A DNA stretch of 44,608 nt from Nitrospirota bacterium. Its GTDB lineage: Bacteria; Nitrospirota; 9FT-COMBO-42-15; HDB-SIOI813. The stretch lies in NCBI GenBank assembly GCA_020846775.1, contig JADLDG010000100.1, positions 1 through 44,608 of the forward strand. The letters run 5' to 3'. The notes beneath the pieces are model-generated. The model was not told the origin of the DNA. It ran no database searches and saw only the letters and a list, made by a program, of their open reading frames with translations. Positions 1 to 44,608 of the stretch are shown one piece after another (position 1 is the stretch's first letter; every line of letters begins with the position of its first letter). Both the position numbers and the translations under genes were made by a program.

Positions 1-1
1 A

Positions 2-1897
2 TTTAGTACAACACTGACCGCAGGGGCTGACTATACTTATTACTTTGATGCAGTTGATGGCACAGGGCTTCAAGCAGTAGCTTTACCTGTAATACCTACA
101 CCAACTGCCCCGGAAGATGCGCCGGATGTAGAGGATATCTTTATCCACTCGATACTTGGATTTGTTACAGTAAGCGGGACCGGCCTCGGAGAGGTAACAA
201 TGACACTCAGCGGCTGTGCCTCTGCCGAAGCAGACACAGCTCCTGACGGGAGATACAGCTTCTCCGGCCTTGCCGATGGGGATTGTACTATCACACCTAA
301 GCTGGATGGCTATACCTTTACACCGCCCGGTATTCCAGTAACAATTGCAGGGGGGGATGTGGCCGGGATAGACTTTACGGCTGAGCTTCTTGACTCTGAC
401 GGCGACGGCTATAGTGATATAGATGAGATTGCCGCAGGCAGTGATCCTTTAAATAAAGATAGCACTCCGGAAGTCTGCGACGGTGCAGACAATGATTTAG
501 ATGGTCAGATAGACGAAGGGTTATTGAGTACGTATTATCGTGATGCGGATGGGGATACCTATGGCAGCGCTGCGGTTACGATTAAGGCATGTTCACAACC
601 ATCAGGTTATGTCACAAACAGAGCTGATTGCAATGACAGCAAGTCCTCAATCAACCCCGGTGCAGTTGAGACAGACAATGGTATGGATGACAACTGTAAC
701 GGGCAGGTGGATGAGGGTATTACTAAGAAAGCGACTACTCCTGATATAACCGTCAGCCCGACGACCCTCCCATATGGCAGTGTCAATGTTGATTCAGTAT
801 CAGAGAAGACGGTGTCTGTAAGAAACGATGGTGATGCGGGCCTGACCATTACCGGTATTACAAATCCGTCCTCATCATACAGCAAGGTATCAGATAGCTG
901 CTCTGGCCAGACACTATCTCCTTCCTCAGGTTGTACAATAACCATCAGGTTTTCTCCTGCATCTTCAGGGGTTCTCAACAGCAGTTTTAATATCCAGTCC
1001 AATGACCCGGATGAAAACCCAGTGGCGGTATCTCTTACAGGAACGGGAGCGAGCGTGGGCAGTCCTGACATTGATATCTCGTCAGTTGACATTAGTTTCC
1101 CTAATATTTCAGCGGGAGCGACTGCTGATCAGGAGATAATTATAAGCAATATGGGAAGCAGCCCACTTGCAATTTCGGGCAGCAGCACACCATCCGAGCC
1201 ATTTAGCATTATTACCGCTGAAGATAATTGCTCTAATCATACCCTTGCACCAAATCAATCATGTGCAATGAAGGTTAGGTTTACTCCAATTGGATCAGGG
1301 ACATTTAACTCAAGCTTTAACATCCAGTCGAATGACCCTGATGAAGACCCGGTGACTATTACCCTGGGAGGCTCTGTAACACCCGGCAGCAATAACGTGC
1401 CGACAAAGCCAAATCTTGCTAAACCTGCAAATGGAGTCAGCTCTATAACTACGACATATTTACTGAAATGGGAAATATCAGAGGATATGGATGGAGACCA
1501 GATAACCTACTGGCTCTACATTGGACCTGACCCAGGCTTTGCAGGCGTTGACCCTATAATTGTTTCCAACACATCAAACAATAACTCTGCAAAGGCCGCA
1601 GGATACTCAGTAGGCCTGATAGGGCTGCTGGGGATAATCACCTTCGGAGGGTTAGCCGGAGATAAAAGAAGGTTCGGCATGTTCATTATGGCAGTCATAT
1701 TTCTTGGCGGCTCCATACTTACTTCATGCGGCAGGGCAGCAGATGATTACAGCGGCAGTCGTGCTGAGAGTAAGGATTATATGACGTACACGGTCACCAA
1801 TCTAAAGCCGAAGACAACGTATTACTGGAAGGTAGTGGCTGACGATGGCAAGGGAGGGATGACTGAGAGCGATGATTATAGCTTTACAACACTATAG
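2..1897 (+). CDS. Large modular surface/secreted protein, 5' end outside window
   Basis: The frame is open from base 2, so only the C-terminal ~631 residues of a larger protein are present. In order one sees a carboxypeptidase-regulatory-like beta domain (ends near GYTFTPPG), an Asp-rich calcium-binding stretch (DSDGDGYSDIDE, nt 392-454), and a Cys/Asp-rich metal-binding region of the MopE type (nt 476-718; VCDGADNDLDG and DNCNGQVDEG). Two ASH/choice-of-anchor-D-like repeats follow (nt 740-1048 and 1064-1378), each with a conserved SNDPDE motif, then a fibronectin type III domain (nt ~1394-1897). The FN3 domain is interrupted by two hydrophobic segments (nt 1601-1660 and 1673-1732) separated by DKRR; the second ends in the lipobox-like LTSCG. 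The domain set indicates an extracellular or surface protein. Its ligand is unknown. Confidence 0.85.
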   Translation, partial: FSTTLTAGADYTYYFDAVDGTGLQAVALPVIPTPTAPEDAPDVEDIFIHSILGFVTVSGTGLGEVTMTLSGCASAEADTAPDGRYSFSGLADGDCTITPKLDGYTFTPPGIPVTIAGGDVAGIDFTAELLDSDGDGYSDIDEIAAGSDPLNKDSTPEVCDGADNDLDGQIDEGLLSTYYRDADGDTYGSAAVTIKACSQPSGYVTNRADCNDSKSSINPGAVETDNGMDDNCNGQVDEGITKKATTPDITVSPTTLPYGSVNVDSVSEKTVSVRNDGDAGLTITGITNPSSSYSKVSDSCSGQTLSPSSGCTITIRFSPASSGVLNSSFNIQSNDPDENPVAVSLTGTGASVGSPDIDISSVDISFPNISAGATADQEIIISNMGSSPLAISGSSTPSEPFSIITAEDNCSNHTLAPNQSCAMKVRFTPIGSGTFNSSFNIQSNDPDEDPVTITLGGSVTPGSNNVPTKPNLAKPANGVSSITTTYLLKWEISEDMDGDQITYWLYIGPDPGFAGVDPIIVSNTSNNNSAKAAGYSVGLIGLLGIITFGGLAGDKRRFGMFIMAVIFLGGSILTSCGRAADDYSGSRAESKDYMTYTVTNLKPKTTYYWKVVADDGKGGMTESDDYSFTTL

Positions 1898-1944
1898 AAA
1901 CGTCCCGTTTACACCTGAAACAAAGCAGACATTTCTAACTTGGC

Positions 1945-1995
1945 TTGACAGCTTATTGAAAAATGTTGACACTATAAAAAGTATAATGTTAATAT
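1945..1995 (+). promoter_or_regulatory. Candidate promoter upstream of pgpA
   Basis: The 118-base gap before pgpA is AT-rich and holds two TTGACA hexamers (1945-1950 and 1966-1971) and a perfect TATAAT (1982-1987). No pair has ideal spacing: TTGACA at 1966 lies 18 bases from TAATAT (1990-1995), and TTGAAA at 1956 lies 20 bases from TATAAT. It is the only plausible promoter site before the pgpA-to-recA run of genes. Confidence 0.35.
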
Positions 1996-2015
1996 CATGT
2001 CTGTAACCGACAGGT

Positions 2016-2489
2016 GTGGTTATCTTTCAGCGGCAACTCATTATCAAATTCCTTTCCTCAGGCTTCTTTGCAGGCTACTTTCCGGTAGCCCCTGGAACTA
2101 TTGGCAGTCTTGCAGGCATCCTGGCCTGTTTTCTCCTTCGGGATGTCCCGTTCAGTACATATGTAATCATAGTAATACTGATTCTAATTGCCGGTATTTA
2201 CATAGCAGGTGAAGCGGAGAAGATTTATCAGGCAAAAGACTGCCCGCATATTGTTATTGACGAAATCGCAGGAATATTCTTTACTTTTATATATATTCCC
2301 AAAGATCTTGGTTTTCTGCTGGCAGGTTTTCTGGCATTCCGTTTTTTTGATATCCTCAAGCCATATCCCATCAGAATGATAGACGAGAAAATAGAGGGCG
2401 GATGGGGTATAATGTTTGATGACGTTTTAGCAGGTATTTATGCCAATTTACTTATCAGGTTGATTGGATGGGGGACAGGATGGCTGTAG
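2016..2489 (+). CDS. pgpA: Phosphatidylglycerophosphatase A
   Basis: This integral membrane phosphatase dephosphorylates phosphatidylglycerophosphate to phosphatidylglycerol. The 157-residue length is normal. Family signatures are the N-terminal FFAGYFPVAPGTIGSLAG, the acidic HIVIDEIAGI, FRFFDILKPYPI and the C-terminal GIMFDDVLAGIYANL. Several hydrophobic helices are evident (for example residues 47-64). The start is a GTG with only a weak ribosome-binding site, so the first residues are uncertain; a second GTG lies two bases upstream in another frame. The 3' end overlaps the next gene by 22 bases, implying co-transcription with pncC/cinA, a pairing often seen upstream of recA. Confidence 0.9.
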   Translation: MVIFQRQLIIKFLSSGFFAGYFPVAPGTIGSLAGILACFLLRDVPFSTYVIIVILILIAGIYIAGEAEKIYQAKDCPHIVIDEIAGIFFTFIYIPKDLGFLLAGFLAFRFFDILKPYPIRMIDEKIEGGWGIMFDDVLAGIYANLLIRLIGWGTGWL

Positions 2490-2983
2490 GACAGGAGATG
2501 GAGATAATAGAAGTGATAATCGGCAGGCTTCTTCGTAAGAGGGGGTGGAGGCTTTCAACAGCAGAATCATGCACTGGGGGATTGATCGGGCACAGGATTA
2601 CCAATGTCCCCGGTAGTTCTGATTATTATGATGGCGGGGTAATTACTTACAGCAACGATGCCAAGAGAAAGCTATTGAATGTACATGAGGAGACAATCAA
2701 GACATATGGCGCCGTAAGCCGTCAGACTGCTGTAGCAATGGTGGAGGGTATAAGGAAATTGAGAGGCGTTGAGGTAGGTATAGGAGTCACCGGCATAGCC
2801 GGCCCTGGAGGTGAAACAACGGCAAAACCCGTTGGTCTTGTATATATTGCATTGTCCTCGCCGGTTCGTGTAGAGTGTAAAGAATTCAGATTTCACGGGG
2901 ATAGGGAAATAATCAAGTTGCAGGCTTCTGAAGCTGCACTGAATATGCTCAGAAAGTTGCTGGAGGAACCTGTGATTGTATAA
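2468..2983 (+). CDS. pncC: CinA C-terminal-type nicotinamide-nucleotide amidohydrolase
   Basis: This is a stand-alone CinA C-terminal domain (171 residues), the family that deamidates nicotinamide mononucleotide to nicotinate mononucleotide in pyridine nucleotide salvage. Signatures are STAESCTGGLIGHRIT, VPGSSDYYDGGVITYSN, and GVTGIAGPGGETTAKPVG followed by GLVYIAL. The N-terminal MoCF-like domain of full-length CinA is absent. Three in-frame ATGs (2468, 2480, 2498) are possible; the earliest gives a 22-base overlap with pgpA. The position just before thpR and recA matches the common cinA-thpR-recA arrangement. Confidence 0.88.
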   Translation: MGDRMAVGQEMEIIEVIIGRLLRKRGWRLSTAESCTGGLIGHRITNVPGSSDYYDGGVITYSNDAKRKLLNVHEETIKTYGAVSRQTAVAMVEGIRKLRGVEVGIGVTGIAGPGGETTAKPVGLVYIALSSPVRVECKEFRFHGDREIIKLQASEAALNMLRKLLEEPVIV

Positions 2984-3018
2984 TCATTATTACAGGTTGG
3001 ACAAAGGCGGTATATCAT

Positions 3019-3597
3019 TTGAGATGTTTTATAGCTGTATCATTGCCTGAAGAATTGAAGTCTAAGATATCCTGTATTCAGGAGAAGCTAAAGGCTGCTG
3101 GTGCCGATGTGTCCTGGACCAGAAAGGAAGGGATGCATCTTACACTTAAGTTTCTGGGTGACAAAGATGAAGTGAAGATACCTGATATTAAGAAGGCATT
3201 AGACATGGCAGTTGATGGCATAGTACCCTTTTCTCTGAGTGTATCAGGACTGGGAATTTTCCCTGATATGAGAAGACCGAGGGTAGTGTGGGTTGGTTTG
3301 AAGGAGGAAGGGGATAATGTGATTAGACTTCAAAAGGGTGTAGAAGCAGAGCTTAAAAAAAGAGGGTTTCCCGCTGAGGGCCGGAGTTTTACACCGCATA
3401 TAACGTTAGGGCGTATTAGGACTGATAAAAACATTGAGAAATTGTTAAGGTTGATTGATGATGAGAAGAGAAGTGACCCGGGTGGATTTCCGGTTTCGGA
3501 GATACATCTTATAAAGAGTGAATTAAAACCTTCCGGGGCTGTTTATACTGAACTGTTTTCCGTTATGTTAAGCTCGGGGGCAAAGGGTAAAATTTAA
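3019..3597 (+). CDS. thpR: RNA 2',3'-cyclic phosphodiesterase (2'-5' RNA ligase family)
   Basis: A two-histidine phosphoesterase of 192 residues, normal for ThpR/LigT. The two catalytic HxT motifs are visible as HLTLKFLGD in the first half and HITLGRIRT in the second. It starts at TTG (3019), preceded by GGCGG at 3006-3010, giving MRCFIAVSLPEEL, the usual N terminus of the family. Members open 2',3'-cyclic phosphates on RNA; the physiological substrate is generally not settled. It lies 35 bases after pncC and 38 bases before recA, so it is likely co-transcribed with them. Confidence 0.9.
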   Translation: MRCFIAVSLPEELKSKISCIQEKLKAAGADVSWTRKEGMHLTLKFLGDKDEVKIPDIKKALDMAVDGIVPFSLSVSGLGIFPDMRRPRVVWVGLKEEGDNVIRLQKGVEAELKKRGFPAEGRSFTPHITLGRIRTDKNIEKLLRLIDDEKRSDPGGFPVSEIHLIKSELKPSGAVYTELFSVMLSSGAKGKI

Positions 3598-3635
3598 TGA
3601 ATCATTTCAAATGAAACAATGAAAGGAGAATGAAC

Positions 3636-4667
3636 ATGGGTGAGAAAGAGCAGAAGATGAAGGCGCTGGATTTGGCCCTTTCACAGATTGAGAAGCAATT
3701 TGGTAAAGGGGCTATTATGCGTTTGGGGACAGATGGTGTGCTGGCTGATGCAGTTGTTATATCTACGGGTTCCCTGGGGCTTGATATTGCGCTTGGAGTA
3801 GGCGGTATGCCGAGGGGCAGGGTGGTTGAGATCTTTGGTCCTGAATCATCAGGAAAGACCACTCTTTCCCTTCATGTAATAGCGGAGGCACAGAAAAATG
3901 GCGGGGTGGCGGCGTTTGTTGATGCCGAGCATGCGCTCGATGTCGGTTATGCAAAAAAGCTTGGTGTACATATAGATGATCTCCTGATTTCACAGCCGGA
4001 TACAGGTGAGCAGGCGCTTGAGATTGCTGAGACGCTCGTGAGGAGCGGTGCGATTGATGTTATTGTAGTTGATTCTGTAGCTGCCCTTGTCCCTCGTGCC
4101 GAGATAGAAGGTGAGATGGGTGATTCCCACATGGGACTCCATGCGAGGCTGATGTCTCAGGCATTAAGGAAGCTGACCGCAGCGATCAGCAAGTCTATGA
4201 CAACGGTAATCTTTATCAATCAGATAAGGATGAAGATTGGTGTGATGTTCGGGAATCCTGAGACTACTACCGGTGGTAATGCATTAAAGTTTTATTCATC
4301 CGTAAGGCTTGATATAAGAAAGGTGGAAACGATTAAAGAGGGACAGGATGTTACAGGAAACAAGGTCAGGGTGAAGATTGTAAAAAACAAACTTGCCCCT
4401 CCGTTTAAACAGGCTGAGTTTGACATACTGTTTAATGAGGGGATCTCAAGGCTTGGTGAATTGATTGATCTGGGAGTTGATAAGGGGATTATAGAGAAGA
4501 GCGGTTCATGGTATTCTTATAAAGGTGACAGGATTGGCCAGGGCAGGGAGAATGCAAGGCAGACGTTGAAGGAGAATGCGCCAATGGCAAAAGAAATAGA
4601 AGTCAGCATTAAAGAGGCGTGCGGCCTGCAAAAGATTGAGGCAAAGCCTTCCGAAAAGAAAGGCTGA
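3636..4667 (+). CDS. recA: Recombinase RecA
   Basis: RecA forms ATP-dependent filaments on single-stranded DNA for homologous recombination and SOS LexA cleavage. The 343-residue product carries Walker A (GPESSGKTT, residues 68-76), [19 protein letters not shown] (Walker B and following loop), and the L2 region [22 protein letters not shown]. The start at 3636 is chosen because AAGGAG (3623-3628) lies 7 bases upstream. An ATG at 3630 would be only one base from it. The C-terminal tail is short and basic (EAKPSEKKG), not strongly acidic as in E. coli. The order recA, pilT-like, recX, alaS keeps the common recA-recX-alaS synteny with an insertion. Confidence 0.98.
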
Positions 4668-4690
4668 TAACAGTCATACGGGAGTAATCT

Positions 4691-5788
4691 ATGGATATAA
4701 ATCAGCTTCTGAAAACAGTGGTAGGACTAAATGCATCCGATCTGCACATTAAAGTCGGGAGTTTCCCTGTAGTCAGGATTAATGGTGATCTAAAGCCAAT
4801 TGAAGGCGTCGGGAAGTTCACGCAAGAGATTGCCTCAGTTATTGCTTCCGTCCTGATGAGTGATTCACAGAAAATCCGCTTTGAGGAAAAGAAGGAGGTG
4901 GATTTTTCATATAGTGTGTCAGGTCTTGGGCGATTCAGGGTGAACGTCTTCAAGCAGCGGGGCTCAATTGGTATGGTCTTTCGCGTAATCCAGGAGAAAA
5001 CAGTGACTGTAGCAGAACTGGGTCTACCAAAGATACTGGAGAAACTTTCCCTGGAACCAAGGGGCTTGATTCTGGTTACAGGGACTTCGGGGAGTGGTAA
5101 ATCCACGACACTTGCGGCCATGATTGAGTATATTAATATGCACAGAACGTTACATATTATGACCATAGAAGATCCTATAGAGTATTTGTATACGGACAAG
5201 AAGAGTCTGATAAACCAGCGGGAGATACGTCAGGATGCAGAATCCTTCGCTTCTGCACTGAGGAGTGCATTAAGGCAGGACCCCGATGTAATACTTGTCG
5301 GGGAGATGAGGGACTTTGAGACGATATCTACCGCAATTACAGCGGCTGAGACAGGACATCTCGTACTGAGCACCCTCCATACTGTAGACTCGGTAGAGAC
5401 TATAAACAGGATCATCGGCATTTTTCCGCAATATCAGCAAAAGCAGATACGGTTTCAGCTCTCCTCTGTTCTTAAAGGCGTGGTTTCTATGAGGCTTGTG
5501 CCACGGGCCGATGGGATGGGGAGAGTCCCCGCAGTCGAGGTAATGGTCGCTACAGCAACAATTCGCGAATGTATATTGGACCCAGACAGGACAAGGAAGA
5601 TACATGATGTTATAGCCGCCGGCGCCTCTCATTACGGTATGCAGACCTTTGACCAGTCTCTCTATAAGCTATATACGGAAAATCTGATTACTTTTGATGA
5701 GGCAGTAGTGCGCTGTAACAATCCGGATGATTTTGCATTGAAGGTGAAAGGTGTCCAGTCGGATAGTGACACGAAATGGGTAAAGTAA
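4691..5788 (+). CDS. pilT: PilT/PilU-family type IV pilus retraction ATPase
   Basis: A hexameric secretion-superfamily ATPase that powers type IV pilus retraction and twitching. The 365 residues include an N-terminal PAS-like region (LNASDLHIKVG), Walker A GTSGSGKST (131-139), the Asp box (TIEDPIEYL), Walker B (DPDVILVGEMRD) and the His box (TGHLVLSTLHT). FPQYQQKQIRFQLSSVLKG is typical of PilT. The AIRxLIRE-type C-terminal motif is not clear: the equivalent stretch reads ATIRECILD, so a PilU-like role cannot be excluded. GGGAG (4680-4684) precedes the ATG. No other pilus genes lie in the window. It sits between recA and recX, and its stop overlaps the open frame leading into recX. Confidence 0.9.
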   Translation: MDINQLLKTVVGLNASDLHIKVGSFPVVRINGDLKPIEGVGKFTQEIASVIASVLMSDSQKIRFEEKKEVDFSYSVSGLGRFRVNVFKQRGSIGMVFRVIQEKTVTVAELGLPKILEKLSLEPRGLILVTGTSGSGKSTTLAAMIEYINMHRTLHIMTIEDPIEYLYTDKKSLINQREIRQDAESFASALRSALRQDPDVILVGEMRDFETISTAITAAETGHLVLSTLHTVDSVETINRIIGIFPQYQQKQIRFQLSSVLKGVVSMRLVPRADGMGRVPAVEVMVATATIRECILDPDRTRKIHDVIAAGASHYGMQTFDQSLYKLYTENLITFDEAVVRCNNPDDFALKVKGVQSDSDTKWVK

Positions 5789-5801
5789 GGTACATGAAAA
5801 T

Positions 5802-5877
5802 AATCCCCCTTAATCCCCCTTTTTCAAAGGGGGAAATTAGTCACCGCACTTTAGAAAAGGGGGGCAGGGGGGATTTG
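5802..5877. repeat. Palindromic CCCCCTT element, copy 1 (between pilT and recX)
   Basis: A ~76-base element has inverted ends (AATCCCCCTTAATCCCCC at the left; GGGGGGCAGGGGGGATT at the right). Inside is a hairpin (CCCCCTTTTTCAAAGGGGG) and a decayed second hairpin ending AGAAAAGGGGGG. A near-identical copy is embedded in the hydrolase gene at 32256-32332. In the frame leading into recX this copy reads PLNPPFSKGEIS...LEKGGRGD, the same frame and almost the same peptide as the second copy. Whether this copy is translated depends on the recX start. Confidence 0.9.
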
Positions 5878-5892
5878 AAAGGCTATTTTCGG

Positions 5893-6375
5893 ATGAACCT
5901 TGATGAGAGCAGAAAGGCGAGAGATGCTGCCCTACGGCTGCTCGGATTATGTGACAGGAGTAAGAAGGATCTGACAGAGAGATTGATCAGGAAAGGTTTT
6001 TCAGCAGCAATAGCAGAGGCTGTCGCTGATGAAATGGAGTCCCTCGGGTACATTGATGACCGCCGGTTTGCCGAGAGGTTTGCTTCAGACGCTGTTAACA
6101 GAAGAGATGCTGGTCCGCAGATGATAAGCTCAGGATTGCAGAAAAAAGGGATAGCAAGAGACATAATTGACGATATCCTCATGAAGGTATCAAATGACTA
6201 TGCACAGGCTGATATAGCCCGGAGGGCCCTTGGCAGGAGGTTGAGGATCGGGAGTGTCCCAAGGGAAAGGGCTGAGATCAGGAGGCTGTCAGATTACCTT
6301 AGACGAAGAGGTTTCTCATATGATATTATTAGAGGTGTTTTAAAGGGGATAGAACAGGATGACAACATCAGCTGA
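5893..6375 (+). CDS. recX: Regulatory protein RecX
   Basis: RecX binds and modulates RecA filaments. From ATG 5893 the protein has 160 residues, normal for the family, with the three-helix tandem repeats visible: LLGLCDRSKKDLTERLIRKG, then MESLGYIDDRRFAERF (the hallmark motif), then a C-terminal YLRRRGFSYDIIRGVLKG. The same frame is open upstream to ATG 5776, but that extension translates the palindromic element at 5802-5877. The internal start is therefore preferred, although only a weak GAAAGG (5877-5882) precedes it. It overlaps alaS by 17 bases. Confidence 0.88.
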   Translation: MNLDESRKARDAALRLLGLCDRSKKDLTERLIRKGFSAAIAEAVADEMESLGYIDDRRFAERFASDAVNRRDAGPQMISSGLQKKGIARDIIDDILMKVSNDYAQADIARRALGRRLRIGSVPRERAEIRRLSDYLRRRGFSYDIIRGVLKGIEQDDNIS

Positions 6376-9007
6376 AATCAGAAGCTCATTTTTTGAATAC
6401 TTTGGGAAGAATGATCATACAGTTGTTACAAGTTCTTCTCTTATCCCTCAGAATGATCCGACGCTCCTTTTTACAAATGCCGGAATGGTTCAGTTTAAAA
6501 GGGTGTTTACAGGTGAGGAAGAGAGAAGTTACAAACGGGCAGTCTCAATACAGAAGTGTCTGAGGGCAGGAGGAAAGCATAATGACCTTGAGAATGTCGG
6601 ATTTACCTCAAGACACCATACCTTCTTTGAGATGCTCGGAAATTTCTCATTCGGCGACTATTTCAAGAAAGAGGCTATCGGGTTGAGTTGGGAGTTTCTA
6701 ACCCGGGTCCTCGGATTACCCGCAGAGAAACTTTGGGTCTCCGTGTATAAGAATGATGATGATGCTTATGACCTATGGCAGAAGAAGATCGGTTTTCCAC
6801 GGGAGAGGCTCGTTCGTCTTGCTGAGAAGGATAATTTCTGGCAGATGGGGGATACCGGTCCATGTGGCCCATGTTCCGAAATAATTATTGACCAGGGGTC
6901 TGGTACCGGATGCGGCAGACCTGAATGCGCTGTAGGTTGTGACTGTGACAGATATCTTGAACTCTGGAATTTAGTGTTTATGCAATATGAGAAAAAGGCG
7001 TCAGGAGAACTTACTCCCCTCCCAAGTCCGTCCATTGATACCGGTATGGGGCTTGAGCGAATAAGCGCTGTGGTACAGGGTGTAAAGAGTAACTATGATT
7101 CTGACCTGTTTATGCCTCTTATTACTGCAATTGCAGGGAATGCCTCTGTATCCTATGACTCTTCACACAACGTTTCAATAAGGGTCATTGCAGATCACAT
7201 AAGGGCTGCGGCTTTTCTGATCAGCGATGGGGTTATGCCATCCAATGAAGGACGAGGATATGTACTGAGAAGGATAATCAGGCGAGGAGCAAGGCATGCG
7301 AGGCTTATTGGTATCCATGAACCATTTTTGTTCAAAAACGTTGGATATGTCATTGAGCTGATGAAAGGACACTATCCGGAACTTTATATGAACAGGGAGA
7401 TTATCTCAACTGTCACGCACAGGGAGGAAGAGGGCTTTATCAACACACTTGAACAAGGGATGAAGATCCTTGATGATGTAATCATAAAGGTTAAAGAAAG
7501 AGGGACAAAGACCATACCCGGGGAGATACTATTTAAGCTGTATGATACCTATGGGTTCCCTCTGGATATTACGGCAGAAATTGCACGGGAACACGAACTG
7601 GTTCTTGATGACGCCGGTTTTCAGAATGAGATGGAAACCCAGAGGGAACGTGCAAGGCGCGCCTGGGTAGGGCAGGAAAAGATAAAACCAGCTTACCAGG
7701 CCCTTAAGTCAGTGGTCACAACCAAGTTTACTGGTTATGACCTGATTGAATCAACCGGTCAGGTGGCAGCCATAATAAAAGACGGTGTTAATGTCGAAAG
7801 GGCGGCCGCGGGAGATGAGATAGAGGTTGTATTTGAAAAGACCCCCTTCTATGGAGAGTCAGGCGGTCAGGCAGGTGATAAAGGTGTTGGAATAGGGCCG
7901 GAAGGAGGCATAGAAATCACTGATACTATAAAAGCGCTCGATATCATTGTCAGCAAGGCAAAGGTAAATAACGGGTCTATTATGGTCGGAGAAGAGTGGG
8001 TACTGAAGGTGAACAATGGGCTGCGGAGAGGCATTGCGAGGAGCCATACTGCAACTCATATGCTTCAGGCTGCGTTGAAGCAGATTCTTGGCGGACATGT
8101 TAAGCAGGCCGGCTCGCTCGTGGAACCGGACAGACTGCGCTTTGATTTTACACACTTTAAACCGTTATCTGCAGGTGAGATCGGTGATGTCGAGGGGGTA
8201 TTAAACGAGAAAATCAGGGATAATCTGCCGGTTACTACTGATGTTATGGATATTGACAACGCACTAAAGGGTGGCGCTACAGCTCTTTTTGGAGAGAAAT
8301 ACAGCGATCAGGTCAGGGTCGTTCAGGTTCAGGATTTCAGTAAGGAGCTTTGCGGCGGGACACACTGTAAGGCAACTGGTGAAATAGGTTTAATAAAGAT
8401 AATTTCAGAGAGCGGGATAGCTTCCGGTGTCAGGAGAATAGAGGCATTTACAGGCGAGGCAGCCCTGAAATATTTAAAAGAGACAGAGAACATATTCGGG
8501 GAGATTTGTGATGCAGTAAAGGCAACTCGTGAAGATGCTTGCGCAAAGGCAGATCGGCTGATATCCACTATCAGGGAGCAGGAAAAAGAAATGTCGCGGT
8601 TGAAGGATATGCTTGCGTCATCCAGGGCAAAGGATGTGGCATCTGATATCCTCGAAGTTGCCGGCATCAAATTGTTATCGAAAAAGATAGATGGAATGAG
8701 TATAGATGAATTGAGGAAATTTGGTGATTCGATGCGTTCCAGAATAGGATCCGGAATTATATCTGTGGGAGCAGAAGTTGATGGTAAGGCCGCTATTTTA
8801 ATTATGGTAACTGAAGATCTGACGAATAAATTCAGCGCACGTGATATAATGAATGAGATAGCCGGTCTGGTTGATGGCCGTGGTGGCGGCAGGCCTGAAA
8901 TGGCCCAGGCAGGCGGTAAAAGACCGGAAGGTTTGCAGGAGGCATTGAATAAGGTAGTTGAAGTGATCGAGAAAATGTCAAAAAATAAGGAGGTTTATCA
9001 TGCTTGA
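6359..9007 (+). CDS. alaS: Alanyl-tRNA synthetase
   Basis: This enzyme charges tRNA-Ala and edits mischarged Ser/Gly. The 882-residue product has the full bacterial domain order: the class II aminoacylation core (MVQFKRVFTGEE; motif 2 near RHHTFFEMLGNFSFGDYFKKE; motif 3 GMGLERI), the tRNA-recognition region, the editing domain with HTATH (H563 and H567) and CGGTHC (C665, H669), and a C-terminal DHHA1-type oligomerisation domain with coiled coil. A Cys-rich insertion (CGRPECAVGCDCDRY) lies in the core, as in many bacterial AlaRS. It overlaps recX by 17 bases and the next gene by 8 bases. Confidence 0.98.
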   Translation: MTTSAEIRSSFFEYFGKNDHTVVTSSSLIPQNDPTLLFTNAGMVQFKRVFTGEEERSYKRAVSIQKCLRAGGKHNDLENVGFTSRHHTFFEMLGNFSFGDYFKKEAIGLSWEFLTRVLGLPAEKLWVSVYKNDDDAYDLWQKKIGFPRERLVRLAEKDNFWQMGDTGPCGPCSEIIIDQGSGTGCGRPECAVGCDCDRYLELWNLVFMQYEKKASGELTPLPSPSIDTGMGLERISAVVQGVKSNYDSDLFMPLITAIAGNASVSYDSSHNVSIRVIADHIRAAAFLISDGVMPSNEGRGYVLRRIIRRGARHARLIGIHEPFLFKNVGYVIELMKGHYPELYMNREIISTVTHREEEGFINTLEQGMKILDDVIIKVKERGTKTIPGEILFKLYDTYGFPLDITAEIAREHELVLDDAGFQNEMETQRERARRAWVGQEKIKPAYQALKSVVTTKFTGYDLIESTGQVAAIIKDGVNVERAAAGDEIEVVFEKTPFYGESGGQAGDKGVGIGPEGGIEITDTIKALDIIVSKAKVNNGSIMVGEEWVLKVNNGLRRGIARSHTATHMLQAALKQILGGHVKQAGSLVEPDRLRFDFTHFKPLSAGEIGDVEGVLNEKIRDNLPVTTDVMDIDNALKGGATALFGEKYSDQVRVVQVQDFSKELCGGTHCKATGEIGLIKIISESGIASGVRRIEAFTGEAALKYLKETENIFGEICDAVKATREDACAKADRLISTIREQEKEMSRLKDMLASSRAKDVASDILEVAGIKLLSKKIDGMSIDELRKFGDSMRSRIGSGIISVGAEVDGKAAILIMVTEDLTNKFSARDIMNEIAGLVDGRGGGRPEMAQAGGKRPEGLQEALNKVVEVIEKMSKNKEVYHA

Positions 9008-9299
9008 TATCGTTCGTAAAGCGTTGTTAGCAGGTCTTGGAGCGCAGGAGAGGGCCAAAGAGTTTGTTGAGGAGCTTGTCAGAAAAGGAGAATTGAGCCA
9101 GAGTGATGCAGCTAAATTGATGAATGAGGTGATGTCAAAGGCTGAAAAAAGTGGTGAAGAGATAGATAAAAAGATTGGTGAGGTGGTAGAAAAAACCTTT
9201 GATAAACTCAATCTGCCAAGTAAAAAAGACGTTGAGAAGCTTGAAACAAGTATCCGGGAGCTATCAAACCGGGTAAAAAATCTGGAAGAATCCAGTTAG
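9000..9299 (+). CDS. Phasin-like coiled-coil protein
   Basis: A 99-residue, highly charged, mostly helical protein beginning MLDIVRKALLAGLGAQERAKEF and ending in a heptad-like helix (KKDVEKLETSIRELSNRVKNLEES). The pattern fits the small phasin-superfamily proteins annotated as polyhydroxyalkanoate granule-associated. No PHA synthase is in the window, so a granule role is not supported by context. The start codon overlaps the end of alaS by 8 bases, with a strong AAGGAGG (8987-8993) inside alaS, so translation is probably coupled. Function is not established. Confidence 0.7.
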   Translation: MLDIVRKALLAGLGAQERAKEFVEELVRKGELSQSDAAKLMNEVMSKAEKSGEEIDKKIGEVVEKTFDKLNLPSKKDVEKLETSIRELSNRVKNLEESS

Positions 9300-9314
9300 C
9301 TTCCAGCCCTGCAG

Positions 9315-9761
9315 ATGCGTATTCTATCCTTAGATGTAGGAGATAAAAGGATTGGGGTTGCGATAAGTGACGAGCTTGAAATAGCGGCCCATAGCCTTAC
9401 TACTATTCACCGTTCAGATCCCGACCATGTTTTTGCAAGTATTAAAGAAATCATCGAAGAATACAATGTGGAAGAAATTGTTGTCGGTATGCCTGTAATG
9501 ATGAATGGAACCATGGGGATTCAGGGTGAGAAGGTATCAAGCTTTGTTGAAGAGCTGAAGAAAGAGGTAGTGGTTCCGGTAATGTTCATGGATGAGAGGT
9601 TAAGTACCCGTTATGTCGAAAAGGTATTAATTGATGCTGATGTCAGCAGAAAAAAAAGGGGCAAGGTTATAGATAAGCTGGCTGCAGTTATTATCCTTCA
9701 GGACTATCTTCGCATTAGAGGTATAGGGGGATCTGAAAAGACATTTCCGGATGAAGACTAA
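9315..9761 (+). CDS. ruvX: Holliday junction resolvase-like / pre-16S rRNA nuclease RuvX (YqgF)
   Basis: An RNase H-fold nuclease of 148 residues, normal length. Motifs are LSLDVGDKRIGVAISDE (first catalytic Asp), IVVGMPVMMNGTMG, FMDERLST (Glu motif) and DKLAAVIILQDYL (C-terminal Asp). The family processes the 5' end of 16S rRNA in E. coli and has been proposed to act on Holliday junctions. It begins 15 bases after the phasin-like gene and overlaps mltG by 11 bases; a yqgF-mltG neighbourhood downstream of alaS is a common arrangement. Confidence 0.93.
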   Translation: MRILSLDVGDKRIGVAISDELEIAAHSLTTIHRSDPDHVFASIKEIIEEYNVEEIVVGMPVMMNGTMGIQGEKVSSFVEELKKEVVVPVMFMDERLSTRYVEKVLIDADVSRKKRGKVIDKLAAVIILQDYLRIRGIGGSEKTFPDED

Positions 9762-10779
9762 CCAGGTCAATACTGTTATCGGAATAATTGTAATCCTCGC
9801 TATTCTCATTTTTCTGGCCAGCTACAGCAGCCTGTTTGCCATGAGGAGTAGTAATAAAGAGGTTCGAATATTCGAGGTGCCTGAGGGTGTGACAGTTAAG
9901 TGGATTGCCGGCAGACTTGAAAAAGAGGGCATTATTTCCAATAGTACATTGTTTATGTTGGCCGGGAGGTTTTTATTATCAGATAAATATGTGAAGGCAG
10001 GCGAGTACCTTTTCACAGTGGATATGAGTCTGATTGAGGTAATTTCAGCCTTCCAGGAGGGTAAGGTAAACTATCGCACAGTGACAATACCCGATGGCGC
10101 TAAGATTGACAGGATAGGAGAAATTCTTCAGGATGAGGGTTTAGTGGATAAAGAGACATTCGGGCAGCTTACCAGAAACCAGGGATTAATAAAATTGCTT
10201 AATCTGGATACAGAGATAGACAGCCTTGAGGGATTTCTGTATCCGGATACATATTACTTTATTAAGGGTAGTACACCTGACAGGGTAGTGAGAAAGATGG
10301 TGATGAGGTTTAAAAAACTTTTTACACCTGATATGGAACGAAGGGCTGCAGAATTGAAAATGTCGGTGAAAGATGTGGTTACTCTTGCATCAGTAATTGA
10401 AAAAGAGTCAGGGAGTGAATCTGAACGACCGTTGATATCTGCAGTCTTTCATAACAGGCTGAGGCTCAAGATGCCCCTTCAGAGTGACCCGACTGTTATC
10501 TACGCACTCGGAGAGGGGTTTGACGGAGATCTCAAAAAAAATGATCTCAGGTTCAAGTCGTCATATAATACGTATCTGCAGCGAGGGCTGCCTCCGGGAC
10601 CAATAGGCAGTCCGACTATCGGTTCGCTTCATGCAGCATTATATCCTGCGGATGTTGATTATCTCTACTTCGTATCCATGAATGACGGAACGCATTACTT
10701 TTCTAATAACTTTGATGAACATGATAAGGCAGTAACTCTCTATCAGAGATCTCTTGCATTAAAGAAAAATCAGAATTAA
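9751..10779 (+). CDS. mltG: Endolytic murein transglycosylase MltG
   Basis: An inner-membrane lytic transglycosylase that cuts nascent glycan strands and is thought to set strand length. The 342 residues start with one transmembrane segment (about 9-30), then a LysM-like YceG region, then the catalytic domain with ASVIEKESG (Glu 217/219), FHNRLRLKMPLQSDPTVIYALG and the C-terminal GLPPGPIGSPTIGSLHAALYP. YFVSMNDGTHYFSN near the end is also family-typical. The start overlaps ruvX by 11 bases. It appears to be the last gene before a 222-base non-coding stretch. Confidence 0.94.
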   Translation: MKTNQVNTVIGIIVILAILIFLASYSSLFAMRSSNKEVRIFEVPEGVTVKWIAGRLEKEGIISNSTLFMLAGRFLLSDKYVKAGEYLFTVDMSLIEVISAFQEGKVNYRTVTIPDGAKIDRIGEILQDEGLVDKETFGQLTRNQGLIKLLNLDTEIDSLEGFLYPDTYYFIKGSTPDRVVRKMVMRFKKLFTPDMERRAAELKMSVKDVVTLASVIEKESGSESERPLISAVFHNRLRLKMPLQSDPTVIYALGEGFDGDLKKNDLRFKSSYNTYLQRGLPPGPIGSPTIGSLHAALYPADVDYLYFVSMNDGTHYFSNNFDEHDKAVTLYQRSLALKKNQN

Positions 10780-11001
10780 GCGGATAATATACTAACAGGG
10801 CAGCTATTCCCGGTGAAATATTGAGCAACGAATCCCCATGGGCGGTTAGAAAGCGCCGCTCATAGCAGCAGGCGAGATATAGTTGATCAGCATCGGCCTG
10901 TGGGGTAAGACATTATCTGGAATTGCTACTGTCAGGCCATCCAGCTTGACACCCTGCAACGGAGTATGTTAGCGTCCATATATTTAGAAGGAGGAACAGC
11001 T
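10780..11001 (+). other. 222-base intergenic region with potential long-range base pairing
   Basis: No convincing gene lies here. Several segments can pair across the region: CCCCATGGGC (10834-10843) with GCCTGTGGGG, and the CAGCTATTCC area (from 10801) with GGAATTGCTACTG (10919-10931). This gives an elongated hairpin with an internal bubble. A small RNA or a long structured leader of the downstream response-regulator gene are both possible. A 37-codon minus-strand frame (10846-10959) lacks a good start. AAGGAGGA at 10988-10995 is the ribosome-binding site of the next gene. Confidence 0.3.
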
Positions 11002-12297
11002 ATGGGTAAGAAGATTCTTGTTGCAGACTCAGATAGCGTTGTGCTGCAGGTGGTATCATATTTCCTGAAGTTGGAGGGGTTTGAAGTGGAGGTAGTCGGT
11101 GATGGTGTTTCTGCAATGGAGGCGATAGAAAAGATCTCTCCGGATGTCATCATCATGTCCCCTGATCTTCCTGGTCTTAATGGAGTGGAGGTTAGTCAAT
11201 TTATCAAAGAAAAACCGCAATATAAAGCAATTCCCATAATATTTCTTTCTGAAAGCGACGAACCGTTGCTCAATAACATCCCGGATCTGTATGAGAAATT
11301 CGGTACTGTCAATAAGCCTATTGATCCTACTAAGCTTGTTAATACAGTAAACGAGTTTATAGAGAAAAGGCCGGATCCTTCAGCAGAGTCAATTTCTGCA
11401 GATGATGTCGTGAAATCTTTAAAGAGTATTGAGGAACTACTTGGATGGGATATTCCTGACAAGAGGTTGCTGCATAAGACAGAAGAATACCATCAGGATA
11501 GGTCCGTGAAGGGAACTTTTGACATTACCGAAATGTTGTCCGGAATAATTAACGTCCCGGATAATGGTACAGAGGTCAGCCTAACCACTCACCCTGCAGA
11601 TGAGACTCCGGGATATCAGCATGAACTCGTATCAGGATCATATGAGGAGGGGATCCCGAAACAATCTCGAGATGAATTGGATGATGACAGACAGACGGGT
11701 TTTTCACGTCAAGCACCAGTGAACCCATGGCCTGCAAATGATTACGAAACTCCGGTATGTCACCCGGAGTTTGTTTCAGGGTCTTTTGGTAAGGGTGTAT
11801 CTAAGCTGGTTCGGGATGAAGACTGGAATGGCAGAGAAGGTCTTTCTGTTGGAAGGTCCATGGTCTGTGAGATGACAACGCATGATGAGAATCATGTACG
11901 GTATGCTGAACCCGTCACAGGGACTCAAACTATGCATGGTCAGGAGAGCCCGCAACAAGTTTGGGATGACAGTGAAGGTATGGTATGCAGTGAAGTCGTT
12001 GTAAACAGTGAAGAAATAGAATATAAAGAAAAAGACGAACACAGAAATGACAGGGTGGAAAATAATTCCAGGGCAGAAGAATTTTATGATCCCATTAACG
12101 AATCAGCCGTAAGCGAACCTGATGAAGCAGCAGATGTGGAGGTGGGTCTAAAAAGCAGGATCACTGATGAGATGATAGAGAATATGGTCAGAAAGATTGC
12201 GGTTGATGTCGTCGAAAGGGTTGCAAGGGAATTAGTTCCTGATATAGCAGAGAGAGAGATAATAAAAGAAATTGAGCGACTTAAGGGTACTGAATAA
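11002..12297 (+). CDS. Response-regulator-like protein with degenerate receiver and repeat-filled linker
   Basis: Residues 1-124 fold as a CheY-type receiver (KKILVADSD... VIIMSPDLPGLNG ... IIFLSESDE ... VNKPIDPTKL). The phosphoacceptor Asp position is Ser53, and the acidic pair is reduced to Asp9 plus Ser10; Ser83 and Lys105 are kept. It is therefore probably a pseudo-receiver. A long acidic, low-complexity linker (~125-385) contains three peptides that look like translated palindromic repeats (from nt 11614, 11758 and ~11908). The C terminus is an amphipathic helix (MVRKIAVDVVERVARELVPDIAEREIIKEIERL) of a kind seen at the ends of such regulators. Start 11002 is chosen for AAGGAGGA (10988-10995). 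The 3' end overlaps valS by 26 bases. Confidence 0.8.
   Translation: MGKKILVADSDSVVLQVVSYFLKLEGFEVEVVGDGVSAMEAIEKISPDVIIMSPDLPGLNGVEVSQFIKEKPQYKAIPIIFLSESDEPLLNNIPDLYEKFGTVNKPIDPTKLVNTVNEFIEKRPDPSAESISADDVVKSLKSIEELLGWDIPDKRLLHKTEEYHQDRSVKGTFDITEMLSGIINVPDNGTEVSLTTHPADETPGYQHELVSGSYEEGIPKQSRDELDDDRQTGFSRQAPVNPWPANDYETPVCHPEFVSGSFGKGVSKLVRDEDWNGREGLSVGRSMVCEMTTHDENHVRYAEPVTGTQTMHGQESPQQVWDDSEGMVCSEVVVNSEEIEYKEKDEHRNDRVENNSRAEEFYDPINESAVSEPDEAADVEVGLKSRITDEMIENMVRKIAVDVVERVARELVPDIAEREIIKEIERLKGTE
11614..11676 (+). repeat. In-frame palindromic repeat remnant, copy 1
   Basis: The translated segment reads YQHELVSGSYEEG then IPKQSRDE. This matches the familiar repeat-derived peptide pattern HPELVSGS...KQVRDD seen in many bacterial proteins. 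At the DNA level, CATGAACTCGTATCAGGATC and GGATCCCGAAACAATCTCG preserve the two arms of a decayed inverted repeat. Confidence 0.65.
11758..11820 (+). repeat. In-frame palindromic repeat remnant, copy 2
   Basis: This is the best-preserved copy. It translates as CHPEFVSGSFGKGVSKLVRDE and the DNA keeps CACCCGGAGTTTGTTTCAGG, close to the CACCCTGAACTTGTTTCAGG type found in dispersed repeats. It is in the same frame as copy 1, 144 bases downstream. Confidence 0.7.
11908..11970 (+). repeat. In-frame palindromic repeat remnant, copy 3 (most decayed)
   Basis: The translation YAEPVTGTQ...ESPQQVWDD parallels HPEPVSGS...SPQQVRDD of copies 1 and 2. The DNA retains TATGCTGAACCCGTCACAGG and CAACAAGTTTGGGATGACAG. 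Similarity is lower, so this copy is tentative. Confidence 0.5.
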
Positions 12298-14902
12298 AAC
12301 TTACGATCCTAAAGATGTAGAGGAAAAATGGTATAAATTCTGGGAAGATCAGGGTTATTTCCGTGCGAATTACAAGGAAGACCGGCCTTTATTTTCTGTA
12401 GTAATCCCGCCCCCGAACATTACAGGCTCACTACATATGGGACATGCCCTTAATACCACCATTCAGGATATCATTGTCAGGTGGAAGCGGATGTCAGGAT
12501 TCAATACCCTCTGGCTGCCTGGTACAGACCATGCCGGAATTGCAACTCAAAACGTCGTTGAACGCGAGATTGCCTCAGAGGGGAGCAGCAGGAATGAATA
12601 CGGCAGAAAGAAGTTTATTGAAAAGGTCTGGAAATGGAGGGAGCAGTACGGCCGTACCATTGTGTATCAGCTTAAACGTCTCGGTGGCTCCTGTGACTGG
12701 AGCAGGGAGCGTTTTACAATGGATGAAGGGATGTCTGCGGCAGTGCGGGAGGTCTTTGTACGGCTCTATGAAGAAGGCCTGATCTGTCGTGATAGTTATA
12801 TTATAAACTGGTGCCCGAGGTGTATGACGGCATTGTCTGATTTAGAGGTGGAACATGAGAATCTGCAGGGGAAGTTATATCATGTTCGATATGACCTTAC
12901 AGATGGTTCAGGGTCGCTGATTGTTGCTACTACGAGACCTGAGACTATACCCGGGGACACAGCGGTTGCGGTAAATCCTAAAGATGACAGGTATAGAGAT
13001 TTCATAGGCAAGACACTGTTTCTACCAGTTATTGGCAGGGCGATACCTGTTATTGCTGATGAAGTTGTTGATATGGAGTTTGGTACCGGTGCATTGAAGA
13101 TAACCCCGGCTCATGACCCGAATGACTTTGAGGTTGGTAACAGGCATGGCTTACCAAAGATAAAAGTTATGGGTGATGATGGTGTAATGAATGATGAAGC
13201 AGGACCGTATAAGGGGATGGATCGTTTTAAATGCAGAAAGGCAATACTCAAAGACCTGTCTGACAGTGAAACACTGATTAAGGAAGAGGATCATGTTCAT
13301 GCAGTAGGTCATTGTTATCGTTGTAAAACAATAATAGAGCCAAACATATCAAAACAGTGGTTTGTCAGGATGAAGACCCTTGCTGCGCCTGCAATCAGGG
13401 CCGCAGAGGACGGATCAGTCCGATTTATACCAAAAGGATGGGAGAATACTTATTTTGAATGGATGAACAATATTAAGGACTGGTGTATTTCAAGGCAGAT
13501 TTGGTGGGGGCATCAGATCCCGGCATGGTATTGCGGCATCTGTAACGGAATTACTGTATCCAGGACTGACCCGTCATCGTGCGGGCATTGCGGTAGTAAT
13601 GACATTCATCAGGACGGGGATGTGCTGGATACATGGTTTTCCTCTGCCCTGTGGCCGTTTTCAACGCTGGGATGGCCAAATGAAACAGAAGACCTCAAGC
13701 GTTATTATCCTACATCGGTCCTCGTGACCGGATTTGATATACTCTTTTTCTGGGTTGCACGTATGATGATGATGGGTCTTAAGTTTATGGGTGAAGCGCC
13801 ATTCAGGGATGTGTGCATACATGCCCTCGTAAGGGATGCCGAGGGGCAGAAGATGAGTAAGTCCAGGGGTAATGTCATTGATCCGCTCATTATTATGGAC
13901 AAATACGGCACTGATGCCCTCAGATTCACGCTGGCCTCAATGGCCTCACCAGGGCGTGACATAAAACTTGCCGAGGACCGTATAGAAGGCTACAGGAATT
14001 TTGGCAACAAGATCTGGAATGCAGCAAGATTCATATTCATGAATATGCAGGATGAGACTGCCGCCATTGATCATACAGCATTATCCCTTCCCGACAAGTG
14101 GATATTAAGCCGCCTGAACAGGACAGTTAAGGATGTTACAAAGATGCTCGGGGACTACAGGTTTGATCTTGCGGCAGGCACTATATACAGTTTTTTCTGG
14201 CGGGAGTTTTGTGACTGGTATGTTGAGTTTGCGAAGATTCAGATTCAGGAAGGCGGCGATATCAGAGATAACACAGTTGCAGTCCTGGTTAATACATTGG
14301 ATACTTCCCTTCGTATGCTTCATCCGATTATGCCCTTCATTACCGAAGAGATATGGCATCAGCTTCACAGCTCCTCAATTATGACTGCGCCTTATCCGTC
14401 TGCTGAAGATGCATTAATGGATGAACTGGTTGAATCACAGATGGAATCTGTCATGGATATTATAAAGAATGTAAGGAGCCTAAGAGCAGAGTTGAATATA
14501 CCTCCGTCTAAGGAGGTTGATGTTTACCTTAAAATTGACAGTGATGTTGTGAGTGGTCTCGTTGATGGACAGATGACCTATATTAAAAGATTAACCTCAG
14601 CCGGTAATGTAATAAAAGGCGCTGATATAAAACGGCCTGAGCTTTCAGCCATCCTGGTCTTCGCAGGTGGAGAGATATATTTGCCCCTGGCAGGCATAAT
14701 TGATATAAATAAAGAGAAGGGACTCCTGGAGAAGAGATTGAAGAATATTGGGGATGAGATAAGCAGGATTGAGAAGAAACTGTCGAATAACAGCTTCGTT
14801 GAAAAAGCGCCGCAGGAGGTAGTCCTGAAAGAAAAGGAAAAGCATAAGGAGTTGATGGATCAGAAGGAGAGAATTGAATCAAACCTTTCATGGTTAAAAT
14901 AA
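12272..14902 (+). CDS. valS: Valyl-tRNA synthetase
   Basis: A class I synthetase that charges tRNA-Val. The 876-residue protein has the HIGH-type motif HMGH (residues 55-58, within PPPNITGSLHMGH), the editing CP1 domain (ATTRPETIPGDTAVAVNP), KMSKS (527-531), an anticodon-binding helical domain and the C-terminal coiled-coil arm of ValRS (EKGLLEKRLKNIGDEISRIE). It starts at TTG 12272 inside the end of the preceding regulator gene. No clean ribosome-binding site is seen, so translational coupling is likely and the start is uncertain by a few codons. Confidence 0.97.
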   Translation: MSDLRVLNKTYDPKDVEEKWYKFWEDQGYFRANYKEDRPLFSVVIPPPNITGSLHMGHALNTTIQDIIVRWKRMSGFNTLWLPGTDHAGIATQNVVEREIASEGSSRNEYGRKKFIEKVWKWREQYGRTIVYQLKRLGGSCDWSRERFTMDEGMSAAVREVFVRLYEEGLICRDSYIINWCPRCMTALSDLEVEHENLQGKLYHVRYDLTDGSGSLIVATTRPETIPGDTAVAVNPKDDRYRDFIGKTLFLPVIGRAIPVIADEVVDMEFGTGALKITPAHDPNDFEVGNRHGLPKIKVMGDDGVMNDEAGPYKGMDRFKCRKAILKDLSDSETLIKEEDHVHAVGHCYRCKTIIEPNISKQWFVRMKTLAAPAIRAAEDGSVRFIPKGWENTYFEWMNNIKDWCISRQIWWGHQIPAWYCGICNGITVSRTDPSSCGHCGSNDIHQDGDVLDTWFSSALWPFSTLGWPNETEDLKRYYPTSVLVTGFDILFFWVARMMMMGLKFMGEAPFRDVCIHALVRDAEGQKMSKSRGNVIDPLIIMDKYGTDALRFTLASMASPGRDIKLAEDRIEGYRNFGNKIWNAARFIFMNMQDETAAIDHTALSLPDKWILSRLNRTVKDVTKMLGDYRFDLAAGTIYSFFWREFCDWYVEFAKIQIQEGGDIRDNTVAVLVNTLDTSLRMLHPIMPFITEEIWHQLHSSSIMTAPYPSAEDALMDELVESQMESVMDIIKNVRSLRAELNIPPSKEVDVYLKIDSDVVSGLVDGQMTYIKRLTSAGNVIKGADIKRPELSAILVFAGGEIYLPLAGIIDINKEKGLLEKRLKNIGDEISRIEKKLSNNSFVEKAPQEVVLKEKEKHKELMDQKERIESNLSWLK

Positions 14903-14909
14903 GGATGGT

Positions 14910-15827
14910 ATGGATGGGGGTCAGGTCTTGAATTTTGACTATAAAAGTCAAAAATCAAGACCTGACCCCGCCATTGTGGATATGTCGCCAGATATTACGA
15001 GAATAATAGACTCAGCCCTATCAGAAGATATCGGTCATGGTGATATTACCTCATCCATACTTATCCCGGATGACATAATTGCCATAGGAATGCTAATTGC
15101 GGAGGACGATATTGTATTAGCCGGACTTCCCGTTGCAGCTGAGGTGTTTAAACAACTCGACAAGGATGCAGTTTTTGATGGGCTTGCATCAGACGGGGAC
15201 TTGATAAAAGCCGGGAGTGTCATCGCTCGTGTATCCGGTAAAGGCAGAGCGCTCCTCTCAGCGGAGAGGGTCGCCCTCAATTTTCTGCAGAGACTCTCAG
15301 GAATTTCTACACTATCAAGAAGGTATGCAGATGCAGTAATGGGACTGCCAGTACGTATCTCAGATACCAGAAAGACAACCCCCGGGCTGAGGCCCCTGGA
15401 GAAATATGCAGTAAGGGCTGGAGGTTGCTTTAATCACAGGTATGGTTTATTTGATAGTGTCCTTATCAAGGAAAATCATATAGCATTAACTTCAGGGGTG
15501 GAAAAGGCTGTTTCAATGGCGAAAATAAACAGCCCTCACACCATGAAGGTTGAGGTCGAAGTAAAAACCCTGGATGAGGTCAAGGTTGCTGTAATGTGTG
15601 AGGCAGATATAATAATGCTTGATAACATGGATATTTCAATGATGCGGGAGGCTGTCAGGATTATACGGGAGAATAATGACAGAAAGATACTGATCGAGGC
15701 TTCAGGAGGGATGAGTCTTGACAGGGTGAGGGATGTCGCACTGACAGGTGTGGATATTATATCTGTCGGGGCACTTACACATGCAGCGGCATGGGTTAAT
15801 ATAAGCATGGATATTGAGATGAAATGA
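14910..15827 (+). CDS. nadC: Nicotinate-nucleotide pyrophosphorylase (quinolinate phosphoribosyltransferase)
   Basis: NadC makes nicotinate mononucleotide from quinolinate and PRPP in de novo NAD synthesis. Motifs are ALSEDIGHGDITSS, SAERVALNFLQRLSGI, DTRKTTPGLRPLEKYAV, GLFDSVLIKENHI, KVEVEVKTLDE and IEASGGMSLDRVRD. From ATG 14910 the product has 305 residues; homologues normally start near MSPDITRIIDSAL, encoded from ATG 14982 (281 residues). The extra N-terminal ~20 residues are the translation of a palindromic repeat (14917-14969). TAAGGA just before 14910 is the only ribosome-binding site visible, which favours the longer form. It overlaps birA by 4 bases (ATGA). Confidence 0.93.
   Translation: MDGGQVLNFDYKSQKSRPDPAIVDMSPDITRIIDSALSEDIGHGDITSSILIPDDIIAIGMLIAEDDIVLAGLPVAAEVFKQLDKDAVFDGLASDGDLIKAGSVIARVSGKGRALLSAERVALNFLQRLSGISTLSRRYADAVMGLPVRISDTRKTTPGLRPLEKYAVRAGGCFNHRYGLFDSVLIKENHIALTSGVEKAVSMAKINSPHTMKVEVEVKTLDEVKVAVMCEADIIMLDNMDISMMREAVRIIRENNDRKILIEASGGMSLDRVRDVALTGVDIISVGALTHAAAWVNISMDIEMK
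14917..14969. repeat. GGGGTCAGGTCTTGA palindrome at the 5' end of nadC
   Basis: Two 24-base arms (14917-14940 and 14946-14969) are inverted copies with one mismatch around a 5-base loop (ATAAA). The left arm begins GGGGTCAGGTCTTGAATTTT. The sequence resembles REP-type palindromes mobilised by RAYT/IS200-like transposases; no such transposase is in the window. It lies between the nadC ribosome-binding site/ATG 14910 and the conserved NadC N terminus, in frame. Confidence 0.92.
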
Positions 15828-16810
15828 GGCGACCTGGAAGCATAAACGACCAGATAATTGAAACCTTTAAAAAAAACGGGAATTCCTTCGTCTCCGGCCA
15901 GGAAATAAGTAACAATATAAATATATCAAGGACTGCAGTGTGGAAGCATATCGAGGGTCTGAGGAAAAAAGGGTACTTGATTGAGAGTATGCCGTCAAAA
16001 GGATACAGGCTGGTTGAAATACCCGATCGTCTTTGTCCTGATAAGATTAGAGATACATTAAAGACAAAAACCATAGGCAAGAAGATTCTTTTTTTTGATG
16101 AGGTGGGCTCGACCAATGACGTTGCCATGGAGAGCGGGGCAAAAGGGCTGGCAGAGGGACTTGTTATACTGTCAGAGGGACAGTCTCATGGGAAAGGAAG
16201 GATGGGGCGCACATGGGTTTCACCTGGGAATGTTAATATCTATATTTCGATATTATTAAGACCGGATATATCCCCGCAATATGCCCCGGTGATGACAATG
16301 ATGTCTGCAATTTCTACAGCACGGGCGATAACTGAAGTTACTGGTCTTGAGACAACGATAAAGTGGCCTAATGATATACTTATTGACAGGAAGAAGGTTT
16401 CCGGTATTCTGACGGAGATGAACGCAGAACAGGAGCGAATAAACTACATTGCAGCAGGAATAGGCATAAACGTTAATATGAAAAAACAGGATTTCCCTGA
16501 GGACCTGCGAATGCCTGCAACCTCTCTTTCAGAATGTCTTGGTAAGAGGGTGGATCGTATGAATCTGTTATTTGCGTTGATTAATACACTTGAACAGGAC
16601 TATGAAGAACTTAAGAATTACGGTGTAAAATCTATCTTCAGAAGATGGCGAAATGGATGTGACATCCTTAAAAGGCGAATACAGGTTTCTCTTCCGGGTG
16701 AGCAGATAACAGGAGTTGCTGAAGATTTATCACCGGAAGGCGGGCTTATAATGATCCTTGACAGAGGGGGAAAAAGGGTTATATATGCAGGGGACGTTAC
16801 AATTCTCTGA
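15824..16810 (+). CDS. birA: Bifunctional biotin ligase / biotin operon repressor BirA
   Basis: The 328-residue protein has an N-terminal winged-helix DNA-binding domain (ISNNINISRTAVWKHIEGLRKKG) followed by the biotin-protein ligase domain: biotin/AMP loop SHGKGRMGRTWVSPG, KWPNDILIDRKKVSGILTEM, and a C-terminal SH3-like domain (GVAEDLSPEGGLIMI). It attaches biotin to carboxylase carrier proteins and, given the HTH, probably represses biotin genes. The glycine-rich loop reads GKGRMGR, not GRGRxGR. It overlaps nadC by 4 bases and is followed by coaX, giving a cofactor gene run nadC-birA-coaX. Confidence 0.94.
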   Translation: MRRPGSINDQIIETFKKNGNSFVSGQEISNNINISRTAVWKHIEGLRKKGYLIESMPSKGYRLVEIPDRLCPDKIRDTLKTKTIGKKILFFDEVGSTNDVAMESGAKGLAEGLVILSEGQSHGKGRMGRTWVSPGNVNIYISILLRPDISPQYAPVMTMMSAISTARAITEVTGLETTIKWPNDILIDRKKVSGILTEMNAEQERINYIAAGIGINVNMKKQDFPEDLRMPATSLSECLGKRVDRMNLLFALINTLEQDYEELKNYGVKSIFRRWRNGCDILKRRIQVSLPGEQITGVAEDLSPEGGLIMILDRGGKRVIYAGDVTIL

Positions 16811-16855
16811 CGACTTCGTAAAAAATATCTGCTGTATTATTTGAGGTTTTTACAT

Positions 16856-17629
16856 ATGCTTCTTGCTATAGATATTGGAAATACAAATATAGTATTCGGG
16901 TTATATGAGAATCAGAAGCTCATTGAATACTGGCGAATTAACTCGGATAAGCATAAGACTGCAGATGAATATGGGATATTTTTCCTTGAGGCTGTGAAAT
17001 CTGTCACTGCCAGGGTTTTAGAGATAGATGCAGTCATTATTGCATCAGTGGTTCCGCTTCTCTCAACGACGATAAGGAAGATGGTGGAAAGATATTTTAA
17101 GGTTACCCCCATGTTTGTAGATGAACAAACCAGAACCGGCTTGAGAATCTGCTATAAGAATCCAAAAGAAGTAGGCGCAGACCGCATAGTTAATTCTGTT
17201 GCAGCCTATACTATTTATGGAGGAGCTGTTATAATAATTGATTTTGGAACGGCAACAACTTTTTGTGCGATAAGCAAGGACGCCGAATATCTGGGTGGTG
17301 TAATAGTACCCGGTATTACGATTTCGCTTGATGCATTGTCACAGAAGGCGGCAAAGCTTCCACAGATTGCTTTGGAACTGCCTTCAGCCGTTATTGGAAC
17401 GGACACAGTCTCAAGTCTTCAATCCGGTATAATATATGGTTACGCTGGTCTTGTAGATGAATTGGTCAGGAAAATAAAAAAAGAGATGGGAGGCGAACCG
17501 TATGTAGTTGCTACAGGAGGGCTGGCAGAGACGATAGCAGTACATACTGTAAGTATAAAGGAGATCAACCCGATGCTGACCCTGGAGGGACTCAGATTAG
17601 TTTTCGAGATGACTATGGAGAATTCCTGA
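16856..17629 (+). CDS. coaX: Type III pantothenate kinase
   Basis: Phosphorylates pantothenate in the first step of CoA synthesis. The 257-residue product shows the ASKHA fold signatures: AIDIGNTNIVFGLY (phosphate loop), GADRIVNSVAAY, IIIDFGTATTFCAIS, GGVIVPGITISLDAL and ATGGLAETIA. ATG 16856 is chosen because it gives the canonical MLLAIDIGNTN N terminus; a TTG at 16841 in the same frame would add five residues. GAGG at 16842-16845 is a weak ribosome-binding site. The birA-coaX pairing is common in bacteria. Confidence 0.93.
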   Translation: MLLAIDIGNTNIVFGLYENQKLIEYWRINSDKHKTADEYGIFFLEAVKSVTARVLEIDAVIIASVVPLLSTTIRKMVERYFKVTPMFVDEQTRTGLRICYKNPKEVGADRIVNSVAAYTIYGGAVIIIDFGTATTFCAISKDAEYLGGVIVPGITISLDALSQKAAKLPQIALELPSAVIGTDTVSSLQSGIIYGYAGLVDELVRKIKKEMGGEPYVVATGGLAETIAVHTVSIKEINPMLTLEGLRLVFEMTMENS

Positions 17630-17668
17630 GAGGTTCTGTTATCAGATGAATGAGCGGAGGTAAATAAT

Positions 17669-18238
17669 ATGGAAGATAATTATTTAAATGATGAGGATAA
17701 CAATACTGCGTGGGATAAGGATTTGCAGGATGAAAAGGACGAAAGTAAAGAGACCGTTGCATCAGTTCGTGAGGCACTGGAGAAGAAGGAGGCTGAGTGC
17801 AGGGATTTGCAGGATAAATATGTGCGCACTCTTGCAGAGATGGATAACTTCAGAAAGCGGATTAACAGGGAGATGAATGACGCTGTGAAATTTGCTAATG
17901 ATAAAATACTTGGTGACCTTCTGGTTGTCATAGATAATATGGAGCGTGCTATAGCGCACTCGAGGGAAAAGAAAGACTTTGACTCGCTTTTAGATGGTCT
18001 TGAATTGACTATGAAAGAGTTCAGGGGAGTGTTTGAAAAACATGGGGTTCAATCCATTGAATCAGTAGGTCAATTATTTGATCCTTCAAGGCATCACGCT
18101 GTAGCCATGGTAGAGTCAGATTCTCATGGAGATAATGTCATAGTAGAAGAATTTCGTAAAGGTTATCTGCTCAATGACAGGGTGCTAAGGCACTCTCTTG
18201 TCAGTGTCGCAAAAAAGAAGAACGGAGAGCAGCAATAA
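17669..18238 (+). CDS. grpE: Nucleotide exchange factor GrpE
   Basis: DnaK co-chaperone that releases ADP. The 189 residues have an acidic N terminus, a long coiled coil (REALEKKEAECRDLQDKYVRTLAEMDNFRKR) and the C-terminal beta domain (HGVQSIESVGQLFDPSRHHAV; ...EEFRKGYLLNDRVLRHSLVSVAK). GCGGAGG upstream serves as ribosome-binding site. It lies before dnaK and dnaJ in the order grpE-dnaK-dnaJ. No hrcA gene and no CIRCE element are visible, so heat-shock control here is not of the obvious HrcA type. Confidence 0.95.
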   Translation: MEDNYLNDEDNNTAWDKDLQDEKDESKETVASVREALEKKEAECRDLQDKYVRTLAEMDNFRKRINREMNDAVKFANDKILGDLLVVIDNMERAIAHSREKKDFDSLLDGLELTMKEFRGVFEKHGVQSIESVGQLFDPSRHHAVAMVESDSHGDNVIVEEFRKGYLLNDRVLRHSLVSVAKKKNGEQQ

Positions 18239-18255
18239 AATATTTTAACCGAGAC

Positions 18256-18284
18256 TTGAAACCATCCATTATGATGATTATATA
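18256..18284 (+). promoter_or_regulatory. Candidate promoter between grpE and dnaK
   Basis: In the 86-base grpE-dnaK gap, TTGAAA (18256-18261, within CTTGAAA) lies 17 bases from TATATA (18279-18284), with TATAAC overlapping it. This could be a housekeeping promoter. CTTGAAA also matches the -35 half of heat-shock sigma-32 sites, but no matching -10 (CCCCATNT) follows at the right distance. Confidence 0.35.
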
Positions 18285-18324
18285 ACATTGTGCTGTTTTA
18301 CCTTAATAGAGGAGGACTTAAATT

Positions 18325-20265
18325 ATGGGAAAAGTTATTGGTATAGACCTTGGGACCACTAATTCGTGTGTTGCAGTTATGACCGGCGGTGAACCTGTTG
18401 TGATACCCAATTCTGAAGGGAGCCGTACTACCCCGTCTGTAGTGGCTTTCACAGATAAAGGCGAGAGGCTGGTTGGGGCTATAGCCAAACGTCAGGCAAT
18501 AACAAATCCGGAAAACACGATATTTTCAATAAAGAGGTTAATCGGCCGCAAGTTTAATGCCCAGGAGGTAAGTGAGGCAAAGAAGCGGCTTCCATACAAG
18601 ATAGTTGAGGCGCCGAATGGTGATGCACATGTCGAGGCAAGGGGTAAGGTATACAGCCCTGCTGAGATATCAGCAATGATCCTGCAAAAGATGAAGCAGA
18701 CTGCAGAAGATTACCTGGGAGAGACAGTTACAGAGGCTGTAGTAACTGTTCCTGCGTACTTTGACGATAGTCAAAGGCAGGCTACAAAAGATGCAGGGCG
18801 CATTTCTGGTCTCAATGTGCTGAGAATCATAAACGAACCAACCGCAGCATCACTTGCATATGGACTGGATAAGAAAAAGGATGAGAGGATTGCTGTTTAT
18901 GATCTTGGCGGCGGTACTTTTGATGTTTCAATCCTTGAGATTGGAGAAGGAGTTTTTGAAGTCAAATCAACTAACGGTAATACATACCTTGGAGGTGACG
19001 ACTTTGACCTGCGGATTATTGACTGGATGGCTGATGAATTCAAGAAGGATCAGGGGATTGATCTGAGAAATGATAAGATGGCTCTTCAGAGACTAAAAGA
19101 GGCTGCTGAAAAGGCGAAGATAGAGTTGTCGTCTTCTATGGAGACAGATATCAACCTGCCTTTTATTACCGCTGATGCATCAGGGCCCAAGCATCTTACG
19201 ATGAAGCTTACTAAGTCAAAACTGGAACAACTTACTGATGATCTGGTAGAAGGTTCCGTGGTCCCATGTCGCAGGGCCATGCAGGACGCAGGTGTTACTG
19301 CAAAAGAGATAAATGAGGTTGTATTAGTCGGCGGACAGACGAGGATGCCAAAGGTGCAGAAAGTGGTTCGTGACTTTTTTGAAAGAGAGCCGCACAAAGG
19401 TGTAAATCCAGATGAGGTTGTTGCTGTCGGGGCAGCAATACAGGGAGGGGTATTGAAGGGGGAGGTCAAGGATGTCCTTCTTCTTGACGTAACGCCACTT
19501 TCCCTTGGTATTGAGACACTTGGCGGGGTATTTACAAAGTTGATCGAGAGAAACAGCACAATCCCTACAAAGAAGAGTCAGATATTTTCAACTGCCGCAG
19601 ACAGTCAGACGGCGGTTACGATAAAAGTCTGTCAGGGTGAAAGGGAGATGGCTGCAGACAATAAAATGCTTGGGATGTTTGAACTCATGGGTATCCCGTC
19701 AGCGCCGCGCGGCATTCCCCAGATTGAAGTGACCTTCGACATTGATGCAAACGGTATTGTCCATGTTTCTGCTAAGGACAAGGCTACAGGAAAAGAGCAG
19801 TCAATCAGGATCACTGCATCAAGCGGATTAAATGAGGATGAAATTAAACAGATGGTCAGGGATGCAGAGTCTCATGCGGAGGAAGATAAGAAGAAGAAAC
19901 AGCTTGTAGAGGCCAGAAATGAAGCGGATAATGTAATATATTCTGTTGAGAAGTCACTGGCTGAATTTGGAGACAAGGTATCAGCGGATGAAAAGACGAG
20001 TATCCAGGCCGCAATTGATAAAACGAAAAAGGCATTGGAATCAGATGATGTTGACTCGATAAAGAATGCCATACAGGAATTAAACACTGTGTCACACAAG
20101 CTTGCAGAGGAAATGTATAAGAAGGCATCTGCGCAGCAGGCAGGTGAAGGTACTGATTCTGGTGCCGGCGGGCATGGTGAAGGGGCAGAATCGGGATCAG
20201 AGGGTAAGCCAAAAGAAGATGTTGTTGATGCTGATTTTGAAGAAGTGGATAAAGACAAGAAGTAA
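18325..20265 (+). CDS. dnaK: Molecular chaperone DnaK (Hsp70)
   Basis: A 646-residue Hsp70 with N-terminal ATPase domain ([65 protein letters not shown]), linker [16 protein letters not shown], the substrate-binding beta domain ([16 protein letters not shown]) and helical lid, and a charged tail ending [17 protein letters not shown] before the ATG is a strong ribosome-binding site, in keeping with high expression. It lies 29 bases before dnaJ. Confidence 0.99.
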
Positions 20266-20294
20266 TATACCGGATATATTGGAGTAATTAAGAA

Positions 20295-21395
20295 TTGTCC
20301 ACTAAGAGAGACTATTATGAAGTGCTGGGTGTTGGAAGGGATGCATCCAGTGAAGATATAAAGAAGTCCTATCGTAAACTTGCTCATCGCTTTCATCCTG
20401 ATAAGACGCAGGGGAATAAAGAGGAAGAGGAGAAGTTTAAAGAGGCAAATGAGGCTTATGAAATATTGAGTGATCCGGACAAGCGTAGAAAGTATGATTC
20501 GTTTGGACATAGTATGGGTGGGGCAGGGTTTGGAGGAGGCGAAGGGTTTGGCGGTTTTGGTGATATCTTTGAGGACATATTCGAAGACTTTTTCGGCGCC
20601 GGCACAAGGAGGGGGAGGCGCACTCAGAAGGGTGCCGATCTAAGGTACAACCTTGAAATATCATTTGAAGAGGCAGCGTTTGGCCATGAATCAAAGATAA
20701 ATATACCCAGGATGGAGACATGTACTTCTTGTGATGGCACAGGGGCAAAGTCTTCCACCAAAGTCTCGACATGTCCAACCTGCAAAGGGACCGGTCAGGT
20801 TAGATTTCAGCAGGGTTTTTTTACACTTGCAAGGACATGTTCCCACTGTAATGGTGAAGGACGTCTCGTTACCGACCCATGCGATAAATGTCATGGCAGA
20901 AAGAGGATTCAGAAGGATCGTACGCTGTCCATAAAAGTTCCTCCAGGTGTTGAATCGGGGTCAAGGTTAAGGCTGTCCAATGAGGGTGAAGCAGGCATAG
21001 AGGGGGGGCCATCCGGAGATCTTTACGTTGTTATTACAGTAAAAGAACACCCGTTTTTTGTGAGAGAGGGGAATGATGTTTTATGCAGTATCCCTGTAAG
21101 TTTTGTTCAGGCCGCCCTTGGCTCTAAGATAGAAGTCCCAACTTTAAAAGGTGAAGTATCCCTAAATGTTCCGCCCGGGACTCAGCCGGGAAGTACACTG
21201 CGTATTAAAGGCAAAGGAATTCCTGACCTTAGGGGTTATGGTACCGGTGATCAGATTGTAGAAGTAGATGTTCAAATTCCAAAGAAGCTCACCCCAAGAC
21301 AAAAAGAACTTCTCGAAGAGTATGCAAGGATTTCCGGTGAGGAAATAAATACGGGAAGCGGTAGTTTCTTTCAAAAGGTAAAGGATATATTTTAG
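20295..21395 (+). CDS. dnaJ: Chaperone protein DnaJ (Hsp40)
   Basis: A type I J-protein of 366 residues: J domain with HPD (34-36), Gly/Phe-rich segment ([20 protein letters not shown]), zinc-finger domain with four Cys pairs ([32 protein letters not shown]), and C-terminal substrate-binding domains. It stimulates DnaK ATPase and delivers substrates. The start is TTG 20295 with GGAG at 20281-20284. It follows dnaK and precedes rsmE by 9 bases, a widely conserved order. Confidence 0.97.
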
Positions 21396-21404
21396 CAAAT
21401 AGCC

Positions 21405-22157
21405 TTGTCTGTATTCTTCATCAAAAAAAATCAGTTAAAAGAAAATAACATCAGCATAACGGGTGAACTATTAAAGCACCTGCGCGACTCATTGCGTATT
21501 GAGATTGGCGAGATGATATATTGCGTTGACGAGGAAGGGACTAAATATGGGGTCCTTGCTACCCACATTGGTAAGGATTTGTTCATAGGTGAAATAATTG
21601 AAACAACAAGCCGACACAAAGACACTGCAATTTCTATCTATTTAGTCCAGTCAGTTCCAAAAGGACCCAAAATGGATTTTATTATTCAAAAGTCTACAGA
21701 ACTTGGTGTTAAGGCTATTGCTCCCGTAATATCTGACAGGTCGGTCGTCAGGATAGATAAGAGTCGGGTGGAAGACAAGTTAAAACGCTGGAAAAAGATC
21801 GCCCTCGAAGCGGCCCAGCAATCAAACCGTCTGGATCTGCCGGAGATATCACCTCCAATCTCATTTCATGACTATATGGCATCATTCAAAAAAGGTGACT
21901 TAAACCTTATGCTTTATGAAGGAGAAAAAAAGAGGGGGATAAAGGAGGTCATAAGGGGCATCAAGGAGATTAAGGATATTGTAAAAAAAGTCATTATACT
22001 TATCGGTCCTGAAGGAGGCCTGTCCCGTGAAGAGGTTGACATTGCAGTGAAAGTTGGATTCACCTCTGTGTCACTTGGCAATCTCATACTCCGTTCTGAG
22101 ACAGCACCTATCGTTGCGTTGTCCATATTGCAGTATGAGTTTGGACAGATGGGATAG
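21405..22157 (+). CDS. rsmE: 16S rRNA m3U1498 methyltransferase RsmE
   Basis: A SPOUT methyltransferase that methylates U1498 of 16S rRNA. The 250 residues have a PUA-like N-terminal domain (ELLKHLRDSLRIEIGEMIYCVDEEG) and the SPOUT knot with LVQSVPKGPKMDFIIQKSTELG, PVISDRSVV, IALEAAQQSNR, IGPEGGLSREEVDIA and SLGNLILRSETAPI. It probably starts at TTG 21405; no good ribosome-binding site precedes it, and translation may be coupled to dnaJ 9 bases upstream. Its end is 7 bases from the convergent MEMO1-like gene. Confidence 0.94.
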   Translation: MSVFFIKKNQLKENNISITGELLKHLRDSLRIEIGEMIYCVDEEGTKYGVLATHIGKDLFIGEIIETTSRHKDTAISIYLVQSVPKGPKMDFIIQKSTELGVKAIAPVISDRSVVRIDKSRVEDKLKRWKKIALEAAQQSNRLDLPEISPPISFHDYMASFKKGDLNLMLYEGEKKRGIKEVIRGIKEIKDIVKKVIILIGPEGGLSREEVDIAVKVGFTSVSLGNLILRSETAPIVALSILQYEFGQMG

Positions 22158-22164
22158 TGCGGGC

Positions 22165-22968
22165 TCAGCTTATTATCATCCCTGCATAACCGACTACCTG
22201 ATCATAGTCGCCGCTTACGTCTCCTGAGTTCATATATTTTACGAGGGTTGCTTTGGTTGCGCCCAGTTCTAATGCAGCGTAAAGCATAGTTACTGCCGGT
22301 GCGAATCCGCACATGGTAATGCCGTTTTCCTTTACAGTGTGATGCAGTCCGGCGGGGTCCAGGGCGAGTATTTTTTTGATTGCCTTCTGATCTTTTTCCA
22401 TTGCAGATTTGCCAGATTCATAATGAGTCATGTCAGAGCTTGCTACTATGAGGACGTCCTTCTTTGTTTCCTTGATAGCATGACTTATCGCTGCACCTAC
22501 TTCCCTGCATACTTCAAGTGTTGTACTCATCATTGTAACAGGGACAATTTTGAAATTCCTGGTGAAATACTGAATGAATGGTATTTGTACCTCAAGACTA
22601 TGTTCTCCTGTATGTGCATCATAATCTTCAGATGCATACCTTGACCTTACCTCAATAGCCCTTGCGAGTTCGGAATCTATCGCAACAGACCCGTTAGGCA
22701 TAGACCAGTCACCTTCGATAAATATAGATACAGATGCACCCCTGCCAGTATGATTTGGGCCAACAAGTATAAAAGTATCGGGGAGGATAACCCTGGAGAA
22801 CACTGACCCTGCTACGGCGCCAGAGTATATGAGTCCCGCATGAGGTGAAAGCACTCCGATGGATTTGATACGGTCAGCATCTGAGCTTACATAGTTCTCT
22901 ACCTGATTTCTTAACCCATCAGGTGAGCCATCATAAAAGTAGCCGGCGACAGCAGGTTTCCTGATCAT
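22165..22968 (-). CDS. amrB: MEMO1 family protein (AmmeMemoRadiSam system protein B-like)
   Basis: A 267-residue member of the MEMO1/LigB-like fold. Signatures are MIRKPAVAGYFYDGSPDGLRNQV, GVLSPHAGLIYSGAVAGSVFSR, LVGPNHTGRGA, HTGEHSLEVQIPFIQY, IVASSDMTHYESG and CGFAPAVTMLYA. His/Asp positions in these motifs match putative metal ligands of the fold. In other genomes this gene clusters with an AMMECR1-like and a radical SAM gene; neither is in the window. The biochemical role in bacteria is not settled. The start at MIRKPAVAG is chosen by homology; a further ATG five codons upstream is also open. No strong ribosome-binding site is visible. Confidence 0.85.
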   Translation of the reverse strand: MIRKPAVAGYFYDGSPDGLRNQVENYVSSDADRIKSIGVLSPHAGLIYSGAVAGSVFSRVILPDTFILVGPNHTGRGASVSIFIEGDWSMPNGSVAIDSELARAIEVRSRYASEDYDAHTGEHSLEVQIPFIQYFTRNFKIVPVTMMSTTLEVCREVGAAISHAIKETKKDVLIVASSDMTHYESGKSAMEKDQKAIKKILALDPAGLHHTVKENGITMCGFAPAVTMLYAALELGATKATLVKYMNSGDVSGDYDQVVGYAGMIIS

Positions 22969-23057
22969 AGGATAAAATATCATAAAGCCAGTGAAAGACG
23001 CAATACATACCCATACACTGGTTAGTAGATAGGTTTTAAGGCCTGCAATATACTTCC

Positions 23058-23306
23058 TTAATGCGTCAGGACTTTATCTATACTGATGTCACTTACTATT
23101 GTACCGAAATTGTGGGTGGACAGGAGATAGTCTGTTCGATTTCGTTCGAGGTTGATTTTGTTTTCCCGTACTAATTTATCAATCGCAAGAAAAATTACAT
23201 TATATGAGTCATCCAGGCTTACTTCTAACTCTGAAAATGATATGTAACCCTTTTCCTTAACCAACGTCAGTATTCTTTCCGACGTTGTGTTAACCTTTGA
23301 TTCCAT
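23058..23306 (-). CDS. Small winged-helix-like protein
   Basis: An 82-residue protein with predicted helix-turn-helix pattern: SERILTLVKEKGYISFSELEVSLDDSYNVIFLAIDKLVRENKINLERN. This resembles small winged-helix proteins that end in a short wing after a VRENKI-type segment. A strong ribosome-binding site (AGGAGGTG on the minus strand) precedes the ATG. It is transcribed divergently from the sulfur-carrier locus across a 188-base intergenic region with inverted repeats, so it is a candidate local regulator. That role is inferred from position only. Confidence 0.65.
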   Translation of the reverse strand: MESKVNTTSERILTLVKEKGYISFSELEVSLDDSYNVIFLAIDKLVRENKINLERNRTDYLLSTHNFGTIVSDISIDKVLTH

Positions 23307-23400
23307 AATACACCTCCTGAGAATGTAAATTAATTAAGTTTTCCTGAGAAATTATCACCTCCTTTGAAAAAGTATGCTACATTAATGACTAACACTTTAA

Positions 23401-23472
23401 TTTGTACTTGTCAACATATTTTGGTGTACAAATACTTGACAACTTTGAAGCTTTCCTGCTATTTTATATAAT
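23401..23472 (+). promoter_or_regulatory. Divergent regulatory region with inverted repeats upstream of the sulfur-carrier locus
   Basis: Two overlapping inverted repeats are present: TTTGTAC (23401-23407) with GTACAAA (23426-23432), and TTGTCAA (23408-23414) with TTGACAA (23436-23442). A TTGACA (23436-23441) and a perfect TATAAT (23467-23472) follow, but 25 bases apart, which is too far for one sigma-70 promoter; TATATA at 23465 is no better. The symmetry suggests a dimeric repressor or activator site. The regulator is unknown. Confidence 0.45.
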
Positions 23473-23494
23473 CTTTGAGGAGGGGTTGTGAGCA

Positions 23495-23701
23495 ATGAGA
23501 ATCAGGATTAATGGCAAGGATGAGGAAACGGAAGCAGTTTCGGTTTTGAATGTTTTAAAGGAAAGAAATATAGAGCCGAGGATGGTAGCTGTCGAAGTAA
23601 ATTCTAAGATGATCGAGCGGGACGATTATGGCACTACACAATTAAAGGATGGTGATGAGATAGAATTTCTCTATTTCATGGGAGGAGGCTTATATGAGTA
23701 A
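23495..23701 (+). CDS. ThiS/MoaD-family sulfur carrier with C-terminal extension after GGG
   Basis: A 68-residue beta-grasp protein with ThiS-like features: MRIRINGKDEETEAVSVLNVL at the N terminus and LKDGDEIEFLYFMGGG near the C terminus. Mature carriers end in Gly-Gly, which is adenylated and thiocarboxylated. Here Gly63-65 are followed by Leu-Tyr-Glu, so proteolytic trimming would be needed. The codons for GGG (23681-23689) also form the GGAGGAGG ribosome-binding site of cysK, whose ATG overlaps the LYE-stop codons by 8 bases. The neighbours (cysK, MoeB/ThiF, JAMM protease) indicate delivery of sulfur to a PLP enzyme, with thiamine synthesis less likely as no other thi genes are nearby. Confidence 0.85.
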   Translation: MRIRINGKDEETEAVSVLNVLKERNIEPRMVAVEVNSKMIERDDYGTTQLKDGDEIEFLYFMGGGLYE

Positions 23702-24623
23702 GAAAATTTACAACAATGCGATTGATCTTATAGGTAATACTCCCATGGTCAGGATAAATAAGATCCCCGGCCTCGATGGCGGGAATGTGTATGCCAAAAT
23801 GGAACTATTTAATCCTGGCGGAAGTATAAAAGACCGTATCTGTTTAAGCATGATTGAGGAAGCGGAAAAGTCAGGAAAGCTTCACCCTGGTGATACTATA
23901 ATCGAGCCGACAAGTGGTAATACCGGGATTGGCTTAGCCCTTGTAGCAGCAGTTAAAGGTTATAAGGCTATTTTAGTCATGCCTGAGAGTATGAGTACAG
24001 AGAGATTTGGACTACTCTCATCTTTTGGGGCTGAGGTAGTATTGACACCTGCTATAGATGGAATGAAGGGTTCTATTATAGAAGCTGAGAGACTCTTGAA
24101 GGAAAACCCCGGATATTTTATGCCGGACCAGTTCTCAAATCCGGCAAATCCGGAGTCACACAGAAAAACTACAGCTCCTGAGATATGGGATGTCATGAAT
24201 GGAAAGGTAGATGCGTTTGTGGCTGCTGTAGGTACTGGCGGCACTATTACAGGGGTTGGCGAGGTTCTTAAAGGGCTGAAAAAGGATATCAAAATCGTAG
24301 CAGTTGAACCTGCATCATCACCTGTTATATCAGGGGGTTCTCCAGGGCCGCATAAGATCCAGGGGATCGGGGCAGGTTTTATACCCAGTGTCTTAAACAG
24401 GGATATAATTGATGAGATTATACCGGTAACTGATGATGAGGCATTCGAAACAGCAAAGTTGCTTTCTAAAGAAGAAGGGCTTATGGTTGGTATATCATCC
24501 GGTGCAAATGTTTTTGCCGCCATGAAAGTTGCAAAGAAATTAGGGGCAGGGAAAAATGTTGTTACTGTGTTGTGTGATACAGGGGAAAGATATATAAGCA
24601 TAGAAAAATATTTCAGAATGTAG
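23694..24623 (+). CDS. cysK: Cysteine synthase (O-acetylserine sulfhydrylase family)
   Basis: A PLP-dependent beta-replacement enzyme of 309 residues. NPGGSIKDR holds the PLP lysine; TSGNTGIGLALVAA binds the substrate carboxylate; GTGGTITGVGE binds PLP phosphate; GPHKIQGIGAGFIP is the conserved CysK segment. C-terminal VTVLCDTGERYIS is normal. Its start overlaps the sulfur-carrier gene by 8 bases, so the two are translationally coupled, suggesting that the carrier thiocarboxylate may be its sulfur donor, as in CysM with CysO. Free sulfide use is equally possible from sequence alone. Its TAG stop overlaps the end of a repeat element. Confidence 0.93.
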   Translation: MSKKIYNNAIDLIGNTPMVRINKIPGLDGGNVYAKMELFNPGGSIKDRICLSMIEEAEKSGKLHPGDTIIEPTSGNTGIGLALVAAVKGYKAILVMPESMSTERFGLLSSFGAEVVLTPAIDGMKGSIIEAERLLKENPGYFMPDQFSNPANPESHRKTTAPEIWDVMNGKVDAFVAAVGTGGTITGVGEVLKGLKKDIKIVAVEPASSPVISGGSPGPHKIQGIGAGFIPSVLNRDIIDEIIPVTDDEAFETAKLLSKEEGLMVGISSGANVFAAMKVAKKLGAGKNVVTVLCDTGERYISIEKYFRM

Positions 24624-24748
24624 TTGACGTTGAAAAATACCCATTTGCGGCGTCAGGACATTAAATTTAAGGCTCAACGTACGAAAAAGTACGCCTCGCC
24701 TAAAATTTGATATCCTTCCTTGCAACTGTGCATTTTTGAACGTCAACT
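24622..24748. repeat. GTTGACG-ended palindromic element, copy 1
   Basis: The element starts AGTTGACGTTGAAAAAT and ends ATTTTTGAACGTCAACT, inverted ends with one mismatch. The whole ~127 bases can fold into a long imperfect hairpin; an inner stem pairs AAATTTAAGGC with GCCTAAAATTT around GTACGAAAAAGTAC. It shares GCGGCGTCAGGACATT with copy 2 (27350-27437). The first two bases form part of the TAG stop of cysK. Confidence 0.9.
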
Positions 24749-24774
24749 TGGGAACTTGTGATTGGAGGAAATGA

Positions 24775-25575
24775 TTGGGCTTCACTGACGATCAGATAAA
24801 GCGGTACAGCAGGCATATAATCCTGCCTGAGGTTGGAGGGAAGGGGCAGAAGAAGATAGGCCAATCCAGGGTATTGGTAATTGGCGCCGGTGGACTCGGT
24901 TCACCAGCGGCATACTATCTTGCCGCTGCGGGTATCGGAGTTCTTGGTATAATTGATGGTGATGTCGTTGATCTCTCAAATTTACAGAGGCAGATAATCC
25001 ATCAGACATCCGACATTGATAAGCCAAAGGTAATTTCTGCAAAGGAGAAAATCGAGGCGTTAAATCCGGATGTAGAGGTAAAAACATATCATGAACTCCT
25101 GACCTCTCATAATGCATTAAGCCTTTTTAAAGAGTATGATGTTATTCTGGATGGCACTGATAATTTTCCGGCAAAATTTTTAGCTAATGATGCAGCCGTC
25201 TTTACTGGTAAGCCGCTCGTACATGGCGGGATATTGAGGTTTGTCGGCCAGATTATGTCTATTGTACCCCATGAGACCGCCTGCTACAGGTGCGTTTTTA
25301 ATAGCCCGCCTCCCCCTGGTCTGATACCGACTTGTCAGGAGGCTGGAGTGGTTGGTGTGCTTGCCGGGGTAGTGGGGACTATACAGGCAACAGAGGTGTT
25401 AAAATTAATATTGAATATCGGGGAACCACTCAAAGACAGATTGATGACCTTCGATGCCAGCAAGATGGAATTCAGGGAAATCAAGATTAAGAGAAATCTA
25501 AAGTGCCCGGTATGCGGTGAAAATCCCACGATTAAAGAATTGATAGATTATGAACAAGAAGTCTGCAACATCTGA
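24775..25575 (+). CDS. MoeB/ThiF-family sulfur-carrier adenylyltransferase 1
   Basis: An E1-like enzyme of 266 residues that adenylates the C-terminal glycine of a ThiS/MoaD-type carrier. Visible are the nucleotide loop GAGGLG (37-42), NLQRQ (69-73), the zinc cysteines CYRC (170-173) and CPVC (244-247), and the crossover Cys187 in TCQEAGV. It lacks a rhodanese domain. It starts at TTG 24775 with GGAGG at 24764-24768; an ATG at 24771 is out of frame. The protein is a close paralogue of the one at 27463-28269. Its 3' end overlaps the next gene by 26 bases. Confidence 0.92.
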   Translation: MGFTDDQIKRYSRHIILPEVGGKGQKKIGQSRVLVIGAGGLGSPAAYYLAAAGIGVLGIIDGDVVDLSNLQRQIIHQTSDIDKPKVISAKEKIEALNPDVEVKTYHELLTSHNALSLFKEYDVILDGTDNFPAKFLANDAAVFTGKPLVHGGILRFVGQIMSIVPHETACYRCVFNSPPPPGLIPTCQEAGVVGVLAGVVGTIQATEVLKLILNIGEPLKDRLMTFDASKMEFREIKIKRNLKCPVCGENPTIKELIDYEQEVCNI

Positions 25576-26821
25576 TACCTTAAAACAAAAAATAAAAGGG
25601 CTTAAATGCAGGGAGTGCGGGAAGTTGTATCCGGCTGTTGCATTGCACGTTTGTGAGTTCTGTTTTGGTCCCCTCGAAGTTGATTATAATTACGATGAGA
25701 TCAAAAAGCACATCAGCCGGGAACGAATAGAAAACGGCCCCGGTAGTCTCTGGAGATATGCCGATCTTCTTCCTGTTGAAGGTCCGCCAACGGTTGGTTT
25801 GTACGCCGGCTTTACACCTCTGATTGAGGCAAGGAATCTTGGTGAAGAGCTTGGCTTGAAAAAACTCTATATTAAGAATGATACTGTAAACCACCCCACA
25901 CTTTCATTTAAAGACAGGGTCGTAGCAGTGGCCATTACACGGGCCAGGGAACTAGGCTTTACCGCTGTTGCGTGCGCTTCAACAGGAAACCTCGCTAACT
26001 CTGTGGCAGCCCATGCGGCTGAGGCCAGACTAAAGTGTTACGTATTTATACCGGGTGACCTTGAGGCAGGTAAGATACTGGGAAGCCTTATATATGCTCC
26101 TACAGTAGTTGCAGTGAACGGAAATTATGATGATGTGAACAGATTGTGCAGTGAGGTGGCGGGAGAGTTCAATTGGGCATTTGTTAACATTAATATCAGA
26201 CCATATTATGCCGAGGGCTCAAAGACACTCGCATTTGAAACAGCCGAGCAACTCGGGTGGAAGGCGCCAGAGCATGTAGTTGTTCCGGTGGCATCAGGAT
26301 CATTGTTGACAAAGATATGGAAGGGTTTTAATGAGTTTAAGAACCTCGGGTTGATAGACAGTGTGCCTACCAGGGTGAATGGAGCTCAGGCCGAAGGTTG
26401 TTCACCGGTAGCCTCTGCTTTTAAAGAAGGCAGGGATTTTATTAAACCTGTTAAACCGAATACTATTGCCAAATCTATAGCGATTGGCAACCCTGCAGAT
26501 GGATATTATGCCCTTAAGGCCGTGCATGAGAGTAAGGGTAATATTGAGGCAGTCTCTGACGCAGAGACCGTTGATGGTATTAAGCTCCTTGCGAGAACAG
26601 AGGGGATATTTGCCGAGACAGCCGGCGGGGTCACCATAGCAGTCTTAAAGAAGTTAGCCATGAAGGGGCTAATTCCCCGGGATGAAACCGTAGTAGCCTA
26701 TGTCACAGGTAATGGCCTCAAGACTCAGGAGGCTGTAATAAACGCTGTCGGGGATGTTGTAAGGATTGATCCTTCTATGGACTCATTTGAAAAGTCGTTG
26801 AACATCAGGGGAAAAACATAA
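25550..26821 (+). CDS. thrC: Threonine synthase-like PLP enzyme
   Basis: A 423-residue fold-type II PLP enzyme. It has an N-terminal zinc ribbon (C20-C23 and C35-C38), the PLP lysine at Lys121 in HPTLSFKDR, the phosphate-binding ACASTGNLANSVA, and FAETAGGVT with VTGNGLK near the C terminus. Classical threonine synthase converts O-phosphohomoserine to threonine. Here the gene lies between a MoeB/ThiF gene and a CysO-like carrier, 11 bases before the latter. A sulfur-transfer reaction on O-phosphohomoserine is conceivable, but ordinary threonine synthesis remains the default reading. Confidence 0.88.
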   Translation: MNKKSATSDTLKQKIKGLKCRECGKLYPAVALHVCEFCFGPLEVDYNYDEIKKHISRERIENGPGSLWRYADLLPVEGPPTVGLYAGFTPLIEARNLGEELGLKKLYIKNDTVNHPTLSFKDRVVAVAITRARELGFTAVACASTGNLANSVAAHAAEARLKCYVFIPGDLEAGKILGSLIYAPTVVAVNGNYDDVNRLCSEVAGEFNWAFVNINIRPYYAEGSKTLAFETAEQLGWKAPEHVVVPVASGSLLTKIWKGFNEFKNLGLIDSVPTRVNGAQAEGCSPVASAFKEGRDFIKPVKPNTIAKSIAIGNPADGYYALKAVHESKGNIEAVSDAETVDGIKLLARTEGIFAETAGGVTIAVLKKLAMKGLIPRDETVVAYVTGNGLKTQEAVINAVGDVVRIDPSMDSFEKSLNIRGKT

Positions 26822-26831
26822 GAGGTGGAAC

Positions 26832-27107
26832 ATGGCAATTAAGGTTAGGATTCCAACGCCGCTGCGTAGATTAACCGACGGGTTGGGAGAGGTTGATGTA
26901 TCAGGGAACACAATAGGGGAGATGCTTGGGGACCTTGAAGTAAGGTATCCCGGGATTAAAGATAGGCTTTGTGACGAGGCAGGAAACCTGAGGCGGTTTG
27001 TGAATATATATGTTAATGAAGAGGATATAAGATTTAAACAGGGCAGTGATACGGTCCTCTCAGATGGTGATGAGGTCTCTATTGTCCCTGCCATAGCCGG
27101 AGGATAG
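26832..27107 (+). CDS. CysO/MoaD-like sulfur carrier protein
   Basis: A 91-residue ubiquitin-like carrier with a native C-terminal Gly-Gly (PAIAGG). Segments RIPTPLRRLTDG, RRFVNIYVNEEDIRF and LSDGDEVSIVPAIAGG closely resemble mycobacterial CysO, more than MoaD of molybdopterin synthase. After adenylation and thiocarboxylation such carriers donate sulfur to PLP enzymes. The strong AGAGGTGG-type ribosome-binding site lies just upstream. It is flanked by the threonine-synthase-like gene and a NIL-domain gene. No mol operon genes are nearby, which argues against a molybdenum-cofactor role. Confidence 0.88.
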   Translation: MAIKVRIPTPLRRLTDGLGEVDVSGNTIGEMLGDLEVRYPGIKDRLCDEAGNLRRFVNIYVNEEDIRFKQGSDTVLSDGDEVSIVPAIAGG

Positions 27108-27111
27108 ACGG

Positions 27112-27351
27112 ATGTCACATTACAGGATAAGAATTAATTTTCCGGAGGATAAGATTACGGAGCCAATCATCTACCAGTTAGGCCGCGAATTTAATGTTGT
27201 TACCAATGTAAGAAGGGCGGATGTAAGGGAGAAGACAGGTTGGGTTGAGCTTGAGTTGGAAGGTGATTCCGCAGAGATAGAGAAGGCCGTTGAATCCCTG
27301 AGGGCAAAGGGCGTGAAGGTAGAGCCTATAGAGAGAAATATTATCGAGTAG
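27112..27351 (+). CDS. NIL-domain protein
   Basis: A 79-residue, single-domain ferredoxin-fold protein: YRIRINFPEDKITEPIIYQLGREFNVVTNVRRADV, then GWVELELEGDSAEIEKAVESL and KVEPIER. This matches the NIL domain, otherwise found at the C terminus of the methionine transporter MetN and in proteins tied to anaerobic sulfur/homocysteine metabolism. No iron-sulfur cysteines are present. It lies 4 bases after the CysO-like gene. Its likely role is binding of a sulfur amino acid or partner protein; this is inference. Its TAG stop is provided by the start of a repeat element. Confidence 0.85.
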   Translation: MSHYRIRINFPEDKITEPIIYQLGREFNVVTNVRRADVREKTGWVELELEGDSAEIEKAVESLRAKGVKVEPIERNIIE

Positions 27352-27437
27352 TTGACGCTGAAAAAGGCGGTGTACCCGTTGCGCTGAAGTCAATTGCAAC
27401 GGGTCATGCGGCGTCAGGACATTTTTGAGCGTCAACT
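27350..27437. repeat. GTTGACG-ended palindromic element, copy 2
   Basis: Ends are AGTTGACGCTGAAAAA and TTTTTGAGCGTCAACT, inverted with one mismatch. An inner perfect stem pairs CCCGTTGC with GCAACGGG. GCGGCGTCAGGACATT is shared with copy 1 (24622-24748), at the other end of the element. It sits between the NIL gene and the second MoeB/ThiF gene and overlaps the NIL stop codon. Confidence 0.9.
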
Positions 27438-27462
27438 ACTGGCAAGAGAGGGAAGATGATTA

Positions 27463-28269
27463 ATGGATTTTACTGAGGATCAGATTAAGCGCTACAGCAG
27501 GCACATTATCCTTTCTGAGGTTGGAGGTAAGGGGCAGGAGAAGCTCTGTGAATCTAAAGTCTTTATTACCGGTGCAGGAGGACTTGGATCACCTGTAGCC
27601 TTGTATCTTGCTGCAGCTGGAATTGGCACTATCGGAATAATAGATGACGATGTTGTTGACATGTCGAATCTTCAGAGACAGATCCTGCATTCGATGAAGA
27701 CAATTGATAAGCCTAAGGTAGAATCAGCAAAGATGACTTTAGAGGCCATAAATCCTGATGTTAAGGTTATTCCTTACAGGGAGAGGTTATCTTCGGCAAA
27801 TATAATGGATATAATCAAGGATTATGACCTTGTGCTTGACGGGTCAGATAACTTTCCCACAAGGTTTCTTGTAAATGATGCATGTTTTTTTAGTAAAAAA
27901 ACACTTATATCCGGTAGTATCTTCCGGTTTGAAGGGCAGGTGACTACGCTTAAGCCTCATGATGGTCATCCATGCTACAGGTGTCTCTATCCTGAGCCGC
28001 CACCACCTGGTCTTGTGCCAAGTTGTCAGGAGGCCGGTGTCCTTGGCGTACTTGCCGGTACTGTCGGAGTAATCCAGGCGACTGAGGCAGTTAAGGAAGT
28101 GCTTGGAATGGGTAGTTCGCTTGCGTCTCACTTGTTGATTTATGATGCCCTTGGTATGAAGTTTCTCAAGGTAAAGACCCAGAAAGACCCCAACTGCTTC
28201 CTGTGCGGAAAAGAGCAAAAGATTACTGAGTTGATGGACTACGAGCAGAGCTGCACACTTAAAATATAA
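27463..28269 (+). CDS. MoeB/ThiF-family sulfur-carrier adenylyltransferase 2
   Basis: A 268-residue paralogue of the enzyme at 24775-25575. N-terminal segments are nearly the same (FT-DQIKRYSRHIIL-EVGGKGQ). It keeps GAGGLGSP, NLQRQ, zinc cysteines CYRC and CFLC, and SCQEAGVLGVLAG. Divergence is greatest in the substrate-facing middle (SIFRFEGQVTTLKP versus GILRFVGQIMSIVP), which fits recognition of different carriers. ATG 27463 follows GAGGGAAG. The stop codon TAA lies inside the left arm of a perfect palindrome (28266-28331). Confidence 0.92.
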   Translation: MDFTEDQIKRYSRHIILSEVGGKGQEKLCESKVFITGAGGLGSPVALYLAAAGIGTIGIIDDDVVDMSNLQRQILHSMKTIDKPKVESAKMTLEAINPDVKVIPYRERLSSANIMDIIKDYDLVLDGSDNFPTRFLVNDACFFSKKTLISGSIFRFEGQVTTLKPHDGHPCYRCLYPEPPPPGLVPSCQEAGVLGVLAGTVGVIQATEAVKEVLGMGSSLASHLLIYDALGMKFLKVKTQKDPNCFLCGKEQKITELMDYEQSCTLKI

Positions 28270-28331
28270 TAAATAGGGACAGCGACTATTTATTATATTT
28301 CAAATAAATAGTCGCTGTCCCTATTTATTAT
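28266..28331. repeat. AATAGGGACAGCGACTATTT palindrome between moeB-2 and the JAMM gene
   Basis: Two perfect 29-base inverted arms (28266-28294 and 28303-28331) flank an 8-base loop. The left arm contains the stop codon of the upstream gene (28267-28269), and the last two bases of the right arm are the A and T of the next gene's ATG. The core resembles REP-type palindromes spread by RAYT transposases. In RNA it would form a very stable hairpin; lacking a U tract, it is not a classical terminator. Confidence 0.93.
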
Positions 28332-28728
28332 GCTAAAAGTTCCTTCCAATATTTCCAGTGCCATGCTTGAACATGCAAAGACTGATTTTCCCCTTGAGTG
28401 TTGCGGAATACTTGGAGGTAAGGGTGATGAGGCAACACACATCTACCGCATGAGAAATATTGACAAATCCAAAGTAACTTACCTTATGGACCCGGCTGAG
28501 CAGATGAAGGTTTTTAAAGAGATGAGGAGTCTTGGGATAGAATTGAAGGCTATATACCATTCTCATCCCAACCATCCTGCCTTACCTTCACGAACAGATG
28601 TTGAACTCGCCTACTATCCTGAAGCGGTCTATATTATTATCTCGATAAATGACAGCAAGGAAACAAAGATCGGCAGTTTCAATATAGTGGATAAAAATAT
28701 TACAATAGCAGAAATAGACATTCAGTAG
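28330..28728 (+). CDS. JAMM/Mov34 (M67) metalloprotease
   Basis: A 132-residue zinc protease of the Mec+/QbsD class. Catalytic residues are visible: Glu23 (PLECCGIL), the zinc ligands His77 and His79, and Ser87 with Asp90 (HSHPNHPALPSRTD). Relatives remove C-terminal residues beyond Gly-Gly of sulfur carriers or release cysteine from a CysO-Cys adduct. Both jobs fit this locus, where one carrier has a LYE tail and the other is CysO-like. There is no ribosome-binding site: the bases upstream of the ATG belong to the palindrome, so translation may depend on ribosomes finishing the upstream gene. Confidence 0.9.
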   Translation: MLKVPSNISSAMLEHAKTDFPLECCGILGGKGDEATHIYRMRNIDKSKVTYLMDPAEQMKVFKEMRSLGIELKAIYHSHPNHPALPSRTDVELAYYPEAVYIIISINDSKETKIGSFNIVDKNITIAEIDIQ

Positions 28729-28731
28729 GTT

Positions 28732-28971
28732 ATGGTTAAACGCTCTATCTGTTTTGCCACAGGTTCCGTATTAGTAGTTATTGGACTGTTAGGCTTCCTG
28801 CTTCCATTTTTTCCTGGTTTTGTCCCATTTATCATCGGGTTAGTTTTTCTTTCACGGTCAAGCTCATTCATAAGGCGGAAAATGTCCAGGCTTAAGACCA
28901 TGTTCCCAAAGCAATATGCTAAGTTTAATGAGATAAAGGGAAGGTTCTATGATAAAGATATTGACGAATAA
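28732..28971 (+). CDS. Small membrane protein, PGPGW-like
   Basis: A 79-residue protein with two hydrophobic segments (about residues 6-23 and 29-42) joined by a Pro/Gly turn (PFFPGFVPF), then a basic cytoplasmic tail (SSFIRRKMSRLKTMF). The layout resembles the small PGPGW transmembrane family of unknown function. It starts 3 bases after the JAMM protease gene and so may be co-transcribed. Nothing in the sequence links it to sulfur metabolism. Confidence 0.65.
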   Translation: MVKRSICFATGSVLVVIGLLGFLLPFFPGFVPFIIGLVFLSRSSSFIRRKMSRLKTMFPKQYAKFNEIKGRFYDKDIDE

Positions 28972-28994
28972 GATAATCAATACTGATTATCCGC

Positions 28995-29267
28995 TTATCT
29001 CCGTCGTTTTTTCATCTCTTCTTCAAAAAAACGGTTGTACTGGTGGTTCCAGTCAGGAGTTCCTTCGGCAATCTTCATAGTGTATACGGCGAGTTTCTTT
29101 CTCACAATGGCATCTACTTCCTGATCGAGATGGACTTCTGAGGCAATCAGCCGCTTTATTTCCCGTAAGGTAGTGACCTCATCTCCATTTAATGTAACAG
29201 GAATATTTTTAAGGCTGTTTAATATAAGGTGTGACAGGTGGTTTATTTTGTCTTCGCTCAGTGTCAT
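28995..29267 (-). CDS. DUF507 family protein, second of tandem pair
   Basis: A 90-residue protein starting MTLSEDKINHLSHLILNSL and containing EIKRLIASEVHLDQEVDAIVRKKLAVY and PDWNHQYNRFFEEEMKKRRR, the typical DUF507 pattern. Start 29267 is chosen because the family begins MxLSEDKI; an upstream ATG would add ten residues inside the preceding gene. It starts 1 base after that gene's stop. Function is unknown. DUF507 occurs in Aquificota, Nitrospirota and Desulfobacterota-type genomes, often as such a pair. Confidence 0.85.
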   Translation of the reverse strand: MTLSEDKINHLSHLILNSLKNIPVTLNGDEVTTLREIKRLIASEVHLDQEVDAIVRKKLAVYTMKIAEGTPDWNHQYNRFFEEEMKKRRR

Positions 29268-29268
29268 G

Positions 29269-29550
29269 CTAAAGAATAATTCCCCTTTCCTTAACAAGTC
29301 TGTCTTTGACCATCTGAAACATTCTCTGATAATTCACACTCTCCTTTTCAAGCTGCTTTGAGTGGCTTTTAAGTATCTCCCGAACCTCTTCATTAAGTTT
29401 CTCTTCTATCATCAGATCACCGGTTATTGTATTTTCAATCTTTTTTATAAGTTCTTCCCGTGGGACGGATGGTACAATCAAACCGCTCTTCAAAAGTCCT
29501 TCGATGATATTAGTCGCCAGGATTGCCACCCGTTCCTTTTTTAATTTCAT
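29269..29550 (-). CDS. DUF507 family protein, first of tandem pair
   Basis: A 93-residue protein: MKLKKERVAILATNIIEGLLKSGLIV, then IENTITGDLMIEEKLNEEVREILKSHSKQLEKESVNYQRMFQMVKDRLVKERGI. It is a diverged DUF507 paralogue of its downstream neighbour and is transcribed first. It follows rnr by 15 bases, so rnr and both DUF507 genes form a likely minus-strand operon. Function is unknown. Confidence 0.85.
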   Translation of the reverse strand: MKLKKERVAILATNIIEGLLKSGLIVPSVPREELIKKIENTITGDLMIEEKLNEEVREILKSHSKQLEKESVNYQRMFQMVKDRLVKERGIIL

Positions 29551-29565
29551 AAAAATATTTTAGCA

Positions 29566-31680
29566 TTATACTATAGTGAAGTCTATCTTTCTATTCTCCA
29601 TGTTGACCTTCTCCACACGTACACGGACACTGTCTCCAAGCCTGAAAATCTTTTGGGACCTGTCTCCCAGAAGTCTGTGACCTTTATCATCAAATCTGTA
29701 AAAGTCGTCATACATTGACGTTACTCTGACGAGCCCCTCCACAAGTATTTCCTTCAGTTCAACAAAGAAACCAAATGCAGTGACTCCCGAGATTACCCCG
29801 TCATATTCAGTTCCGGTCCTGCTCTGCATATATTGAAGTTTCTTCAGTTCTATTACATCCCTTTCTGCATCCATTGCCTTACGTTCCCGTGCTGATGTCT
29901 GGCGTGCTATCTCAGCCAATATGGTGTCAAGATGCTGCTTCATGTCTTTTTTAAGGTAGCGCCGTTTAATAGTCTCTTTAACCAGCCGGTGGATGATAAG
30001 GTCAGGGTATCTGCGGATTGGCGAGGTAAAATGAGTGTAATGTTGTGACGCAAGACCGAAGTGACCGATGTTATCTATCGAGTATCTTGCCTGTTTCATA
30101 CTACGCAAAAGAAGCTTATTAATTAATACCTCTTCTGGTTTTCCCGTTAACTTATGCAGCAATCTCTGAAACGTCTTGGGATTTTCGAACATAAGCTTAT
30201 GGCTGTATCCTATTTCTGAGATGAACTCATTGAATTCTGATATCTTATCCTCGTCAGGAGGTTCATGCACCCTGTAGATGGATGGTATAGGTTTTCCCGA
30301 CATATGCTGTGCAACCGTCTCGTTGGCAGCGATCATGAACTCTTCTATTATTTGATGTGCAATATTACGTTCTGATTTGATAATATCTATAGTATTGCTC
30401 TGAAGATCCAGAATTATCTCCGGTTCAGGTAAATCAAAATCTATACTTCCGCGCTTCATCCGTTTGGATCGCATAATAAGACAGAGCTCATTCATGAGGA
30501 GAAATATGTCAACAAGTGATTCATACCGTGATATCAGTTCCTGATCTTTATCTACAACTATTTTTTTTACATCAGTGTAAGTCATCCTGCCATTGCTGTT
30601 TATAACACTCTCATATATCTTGTAACCTGTACGTGTTCCATTATGGTCGAATAGCATCTCCACGGTCAGGGTAAGACGGTCTTTTTTCGGGTTCAGACTG
30701 CATATATGGTTGGACAGCTTTTCCGGGAACATCGGGATGACACGGTCAGGCAGGTAAACGCTTGTCTCGCGTGAGTATGCCTCCTTATCAAGGGGAGAAT
30801 CCCACTCGACATAGTGGCTGACATCTGCAATGTGGACCCAAAGGATGAACTTACCATCAGCAGTTTTTTCTATCGAGACCGCATCATCAAAATCCTTTGC
30901 CCTTTCCCCGTCAATAGTTACTGTCCGCAGACTGCGGAGGTCCTGCCGTCCCTGCAACATATGTTCTGTAACCTCGTCAGGCAGTGATTCTGCCTCTGAA
31001 AGTATCTCCGGAGTAAACCTGGCCGGAAGTCCGTACTCTTCAATAATGACCTCTGTGTCAATACCCGGCGTCGTTGATTTGCCAAGAATTTTTATTATCT
31101 CGCCCTCAGGGTTTCTTGCACTCTGCGGATAAGATGTGATTTCTGCTACCACCATATCACCATCTTTAGCCCCCATGATATATTTGGGTGCGATAAAGAG
31201 GTCATAGCAGATTTTTTTATCCGTCGGAATAATAAAACCAAAATTCCTACCCCTCTCAAAACGCCCGACAATTTTTTTGTGAAATCTCTCAAGCACCCGG
31301 ATAATTCGCCCCTCCTTCTTGCCATCTCTCCCTGATGCCTCAATCCTTGCCACTACTTTGTCATTATGCATTGCCCCCATCATGTTTCTGCGCGGGATAA
31401 ACACATCCGGTTCTCCTTCTGTGCCGGAGATAACAAACCCATATCCGTCCGCATGTCCCTGAAGGACACCTGTGACAAGATTCATCTTCTGAGGAAGGCC
31501 GTAGCGGTCACCCCGTATTTTTACTATCAAACCGTCATGCAGCATCTTTTCCAATGTATCAGAGAACGCCTCATTCCGTTTCTTTGGAACAGAGAGAACT
31601 CTCATGAGTTCTGTCAGCAGGAGAGGTCGGTATGCCTTGCCTTGCATCAGAGTTAATATATCGTTTTTAGAAAATTTCAT
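29566..31680 (-). CDS. rnr: Ribonuclease R
   Basis: A processive 3'-to-5' exoribonuclease that degrades structured RNA. The 704-residue protein has an N-terminal winged-helix region (LLTELMRVLSVPKKR...GLIVKIRGDRYGLP), two cold-shock domains (GVLQGHADGYGFVI; GRFERGRNFGFIIP), the RNB catalytic core (GERAKDFDDAVSIEK with the metal-binding Asp cluster; HYTHFTSPIRRYPDLIIHRLVK) and a C-terminal S1 domain (GTEYDGVISGVTAFGFFVEL). The long Lys-rich tail of E. coli RNase R is absent. GAAAGGA precedes the ATG. Confidence 0.96.
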   Translation of the reverse strand: MKFSKNDILTLMQGKAYRPLLLTELMRVLSVPKKRNEAFSDTLEKMLHDGLIVKIRGDRYGLPQKMNLVTGVLQGHADGYGFVISGTEGEPDVFIPRRNMMGAMHNDKVVARIEASGRDGKKEGRIIRVLERFHKKIVGRFERGRNFGFIIPTDKKICYDLFIAPKYIMGAKDGDMVVAEITSYPQSARNPEGEIIKILGKSTTPGIDTEVIIEEYGLPARFTPEILSEAESLPDEVTEHMLQGRQDLRSLRTVTIDGERAKDFDDAVSIEKTADGKFILWVHIADVSHYVEWDSPLDKEAYSRETSVYLPDRVIPMFPEKLSNHICSLNPKKDRLTLTVEMLFDHNGTRTGYKIYESVINSNGRMTYTDVKKIVVDKDQELISRYESLVDIFLLMNELCLIMRSKRMKRGSIDFDLPEPEIILDLQSNTIDIIKSERNIAHQIIEEFMIAANETVAQHMSGKPIPSIYRVHEPPDEDKISEFNEFISEIGYSHKLMFENPKTFQRLLHKLTGKPEEVLINKLLLRSMKQARYSIDNIGHFGLASQHYTHFTSPIRRYPDLIIHRLVKETIKRRYLKKDMKQHLDTILAEIARQTSARERKAMDAERDVIELKKLQYMQSRTGTEYDGVISGVTAFGFFVELKEILVEGLVRVTSMYDDFYRFDDKGHRLLGDRSQKIFRLGDSVRVRVEKVNMENRKIDFTIV

Positions 31681-31802
31681 ATTAAATCCTTTCGATCTGG
31701 TTTGTAAAAGCCCTGGACTCCAGCGTTTAAGTGCTGCACTTGACAGTAAGCCTTCGTATAGGTTAACGTATTTTTCTATATTTTAAAAGAGGAGGAAAAT
31801 AA

Positions 31803-32129
31803 ATGCCAAAGCCGAAATACCACATTGTTGTCTGCACAAACACCCGCCCACCGGGTCACCCGAAGGGTTCCTGCGGGGAGAGGGGGGCACAACCCGTTGT
31901 AATGAAATTTGCTGAAGAGATGGAGAAGAGAAATCTGTTTGGCAAGGTTGTGCTTAGCGGCTCTACGTGTGTAGGTGTGTGCAGCGCCGGAACGATTGTA
32001 ATTGTCTATCCTGACGCTGTATGGTATCAGGGGGTCAAACCTGAAAACGTTAATGAAATATTAGATCAGCATATTGAAAACGGAAAACCTGTGGAAAGGC
32101 TGGTACTTCAGGATAGTGCATGGGGATAA
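31803..32129 (+). CDS. Thioredoxin-like [2Fe-2S] ferredoxin
   Basis: A 108-residue protein of the thioredoxin-fold ferredoxin family. Four cysteines sit in the expected pattern: Cys11 (VVCTNTRPPGHPKGSCG), Cys24, Cys56 and Cys60 (STCVGVC). The C-terminal half (TIVIVYPDAVWYQGVKPENVNEILDQHI) is typical. It starts with a strong AGAGGAGGAAA site. The electron partner is not evident. It overlaps the following hydrolase gene by 10 bases, so they are co-translated. Confidence 0.9.
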   Translation: MPKPKYHIVVCTNTRPPGHPKGSCGERGAQPVVMKFAEEMEKRNLFGKVVLSGSTCVGVCSAGTIVIVYPDAVWYQGVKPENVNEILDQHIENGKPVERLVLQDSAWG

Positions 32130-32983
32130 TGAAAGTCCTGTTTCTCGGCTCAGGTACTTCTACGGGCGTGCCTGTAATTGGTTGTAAATGTGATGTTTGC
32201 AAGTCAGACGACCCGCGGAACAAGAGGACGCGGTCCTCAATACTCATAACTGCTGAAATCCCCCTTAATCCCCCTTTTTCAAAGGGGGAAATACGACTCC
32301 CCCCTTTAGAAAAGGGGGGTAAGGGGGGATTTGAAAGGGAAATTCCAAGTGATAAATATTTACTGGTTGACACAACGACAGACTTACGATCCCAGGCCCT
32401 GGCAAACCGTGTAGAAAGGGTAGATGCCGTTCTTTTTACGCATGCTCATGCTGACCACATCCATGGTATTGACGATCTCAGAAGCTTTAATCACATCCAG
32501 GGTAATCCTATCCCGTGTTATGGAGGTCTTGATACTATGGAAGTTATACGCCATAAATTCAGTTATATTTTCGATGGCTCCGCCAGACGTGACTGGGTCC
32601 CGAGACTCGAGGTTAATATTGTTGACAGCGAATTTTCTTTGTACGGTCTGAGGATATTACCATTAAAGATATTTCATGGAGAGTCAACCATACTTGGGTT
32701 CAGGATAAATGATGTCTCTTACCTTACTGACTGCAGTGGAATTCCTGATGATACAAAAAAGTTATTGATAGGAACTAAACTTCTTATATTGGATGCGACC
32801 CGTTACCAGCCTCATGCAAAGCACTATGGACTTGCACAGGCCATAGATGTAATAAAGGAGCTGAAGCCGGAGCGGGCACTACTCACACACCTTTCCCATG
32901 CATTTGATCACCATAAAGTCAATCACGAACTTCCGTCAGGTATTGAACTGGCGTATGATGGGATGGAGATTAGTCAGGGATAA
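32120..32983 (+). CDS. Metallo-beta-lactamase-fold hydrolase (PhnP-like) with in-frame repeat insertion
   Basis: A 287-residue MBL-fold phosphodiesterase-type hydrolase. It has FLGSGTSTGVPVIGCKCDVC, the metal motif THAHADHIHGIDDLR (His108, His110, Asp112, His113), KIFHGEST and LTHLSHAFDHHKV. Between the strands RTRSSILI and YLLVDTTTDLR it carries about 28 extra residues (46-74; PLNPPFSKGEIRLPPLEKGG...) encoded by a palindromic element. The insertion keeps the frame and falls where homologues have a short turn, so the protein is probably still active. Start 32120 has AGGA 7 bases upstream; 32129 is the alternative. Substrate unknown. Confidence 0.88.
   Translation: MGIMKVLFLGSGTSTGVPVIGCKCDVCKSDDPRNKRTRSSILITAEIPLNPPFSKGEIRLPPLEKGGKGGFEREIPSDKYLLVDTTTDLRSQALANRVERVDAVLFTHAHADHIHGIDDLRSFNHIQGNPIPCYGGLDTMEVIRHKFSYIFDGSARRDWVPRLEVNIVDSEFSLYGLRILPLKIFHGESTILGFRINDVSYLTDCSGIPDDTKKLLIGTKLLILDATRYQPHAKHYGLAQAIDVIKELKPERALLTHLSHAFDHHKVNHELPSGIELAYDGMEISQG
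32256..32332. repeat. Palindromic CCCCCTT element, copy 2 (inside the MBL-fold gene)
   Basis: A 77-base element with inverted ends AAATCCCCCTTAATCCCCC and GGGGGGTAAGGGGGGATTT. Two inner hairpins are intact: CCCCCTTTTTCAAAGGGGG and CCCCCCTTTAGAAAAGGGGGG. It can fold as a two-armed structure on a common stem. It is better preserved than copy 1 (5802-5877) and shares its reading frame. Confidence 0.93.
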
Positions 32984-32987
32984 TGAG

Positions 32988-34253
32988 ATGATAGAAATTC
33001 CATTAGAATTCAACACACCTTCATACAGGGATGTCCTTGCCCAGTTTGATTCTGCTGCTGAGTGGCTTTGTCTTGACCCGAATATTTGGAAGAGACTAAG
33101 ACTTCCTCAAAGGGCCCTCTGCGTCACAATGCCTATCAGGATGGACAACGGTGATGTTCACGTCTTTCAGGGATTCAGGGTCCAGCATGATTCTGCTCTC
33201 GGTCCTACCAAGGGAGGTGTTCGATACCATCCTGATGTAAGTCTTGGTGAAGTGGCGGCGCTCGCAATGAATATGACATGGAAGTGTTCGCTGGCTGGAT
33301 TGCCATATGGTGGAGCTAAGGGGGGTATAAGGTGCGATCCAAAGAAAATTTCACGGAAAGAGTTGCAACGCCTCACAAGACGCTATACTGCAGAGATATT
33401 TCCTTTTATCGGTCCTGACCATGATATACTGGCGCCTGACGTTGGAACCAATGAGAATGTCATGGCATGGATGATGGATACTTACAGCCACCAGAGGGGA
33501 TATTCTGTCCCGGGAGTTGTAACAGGAAAGCCTGTTTGTATAGGCGGTTCTCTGGGGAGGGATGAGGCGACTGGAAGGGGAGTCGTTTATGTAGCTATTG
33601 AGGCCATGAAACATCTGGGAATTAAGTGTGAAGGCGCTACGGCCGTAGTTCAGGGATTTGGAAACGTAGGTTCCTATGCTTCACGTTTTCTGGTGGAAAC
33701 CGGAATCAGGGTTATAGCGGTCAGTGATTCCGGATGTGGTATTTATAACGGCAGTGGTTTGAATATAACTGATGTAATTGCCTATAAAAAGGCCAGGCAT
33801 ACATTAGAGGGTTACCCTGACGGCGACATGATTACAAACGAAGAACTTCTTGAGTCAGACTGTACAATTGCAATCCCGGCAGCAATCTCAGGGCAGATCA
33901 GGGGAGATAATGCTCACAGGTTAAGATGCCGGATAGTTGTAGAAGGGGCGAATAATCCTACTACTATTGAAGGAGACGGGATATTAAAAAACAGGGGAAT
34001 ATTCGTTATCCCTGATATACTTGCCAATTCAGGTGGGGTCATCGTCTCGTATTTTGAATGGGTTCAGGGTTTGCAGAAATATTTCTGGAAGGAGAAGGAG
34101 ATAAACGAAAAACTCAGGGACATTATAATTACTGCATTTAACAGGGTATTGAGCTACTCACTCTCCGAGAATATAGATATGAGGGTGGCGTCTATGGCAA
34201 TTTCACTCAAAAGACTTGCTGATGCTCATTTGGCGCGGGGACTTTACCCGTAA
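32988..34253 (+). CDS. gdhA: Glu/Leu/Phe/Val dehydrogenase family, probable glutamate dehydrogenase
   Basis: Interconverts an amino acid and its 2-oxo acid with NAD(P), most likely glutamate and 2-oxoglutarate plus ammonium. The 421 residues show the substrate domain (FQGFRVQHDSALGPTKGGVRYHP; LPYGGAKGGIRCDP with the catalytic Lys; DILAPDVGTNENVMAWMMDTY) and the Rossmann domain (VVQGFGNVGSYAS), then VEGANNPTT and PDILANSGGVIVSYFEWVQG. Start 32988 has AGGGA 7 bases upstream; a longer open frame to 32898 overlaps the upstream gene and is not conserved. It lies 4 bases after the hydrolase gene. Confidence 0.93.
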   Translation: MIEIPLEFNTPSYRDVLAQFDSAAEWLCLDPNIWKRLRLPQRALCVTMPIRMDNGDVHVFQGFRVQHDSALGPTKGGVRYHPDVSLGEVAALAMNMTWKCSLAGLPYGGAKGGIRCDPKKISRKELQRLTRRYTAEIFPFIGPDHDILAPDVGTNENVMAWMMDTYSHQRGYSVPGVVTGKPVCIGGSLGRDEATGRGVVYVAIEAMKHLGIKCEGATAVVQGFGNVGSYASRFLVETGIRVIAVSDSGCGIYNGSGLNITDVIAYKKARHTLEGYPDGDMITNEELLESDCTIAIPAAISGQIRGDNAHRLRCRIVVEGANNPTTIEGDGILKNRGIFVIPDILANSGGVIVSYFEWVQGLQKYFWKEKEINEKLRDIIITAFNRVLSYSLSENIDMRVASMAISLKRLADAHLARGLYP

Positions 34254-34274
34254 CAGGATGGTAAATGTTACATT

Positions 34275-34712
34275 ATGCAGATATTTGTTGATGCAGACTC
34301 TTGTCCGGTAAGGGATATAATTTACGAAGAGGCACATAAGCGCGGAATTAACATCATCATGGTTGTCAGTATGGCCCATAATATTTATGAGCTGGATGGC
34401 ATGTCAGTCTTACGAGTGGATTCATCATTTCAGGCCGTTGACATGGCAATAGTTAACAAAGCGTCATCAGGGGATATTGTAGTGACTTCCGATTTTGGTT
34501 TAGCGTCCTTAGTGCTTGGTAATGGTGTTTTTGCCCTGTCTCCTTCAGGGCTGATCTATACAGTGCATGCAATGGATTCACTTCTCGAAAGGAGACATGC
34601 CTCCGCCAGGCAGAGAAGGGGAGGCAGACGAGTAAAAGGGCCGAAGGCCAGACGCAGAGAAGATGACAACAGGTTCAGGAAGAATCTAATAATGGTGATG
34701 GAGCAAGGTTAA
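34275..34712 (+). CDS. YaiI/YqxD family (DUF188) protein
   Basis: A 145-residue PIN-like fold protein: MQIFVDADSCPVRDIIYEEAHKRG, DMAIVNKASSGDIVVTSDFGLASLVLG and FALSPSGLIYT. A basic C-terminal region (RRHASARQRRGGRRVKGPKARRRED) follows and is typical. Conserved Asp residues at the N terminus and in VTSDFGLA resemble a nuclease active site, but no activity is established. It lies 21 bases after gdhA. Confidence 0.9.
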   Translation: MQIFVDADSCPVRDIIYEEAHKRGINIIMVVSMAHNIYELDGMSVLRVDSSFQAVDMAIVNKASSGDIVVTSDFGLASLVLGNGVFALSPSGLIYTVHAMDSLLERRHASARQRRGGRRVKGPKARRREDDNRFRKNLIMVMEQG

Positions 34713-34828
34713 GTATAGTAATGAAGTAATACTTATTTTGTTCTGCTCTAAGGATGTGAAATGTCACTATGTGATAGCGCCGGTTGGATTCCTGAATTGT
34801 AAGGCATCAAGAGTGAGGTTTTGAGGAT

Positions 34829-35077
34829 TCATGCCTTTTCGTTATATAATCGTCCAGCAATATCGTATATCTGAGAAGAAATATCTTGCGACTCATGAGA
34901 TGTTATCTCGCGTATGGTTTCTTTAGATTTATTGTCTATGATCTTAACCGTGACCTGTTCAGACTGACCATTAACATAAAGGCTTAATGAGAATCCACTC
35001 CTTTTCCGGCCAATTTTACCCAAAGAATTATTGTTTATCTGAAGTGAGGCATTGTTGTTCATTTCATTAATCTTCAT
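34829..35077 (-). CDS. FlaG-like small protein
   Basis: An 82-residue protein with a low-complexity Asn-rich N terminus and a C-terminal region SGFSLSLYVNGQSEQVTVKIIDNKSKETIREI, which resembles the FlaG domain (LxFxxDExxxxxVKVIDxxTxEVIRQIP). The final part forms a helix (SSQIYDIAGRLYNEK). AGAGGG lies 8 bases upstream of the ATG on the minus strand. No flagellin or flagellar cap genes are near, so a flagellar role is only suggested. The preceding 117 bases after the YaiI gene contain nothing recognisable. Confidence 0.55.
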   Translation of the reverse strand: MKINEMNNNASLQINNNSLGKIGRKRSGFSLSLYVNGQSEQVTVKIIDNKSKETIREITSHESQDISSQIYDIAGRLYNEKA

Positions 35078-35259
35078 AGTTGAGCCCTCTTGATGTAAGG
35101 TTATCAGATTATTCAGAATGTTAAGACTTAGAATTCATTCGGAGTTGCAGAGTAAAACCTTAATGGCATTTCATCATCAAAAGCTTGCATATTAAGACGC
35201 CGAGCTTGAACGCCGATAATTATATTGATGTTAAACAGACAACTCAGGCGGGTATAGAG

Positions 35260-35871
35260 GTGAAGTGTAAAATTGCAGCTGTATCAATATGTATTATTAT
35301 CACATTAATGTGTTCTTCAAGGGTATCAGCGGCAGATCTAAAAGATATCCCCTTAATTGGGCTGGCCTTCCTTACAAATCTTGGCATACACGAAACAGGA
35401 CACTATGTCATAGCCAATCAGGCAGGCGCTGAGGGTAATACACTTAATTTCTTTACTAAGGAAAATAATAGTTTTTTTCTTGGCCTGAGTACAGTTACAG
35501 AGATAGAAAATAAGGCTAAACCAGGTTATCACATGGCAGGTGAAGTGGCGTCGAGTTATACTTTTGAATTTGCGCTTAGAAAATACAGAGAGAATAATAC
35601 GACGTACAACCAGGCGCTTATGTTCTTCAGTATGACAGATTTCTTATGGTATTCAACTTATGCCTTCTATATTGCTCCTTATAAAAATGCAAGGTTTGAC
35701 CCTATCGGGATTTCCGAGACTACCGGGATAGACAGGGACAAGATCTTTATGGTTGCACTTACGCATACATCTTTGAATGCAGTACGTGTTCTTACCGGAG
35801 AAGACCGGTTGGTCCCCTATTACATGCTGGATAGAGATTTCATTGGATTCGGCGTCAGGGGTTCATTTTAA
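35260..35871 (+). CDS. Predicted secreted/membrane HETGH metalloprotease-like protein
   Basis: I do not recognise a named family. From GTG 35260 the 203-residue protein begins with a good signal peptide (KCKIAAVSICIIITLMCSSRVSA). Soon after comes LTNLGIHETGHYVIANQAG, an HExxH zinc motif (His44, Glu45, His48) within a hydrophobic context as in site-2-protease-like or gluzincin enzymes. A second conserved-looking stretch GYHMAGEVASSYTF could supply a third ligand. AGGCGGG (35246-35252) precedes the GTG; the open frame continues up to TTG 35185 but lacks a signal-like N terminus there. It stands alone between divergent and downstream genes. Confidence 0.6.
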   Translation: MKCKIAAVSICIIITLMCSSRVSAADLKDIPLIGLAFLTNLGIHETGHYVIANQAGAEGNTLNFFTKENNSFFLGLSTVTEIENKAKPGYHMAGEVASSYTFEFALRKYRENNTTYNQALMFFSMTDFLWYSTYAFYIAPYKNARFDPIGISETTGIDRDKIFMVALTHTSLNAVRVLTGEDRLVPYYMLDRDFIGFGVRGSF

Positions 35872-35899
35872 AAGATTATCATAACCAGACCAATCTGTG

Positions 35900-35924
35900 T
35901 TACTTATGACTTTAGTCATAGTAA
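35900..35924. terminator. Inverted repeat between the HETGH gene and mrp
   Basis: TTACTTATGACT (35900-35911) pairs with AGTCATAGTAA (35914-35924) with one bulged base. It lies 29 bases after the stop codon. No long T run follows, so it may be a weak terminator or an operator for the downstream gene. The rest of the 132-base gap is AT-rich with TATAAT-like hexamers (35945-35950) lacking a clear -35. Confidence 0.35.
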
Positions 35925-36003
35925 TTTCCCACGTCTTTGTGTAATATAATAATAGATAAATCTTATACTTTCTGTAATGTTAACGCTAAACCAAGGGGGG
36001 AGT

Positions 36004-37041
36004 ATGTTAGTTACTGAAGGACAAGTACTTAATTCATTGAGGAGTGTTGAAGACCCAGATCTTAAAAAGGATGTGGTCTCTCTGGGATTTGTTAAGAATT
36101 TGAAAATAGAGGAGGGCAAGGTCTCTTTTGAGCTTGAGCTGACGACGCCTGCCTGTCCTATGAAGGCTCAGTTAAAGGAGGCGGCTGAAGAGGCAGTTAA
36201 ACGGATTGAAGGTGTTGCAGAGGTCAGAGTGGAAGTGACATCCAATGTGTCTTCTCACAGGATGCCCGGTAATGAAGAGATACTGCCCGGAGTGAAAAAT
36301 ATCGTGGCAGTTGCAAGTGGAAAGGGCGGGGTTGGTAAATCAACTGTAAGTGTAAGTCTTGCTGTCGCAATGGCGAAGACGGGAGCAAAAGTAGGCTTGC
36401 TGGACACAGACATCTATGGTCCCAGTATCCCAATAATGATGGGTGTTACTGAAAAGCCTGAGATACGTGGCGATAAGCTGATACCGATCGTAAAATACGG
36501 GGTCAGTCTGATGTCAATAGGGTTTATGATTCCGGAGGATACCCCCCTGATTTGGAGGGGTCCTATGGTTATGAAGGCCGTTGAACAGCTTCTTACTGAT
36601 GTGGAATGGGGCGATCTTGATTACCTCCTGATGGACCTTCCGCCTGGAACCGGTGATGTGCAGCTTACCCTGTCGCAGAAGGTGCCGCTGACAGGGGCAG
36701 TCATTGTTACTACGCCGCAGGATGTGGCCCTTCTCGATGTGGTTCGTGGAATTTCCATGTTTAGAAAGCTCAATGTCCCAATACTTGGCGTTGTCGAGAA
36801 CATGAGTTTCTTTTCGTGCCCACATTGCGGGGGCCGATCAGACATATTCAGCCACGGTGGAGGGAAGTCAGCCTCTCAGAAGCTGGATGTACCCTTCCTG
36901 GGTGAGGTTCCTATTGACCTTAAAATAAGGGAGGGCGGTGATGCAGGCAGGCCTGTAACTGCAGATGATGTTGCTTCTCCACAGAGCCGGGTTTTTATGA
37001 GTTTAGCTGAACAATTAGCTGCAAATATAAGTGCGTTATGA
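36004..37041 (+). CDS. apbC: Mrp/ApbC iron-sulfur cluster carrier ATPase
   Basis: A 345-residue P-loop ATPase that carries and delivers Fe-S clusters. It has an N-terminal MIP18-like domain (VLNSLRSVEDPDLKKDVVSLG; TTPACPMK), the deviant Walker A (ASGKGGVGKST), LLDTDIYGPSIPIMMG, DYLLMDLPPGTGDVQL and the C-terminal CxxC (FFSCPHCGG). The start is set by AAGGGGGGAGT immediately upstream of ATG 36004; the open frame up to 35977 is not conserved. It is a single-gene unit closed by the strong palindrome at 37059-37103. Confidence 0.96.
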   Translation: MLVTEGQVLNSLRSVEDPDLKKDVVSLGFVKNLKIEEGKVSFELELTTPACPMKAQLKEAAEEAVKRIEGVAEVRVEVTSNVSSHRMPGNEEILPGVKNIVAVASGKGGVGKSTVSVSLAVAMAKTGAKVGLLDTDIYGPSIPIMMGVTEKPEIRGDKLIPIVKYGVSLMSIGFMIPEDTPLIWRGPMVMKAVEQLLTDVEWGDLDYLLMDLPPGTGDVQLTLSQKVPLTGAVIVTTPQDVALLDVVRGISMFRKLNVPILGVVENMSFFSCPHCGGRSDIFSHGGGKSASQKLDVPFLGEVPIDLKIREGGDAGRPVTADDVASPQSRVFMSLAEQLAANISAL

Positions 37042-37058
37042 AAACTTGAATTTTAGAA

Positions 37059-37103
37059 CCCATAATCCTTCCCTCTCATAATCGGAGAGGGAAGGATTAT
37101 GGG
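37059..37103. terminator. Perfect 19-base inverted repeat between convergent apbC and sod
   Basis: CCCATAATCCTTCCCTCTC (37059-37077) and its exact complement (37085-37103) flank the 7-base loop ATAATCG. It lies 17 bases after apbC and 4 bases before the stop of the convergent sod gene. This fits a shared bidirectional terminator, though neither side has a strong U tract. It may also be another dispersed palindrome. Confidence 0.7.
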
Positions 37104-37107
37104 AGTA

Positions 37108-37701
37108 TTATATCAACTTTGCGATACGATCCAGTCTTTTGTTTGAAACCTCCCAGTTGATATTTTTCAGAAATACATCTATATATGGGGGTCTCTTAAC
37201 ACCATAGTCTATAGTGTATGCATGTTCGTATACATCCATTACCAGCAAAGGCCATGCCATTGCCGGGAAATTGAAATTATGGGCATCAGCGCCATAGTTA
37301 TGCAGTTTTCCATCCCATATGTTGTATGCAAGAACAACCCATCCCCTGACGGCCATTCCGCAGGCCTTGAAATCCTCTATCCAACGTTCAACACTGCCAA
37401 AATCTCTTTTTATAAGTTCTGCTATCTGTCCCGCGGGATTTCCTCCTTTACCTCCCATATTTTCAAAATATAATTCATGAAGAATGACACCGTTCAATGC
37501 AAATGTCTCATCTGTCTTAAGGCCGCGATATTCACTGTATATCTGATTGGCCTTAGAGCGGTCGGCAGTCTTAAGCTTGTCCTCTATCTCATTAAGCTTG
37601 TTTACATAGCCAACATAGAGAATATCCCTGTGCTGAGAAATCTGACTTTCAGTCAGTCCTTCCAAACCCTTTAATTCAAACTTTTTTGCCTCGTGTGACA
37701 T
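37108..37701 (-). CDS. Divergent Fe/Mn-family superoxide dismutase
   Basis: A 197-residue SodFM-family protein. All four metal ligands are in place: His24, His75, Asp156 and His160 (VMDVYEHAYTIDY). Gateway Tyr32 is kept. The usual HxGKHHxxY helix is altered to HRDILYVGY, so the His of the gateway pair is Leu28. The outer-sphere Gln of typical enzymes (ANQD) appears as His141 (ADAHN). Metal preference and even activity cannot be read off directly. Start 37701 is chosen for AAGGAGGG upstream. It is the last gene of tusA-perR-sod. Confidence 0.88.
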   Translation of the reverse strand: MSHEAKKFELKGLEGLTESQISQHRDILYVGYVNKLNEIEDKLKTADRSKANQIYSEYRGLKTDETFALNGVILHELYFENMGGKGGNPAGQIAELIKRDFGSVERWIEDFKACGMAVRGWVVLAYNIWDGKLHNYGADAHNFNFPAMAWPLLVMDVYEHAYTIDYGVKRPPYIDVFLKNINWEVSNKRLDRIAKLI

Positions 37702-37717
37702 GTTTTTTCCCTCCTTG

Positions 37718-38104
37718 TTAATGAGTGTCATTTTGGCAGTCATTACATATGCCTGCAAATCCGACACAATGATTAGTTATTTTAAATCCAGTTGATGCAG
37801 CTACCTTTTCTTCAATGTCGTGCAGGATAATATTGTCTACATCTCTTATCTGCCCGCATTTATAGCAGGTTATGTGATAGTGAAGATGCGGATTTCCATC
37901 ATATCTGCCTTCACTGCCGTCACATGAAATCTCTGTAACTTCACCTGCCTCCTTAAGAAACCTTAGATTTCTGTATACAGTACCAAGGCTAATGTTAGGT
38001 ATCTTCCGTTTAACTTCTCTGTATACCCAGTCTGCTGATGGATGGAGCTTGCTTTGCCTTAGAGCCTCCAGGATGAGTTTCCTCTGCTTGGAATTACGAT
38101 GCAT
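37718..38104 (-). CDS. perR: Fur-family repressor, PerR-like
   Basis: A 128-residue metalloregulator. It has the winged helix (SADWVYREVKRKIPNISLGTVYRNLRFLKEAG), the structural zinc site C80-C83 and C120-C123, and regulatory-site candidates His21, Asp69 (GRYDGN), His75 and His77. Asp at the RYD position favours PerR-type (peroxide sensing by His oxidation) over Fur, which usually has Glu. It lies 3 bases after tusA and 16 bases before sod, and a palindrome resembling a Per box overlaps the predicted operon transcription start, so autoregulation is likely. Confidence 0.88.
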   Translation of the reverse strand: MHRNSKQRKLILEALRQSKLHPSADWVYREVKRKIPNISLGTVYRNLRFLKEAGEVTEISCDGSEGRYDGNPHLHYHITCYKCGQIRDVDNIILHDIEEKVAASTGFKITNHCVGFAGICNDCQNDTH

Positions 38105-38107
38105 GAA

Positions 38108-38350
38108 TTACTTTTTCTTTCTTACATAAACCCTGAACACCATATTATCCTCAACATGTCCAATGAATTCGTTCTTTGTTGTATTGCACCACGCCGGCAT
38201 GTCTTTCTTAATTCCTGCATCATCAGAAATCACCTCAAGCACCTCGCCCGGCGACATTTCCTTCATTTTCTTTGATGTTAGTATGATAGGCATTGGGCAA
38301 AGCTGACCAAGAGTATTAAGTTTGAAATCAACCTTTTCTGGTACGTCCAT
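38108..38350 (-). CDS. tusA: TusA/SirA-family sulfurtransferase
   Basis: An 80-residue sulfur-carrier protein with the signature LNTLGQLCPMPIILTSKKMKEM (active Cys18) and a C-terminal strand pair. TusA-like proteins pass persulfide sulfur to tRNA thiolation, molybdenum-cofactor or dissimilatory sulfur pathways. It is the first gene of an operon with perR and sod. Start 38350 is preferred over 38365 because AGGAGG lies 5 bases upstream on the minus strand. A second Cys (AWCNTTKN) is present. Confidence 0.9.
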   Translation of the reverse strand: MDVPEKVDFKLNTLGQLCPMPIILTSKKMKEMSPGEVLEVISDDAGIKKDMPAWCNTTKNEFIGHVEDNMVFRVYVRKKK

Positions 38351-38371
38351 ATCACCTCCTGACATAATAAT

Positions 38372-38384
38372 AGTAATTATTACT
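38372..38384 (-). promoter_or_regulatory. Predicted Per/Fur-box operator
   Basis: AGTAATTATTACT is a perfect 13-base palindrome resembling the centre of the PerR/Fur consensus (TTATAATNATTATAA). It lies just downstream of the predicted -10 box and about 20 bases before the tusA start, where a bound repressor would block transcription of tusA-perR-sod. Confidence 0.6.
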
Positions 38385-38392
38385 GATATACT

Positions 38393-38422
38393 ATATTACG
38401 CTAAGTAACTATTATTTGTCAA
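38393..38422 (-). promoter_or_regulatory. Predicted promoter of tusA-perR-sod
   Basis: On the minus strand TTGACA (38422-38417) is followed after 18 bases by TAATAT (38398-38393). The start point would fall near 38386, directly beside the Per/Fur-like palindrome. Confidence 0.6.
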
Positions 38423-38471
38423 GGATAATTGGGCAGCACGGATAATTTGATTGTTAGAAGAAAAATAATAT

Positions 38472-39893
38472 TCAACTAATGAAGTATTTACTAACCTCTA
38501 TGCCGTACTTTCTGTGGTCAACAGACTGGACGATGGCTGTTTTCGATTCCCAGGACAGGTCAATTGTTTCCCCATCAGTTTCATTTCCGTGAGAGTCCGT
38601 TATAATCTTTATGCACGGCTTATGAATATTAACAGGATTTGCATTTGCCCTGACAACTACTGCTAATTCTTGCGTATTCAGAAGTACTATGGTTCCGATA
38701 GGATAAATTCCTATTACATTCACAAAAATCTTTAATAACAGGGGGTCGAAGGCAATAGAACTCTTTTTCATCATGTAAGAAAGGGCCTTGTCAGGTACCA
38801 GTGGTGAACGATTATAAACCCTTGCTGATGTCAGTGCATCATAGCAGTCACATATGGATGTAATTCTGCCAAACAGACTGACCCGCCTGGCTGATGCAAG
38901 CTTTGGATAACCTGAAAGATCATAGTTCAGATGATGTTCAAAACTTGATAATATCATTCTAATTGCTTGTTCCTGAAGTCCCTTCAGTCTCAGGAGTGTT
39001 TTAACGCCATTAATCGGGTGTGTCCGCATAATCTTCCACTCTTCTGGAGTGAATTCTGAAGGCTTGTTGAGGACTTCAAGCGGGAGATCAATTTTCCCAA
39101 TATCATGAAAAAGGGTGGCCATGCCGAGATCACTCAACGCTTTTCTGTCATAACCGAGCCTCTGCCCTATAGCAATAGATAAAATAGATACATTAACTGA
39201 GTGATTATATGTATATTCATCATAAGACCTCAGCGTTGTTAACCCCAGGACAGTCGCTTCTTCCCGCACAATCAGATCAACCATTGATTGGATCATCCTT
39301 TTGGTCTTTTTTATCCCCACCGCGTTCTTTAATTTTGCACTGTCCATTACATCTGATACGGCTGAGAGCGTTTTGAAGTACAGGTTTGTTGCCACTTCTT
39401 TAGAATCCTGAATTATGTGTATTCCATCTTCCACATCACCATTTTCGATCCTGTCAACCGTAATGTTATTAATGCCCTGAGCTGTCAGTTTGTGCTCAAG
39501 CTCCTTGAATGGATCAGCAGATTTGTATTCAACACTATTAAAGGCATAGATAAACCTGCAGAGCTCATCTATGGTTGATTGATGCGAGAATGAAATTGAA
39601 CCAACACTCAGTTTCTTCATCTCATTCATGAGAGTTGTGCAGGCTAAAAAATTTTCAATATCTACTCTTATTTTTTCATCATCTATAAATAGAGATTCCT
39701 GATATAGTCTCAGGGAGAATTGGCCGCCCCTGTCCAGCAGTATCTTTATAGATTCCATCGTCTTCTTCAATACGGCAATGGTTGCAACATTTATGGAGTC
39801 ATGGATTTGAGCGGTTCTGATAAGTTTATACAGATTATTTGTGAAATCTTTTGCAGCAGATCCTTTTTTCTCTTCAAATATTCCGCTTGTCAT
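38472..39893 (-). CDS. HD-GYP domain protein (probable c-di-GMP phosphodiesterase)
   Basis: A 473-residue protein. Residues 1-~165 form an uncharacterised domain (ESIKILLDRGGQFSLRLY; SLFIDDEKIR) that also appears, diverged, at the N terminus of the upstream HEAT-repeat protein. Residues ~215-400 are an HD-GYP domain with YNHSVNVSILS, LFHDIGKIDLP (His263-Asp264), THPINGVKTLL, EHHLNYDLSGYP and DCYDALTSARVYNRS. It should hydrolyse c-di-GMP. A C-terminal domain (GTIVLLNTQELAVVVRANANP) typical of these proteins follows. It overlaps the HEAT gene by 4 bases (ATGA), and GGGAGGG lies upstream. Confidence 0.9.
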   Translation of the reverse strand: MTSGIFEEKKGSAAKDFTNNLYKLIRTAQIHDSINVATIAVLKKTMESIKILLDRGGQFSLRLYQESLFIDDEKIRVDIENFLACTTLMNEMKKLSVGSISFSHQSTIDELCRFIYAFNSVEYKSADPFKELEHKLTAQGINNITVDRIENGDVEDGIHIIQDSKEVATNLYFKTLSAVSDVMDSAKLKNAVGIKKTKRMIQSMVDLIVREEATVLGLTTLRSYDEYTYNHSVNVSILSIAIGQRLGYDRKALSDLGMATLFHDIGKIDLPLEVLNKPSEFTPEEWKIMRTHPINGVKTLLRLKGLQEQAIRMILSSFEHHLNYDLSGYPKLASARRVSLFGRITSICDCYDALTSARVYNRSPLVPDKALSYMMKKSSIAFDPLLLKIFVNVIGIYPIGTIVLLNTQELAVVVRANANPVNIHKPCIKIITDSHGNETDGETIDLSWESKTAIVQSVDHRKYGIEVSKYFIS

Positions 39894-41656
39894 ATATCCC
39901 TCCTCCCCGCGCTTCTAAGTGCGTCTTCACATATCTTTCTTATAACCTTATCAGAGGATGATGCTCCCTCTCTAATGATATCTGTAGCGGCAGAGACGTT
40001 CATCTTCCTGAGTGCATGAACAGAAAGTAACCTCATCTCATCAACTCTTGCTCTGCCAAAAAGCCGTGACTTCTTCATTAATAACTCTTTCAAGAATGGC
40101 AATTGATCCTCAGAACCTAGATCGGCGAGCGAATAAAACAACTCTTTTTTCTCAAATATCTCTCTCCTGTCAAATGCCTCAGAAGTGATTATCCGCAATA
40201 TCTCCGAAACTGCTTTTCTGTGTCCCATTAATGTTAATCTTTTTAATGCTGACACTCGTACAGAACTATCACTGTCATTAAGATATAAGACAAGCATATT
40301 TTTTGCCTCATCACTATTAATCTCAGACAGAGTATGGATTATCTCTTTTCTTACTCTTGGTTCTCTATGGTCCTTAATACTATTAATGTGGCTCAGTACC
40401 CTGGAATCTGCTATACGGCCAAGTACATAAACTATGTTTCTGACAATATACCAGTTATCATCATGAAGTTTATTCAGCACTGAATCTAAATCATCCTTTG
40501 CAAGTACAGCAAGCGCATCGCACACAACATGACGATTTTTCATTTGTTCGAGAGATGAAAGCATATTTGTCATAGGTAAAATTGATTTTTTATTAAGCAT
40601 TGTAAGGATAGTATATATCTCATCAAAATTATCAGCTTTGCTCGCATTCATAGACATGGTGAACTGCTGTAGAAATGTTTCATTTCCAAGTGCATCTATT
40701 ACCCCAGAGGCTGATTCAGCATGTTTCGGTCTATTCTCTTTTTCACTTTCAGCTATTGTCTTGATCTTGTTCAAAGATTCTATAGCGTGTGTATAATCTC
40801 CTGACATAATCATTGTCTTAATTGATGTTTCTATGTAAGTCATTATTTCTGCATAACTGTCAGTATCTTCCTCGACTTCAAGAATCAGAAAGAGAATATC
40901 AAGCATATCTAAAAAAAGATTGATTTTCGATTCCCTTACCATCTCCTCTTTTATTGTCTCTGCCTCCTCAGGAGTTATAACGAATATCTCACCAAAAGGT
41001 TTTCCATAAAGCAGTTCTATCTCATGTTCTACCCCTGCTGATTGATTATGAGACCCTGGATGCATTTGGCCCTGCAGGTTTTCTGCCTTATGTGCATCCA
41101 TTAAAGCGTCTTTGCTTAGTGCAGAGCCGAATAAATTTTTTGTGTTATTATTTGCTGTATCTTGACCCCCATCCGTCTCCCCGCCTTCTTCTATAACGAC
41201 ATAGCGGATATTTTTAAACTCCTTTTCCCACATAAGAGTTACAATGTCATCATCGTCATCCCGCTCCCTGTTGCCCTGAATAACATCAATAAATGCAAGT
41301 AGCTCATGCTCCTGCAGATTTTCAGAAAAAGCCAGTTCACGTATTCCATCACCAAAGAATTTGAATGCCAGACTGTCTTCTTTGTGCTGCTGACTGTAGA
41401 CAACTTCTCCCATATACAAGAATTCAAAAGGTCTTACAGTTAATATGAGATCTCCATTTTCCTGAAGAAAATTCGAGAATTTACTGGTTACGTCAGAAAT
41501 AATCTTTTGTCTGACAGGGCTGTTGTCCGGATAGAGTTTCAGAGCCTTGATAGCCTTTGAAAGGGACTGCAGCACATCAGCGGCCATCTTAACAGCAACC
41601 TTGTTTAGGGGTAATTCTGAGGTTTCCATTCTAGTATCATCTTTTATTGGGTTCAT
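39890..41656 (-). CDS. HEAT-repeat protein partnered with HD-GYP
   Basis: A 588-residue protein. The N-terminal ~160 residues (KALKLYPDNSPVRQKI; VRPFEFLYMGEVVY; LAFKFFGDGIRELAF) match a sensor-like domain often attached to HD-GYP proteins. A linker with acidic and Gln/Asn-rich segments follows. The C-terminal third contains HEAT-like repeats (NIVYVLGRIADSRVLSHI; REPRVRKEIIHTLSEI; DSSVRVSALKRLTLMG; DEMRLLSVHALRKM). It lacks a catalytic domain. Coupled translation with the HD-GYP gene suggests a scaffold or sensor for it. GGAG precedes the ATG. Confidence 0.8.
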   Translation of the reverse strand: MNPIKDDTRMETSELPLNKVAVKMAADVLQSLSKAIKALKLYPDNSPVRQKIISDVTSKFSNFLQENGDLILTVRPFEFLYMGEVVYSQQHKEDSLAFKFFGDGIRELAFSENLQEHELLAFIDVIQGNRERDDDDDIVTLMWEKEFKNIRYVVIEEGGETDGGQDTANNNTKNLFGSALSKDALMDAHKAENLQGQMHPGSHNQSAGVEHEIELLYGKPFGEIFVITPEEAETIKEEMVRESKINLFLDMLDILFLILEVEEDTDSYAEIMTYIETSIKTMIMSGDYTHAIESLNKIKTIAESEKENRPKHAESASGVIDALGNETFLQQFTMSMNASKADNFDEIYTILTMLNKKSILPMTNMLSSLEQMKNRHVVCDALAVLAKDDLDSVLNKLHDDNWYIVRNIVYVLGRIADSRVLSHINSIKDHREPRVRKEIIHTLSEINSDEAKNMLVLYLNDSDSSVRVSALKRLTLMGHRKAVSEILRIITSEAFDRREIFEKKELFYSLADLGSEDQLPFLKELLMKKSRLFGRARVDEMRLLSVHALRKMNVSAATDIIREGASSSDKVIRKICEDALRSAGRRDI

Positions 41657-41692
41657 GGCTAATCTCCGCTTCGATTATCTGCTTATTTCTGA

Positions 41693-41698
41693 TATAAT
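41693..41698 (+). promoter_or_regulatory. Perfect -10 box directly before pabB
   Basis: TATAAT lies only 8 bases before the pabB ATG (41707). The start point would be at about 41704-41706, so the mRNA could be leaderless; no ribosome-binding site is present. No convincing -35 is seen 16-18 bases upstream, in the 50-base divergent gap. Confidence 0.4.
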
Positions 41699-41706
41699 TA
41701 TCAAAA

Positions 41707-43059
41707 ATGCATATCATCTTCAAAGAAATTCCCTGGACAGACCCATTTAATAGTTTTATCAGTTTAAGGGGAGATGGACCATCTTTTATCTTTGAGAGTC
41801 ATGCTGTCAGCCCGAAAATATCCCGTTACTCATTTATCGGAGTAGAACCAAAAATCATTATTAAAAGTAAATCAGATGATCCTGATATCTCTATTGAGTT
41901 GTTGAGACAATTGTCACTGAGAAACAGGGTTCAGCGAATTGAAGGTATTCCTCCCTTTGTTGGCGGTACAGTTGGGTACTTTGGATATGGTTTTGCTCAT
42001 CTCATTGAGAATTTACCATACCATGCAATTGATGATTTACAGATACCCGACATTGTGCTGATGAATGTAGATCTCGTGGTTTCGTTTGATAATGTATTGC
42101 AGAAGGGGTGGATTGTTGCAACTGTTGGAGATAATGGGCCCGGTGAGGTGTTGTGTAGAAAGAGGATTAAAGAGATTGAAGACAAGATACGTCAGCATAA
42201 GGGTGTAATTAACATAGGGGTAAGGGGTTCGAAAACAAGGGTAATGCCCAATTTGACCAAGAAAGAATATGTAGATATGGTTAAACGCTGTAAGGAGTAT
42301 ATATCTGCAGGGGATATTTTCCAGGCAAACCTTTCTCAGAGGTTATCAGCCCATATAAAGGGTATTGACCCCTTGAATCTATACAGAATACTCCGGGAAA
42401 TAAATCCTTCTCCTTTCTCTGCATTCTTTGACACAGGGGATATACAGCTTGTAAGTTCTTCGCCAGAGCGGCTTGTGCGGTTAAATAACGGTATTATAGA
42501 ATCAAGACCTATAGCCGGAACGAGGCCGCGTGGAGTTGATCTGCTGAAAAACAGGATGCTTCAGCAGGAGCTTCTTTCAGATGAAAAGGAGAGGGCCGAA
42601 CATATCATGCTGGTAGACCTTGAGAGAAATGATTTAGGCAGGGTATGCAGATATGGTACTGTCCGTGTGGATGAATTTATGGTACTGGAACCGTATTCCC
42701 ATGTCACACACATAGTGTCTAATATTACAGGTTCTATAAGACATGACAAAGACGCCATGGATCTTATACAGGCTGTGTTCCCGGGAGGCACCATTACAGG
42801 TGTGCCCAAGATCCGCTGCATGGAGATAATAGATGAACTGGAACCTACTGCAAGGGGGCCGTACACTGGTTCTCTTGGATATTTCAGCAATACAGGTGAT
42901 ATAGACTTTAATATCATAATAAGGACATTCGTAATAAAGGATGGCTGGGCTCATGTGCAGGTTGGGGCAGGCATTGTTGCAGATTCAGATCCGGTCAGGG
43001 AATATAACGAGACCCTTTATAAGGCCGAGGCATTGATTAAAACCCTGGAATTTATTTAA
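41707..43059 (+). CDS. pabB: Aminodeoxychorismate synthase component I (or anthranilate synthase component I-like)
   Basis: A 450-residue chorismate-utilising enzyme. Visible are the N-terminal region (FIGVEPKIIIKSK; GGTVGYFGYGFAHLIE), the catalytic core (DIFQANLSQRL; SSPERLVRL; SRPIAGTRPRG; LLSDEKERAEHIMLVDLERNDLGRV), VFPGGTITGVPKIRCMEII and VGAGIVADSDPVREYNETLYKA. The motif PIAGT, with Ala before Gly, and the family length favour PabB, which makes 4-amino-4-deoxychorismate for folate. No glutaminase (pabA) or lyase (pabC) is adjacent, so TrpE cannot be strictly excluded. Confidence 0.88.
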   Translation: MHIIFKEIPWTDPFNSFISLRGDGPSFIFESHAVSPKISRYSFIGVEPKIIIKSKSDDPDISIELLRQLSLRNRVQRIEGIPPFVGGTVGYFGYGFAHLIENLPYHAIDDLQIPDIVLMNVDLVVSFDNVLQKGWIVATVGDNGPGEVLCRKRIKEIEDKIRQHKGVINIGVRGSKTRVMPNLTKKEYVDMVKRCKEYISAGDIFQANLSQRLSAHIKGIDPLNLYRILREINPSPFSAFFDTGDIQLVSSSPERLVRLNNGIIESRPIAGTRPRGVDLLKNRMLQQELLSDEKERAEHIMLVDLERNDLGRVCRYGTVRVDEFMVLEPYSHVTHIVSNITGSIRHDKDAMDLIQAVFPGGTITGVPKIRCMEIIDELEPTARGPYTGSLGYFSNTGDIDFNIIIRTFVIKDGWAHVQVGAGIVADSDPVREYNETLYKAEALIKTLEFI

Positions 43060-43101
43060 TTACCGGTTTATGTGTATAGTAAATTTATAAATTGTGATAT
43101 A

Positions 43102-43776
43102 ATGCAACCCATGGCAGAAGGTCAGAGTAAATGGAGTCAGGACTTCTTTGATATGGCCGAGCCTATAAGGCTCAAAGATCCCCTTGCCTATATTCTTGGT
43201 TCGATGGAGGATGGGGAGCTTTTGGTTTTCAAGTATCCTGATGCCGTCAAACTTGCGGGGCATTCATGTCCTGCTGTATCAGGCGCTTATAAAATCACCG
43301 CAAAGGCATTGTCTGCTCTTTATGGGACGGATACTCCGGTCAGGGGGGAAATACATGTTGCCGTTAAGGGTAAGGCAACGGATCTCGCTTATGGCCCAAT
43401 GTCACAGGTTATATCCCTAATAACAGGGGCCGCGCCGGTCACAGGTTTTGCTGGATTGGGCCGCAAGTTCAGAAGGAGAAACCTCCTTGTATTTGATGAG
43501 GAACTTTTTGAGTACAATACATTTATCTTCCAGAGGCTGGATACGGGAAAAACGGTATCGGTTACTTATAATCCAGATGTAGTGCCCGAAGATCCTCGCC
43601 TGGGCGAATTGGTTTCACTGGTTCTTACAGGGCAGGCTACCGAAGAGGAGCATAAGGCATTTAAAAATGCATGGCAGGGAAAGGTAAAGATGATTCTTCT
43701 TGAAGATGACAAATTGACGGGTTTATTTGATGTCAGAGAAATTCCAGCCAGCAACTTTCCTGATGTTAAAATCTAA
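43102..43776 (+). CDS. FmdE-like domain protein
   Basis: A ~224-residue protein containing LAGHSCPAVSGAYKITAKAL, which matches the HxCP metal-binding motif of the FmdE domain named after formylmethanofuran dehydrogenase subunit E. It continues GEIHVAVKGKATDLAYGPMSQVISLITGAAP and FAGLGRKFRRRNLLVFDEE. The C-terminal zinc-ribbon of some relatives is absent. The start is uncertain: ATG 43102, ATG 43111 or GTG 43072; none has a clear ribosome-binding site. It lies 42 bases after pabB. The biochemical role is unknown. Confidence 0.75.
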   Translation: MQPMAEGQSKWSQDFFDMAEPIRLKDPLAYILGSMEDGELLVFKYPDAVKLAGHSCPAVSGAYKITAKALSALYGTDTPVRGEIHVAVKGKATDLAYGPMSQVISLITGAAPVTGFAGLGRKFRRRNLLVFDEELFEYNTFIFQRLDTGKTVSVTYNPDVVPEDPRLGELVSLVLTGQATEEEHKAFKNAWQGKVKMILLEDDKLTGLFDVREIPASNFPDVKI

Positions 43777-43781
43777 TATGA

Positions 43782-44072
43782 ATAATCAAGAAGAAAGATG
43801 AATCAGGTTATCCCAGGGGATTAAGGGGAGAGGATATTCCGCTGGAAGGCAGGATTATAATGTTGATTGATCAATATGATGCCTTGCGGAGTGAGAGACC
43901 TTATAAGCCTCCATTTGATCACCAAATGGCGTTTAAAATAATTATAACAGAATGTGATGACAGGGCCAGACCGGAACACTTTGATCCGAATGTTCTTGAT
44001 ACCTTTATTCTCAATTTTATATCAAAAATGTATCAGTCACATCATGTGATGTCTGGGATGATACATAAGTAA
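43782..44072 (+). pseudogene. Remnant of an HD-GYP domain gene
   Basis: An open frame without a usable start reads [18 protein letters not shown] then [28 protein letters not shown] and [14 protein letters not shown]. This is the C-terminal third of an HD-GYP response-regulator domain, including the GYP motif, [15 protein letters not shown] and EHFDP. The HD catalytic residues and everything before GYP are missing, and a TGA lies at 43779-43781 in this frame. ATG 43860 could yield only a 70-residue fragment. The end overlaps the convergent PilZ gene. Confidence 0.8.
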
Positions 44073-44416
44073 TTATCCCTATTCTCACAATATTCAATAT
44101 ATTCAAGCAAATACGGTGTGTTATCCTGACTTAGGAGCTGATTGAATTTAATCCCTGCTACATAAACCCAGTGCCATTTGTAGCTATGTACAACCTTGCC
44201 TTTCAGTGTTTCCATCATGTCCTTACCTCTTATATCCTTGAACATGATATCTAATTTTACATCACTTCCATTATGTACTAGAGAGTTTGAATAAACTCCT
44301 ATTCCGTCTCTGCTAATATTAATGGTCATGGTATATAATGCAGTGCTGATTACGGGATCAATCCTTACTGTTGCCGTGAGCGGATACCTGCGATATTTAC
44401 GATGTTCATTTATCAA
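44042..44416 (-). CDS. PilZ domain protein
   Basis: A 124-residue single-domain protein: [17 protein letters not shown] supplies the RxxxR c-di-GMP-binding motif and [12 protein letters not shown] the [D/N]xSxxG motif. [22 protein letters not shown] is the conserved last strand region. It is probably a c-di-GMP effector, in line with the nearby HD-GYP gene. Its 3' end overlaps the HD-GYP remnant by 31 bases. Confidence 0.85.
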
Positions 44417-44608
44417 TGTCGTTAACGTATGTGGTTAGAGTAAATTTTTATCTTAGTTGCAATCTCGATAAGAAGCGTTGTAACAATATTACCTTCGGTT
44501 AAATAATCTCAGGAATAAGGTATAAACAACACACACATTCACAACCCATTGACAATTAAAATGCTTTACCCTTCTTTTTATTCTGGGAACAGTCTATGGG
44601 TTCAGTCC
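44417..44608. other. Non-coding window end
   Basis: The last 192 bases contain no gene that I can support. A TTGACA (44549-44554) occurs, but no -10 box at proper spacing. It is presumably the upstream region of the PilZ gene and of a gene beyond the window. Confidence 0.4.

Follow-up and report, generated by a model that had tools for sequence, protein, structure and literature searches.

The CysO-CysM-Mec+ system of mycobacteria works with MoeZ, an E1 enzyme that carries a rhodanese domain. The HcyS/HcyD/HcyF-MetY system of Wolinella comprises a ThiS-like carrier with a masked C-terminus, an E1, a JAMM protease and the O-acetylhomoserine sulfhydrylase MetY. A homocysteine route through MetM and MetO has been published (Hasebe et al., 2024, AEM 90:e01247-24, as cited in the part of PMC12172450 available to us), and neighbourhoods of ThiS/MoaD, E1, JAB and cysteine synthase genes, termed Class 4c, were described by Iyer, Burroughs and Aravind in 2006 (PMC1779556).

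An eight-gene locus within a 44,608-nucleotide stretch of Nitrospirota DNA (the window) was compared with these systems. As in MetM/MetO, a ThrC-like enzyme adjoins a MoaD/CysO-like carrier, a separate ThrC is present in the genome, and SAM riboswitches precede some relatives; in the window, however, this pair belongs to an operon of eight genes that also brings an E1 of its own, a NIL protein, JAMM, a second carrier and CysK, and no riboswitch was found there. The second carrier (C2) is nearest to CysO and a JAMM protease comparable to Mec+ is present, but C2 has a ThrC-like enzyme rather than CysM as its neighbouring client, the cysteine synthase of the operon is CysK-type, the E1s lack a rhodanese domain, and a CysM-like enzyme lies on other contigs. 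With the Wolinella system the window shares a ThiS-like carrier that continues beyond its diglycine, an E1 and a JAMM protein, whereas the genome has no full MetY-type enzyme and the first carrier (C1) is paired with CysK. In Class 4c the E1 is fused to rhodanese, and the portion of that article consulted mentions neither a ThrC-like gene nor a NIL protein, nor a second copy of the carrier or the E1. No description of the eight-gene combination was found in the open-licence PMC literature searched, where an article on the cysteine synthases of Pseudomonas mentioned CysO in its reference list alone. The homocysteine route is already known; what looks like a new variation is the compound operon, together with its carrier fusions and a NIL protein resembling a methionine sensor.

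Layout and conservation of the locus

Eight open reading frames were found at 23495-28728, all on the plus strand, and profile searches (Pfam, NCBIfam) confirmed the eight genes that a sequence-only reading had named, with overlaps or short gaps between them (Table 1). The frames of C1 and CysK overlapped by 8 bases and those of E1a and the ThrC-like enzyme by 26, with a gap of 151 bases between CysK and E1a. No sulfurtransferase (Pfam domains) and no E2-like gene was found among the eight. The small membrane protein that follows occurred only in the window's own family among 40 loci read, and is probably accessory or unrelated to the operon.

Table 1. Features of the locus (window coordinates).
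Feature	Position	Strand	Details
C1, ThiS/HcyS-like sulfur carrier	23495..23701	+	68 aa; Pfam ThiS 3.8e-12
CysK-type cysteine synthase	23694..24623	+	309 aa; Pfam PALP 3.8e-81
E1a, MoeB/ThiF-type adenylyltransferase	24775..25575	+	TTG start; Pfam ThiF 9.6e-85; no rhodanese domain
ThrC-like PLP enzyme (MetM-like, predicted homocysteine synthase)	25550..26821	+	Pfam PALP 1.1e-70
C2, CysO/MetO-like sulfur carrier	26832..27107	+	91 aa; Pfam ThiS 8e-18
Free-standing NIL-domain protein	27112..27351	+	79 aa; Pfam NIL 1.5e-16
E1b, second MoeB/ThiF-type adenylyltransferase	27463..28269	+	Pfam ThiF 1.9e-81
JAMM metalloprotease	28330..28728	+	Pfam Prok-JAB 4.2e-26; site HSHx7Sx2D intact
Small membrane protein after JAMM	28732..28971	+	weak DUF454/PGPGW match

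The neighbourhood search suggested in that reading recovered the exact eight-gene order in 33 of the 120 ThrC-like loci examined, a set in which some genomes occur twice (L053/L116 and L054/L140 are examples). These loci were mostly from Nitrospirota, including Nitrospira and Leptospirillum, and the order was kept across several families of one phylum. Because the same order recurs in 33 of 120 loci, the cluster is not due to chance, and since the order is conserved, the parts are not unrelated neighbours in most relatives. Six loci had the seven other genes without a local JAMM gene, some of them close to contig ends, and a carrier gene lay within the locus in 115/120 loci, across phyla.

The genes metK and ahcY stood directly before the operon in all 10 Leptospirillum-group loci, an arrangement of some relatives and not of the window. 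A SAM-II riboswitch preceded the operon in 6 of the 8 Leptospirillum-group loci scanned and a SAM-alpha riboswitch in two loci of family f7. Outside the Leptospirillum group, the other eight-gene loci that were scanned gave no riboswitch hit at the gathering score.

Carriers, E1 enzymes and the cysteine side

C1 passed the NCBIfam thiS model (64.5 bits, cut-off 37.45), and its C-terminus (...FLYFMGGG-LYE) has its glycines masked by a tail rather than terminal. The nearest solved chain was 2k5p, a thiamine-biosynthesis protein ThiS with the aligned end FLYFMGGGKL. None of 28 C1 relatives ended at GGG, 5 of them being fused to CysK. C2 ends exactly at GG (...AIAGG) and lay at the edge of the MoaD and SAMP1 models of NCBIfam; its nearest solved chain was 3dwg_C (E 4.7e-25), which we take to be CysO of the CysM-CysO complex. 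In three loci C2 and the NIL protein formed a single ORF. The NIL protein folds like the C-terminal (NIL/C2) domain of MetN (3dhx_A, E 1.7e-9), with a best Foldseek value of 2.0e-5 and VIA Z of 10.0-11.9 to MetN chains in structure comparison.

A role of C1 in thiamine synthesis was ruled out, as a separate ThiS adjoins thiG and a TMP synthase gene on contig C47 and C1 is not linked to thiG; a molybdenum cofactor (Moco) role was ruled out by a MoaD-MoaE fusion near moaC on contig C51. Both carriers are thus surplus to thiamine and Moco synthesis.

The JAMM motif HxHx7Sx2D was intact in 30/30 relatives and in the window; besides the window's JAMM, no protein of the genome passed the Prok-JAB cut-off, in agreement with the single protease of the earlier reading. 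Among the 40 carriers fetched, three were MoaD-type (L201, L215, L233), and L235, without a carrier frame, was left out. In family f4 genomes with no JAMM over the cut-off, ThiS ended at GGG in 3/3 read. Genome G025, with a JAMM match of only 25.4 bits (cut-off 25), had tails on both carriers read, and carrier ends were mixed in JAMM-bearing genomes, so a tail alone is no proof of JAMM processing.

The two E1s (266 and 268 aa) were 59% identical and consisted of a ThiF domain only. The motifs NxQRQ and CxEAG and the Zn cysteines were present in 30/30 E1a and 33/33 E1b sequences, the window included, and DG[ST]DNF in 25/30 and 33/33, respectively. Upstream E1s formed one group in the tree (44 rows, support 94/42), separate from the downstream E1s (45 rows, support 96/88). 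The earlier reading had assigned the first E1 to carrier 1 and the second to the CysO-like carrier, and these two groups agree with it, as do most loci with a single E1: where C1/CysK is missing, L059, L063, L065, L066 and the cut-off L064 grouped with E1b, and where CysK is present, 5 of 8 (L054, L056, L057, L140, L148; L054 and L140 are one genome) grouped with E1a. Four loci were at odds with such simple pairing, L138 lying on the E1a side without C1/CysK, and L120, L170 and L178 grouping with neither E1 despite having CysK. From these sequence comparisons, the pairing of E1a with C1 and of E1b with C2 has moderate support.

The operon CysK matched the NCBIfam cysK model TIGR01139 (451.7 bits, cut-off 350.95). 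It adjoins C1 in eight-gene loci and is a single ORF with C1 in seven loci, which upholds the proposed association of carrier 1 with CysK. Counting TIGR01136 matches at E up to 1e-50, exactly one was found in 34 of the 45 genomes with a ThrC-like gene, near that gene in 28 of the 34; the neighbouring CysK was the sole cysteine synthase found in 28/45. A second such enzyme in the window's genome, CysM-like and on contigs C103/C104 only, matched 3dwg_A (cysteine synthase B). Because of this enzyme C2, the CysO-like carrier, may serve more than one client. CysE scored over its cut-off in the same genome, so CysK could use free sulfide. The C-terminal Ile of CysE is the anchor motif of the CysE-CysK complex; such anchoring was rejected here, the genome's CysE having no terminal Ile. 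For a natural C1-CysK fusion (L108), the predicted fold had pLDDT < 50 over most of the carrier, and no geometric argument was therefore drawn from it. C1 and CysK are best read as the cysteine side of the locus, with the C1 thiocarboxylate as the predicted donor.

The ThrC-like enzyme and the homocysteine side

The ThrC-like enzyme passed the NCBIfam thrC model (320.7 bits, cut-off 167.1) and has an N-terminal CxxC...CxxC ribbon, found in 38/38 relatives tested. Its clade (support 100/99) excluded all canonical (nine) and haloarchaeal (three) ThrC, the neighbours of the latter being judged from the incomplete gene table of PLSDB, and included proteins of the actinomycete Nonomuraea and of Microcystis (M. 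novacekii); the row L066_ThrC was a fragment (17% filled) on a very long branch. The Nonomuraea homologue was 52% identical and stood in the order SAM riboswitch, enzyme, carrier gene. Thirty-one aligned columns were fixed differently between 26 ThrC-like (at least 95% alike) and nine canonical sequences (at least 85%). Cysteate synthase was rejected as an identity (72.7 bits, cut-off 324.9). The only bridge from the clade to Streptomyces albulus MetM is the 51.6% identity published for a Microcystis ThrC (PMC12172450, available part).

The window's genome had no full MetY/MetB-type enzyme (best partial PF01053 match 32 bits, none >33) and no DUF39/HcyBio enzyme by profile search; a methionine-synthase domain was present. 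Other homocysteine-synthase families were found in 10/45 genomes with the ThrC-like gene vs 14/16 without (Fisher test on genome lists compiled by hand, shared ancestry ignored, p 6.7e-6; 4.0e-5 for genomes at least 90% complete), with the PF01053 line set at 100 bits by choice; 57/61 genomes pass Pfam's own cut-off, mostly with partial matches. The ThrC-like enzyme was the sole candidate homocysteine synthase, among the families searched, in 35 of the 45 genomes carrying it. In family f10, 7/7 genomes had a strong PF01053 match besides it (six full, that of G034 in two pieces). The best reading is that the ThrC-like enzyme and the CysO-like carrier match the MetM/MetO route. Of the earlier proposal that they lead to another amino acid, the partnership stands, with homocysteine as the most likely product, while exclusive use of the carrier may not hold.

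Proposed pathways and their alternatives

We consider it probable that the eight genes form a compound operon for sulfur amino acids, in which one carrier channel leads to cysteine and another to homocysteine, alongside JAMM and NIL proteins. The proposal of two parallel routes is supported. We infer the following steps. In the first channel, C1 would be adenylated and thiocarboxylated by E1a, and CysK would make cysteine by taking the C1 sulfur onto an activated form of serine, which the presence of CysE suggests is probably O-acetylserine. In the second, C2 would be charged by E1b, and the MetM-like enzyme would transfer its sulfur to O-phosphohomoserine, yielding homocysteine for methylation to methionine by MetH. 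The JAMM protease may trim masked carrier ends (the C1 tail and the fusions), release the amino acid from the carrier, or both. The NIL protein shares its fold with the domain by which MetN senses methionine, and it probably signals methionine (or SAM) status to the second channel. A tentative extension is an integrated, methionine-sensing assembly line, in which the two E1-carrier channels diverged before the sampled radiation and kept their places, C1-CysK and C2-NIL precursors are cut by JAMM, and the free NIL protein binds methionine and gives the MetM/MetO pair its feedback control as a subunit. Such release of fused carriers is akin to ubiquitin being cut from its fusions.

The two-channel operon is favoured by the conserved order, the ThrC-like clade, the published MetM/MetO work, the genome's separate ThrC and its lack of a full enzyme of the other homocysteine-synthase families searched, the scarcity of other cysteine and homocysteine synthases in genomes with the ThrC-like gene, the fusions, the E1 tree, the metK-ahcY and riboswitch context of relatives, the separate thiamine and Moco carriers, and the NIL fold. 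Counted against it were the riboswitch missing from the window and from the eight-gene loci scanned outside the Leptospirillum group, the f10 PF01053 matches, the Microcystis threonine activities and unchanged methionine, CysE, the CysM-like enzyme, the missing sulfurtransferase and rhodanese domains, the JAMM-less loci, the 94/42 support, the pairing exceptions and the G025 tails. Its nearest rival keeps homocysteine as the product of the second channel and makes CysK an ordinary sulfide-using O-acetylserine sulfhydrylase, with C1 and E1a serving another acceptor or regulating CysK. The genome's CysE, a CysK profile that is canonical rather than CysM-like, and E1s that can be common to several pathways, such as MoeZR (PMC3227635, in the part available), fit this account, but C1 and CysK are adjacent or even one ORF, and thiamine synthesis has its own ThiS; we regard it as rather unlikely. 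In another account, which we hold improbable, the carriers serve cysteine only and the ThrC-like enzyme acts on threonine, either as an additional synthase or as a deaminase. The thrC score of the enzyme suits this, and a Microcystis aeruginosa relative had both activities in vitro and, by its authors' account, gave no methionine increase in vivo (PMC12172450, available part). Against it, a canonical ThrC stands beside homoserine dehydrogenase and a proposed homoserine kinase in the same genome, where neither of the two other homocysteine-synthase families searched has a full member, and the differently fixed columns, the carrier in 115 loci and the SAM riboswitches of some relatives also argue otherwise. 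Ubiquitin-like modification, with E1s conjugating the carriers to proteins and JAMM removing them, was raised for JAB-E1 operons by Iyer et al. (2006; PMC1779556, portion consulted); C2 and JAMM do show matches to the SAMP1 and desampylase models of archaea, with scores under the cut-offs, yet the eight genes include no E2-like gene and are closely tied to enzymes of amino-acid metabolism, to metK and ahcY and to SAM riboswitches, which makes this account very hard to credit.

In a lineage that includes Nitrospira and Leptospirillum, cysteine and homocysteine enzymes that are often the sole candidates in their genomes are both tied to ubiquitin-like carriers, and the carrier fusions make JAMM processing directly testable. 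Curated NCBIfam models name the proteins thrC, moeB, thiS and cysK, so that a methionine gap would be predicted. The homocysteine route of Aquifex aeolicus was called undiscovered by Price et al. (2018, in the excerpt consulted); because Aquificota carry the same ThrC-like gene, the ThrC-like route is a candidate for homocysteine synthesis there.

Layout and conservation of the operon

The operon was real and conserved. Its eight ORFs, each overlapping its neighbor or standing a short gap apart, encoded a ThiS-like carrier (C1), CysK, an E1-like enzyme (E1a), a ThrC-like enzyme, a CysO-like carrier (C2), a NIL protein, a second E1 (E1b) and a JAMM protease, in that order. All eight domain assignments were borne out by Pfam and NCBIfam, and the sequence-only reading of a compound sulfur-carrier locus was largely correct.

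The source genome (G000; 2.73 Mb in 136 contigs) was compared with 60 relatives, 9 from the same family (f1) and 51 from the same phylum, and a ThrC-like gene scoring >300 bits occurred in 45 of these 61 genomes. The E1 rows of two relatives were identical to those of named records, a Leptospirillum (L116) and a Nitrospirae MAG (L140), which identifies the phylum as Nitrospirota. We read 120 loci, comprising 40 of the 44 other ThrC-like-bearing genomes and the best 80 named loci of one collection scan, with genes called using profiles built from the loci themselves; these loci were not fully independent, as L053 and L116, and L054 and L140, were the same in sequence. Within this set, including the best 80 of the scan, the exact eight-gene order was found in 33 loci, named holders including Nitrospira sp. 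(L101, L104, L105, and L109) and Leptospirillum sp. (L116), and six further loci kept the order with no local JAMM. A C2-type carrier was present in 115/120 loci and a NIL protein in 71, while 44, many of them cyanobacterial, had the ThrC-like gene and carrier alone. Genomes of family f2 had no local JAMM, with Prok-JAB matches elsewhere in the genome. The DUF454/PGPGW-like protein after JAMM was found in seven of the 40 relatives' loci, all from f1. The small protein divergent from C1 resembled, by eye, an 86-aa protein upstream of a third ThiF, and is possibly a regulator of both neighborhoods.

Iyer et al. (2006; PMC1779556) describe operons of ThiS/MoaD, E1, JAB and cysteine synthase, with E1 fused to rhodanese, and further operons with O-acetylhomoserine sulfhydrylase. 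No description of the eight-gene combination was recognized among the papers listed in searches of open-licence PubMed Central.

Coordinates of the operon, flanking genes and related features (L, locus; C, contig of G000)
Feature	Location	Coordinates	Strand	Remark
Eight-gene operon	window	23495-28728	+	
Small winged-helix-like protein	window	23058-23306	-	divergent from C1
Small membrane protein, weak DUF454/PGPGW	window	28732-28971	+	directly 3' of JAMM
86-aa protein	L098 (C22)	6968-7228		upstream of third ThiF
HEARO RNA (HNH-endonuclease-associated element)	L070	5415-5661		separates CysK and E1a
C2-NIL single ORF	L119	9239-9760		AIAGG glycines internal
C2-NIL single ORF	L122	3041-3475		AIAGG glycines internal
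C2-NIL single ORF	L174	9279-9794		AIAGG glycines internal
Carrier domain and E1 as one ORF	L178 (NC10 bacterium)	3034-4161		CysK-like, JAMM-like and two NIL matches nearby
MoaD-MoaE fusion	L097 (C51)	6883-7560	-	

Carriers, their enzymes and the two E1 lineages

The ThrC-like enzyme shared 39% identity with the canonical ThrC of the same genome, which lay on another contig (C115) together with a homoserine dehydrogenase gene and a gene proposed to encode homoserine kinase. A phylogeny of 39 proteins placed the ThrC-like proteins in one clade (support 100/99) that included proteins of Nonomuraea and Microcystis novacekii; outside it fell the nine canonical ThrC proteins and the three threonine synthases of haloarchaea, the latter with no carrier annotated adjoining. 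The Nonomuraea enzyme was 52% identical to the ThrC-like enzyme and stood between a SAM riboswitch (68.7 bits) and a carrier with a C-terminal AVAGG. Carrier C2 ended in AIAGG with nothing after it, and its nearest solved relative was 3dwg_C, which we take to be CysO of the CysM-CysO complex. In the MetM/MetO homocysteine route, the sulfur donor is reportedly thiocarboxylated MetO. MetM was identified as a homocysteine synthase in Streptomyces (Hasebe et al., 2024, cited in PMC12172450), and PMC12172450 gives 51.6% identity between ThrC of M. aeruginosa and MetM and 47.25% between the adjoining carrier and metO; the same paper also implies that metM of S. albulus lies downstream of a SAM riboswitch.

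Carrier C1 ended in GGG-LYE and resembled ThiS proteins with a post-glycine tail, 2k5p being aligned over FLYFMGGGKL. None of its 28 relatives ended at GGG; 23 carried 1–9 residues beyond the glycines and five were fused to CysK, the fusion loci totaling seven when L108 and L148 are counted. At E ≤1e-50, exactly one TIGR01136 (cysteine synthase) match was found in 34 of the 45 ThrC-like-bearing genomes, two or more in ten, and none in G008. The sole match lay near the ThrC-like gene in 28 of the 34, as judged by comparing coordinates by eye; of the other six, G028 has an interrupted contig, and the remaining five, from f11, f15, and f16, have loci devoid of CysK. The CysE of G000 was above its cut-off. 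We infer that CysK draws sulfur from C1. A CysM-like enzyme was also found in 7 of the 10 f1 genomes. In G000 its gene runs off the end of each of two contigs (C103 and C104; L183 and L184), which were ∼90% identical and probably stem from a mixture of two strains in the assembly. The solved chains nearest to the enzyme were 3dwg_A and 3dki_A (cysteine synthase B/O-phosphoserine sulfhydrylase).

E1a and E1b were 59% identical. The NxQRQ and CxEAG motifs and the zinc cysteines were kept in every E1 tested, and DG[ST]DNF in 25/30 E1a and 33/33 E1b. In a tree of 104 rows, the upstream E1 formed a single group (44/44 rows, support 94/42), as did the downstream E1 (45 rows including one cut-off locus, L064; support 96/88). 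Because the main family groups reappeared within both, the two copies probably split before the sampled radiation and have retained their places since.

The sequence-only reading had paired the first E1 with carrier 1 and the second with carrier 2. Among loci with a single E1, those with no C1-CysK in the stretch read (L059, L063, L065, and L066, from f11, f15, f13, and f12) grouped with E1b, and those with CysK, and mostly C1 (L054, L056, L057, L140, and L148), with E1a. Against it, L138 (Rokuibacteriota), without C1-CysK, fell on the E1a side, L120, L174, and L178 lay outside both groups, and L170 was placed with the third ThiF of G000. The pairing is thus moderately supported by these sequence relationships.

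Possible methionine sensing, riboswitches and candidate JAMM substrates

The NIL profile matched MetN C-terminal domains (3dhx_A, 1.7e-9), as did the predicted model (pLDDT 82.5; Foldseek 2.0e-5; VIA Z 10.0–11.9, other chains listed reaching ≤9.5). The C-terminal (NIL) domain of MetN senses methionine, and by analogy the NIL protein would be a methionine sensor. In the C2-NIL fusions, cutting would be needed to expose the carrier end.

Directly 5' of C1, metK and ahcY were found in 10/10 Leptospirillum-group loci (L053 and L116 being one genome, and ahcY of L110 split in two pieces). A SAM-II riboswitch preceded metK in six of the eight scanned (L110 and L116 were outside the scan) and was absent there from L072 and L114, while a SAM-alpha riboswitch lay directly 5' of the operon in two f7 loci (L055 and L056). 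At gathering score, no SAM riboswitch was found in the window, in eight-gene loci L036, L039, L041, L046, L047, L102, L104, L105, and L111, or in L048, L051, L112, L113, L054, L057, L058, L059, L061, and L063.

The JAMM protein retained HxHx7Sx2D. DRJAMM of Deinococcus cleaves a MoaD-MoaE fusion (PMC8832034). Since G000 has such a fusion and only one JAMM match over the cut-off, the operon JAMM may have several substrates, the fusion, by analogy, likely being another.

Other homocysteine-synthase families and the ThrC-like gene

A full PF01053 enzyme was not found in G000 (partial matches only, ≤32.4 bits), nor was DUF39/HcyBio when searched for; a methionine-synthase domain lay on contig C58. 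Across the 61 genomes, other homocysteine-synthase families occurred in 10/45 with the ThrC-like gene versus 14/16 without it, and all seven f10 genomes held both. One f9 genome (G025), 99% complete, was without ThrC-like gene, full PF01053 enzyme, HcyBio or strong JAMM and had only a weak cysteine synthase match; it is possibly auxotrophic, or uses an unknown route.

The half of the system already known is the MetM/MetO route; what looks new is its compound architecture, with two E1 lineages retained side by side, a NIL protein as partner and fusions that involve the carriers. A ThrC-like (MetM-like) gene was also seen in Aquificota (L117, L118, L128, L152, and L173), with an adjoining carrier found in L128, L152, and L173 only. 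The homocysteine route of Aquifex aeolicus was called undiscovered by Price et al. (2018), and the Aquificota ThrC-like gene is a candidate for it.

Follow-up and report, generated by a model that had tools for sequence, protein, structure and literature searches.

The insert and the question it raises

How does a long palindrome come to lie within a conserved enzyme gene that nevertheless remains open from end to end? The window, by which we mean the whole 44,608-nucleotide stretch analyzed (contig JADLDG010000100.1 of a Nitrospirota bacterium, assembly GCA_020846775.1), carries an uninterrupted 287-codon open reading frame (ORF) at positions 32120-32983 of the forward strand. This gene encodes an MBL-fold hydrolase of the PhnP family (NCBIfam NF038231-like), and its start at 32129 agrees with that of orthologues. 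An earlier note, prepared from the sequence alone, had placed a two-armed palindrome of 77 bases at 32256-32332 within this gene, and the sequence of that segment (AAATCCCCCTTAATCCCCCTTTTTCAAAGGGGGAAATACGACTCCCCCCTTTAGAAAAGGGGGGTAAGGGGGGATTT, forward strand) and the open frame around it bear this out. We propose, with a probability of roughly 0.75, that an uncultivated family of Nitrospirota harbors a mobile palindromic element that is non-autonomous, mainly selfish, and made nearly harmless by its own ends, and that the feature is one copy of it. The element has many copies, it is present or absent at the same site when the genomes of relatives are compared, its tail ends at true start codons, and in-frame copies occur in conserved proteins.

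The 77-bp core consists of two intrastrand-triplex motifs in inverted orientation, and both halves have the pyrimidine-purine-purine layout described for such motifs (PMC4666352). The left half (32256-32289; forward-strand letters AAATCCCCCTTAATCCCCCTTTTTCAAAGGGGGA) is a motif read on the reverse strand, and the right half (32299-32332, CCCCCCTTTAGAAAAGGGGGGTAAGGGGGGATTT) is one read on the forward strand, with a pattern match at 32299-32334 that has 0 mismatches. RNA folding of the palindrome yields a single long hairpin of -54.4 kcal/mol (z = -4.7), and 0 shuffles fold as well. The core of this copy has only one stop-free frame per strand. It is followed at 32333-32352 on the forward strand by a conserved 3′ tail, GAAAGGGAAATTCCAAGTGA, composed of an SD-like GAAAGG, a spacer, and RTGA, which would here be translated in frame as part of the enzyme. 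The last GTGA of this tail might belong either to the element or to its target.

Copies and anatomy of the element

We refer to the window's genome as G000 and to two genomes of the same genus as G001 and G002; L numbers denote loci. BLAST finds copies of the element in at least 41 places in the 2.73-Mb genome (one place being counted on both strands), and a half-unit pattern gives 91 matches there versus 0 for a reversed control pattern, recurrence that lies well outside what chance would give. With nhmmer, the genome stretches that were read yield 87 pieces, 41 of them full-length, where piece counts, like the RTGA background given below, refer to stretches around copies. A second copy in the window, with core and tail, lies at 5801-5896 on the forward strand. 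It ends at the start codon (ATG, 5893) of a recX-like gene, which immediately follows recA.

The right half fits the strict pyrimidine-purine-purine triplex pattern in 46 of 60 cases. The conserved tail after the core reads GAAAGG-n-TATTTTCGAGTGA (also written GAAAGG-n-TATTTtCgaGTGAA), an SD-like site plus start codon; its 20 nt comprise the GAAAGG, an A/T-rich spacer, and RTGA, and it ends in RTGA in 31 of the 41 full copies. On the left side, ATGA is found within 8 nt in 25/41 full copies, and 19/41 have an upstream ATGAGCC module, whose full form is ATGAGCC-GCG-GGCTCACAAAGGTACATGA. The sole candidate for an ATGAGCC module standing without a triplex core precedes a degenerate core, and an independent existence of the module was therefore rejected. 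A simple target-site duplication was likewise rejected because the left and right tetranucleotides of copies are often unequal, which also weighs against the mobile-element model. Some genes are preceded by stacked units, in which a module ending TATTTTCGGATGA is followed by the ATGAGCC module and then by the triplex unit, an arrangement that fits repeated strikes on whichever start codon is current. At five loci (L042, L048, L056, L068, and L146) copies run into another widespread repeat, GCTTGTCCTGAGCTTGTCGAAGG, to form chimeric elements.

Placement at start codons

The 3′ end is intact in 60 copies. Of these, 42 have an RTG at +15/16, and 30 of the 60 stop precisely where a downstream ORF begins. 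ORFs of 60 codons or more open at that RTG in 30/42 cases, compared with 21.5% of the 6,831 RTGA occurrences in the same stretches (P about 7e-12, for copies that are mutually related in sequence and host loci that are separate). For ORFs of at least 150 codons, the corresponding values are 28/42 and 11.2%. Most classifiable copies sit at start codons, to which, as judged from their sequences, they would supply an SD-like site and an RTG. A pattern search of the G000 MAG did not find the 16S 3′ end. Twenty of the 60 copies lie at neither a gene start nor in an open frame, which we count against the mobile-element model, as we do the finding that a leader ORF with a 4-nt overlap of the host start exists in only 5 of the 41 full copies. 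Another 6/41 form in-frame fusions with the host gene, and the remainder are in other phases.

We compared 20 start-site genes with their orthologues in G001, G002, and G004. In most cases the orthologue shares the first residue, generally encoded within ATGA, and in G002 and G004 it does so without any element (e.g., alr, aspS, ispD, recJ, cobA, murJ, apgM, rfbD, and gatC). The exceptions are uvrD, trpD, and ruvB, the last with an ATGC start that the element precedes by a few bases. In G001, aspS, ruvB, larC, cobA, and apgM bear the triplex element at their starts, and alr, lexA, hemC, murJ, rfbD, and hemG bear a different repeat that ends in the same tail. This second repeat, which contains CGTCATTCCCG-type palindromes, has 65 copies in G001 and 0 in G000, and for 12 of the 21 copies sampled the end coincides with the first codon of an ORF that is 60 codons or longer. 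Site-specific presence or absence also distinguishes G000 from G001 at, for example, recJ, gatC, recX, and trpD.

The shared tail invites the view that this segment, with its SD-like site, A/T-rich spacer, and RTGA, is a separate spreading module or a gene-start motif of the genus, into or beside which various palindromic repeats insert. The same tail does stand behind the unrelated CGTC-type repeat in G001, it caps two other triplex-like motifs (CCCTCCCCTTCAAGGGGAGGG-type) before genes in G000 (L340 and L345), and it also precedes a few genes in the absence of any such core (L336). We nonetheless consider this view unlikely. Copies within genes, including that in the window, retain the tail although no gene starts there, from which it follows that tail and core move together, and relatives that lack the element have other leaders.

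Less probable still is that the repeats are selected cis-regulatory elements of 5′UTRs, acting as leader peptides or hairpins for housekeeping and repair genes, with the intragenic copies being accidents. Exact placement where many housekeeping genes begin translation, the SD-like site in the tail, the stable hairpin, and the 4-nt overlap of some leader ORFs with the host start would all suit such a function. Set against them are the failure of the element to be conserved among relatives, even in the genus, the diversity of host genes, the variable phase of the leader ORF, and the occurrence of the element within enzymes as well as in places where no gene begins.

An empty site in the hydrolase gene

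The position of the insert in the hydrolase is occupied by a short turn in orthologues of the same family (G002, G004, G005, G006, G007, and G008) and in more distant ones. The orthologue alignment called for in the earlier note confirms the gap, with 15 of 16 aligned orthologues having a tight turn and no insert. Alignment with the empty-site DNA of G002 (L007) reveals a clean 93-nt insert (ATAACTACTG|GTGATAAATAT versus ATAACTGCTG[...]GTGATAAATAT), the missing segment being 32256-32348 on the forward strand. These 93 nt are made up of the 77-bp core and 16 nt of tail, and correspond to 31 codons rather than the approximately 28 residues first estimated. The frame is indeed kept by the 93-nt insert, but the 77-bp palindrome by itself would break it. 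Given this empty site and the conservation of the tail, we rejected the notion that the element comprises 77 bp only.

The sixteenth orthologue, that of G001 (L006), belongs to a second species of the genus and has an in-frame insert in the same beta-turn. This insert is an unrelated palindrome with GGGGACAGAATTTAATTCTGTCCCC and flanks, and the same turn of the gene has thus been struck twice. Extra residues in a second species might suggest a conserved structural or functional loop of a hydrolase subfamily instead of a repeat, yet this is scarcely credible and is refuted by the alignment, since the second insert is unrelated in sequence, the other 15 orthologues have a tight turn, the loop is modeled as disordered, and the same DNA recurs across the genome. 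An insertion conserved among orthologues as a structural element, the outcome that would have told against a mobile palindrome, did not occur.

Matches of the protein to NCBIfam MBL/PhnP models and to PhnP-family chains in the PDB run up to residue 44 and resume from 78, which agrees with the earlier note's statement that the flanks match normal homologues, and the orthologue alignment shows that all of the family's conserved metal-ligand residues are retained, as that note had also stated. An AlphaFold2 model of the product has a mean pLDDT of 87, and its nearest solved structures are PhnP-family hydrolases. The insert falls between strands 37-43 and 75-80, and most of it has a pLDDT below 50 (48-52 and 54-70), with the remaining fold confident. 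This structure prediction, another check proposed at the outset, indicates that the added residues form a disordered loop between two strands, and the insertion is probably neutral for the enzyme. We infer from the ORF that the insert is translated. Together, the orthologue gap, the genome-wide copies, and the model uphold the initial idea of a mobile palindrome residing in a tolerated in-frame loop.

Other copies in frame within genes

Four genomes together supplied approximately 152 pieces. Of these, 24 are embedded in an ORF that continues for 80 or more codons to either side (16 in sense and 8 in antisense orientation); the search favors open frames and is uninformative on the number of insertions lost. 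NCBIfam identifies the following in-frame hosts: polA and heptosyltransferase II; in G000, mutS, mfd, and a radical SAM protein; in G001, gcvT, ribD, and a P-type ATPase that holds two inserts; and in G003, uvrA and formate-THF ligase. The anmK gene, a host named from its sequence only, also carries an in-frame copy, and miaA and pheT have N-terminal extensions. The gene with two in-frame copies encodes a heavy-metal P-type ATPase and is located at L271 121-2628 in G001.

Relation to known repeats

The core recalls the G/C-rich intrastrand triplex motifs (TM/PIT) described by Holder et al. 2015 (PMC4666352), which have a pyrimidine-purine-purine layout and in E. coli include inverted pairs of two motif types. 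Each half of the element has this triplex layout, a likeness by which membership is assigned on sequence layout. Repeats of this type are plentiful across hundreds of bacterial genomes (PMC4666352), and there is no agreement on how they spread or what they do. Those in E. coli always lie between genes, at varying distances from ORFs, and are not linked to mobile elements (PMC4666352). In contrast, the element has a tail with an SD-like site and start codon, a fixed start placement at +15/16, and in-frame genic copies, although the intergenic, variably spaced location is a property of the E. coli collection and not of the TM motif itself. In-frame copies in conserved genes (polA, mutS, mfd, and anmK) and a conserved SD/start tail are new for this motif.

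The MIRU repeats of mycobacteria (Supply et al. 1997, as recounted in PMC12548453) are short mobile repeats at start codons that carry an ORF of their own, which can be coupled to the struck gene by a -4 overlap, and the gene stays expressed. They resemble the element, by description, in inserting at start codons in a way that would keep the gene expressed, and they differ from it in that -4 coupling is confined here to the 5/41 full copies noted above, in the palindromic triplex-type core, and in the additional copies inside genes. Strict MIRU-type coupling as a general rule was accordingly rejected.

The earlier note had likened the feature to Rickettsia palindromic elements (RPEs), which are reported to be palindromic, about 150 bp in length, and inserted in frame in unrelated genes, with a conserved encoded peptide and, in some families, CGTC ends (PMC10969869, PMC3733652). 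This comparison holds for behavior, in that insertion is in frame and host products are apparently functional, as suggested by the intact ligands of the hydrolase and by the reading frames of polA, mutS, and mfd, which are open throughout. It does not hold for membership, because in sequence the element pairs two TM/PIT triplex motifs; set beside the published description of RPEs, it differs in that its core is C/G-rich and 77 bp long, in that it ends in a start-codon tail, and in that it comes from another phylum. We see no evidence for kinship of the element to either MIRUs or RPEs, and the resemblance would appear to be one of behavior, the sequences having been compared by description.

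Intragenic GTAG/CGTC REPs (Di Nocera et al. 2013, PMC3733652) form dimers that encode 20-30 residues, and many of their hosts function in DNA synthesis and repair. The presence of the element in polA, mutS, mfd, and uvrA is similar. Its core differs in having no GTAG or CGTC tag, and the CGTC-type core in G001 ends in the same SD/start tail.

Distribution and implications

At least 117 stretches contain the half-unit, and they come from Nitrospirota, Chloroflexi, Deltaproteobacteria, Xanthomonadaceae, Acinetobacter, and others. A right half followed by ATTTGA is found in 35 of 148 sampled genomes of the phylum and in 10/10 of the window's own family. Tails are present in Nitrospirota relatives, and none was seen by eye among the listed loci from Chloroflexi, Lysobacter, Acinetobacter, and others. 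In G003, a copy of the repeat lies within about 200 bases of the end of many contigs, and copy numbers from draft genomes are therefore probably underestimates.

If triplex repeats here are mobile and have a well-defined right end, as we propose, then the question of their mobility becomes testable. Behaviors typical of triplex motifs, MIRUs, and RPEs meet in a single genome, and the repeat seems adapted to landing harmlessly in gene-dense DNA. A practical warning is that predicted N-termini, leader peptides, and internal loops in such genomes may derive from repeats.

A possible mechanism and the search for a mover

We infer that the element inserts beside RTGA, mostly at a start codon or a stop/start junction. 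Its right end would bring a new ribosome-binding site and RTG, so that translation of the struck gene could continue and a hit at a gene start would be nearly silent. A copy within a gene would survive only with a stop-free frame in phase and at a site that tolerates 25-35 added residues. The window copy would have entered in this manner the turn between two beta strands of the hydrolase. More tentatively, and at a little short of even odds, there might be a class of RTGA-targeting elements with a translation-start cassette on the right end and interchangeable cores (paired or single triplex motifs, or CGTC-type repeats), which stack such that each newcomer takes over initiation.

No mobilizing enzyme was found in the draft genome G000, from which the gene could be missing, and we count this result against the mobile-element model. 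Y1 transposase genes of REP/REPIN-RAYT systems are flanked by the repeats; the sole Y1_Tnp gene of G000 (L083 4676-5813, contig C24) is flanked by GGGGTCAGGTC palindromes and not by the element, and its candidacy as the mover is without support. With these flanking palindromes, the gene resembles TIR-associated tyrosine transposases with the motif GGGGWSAS (PMC3733652).

The window also contains other repeats. A strong palindrome at 14917-14969 (GGGGTCAGGTCTTGAATTTTGACT), unrelated to the element, matches those that flank the only Y1 transposase, and another strong palindrome at 28257-28340, which contains GGGACAGCGACTATTTATT, is likewise unrelated to the element. Finally, two diverged direct repeats at 24771-25396 and 27459-28087 (72% and 70% alike, spacing about 2690) probably represent a tandem gene duplication.
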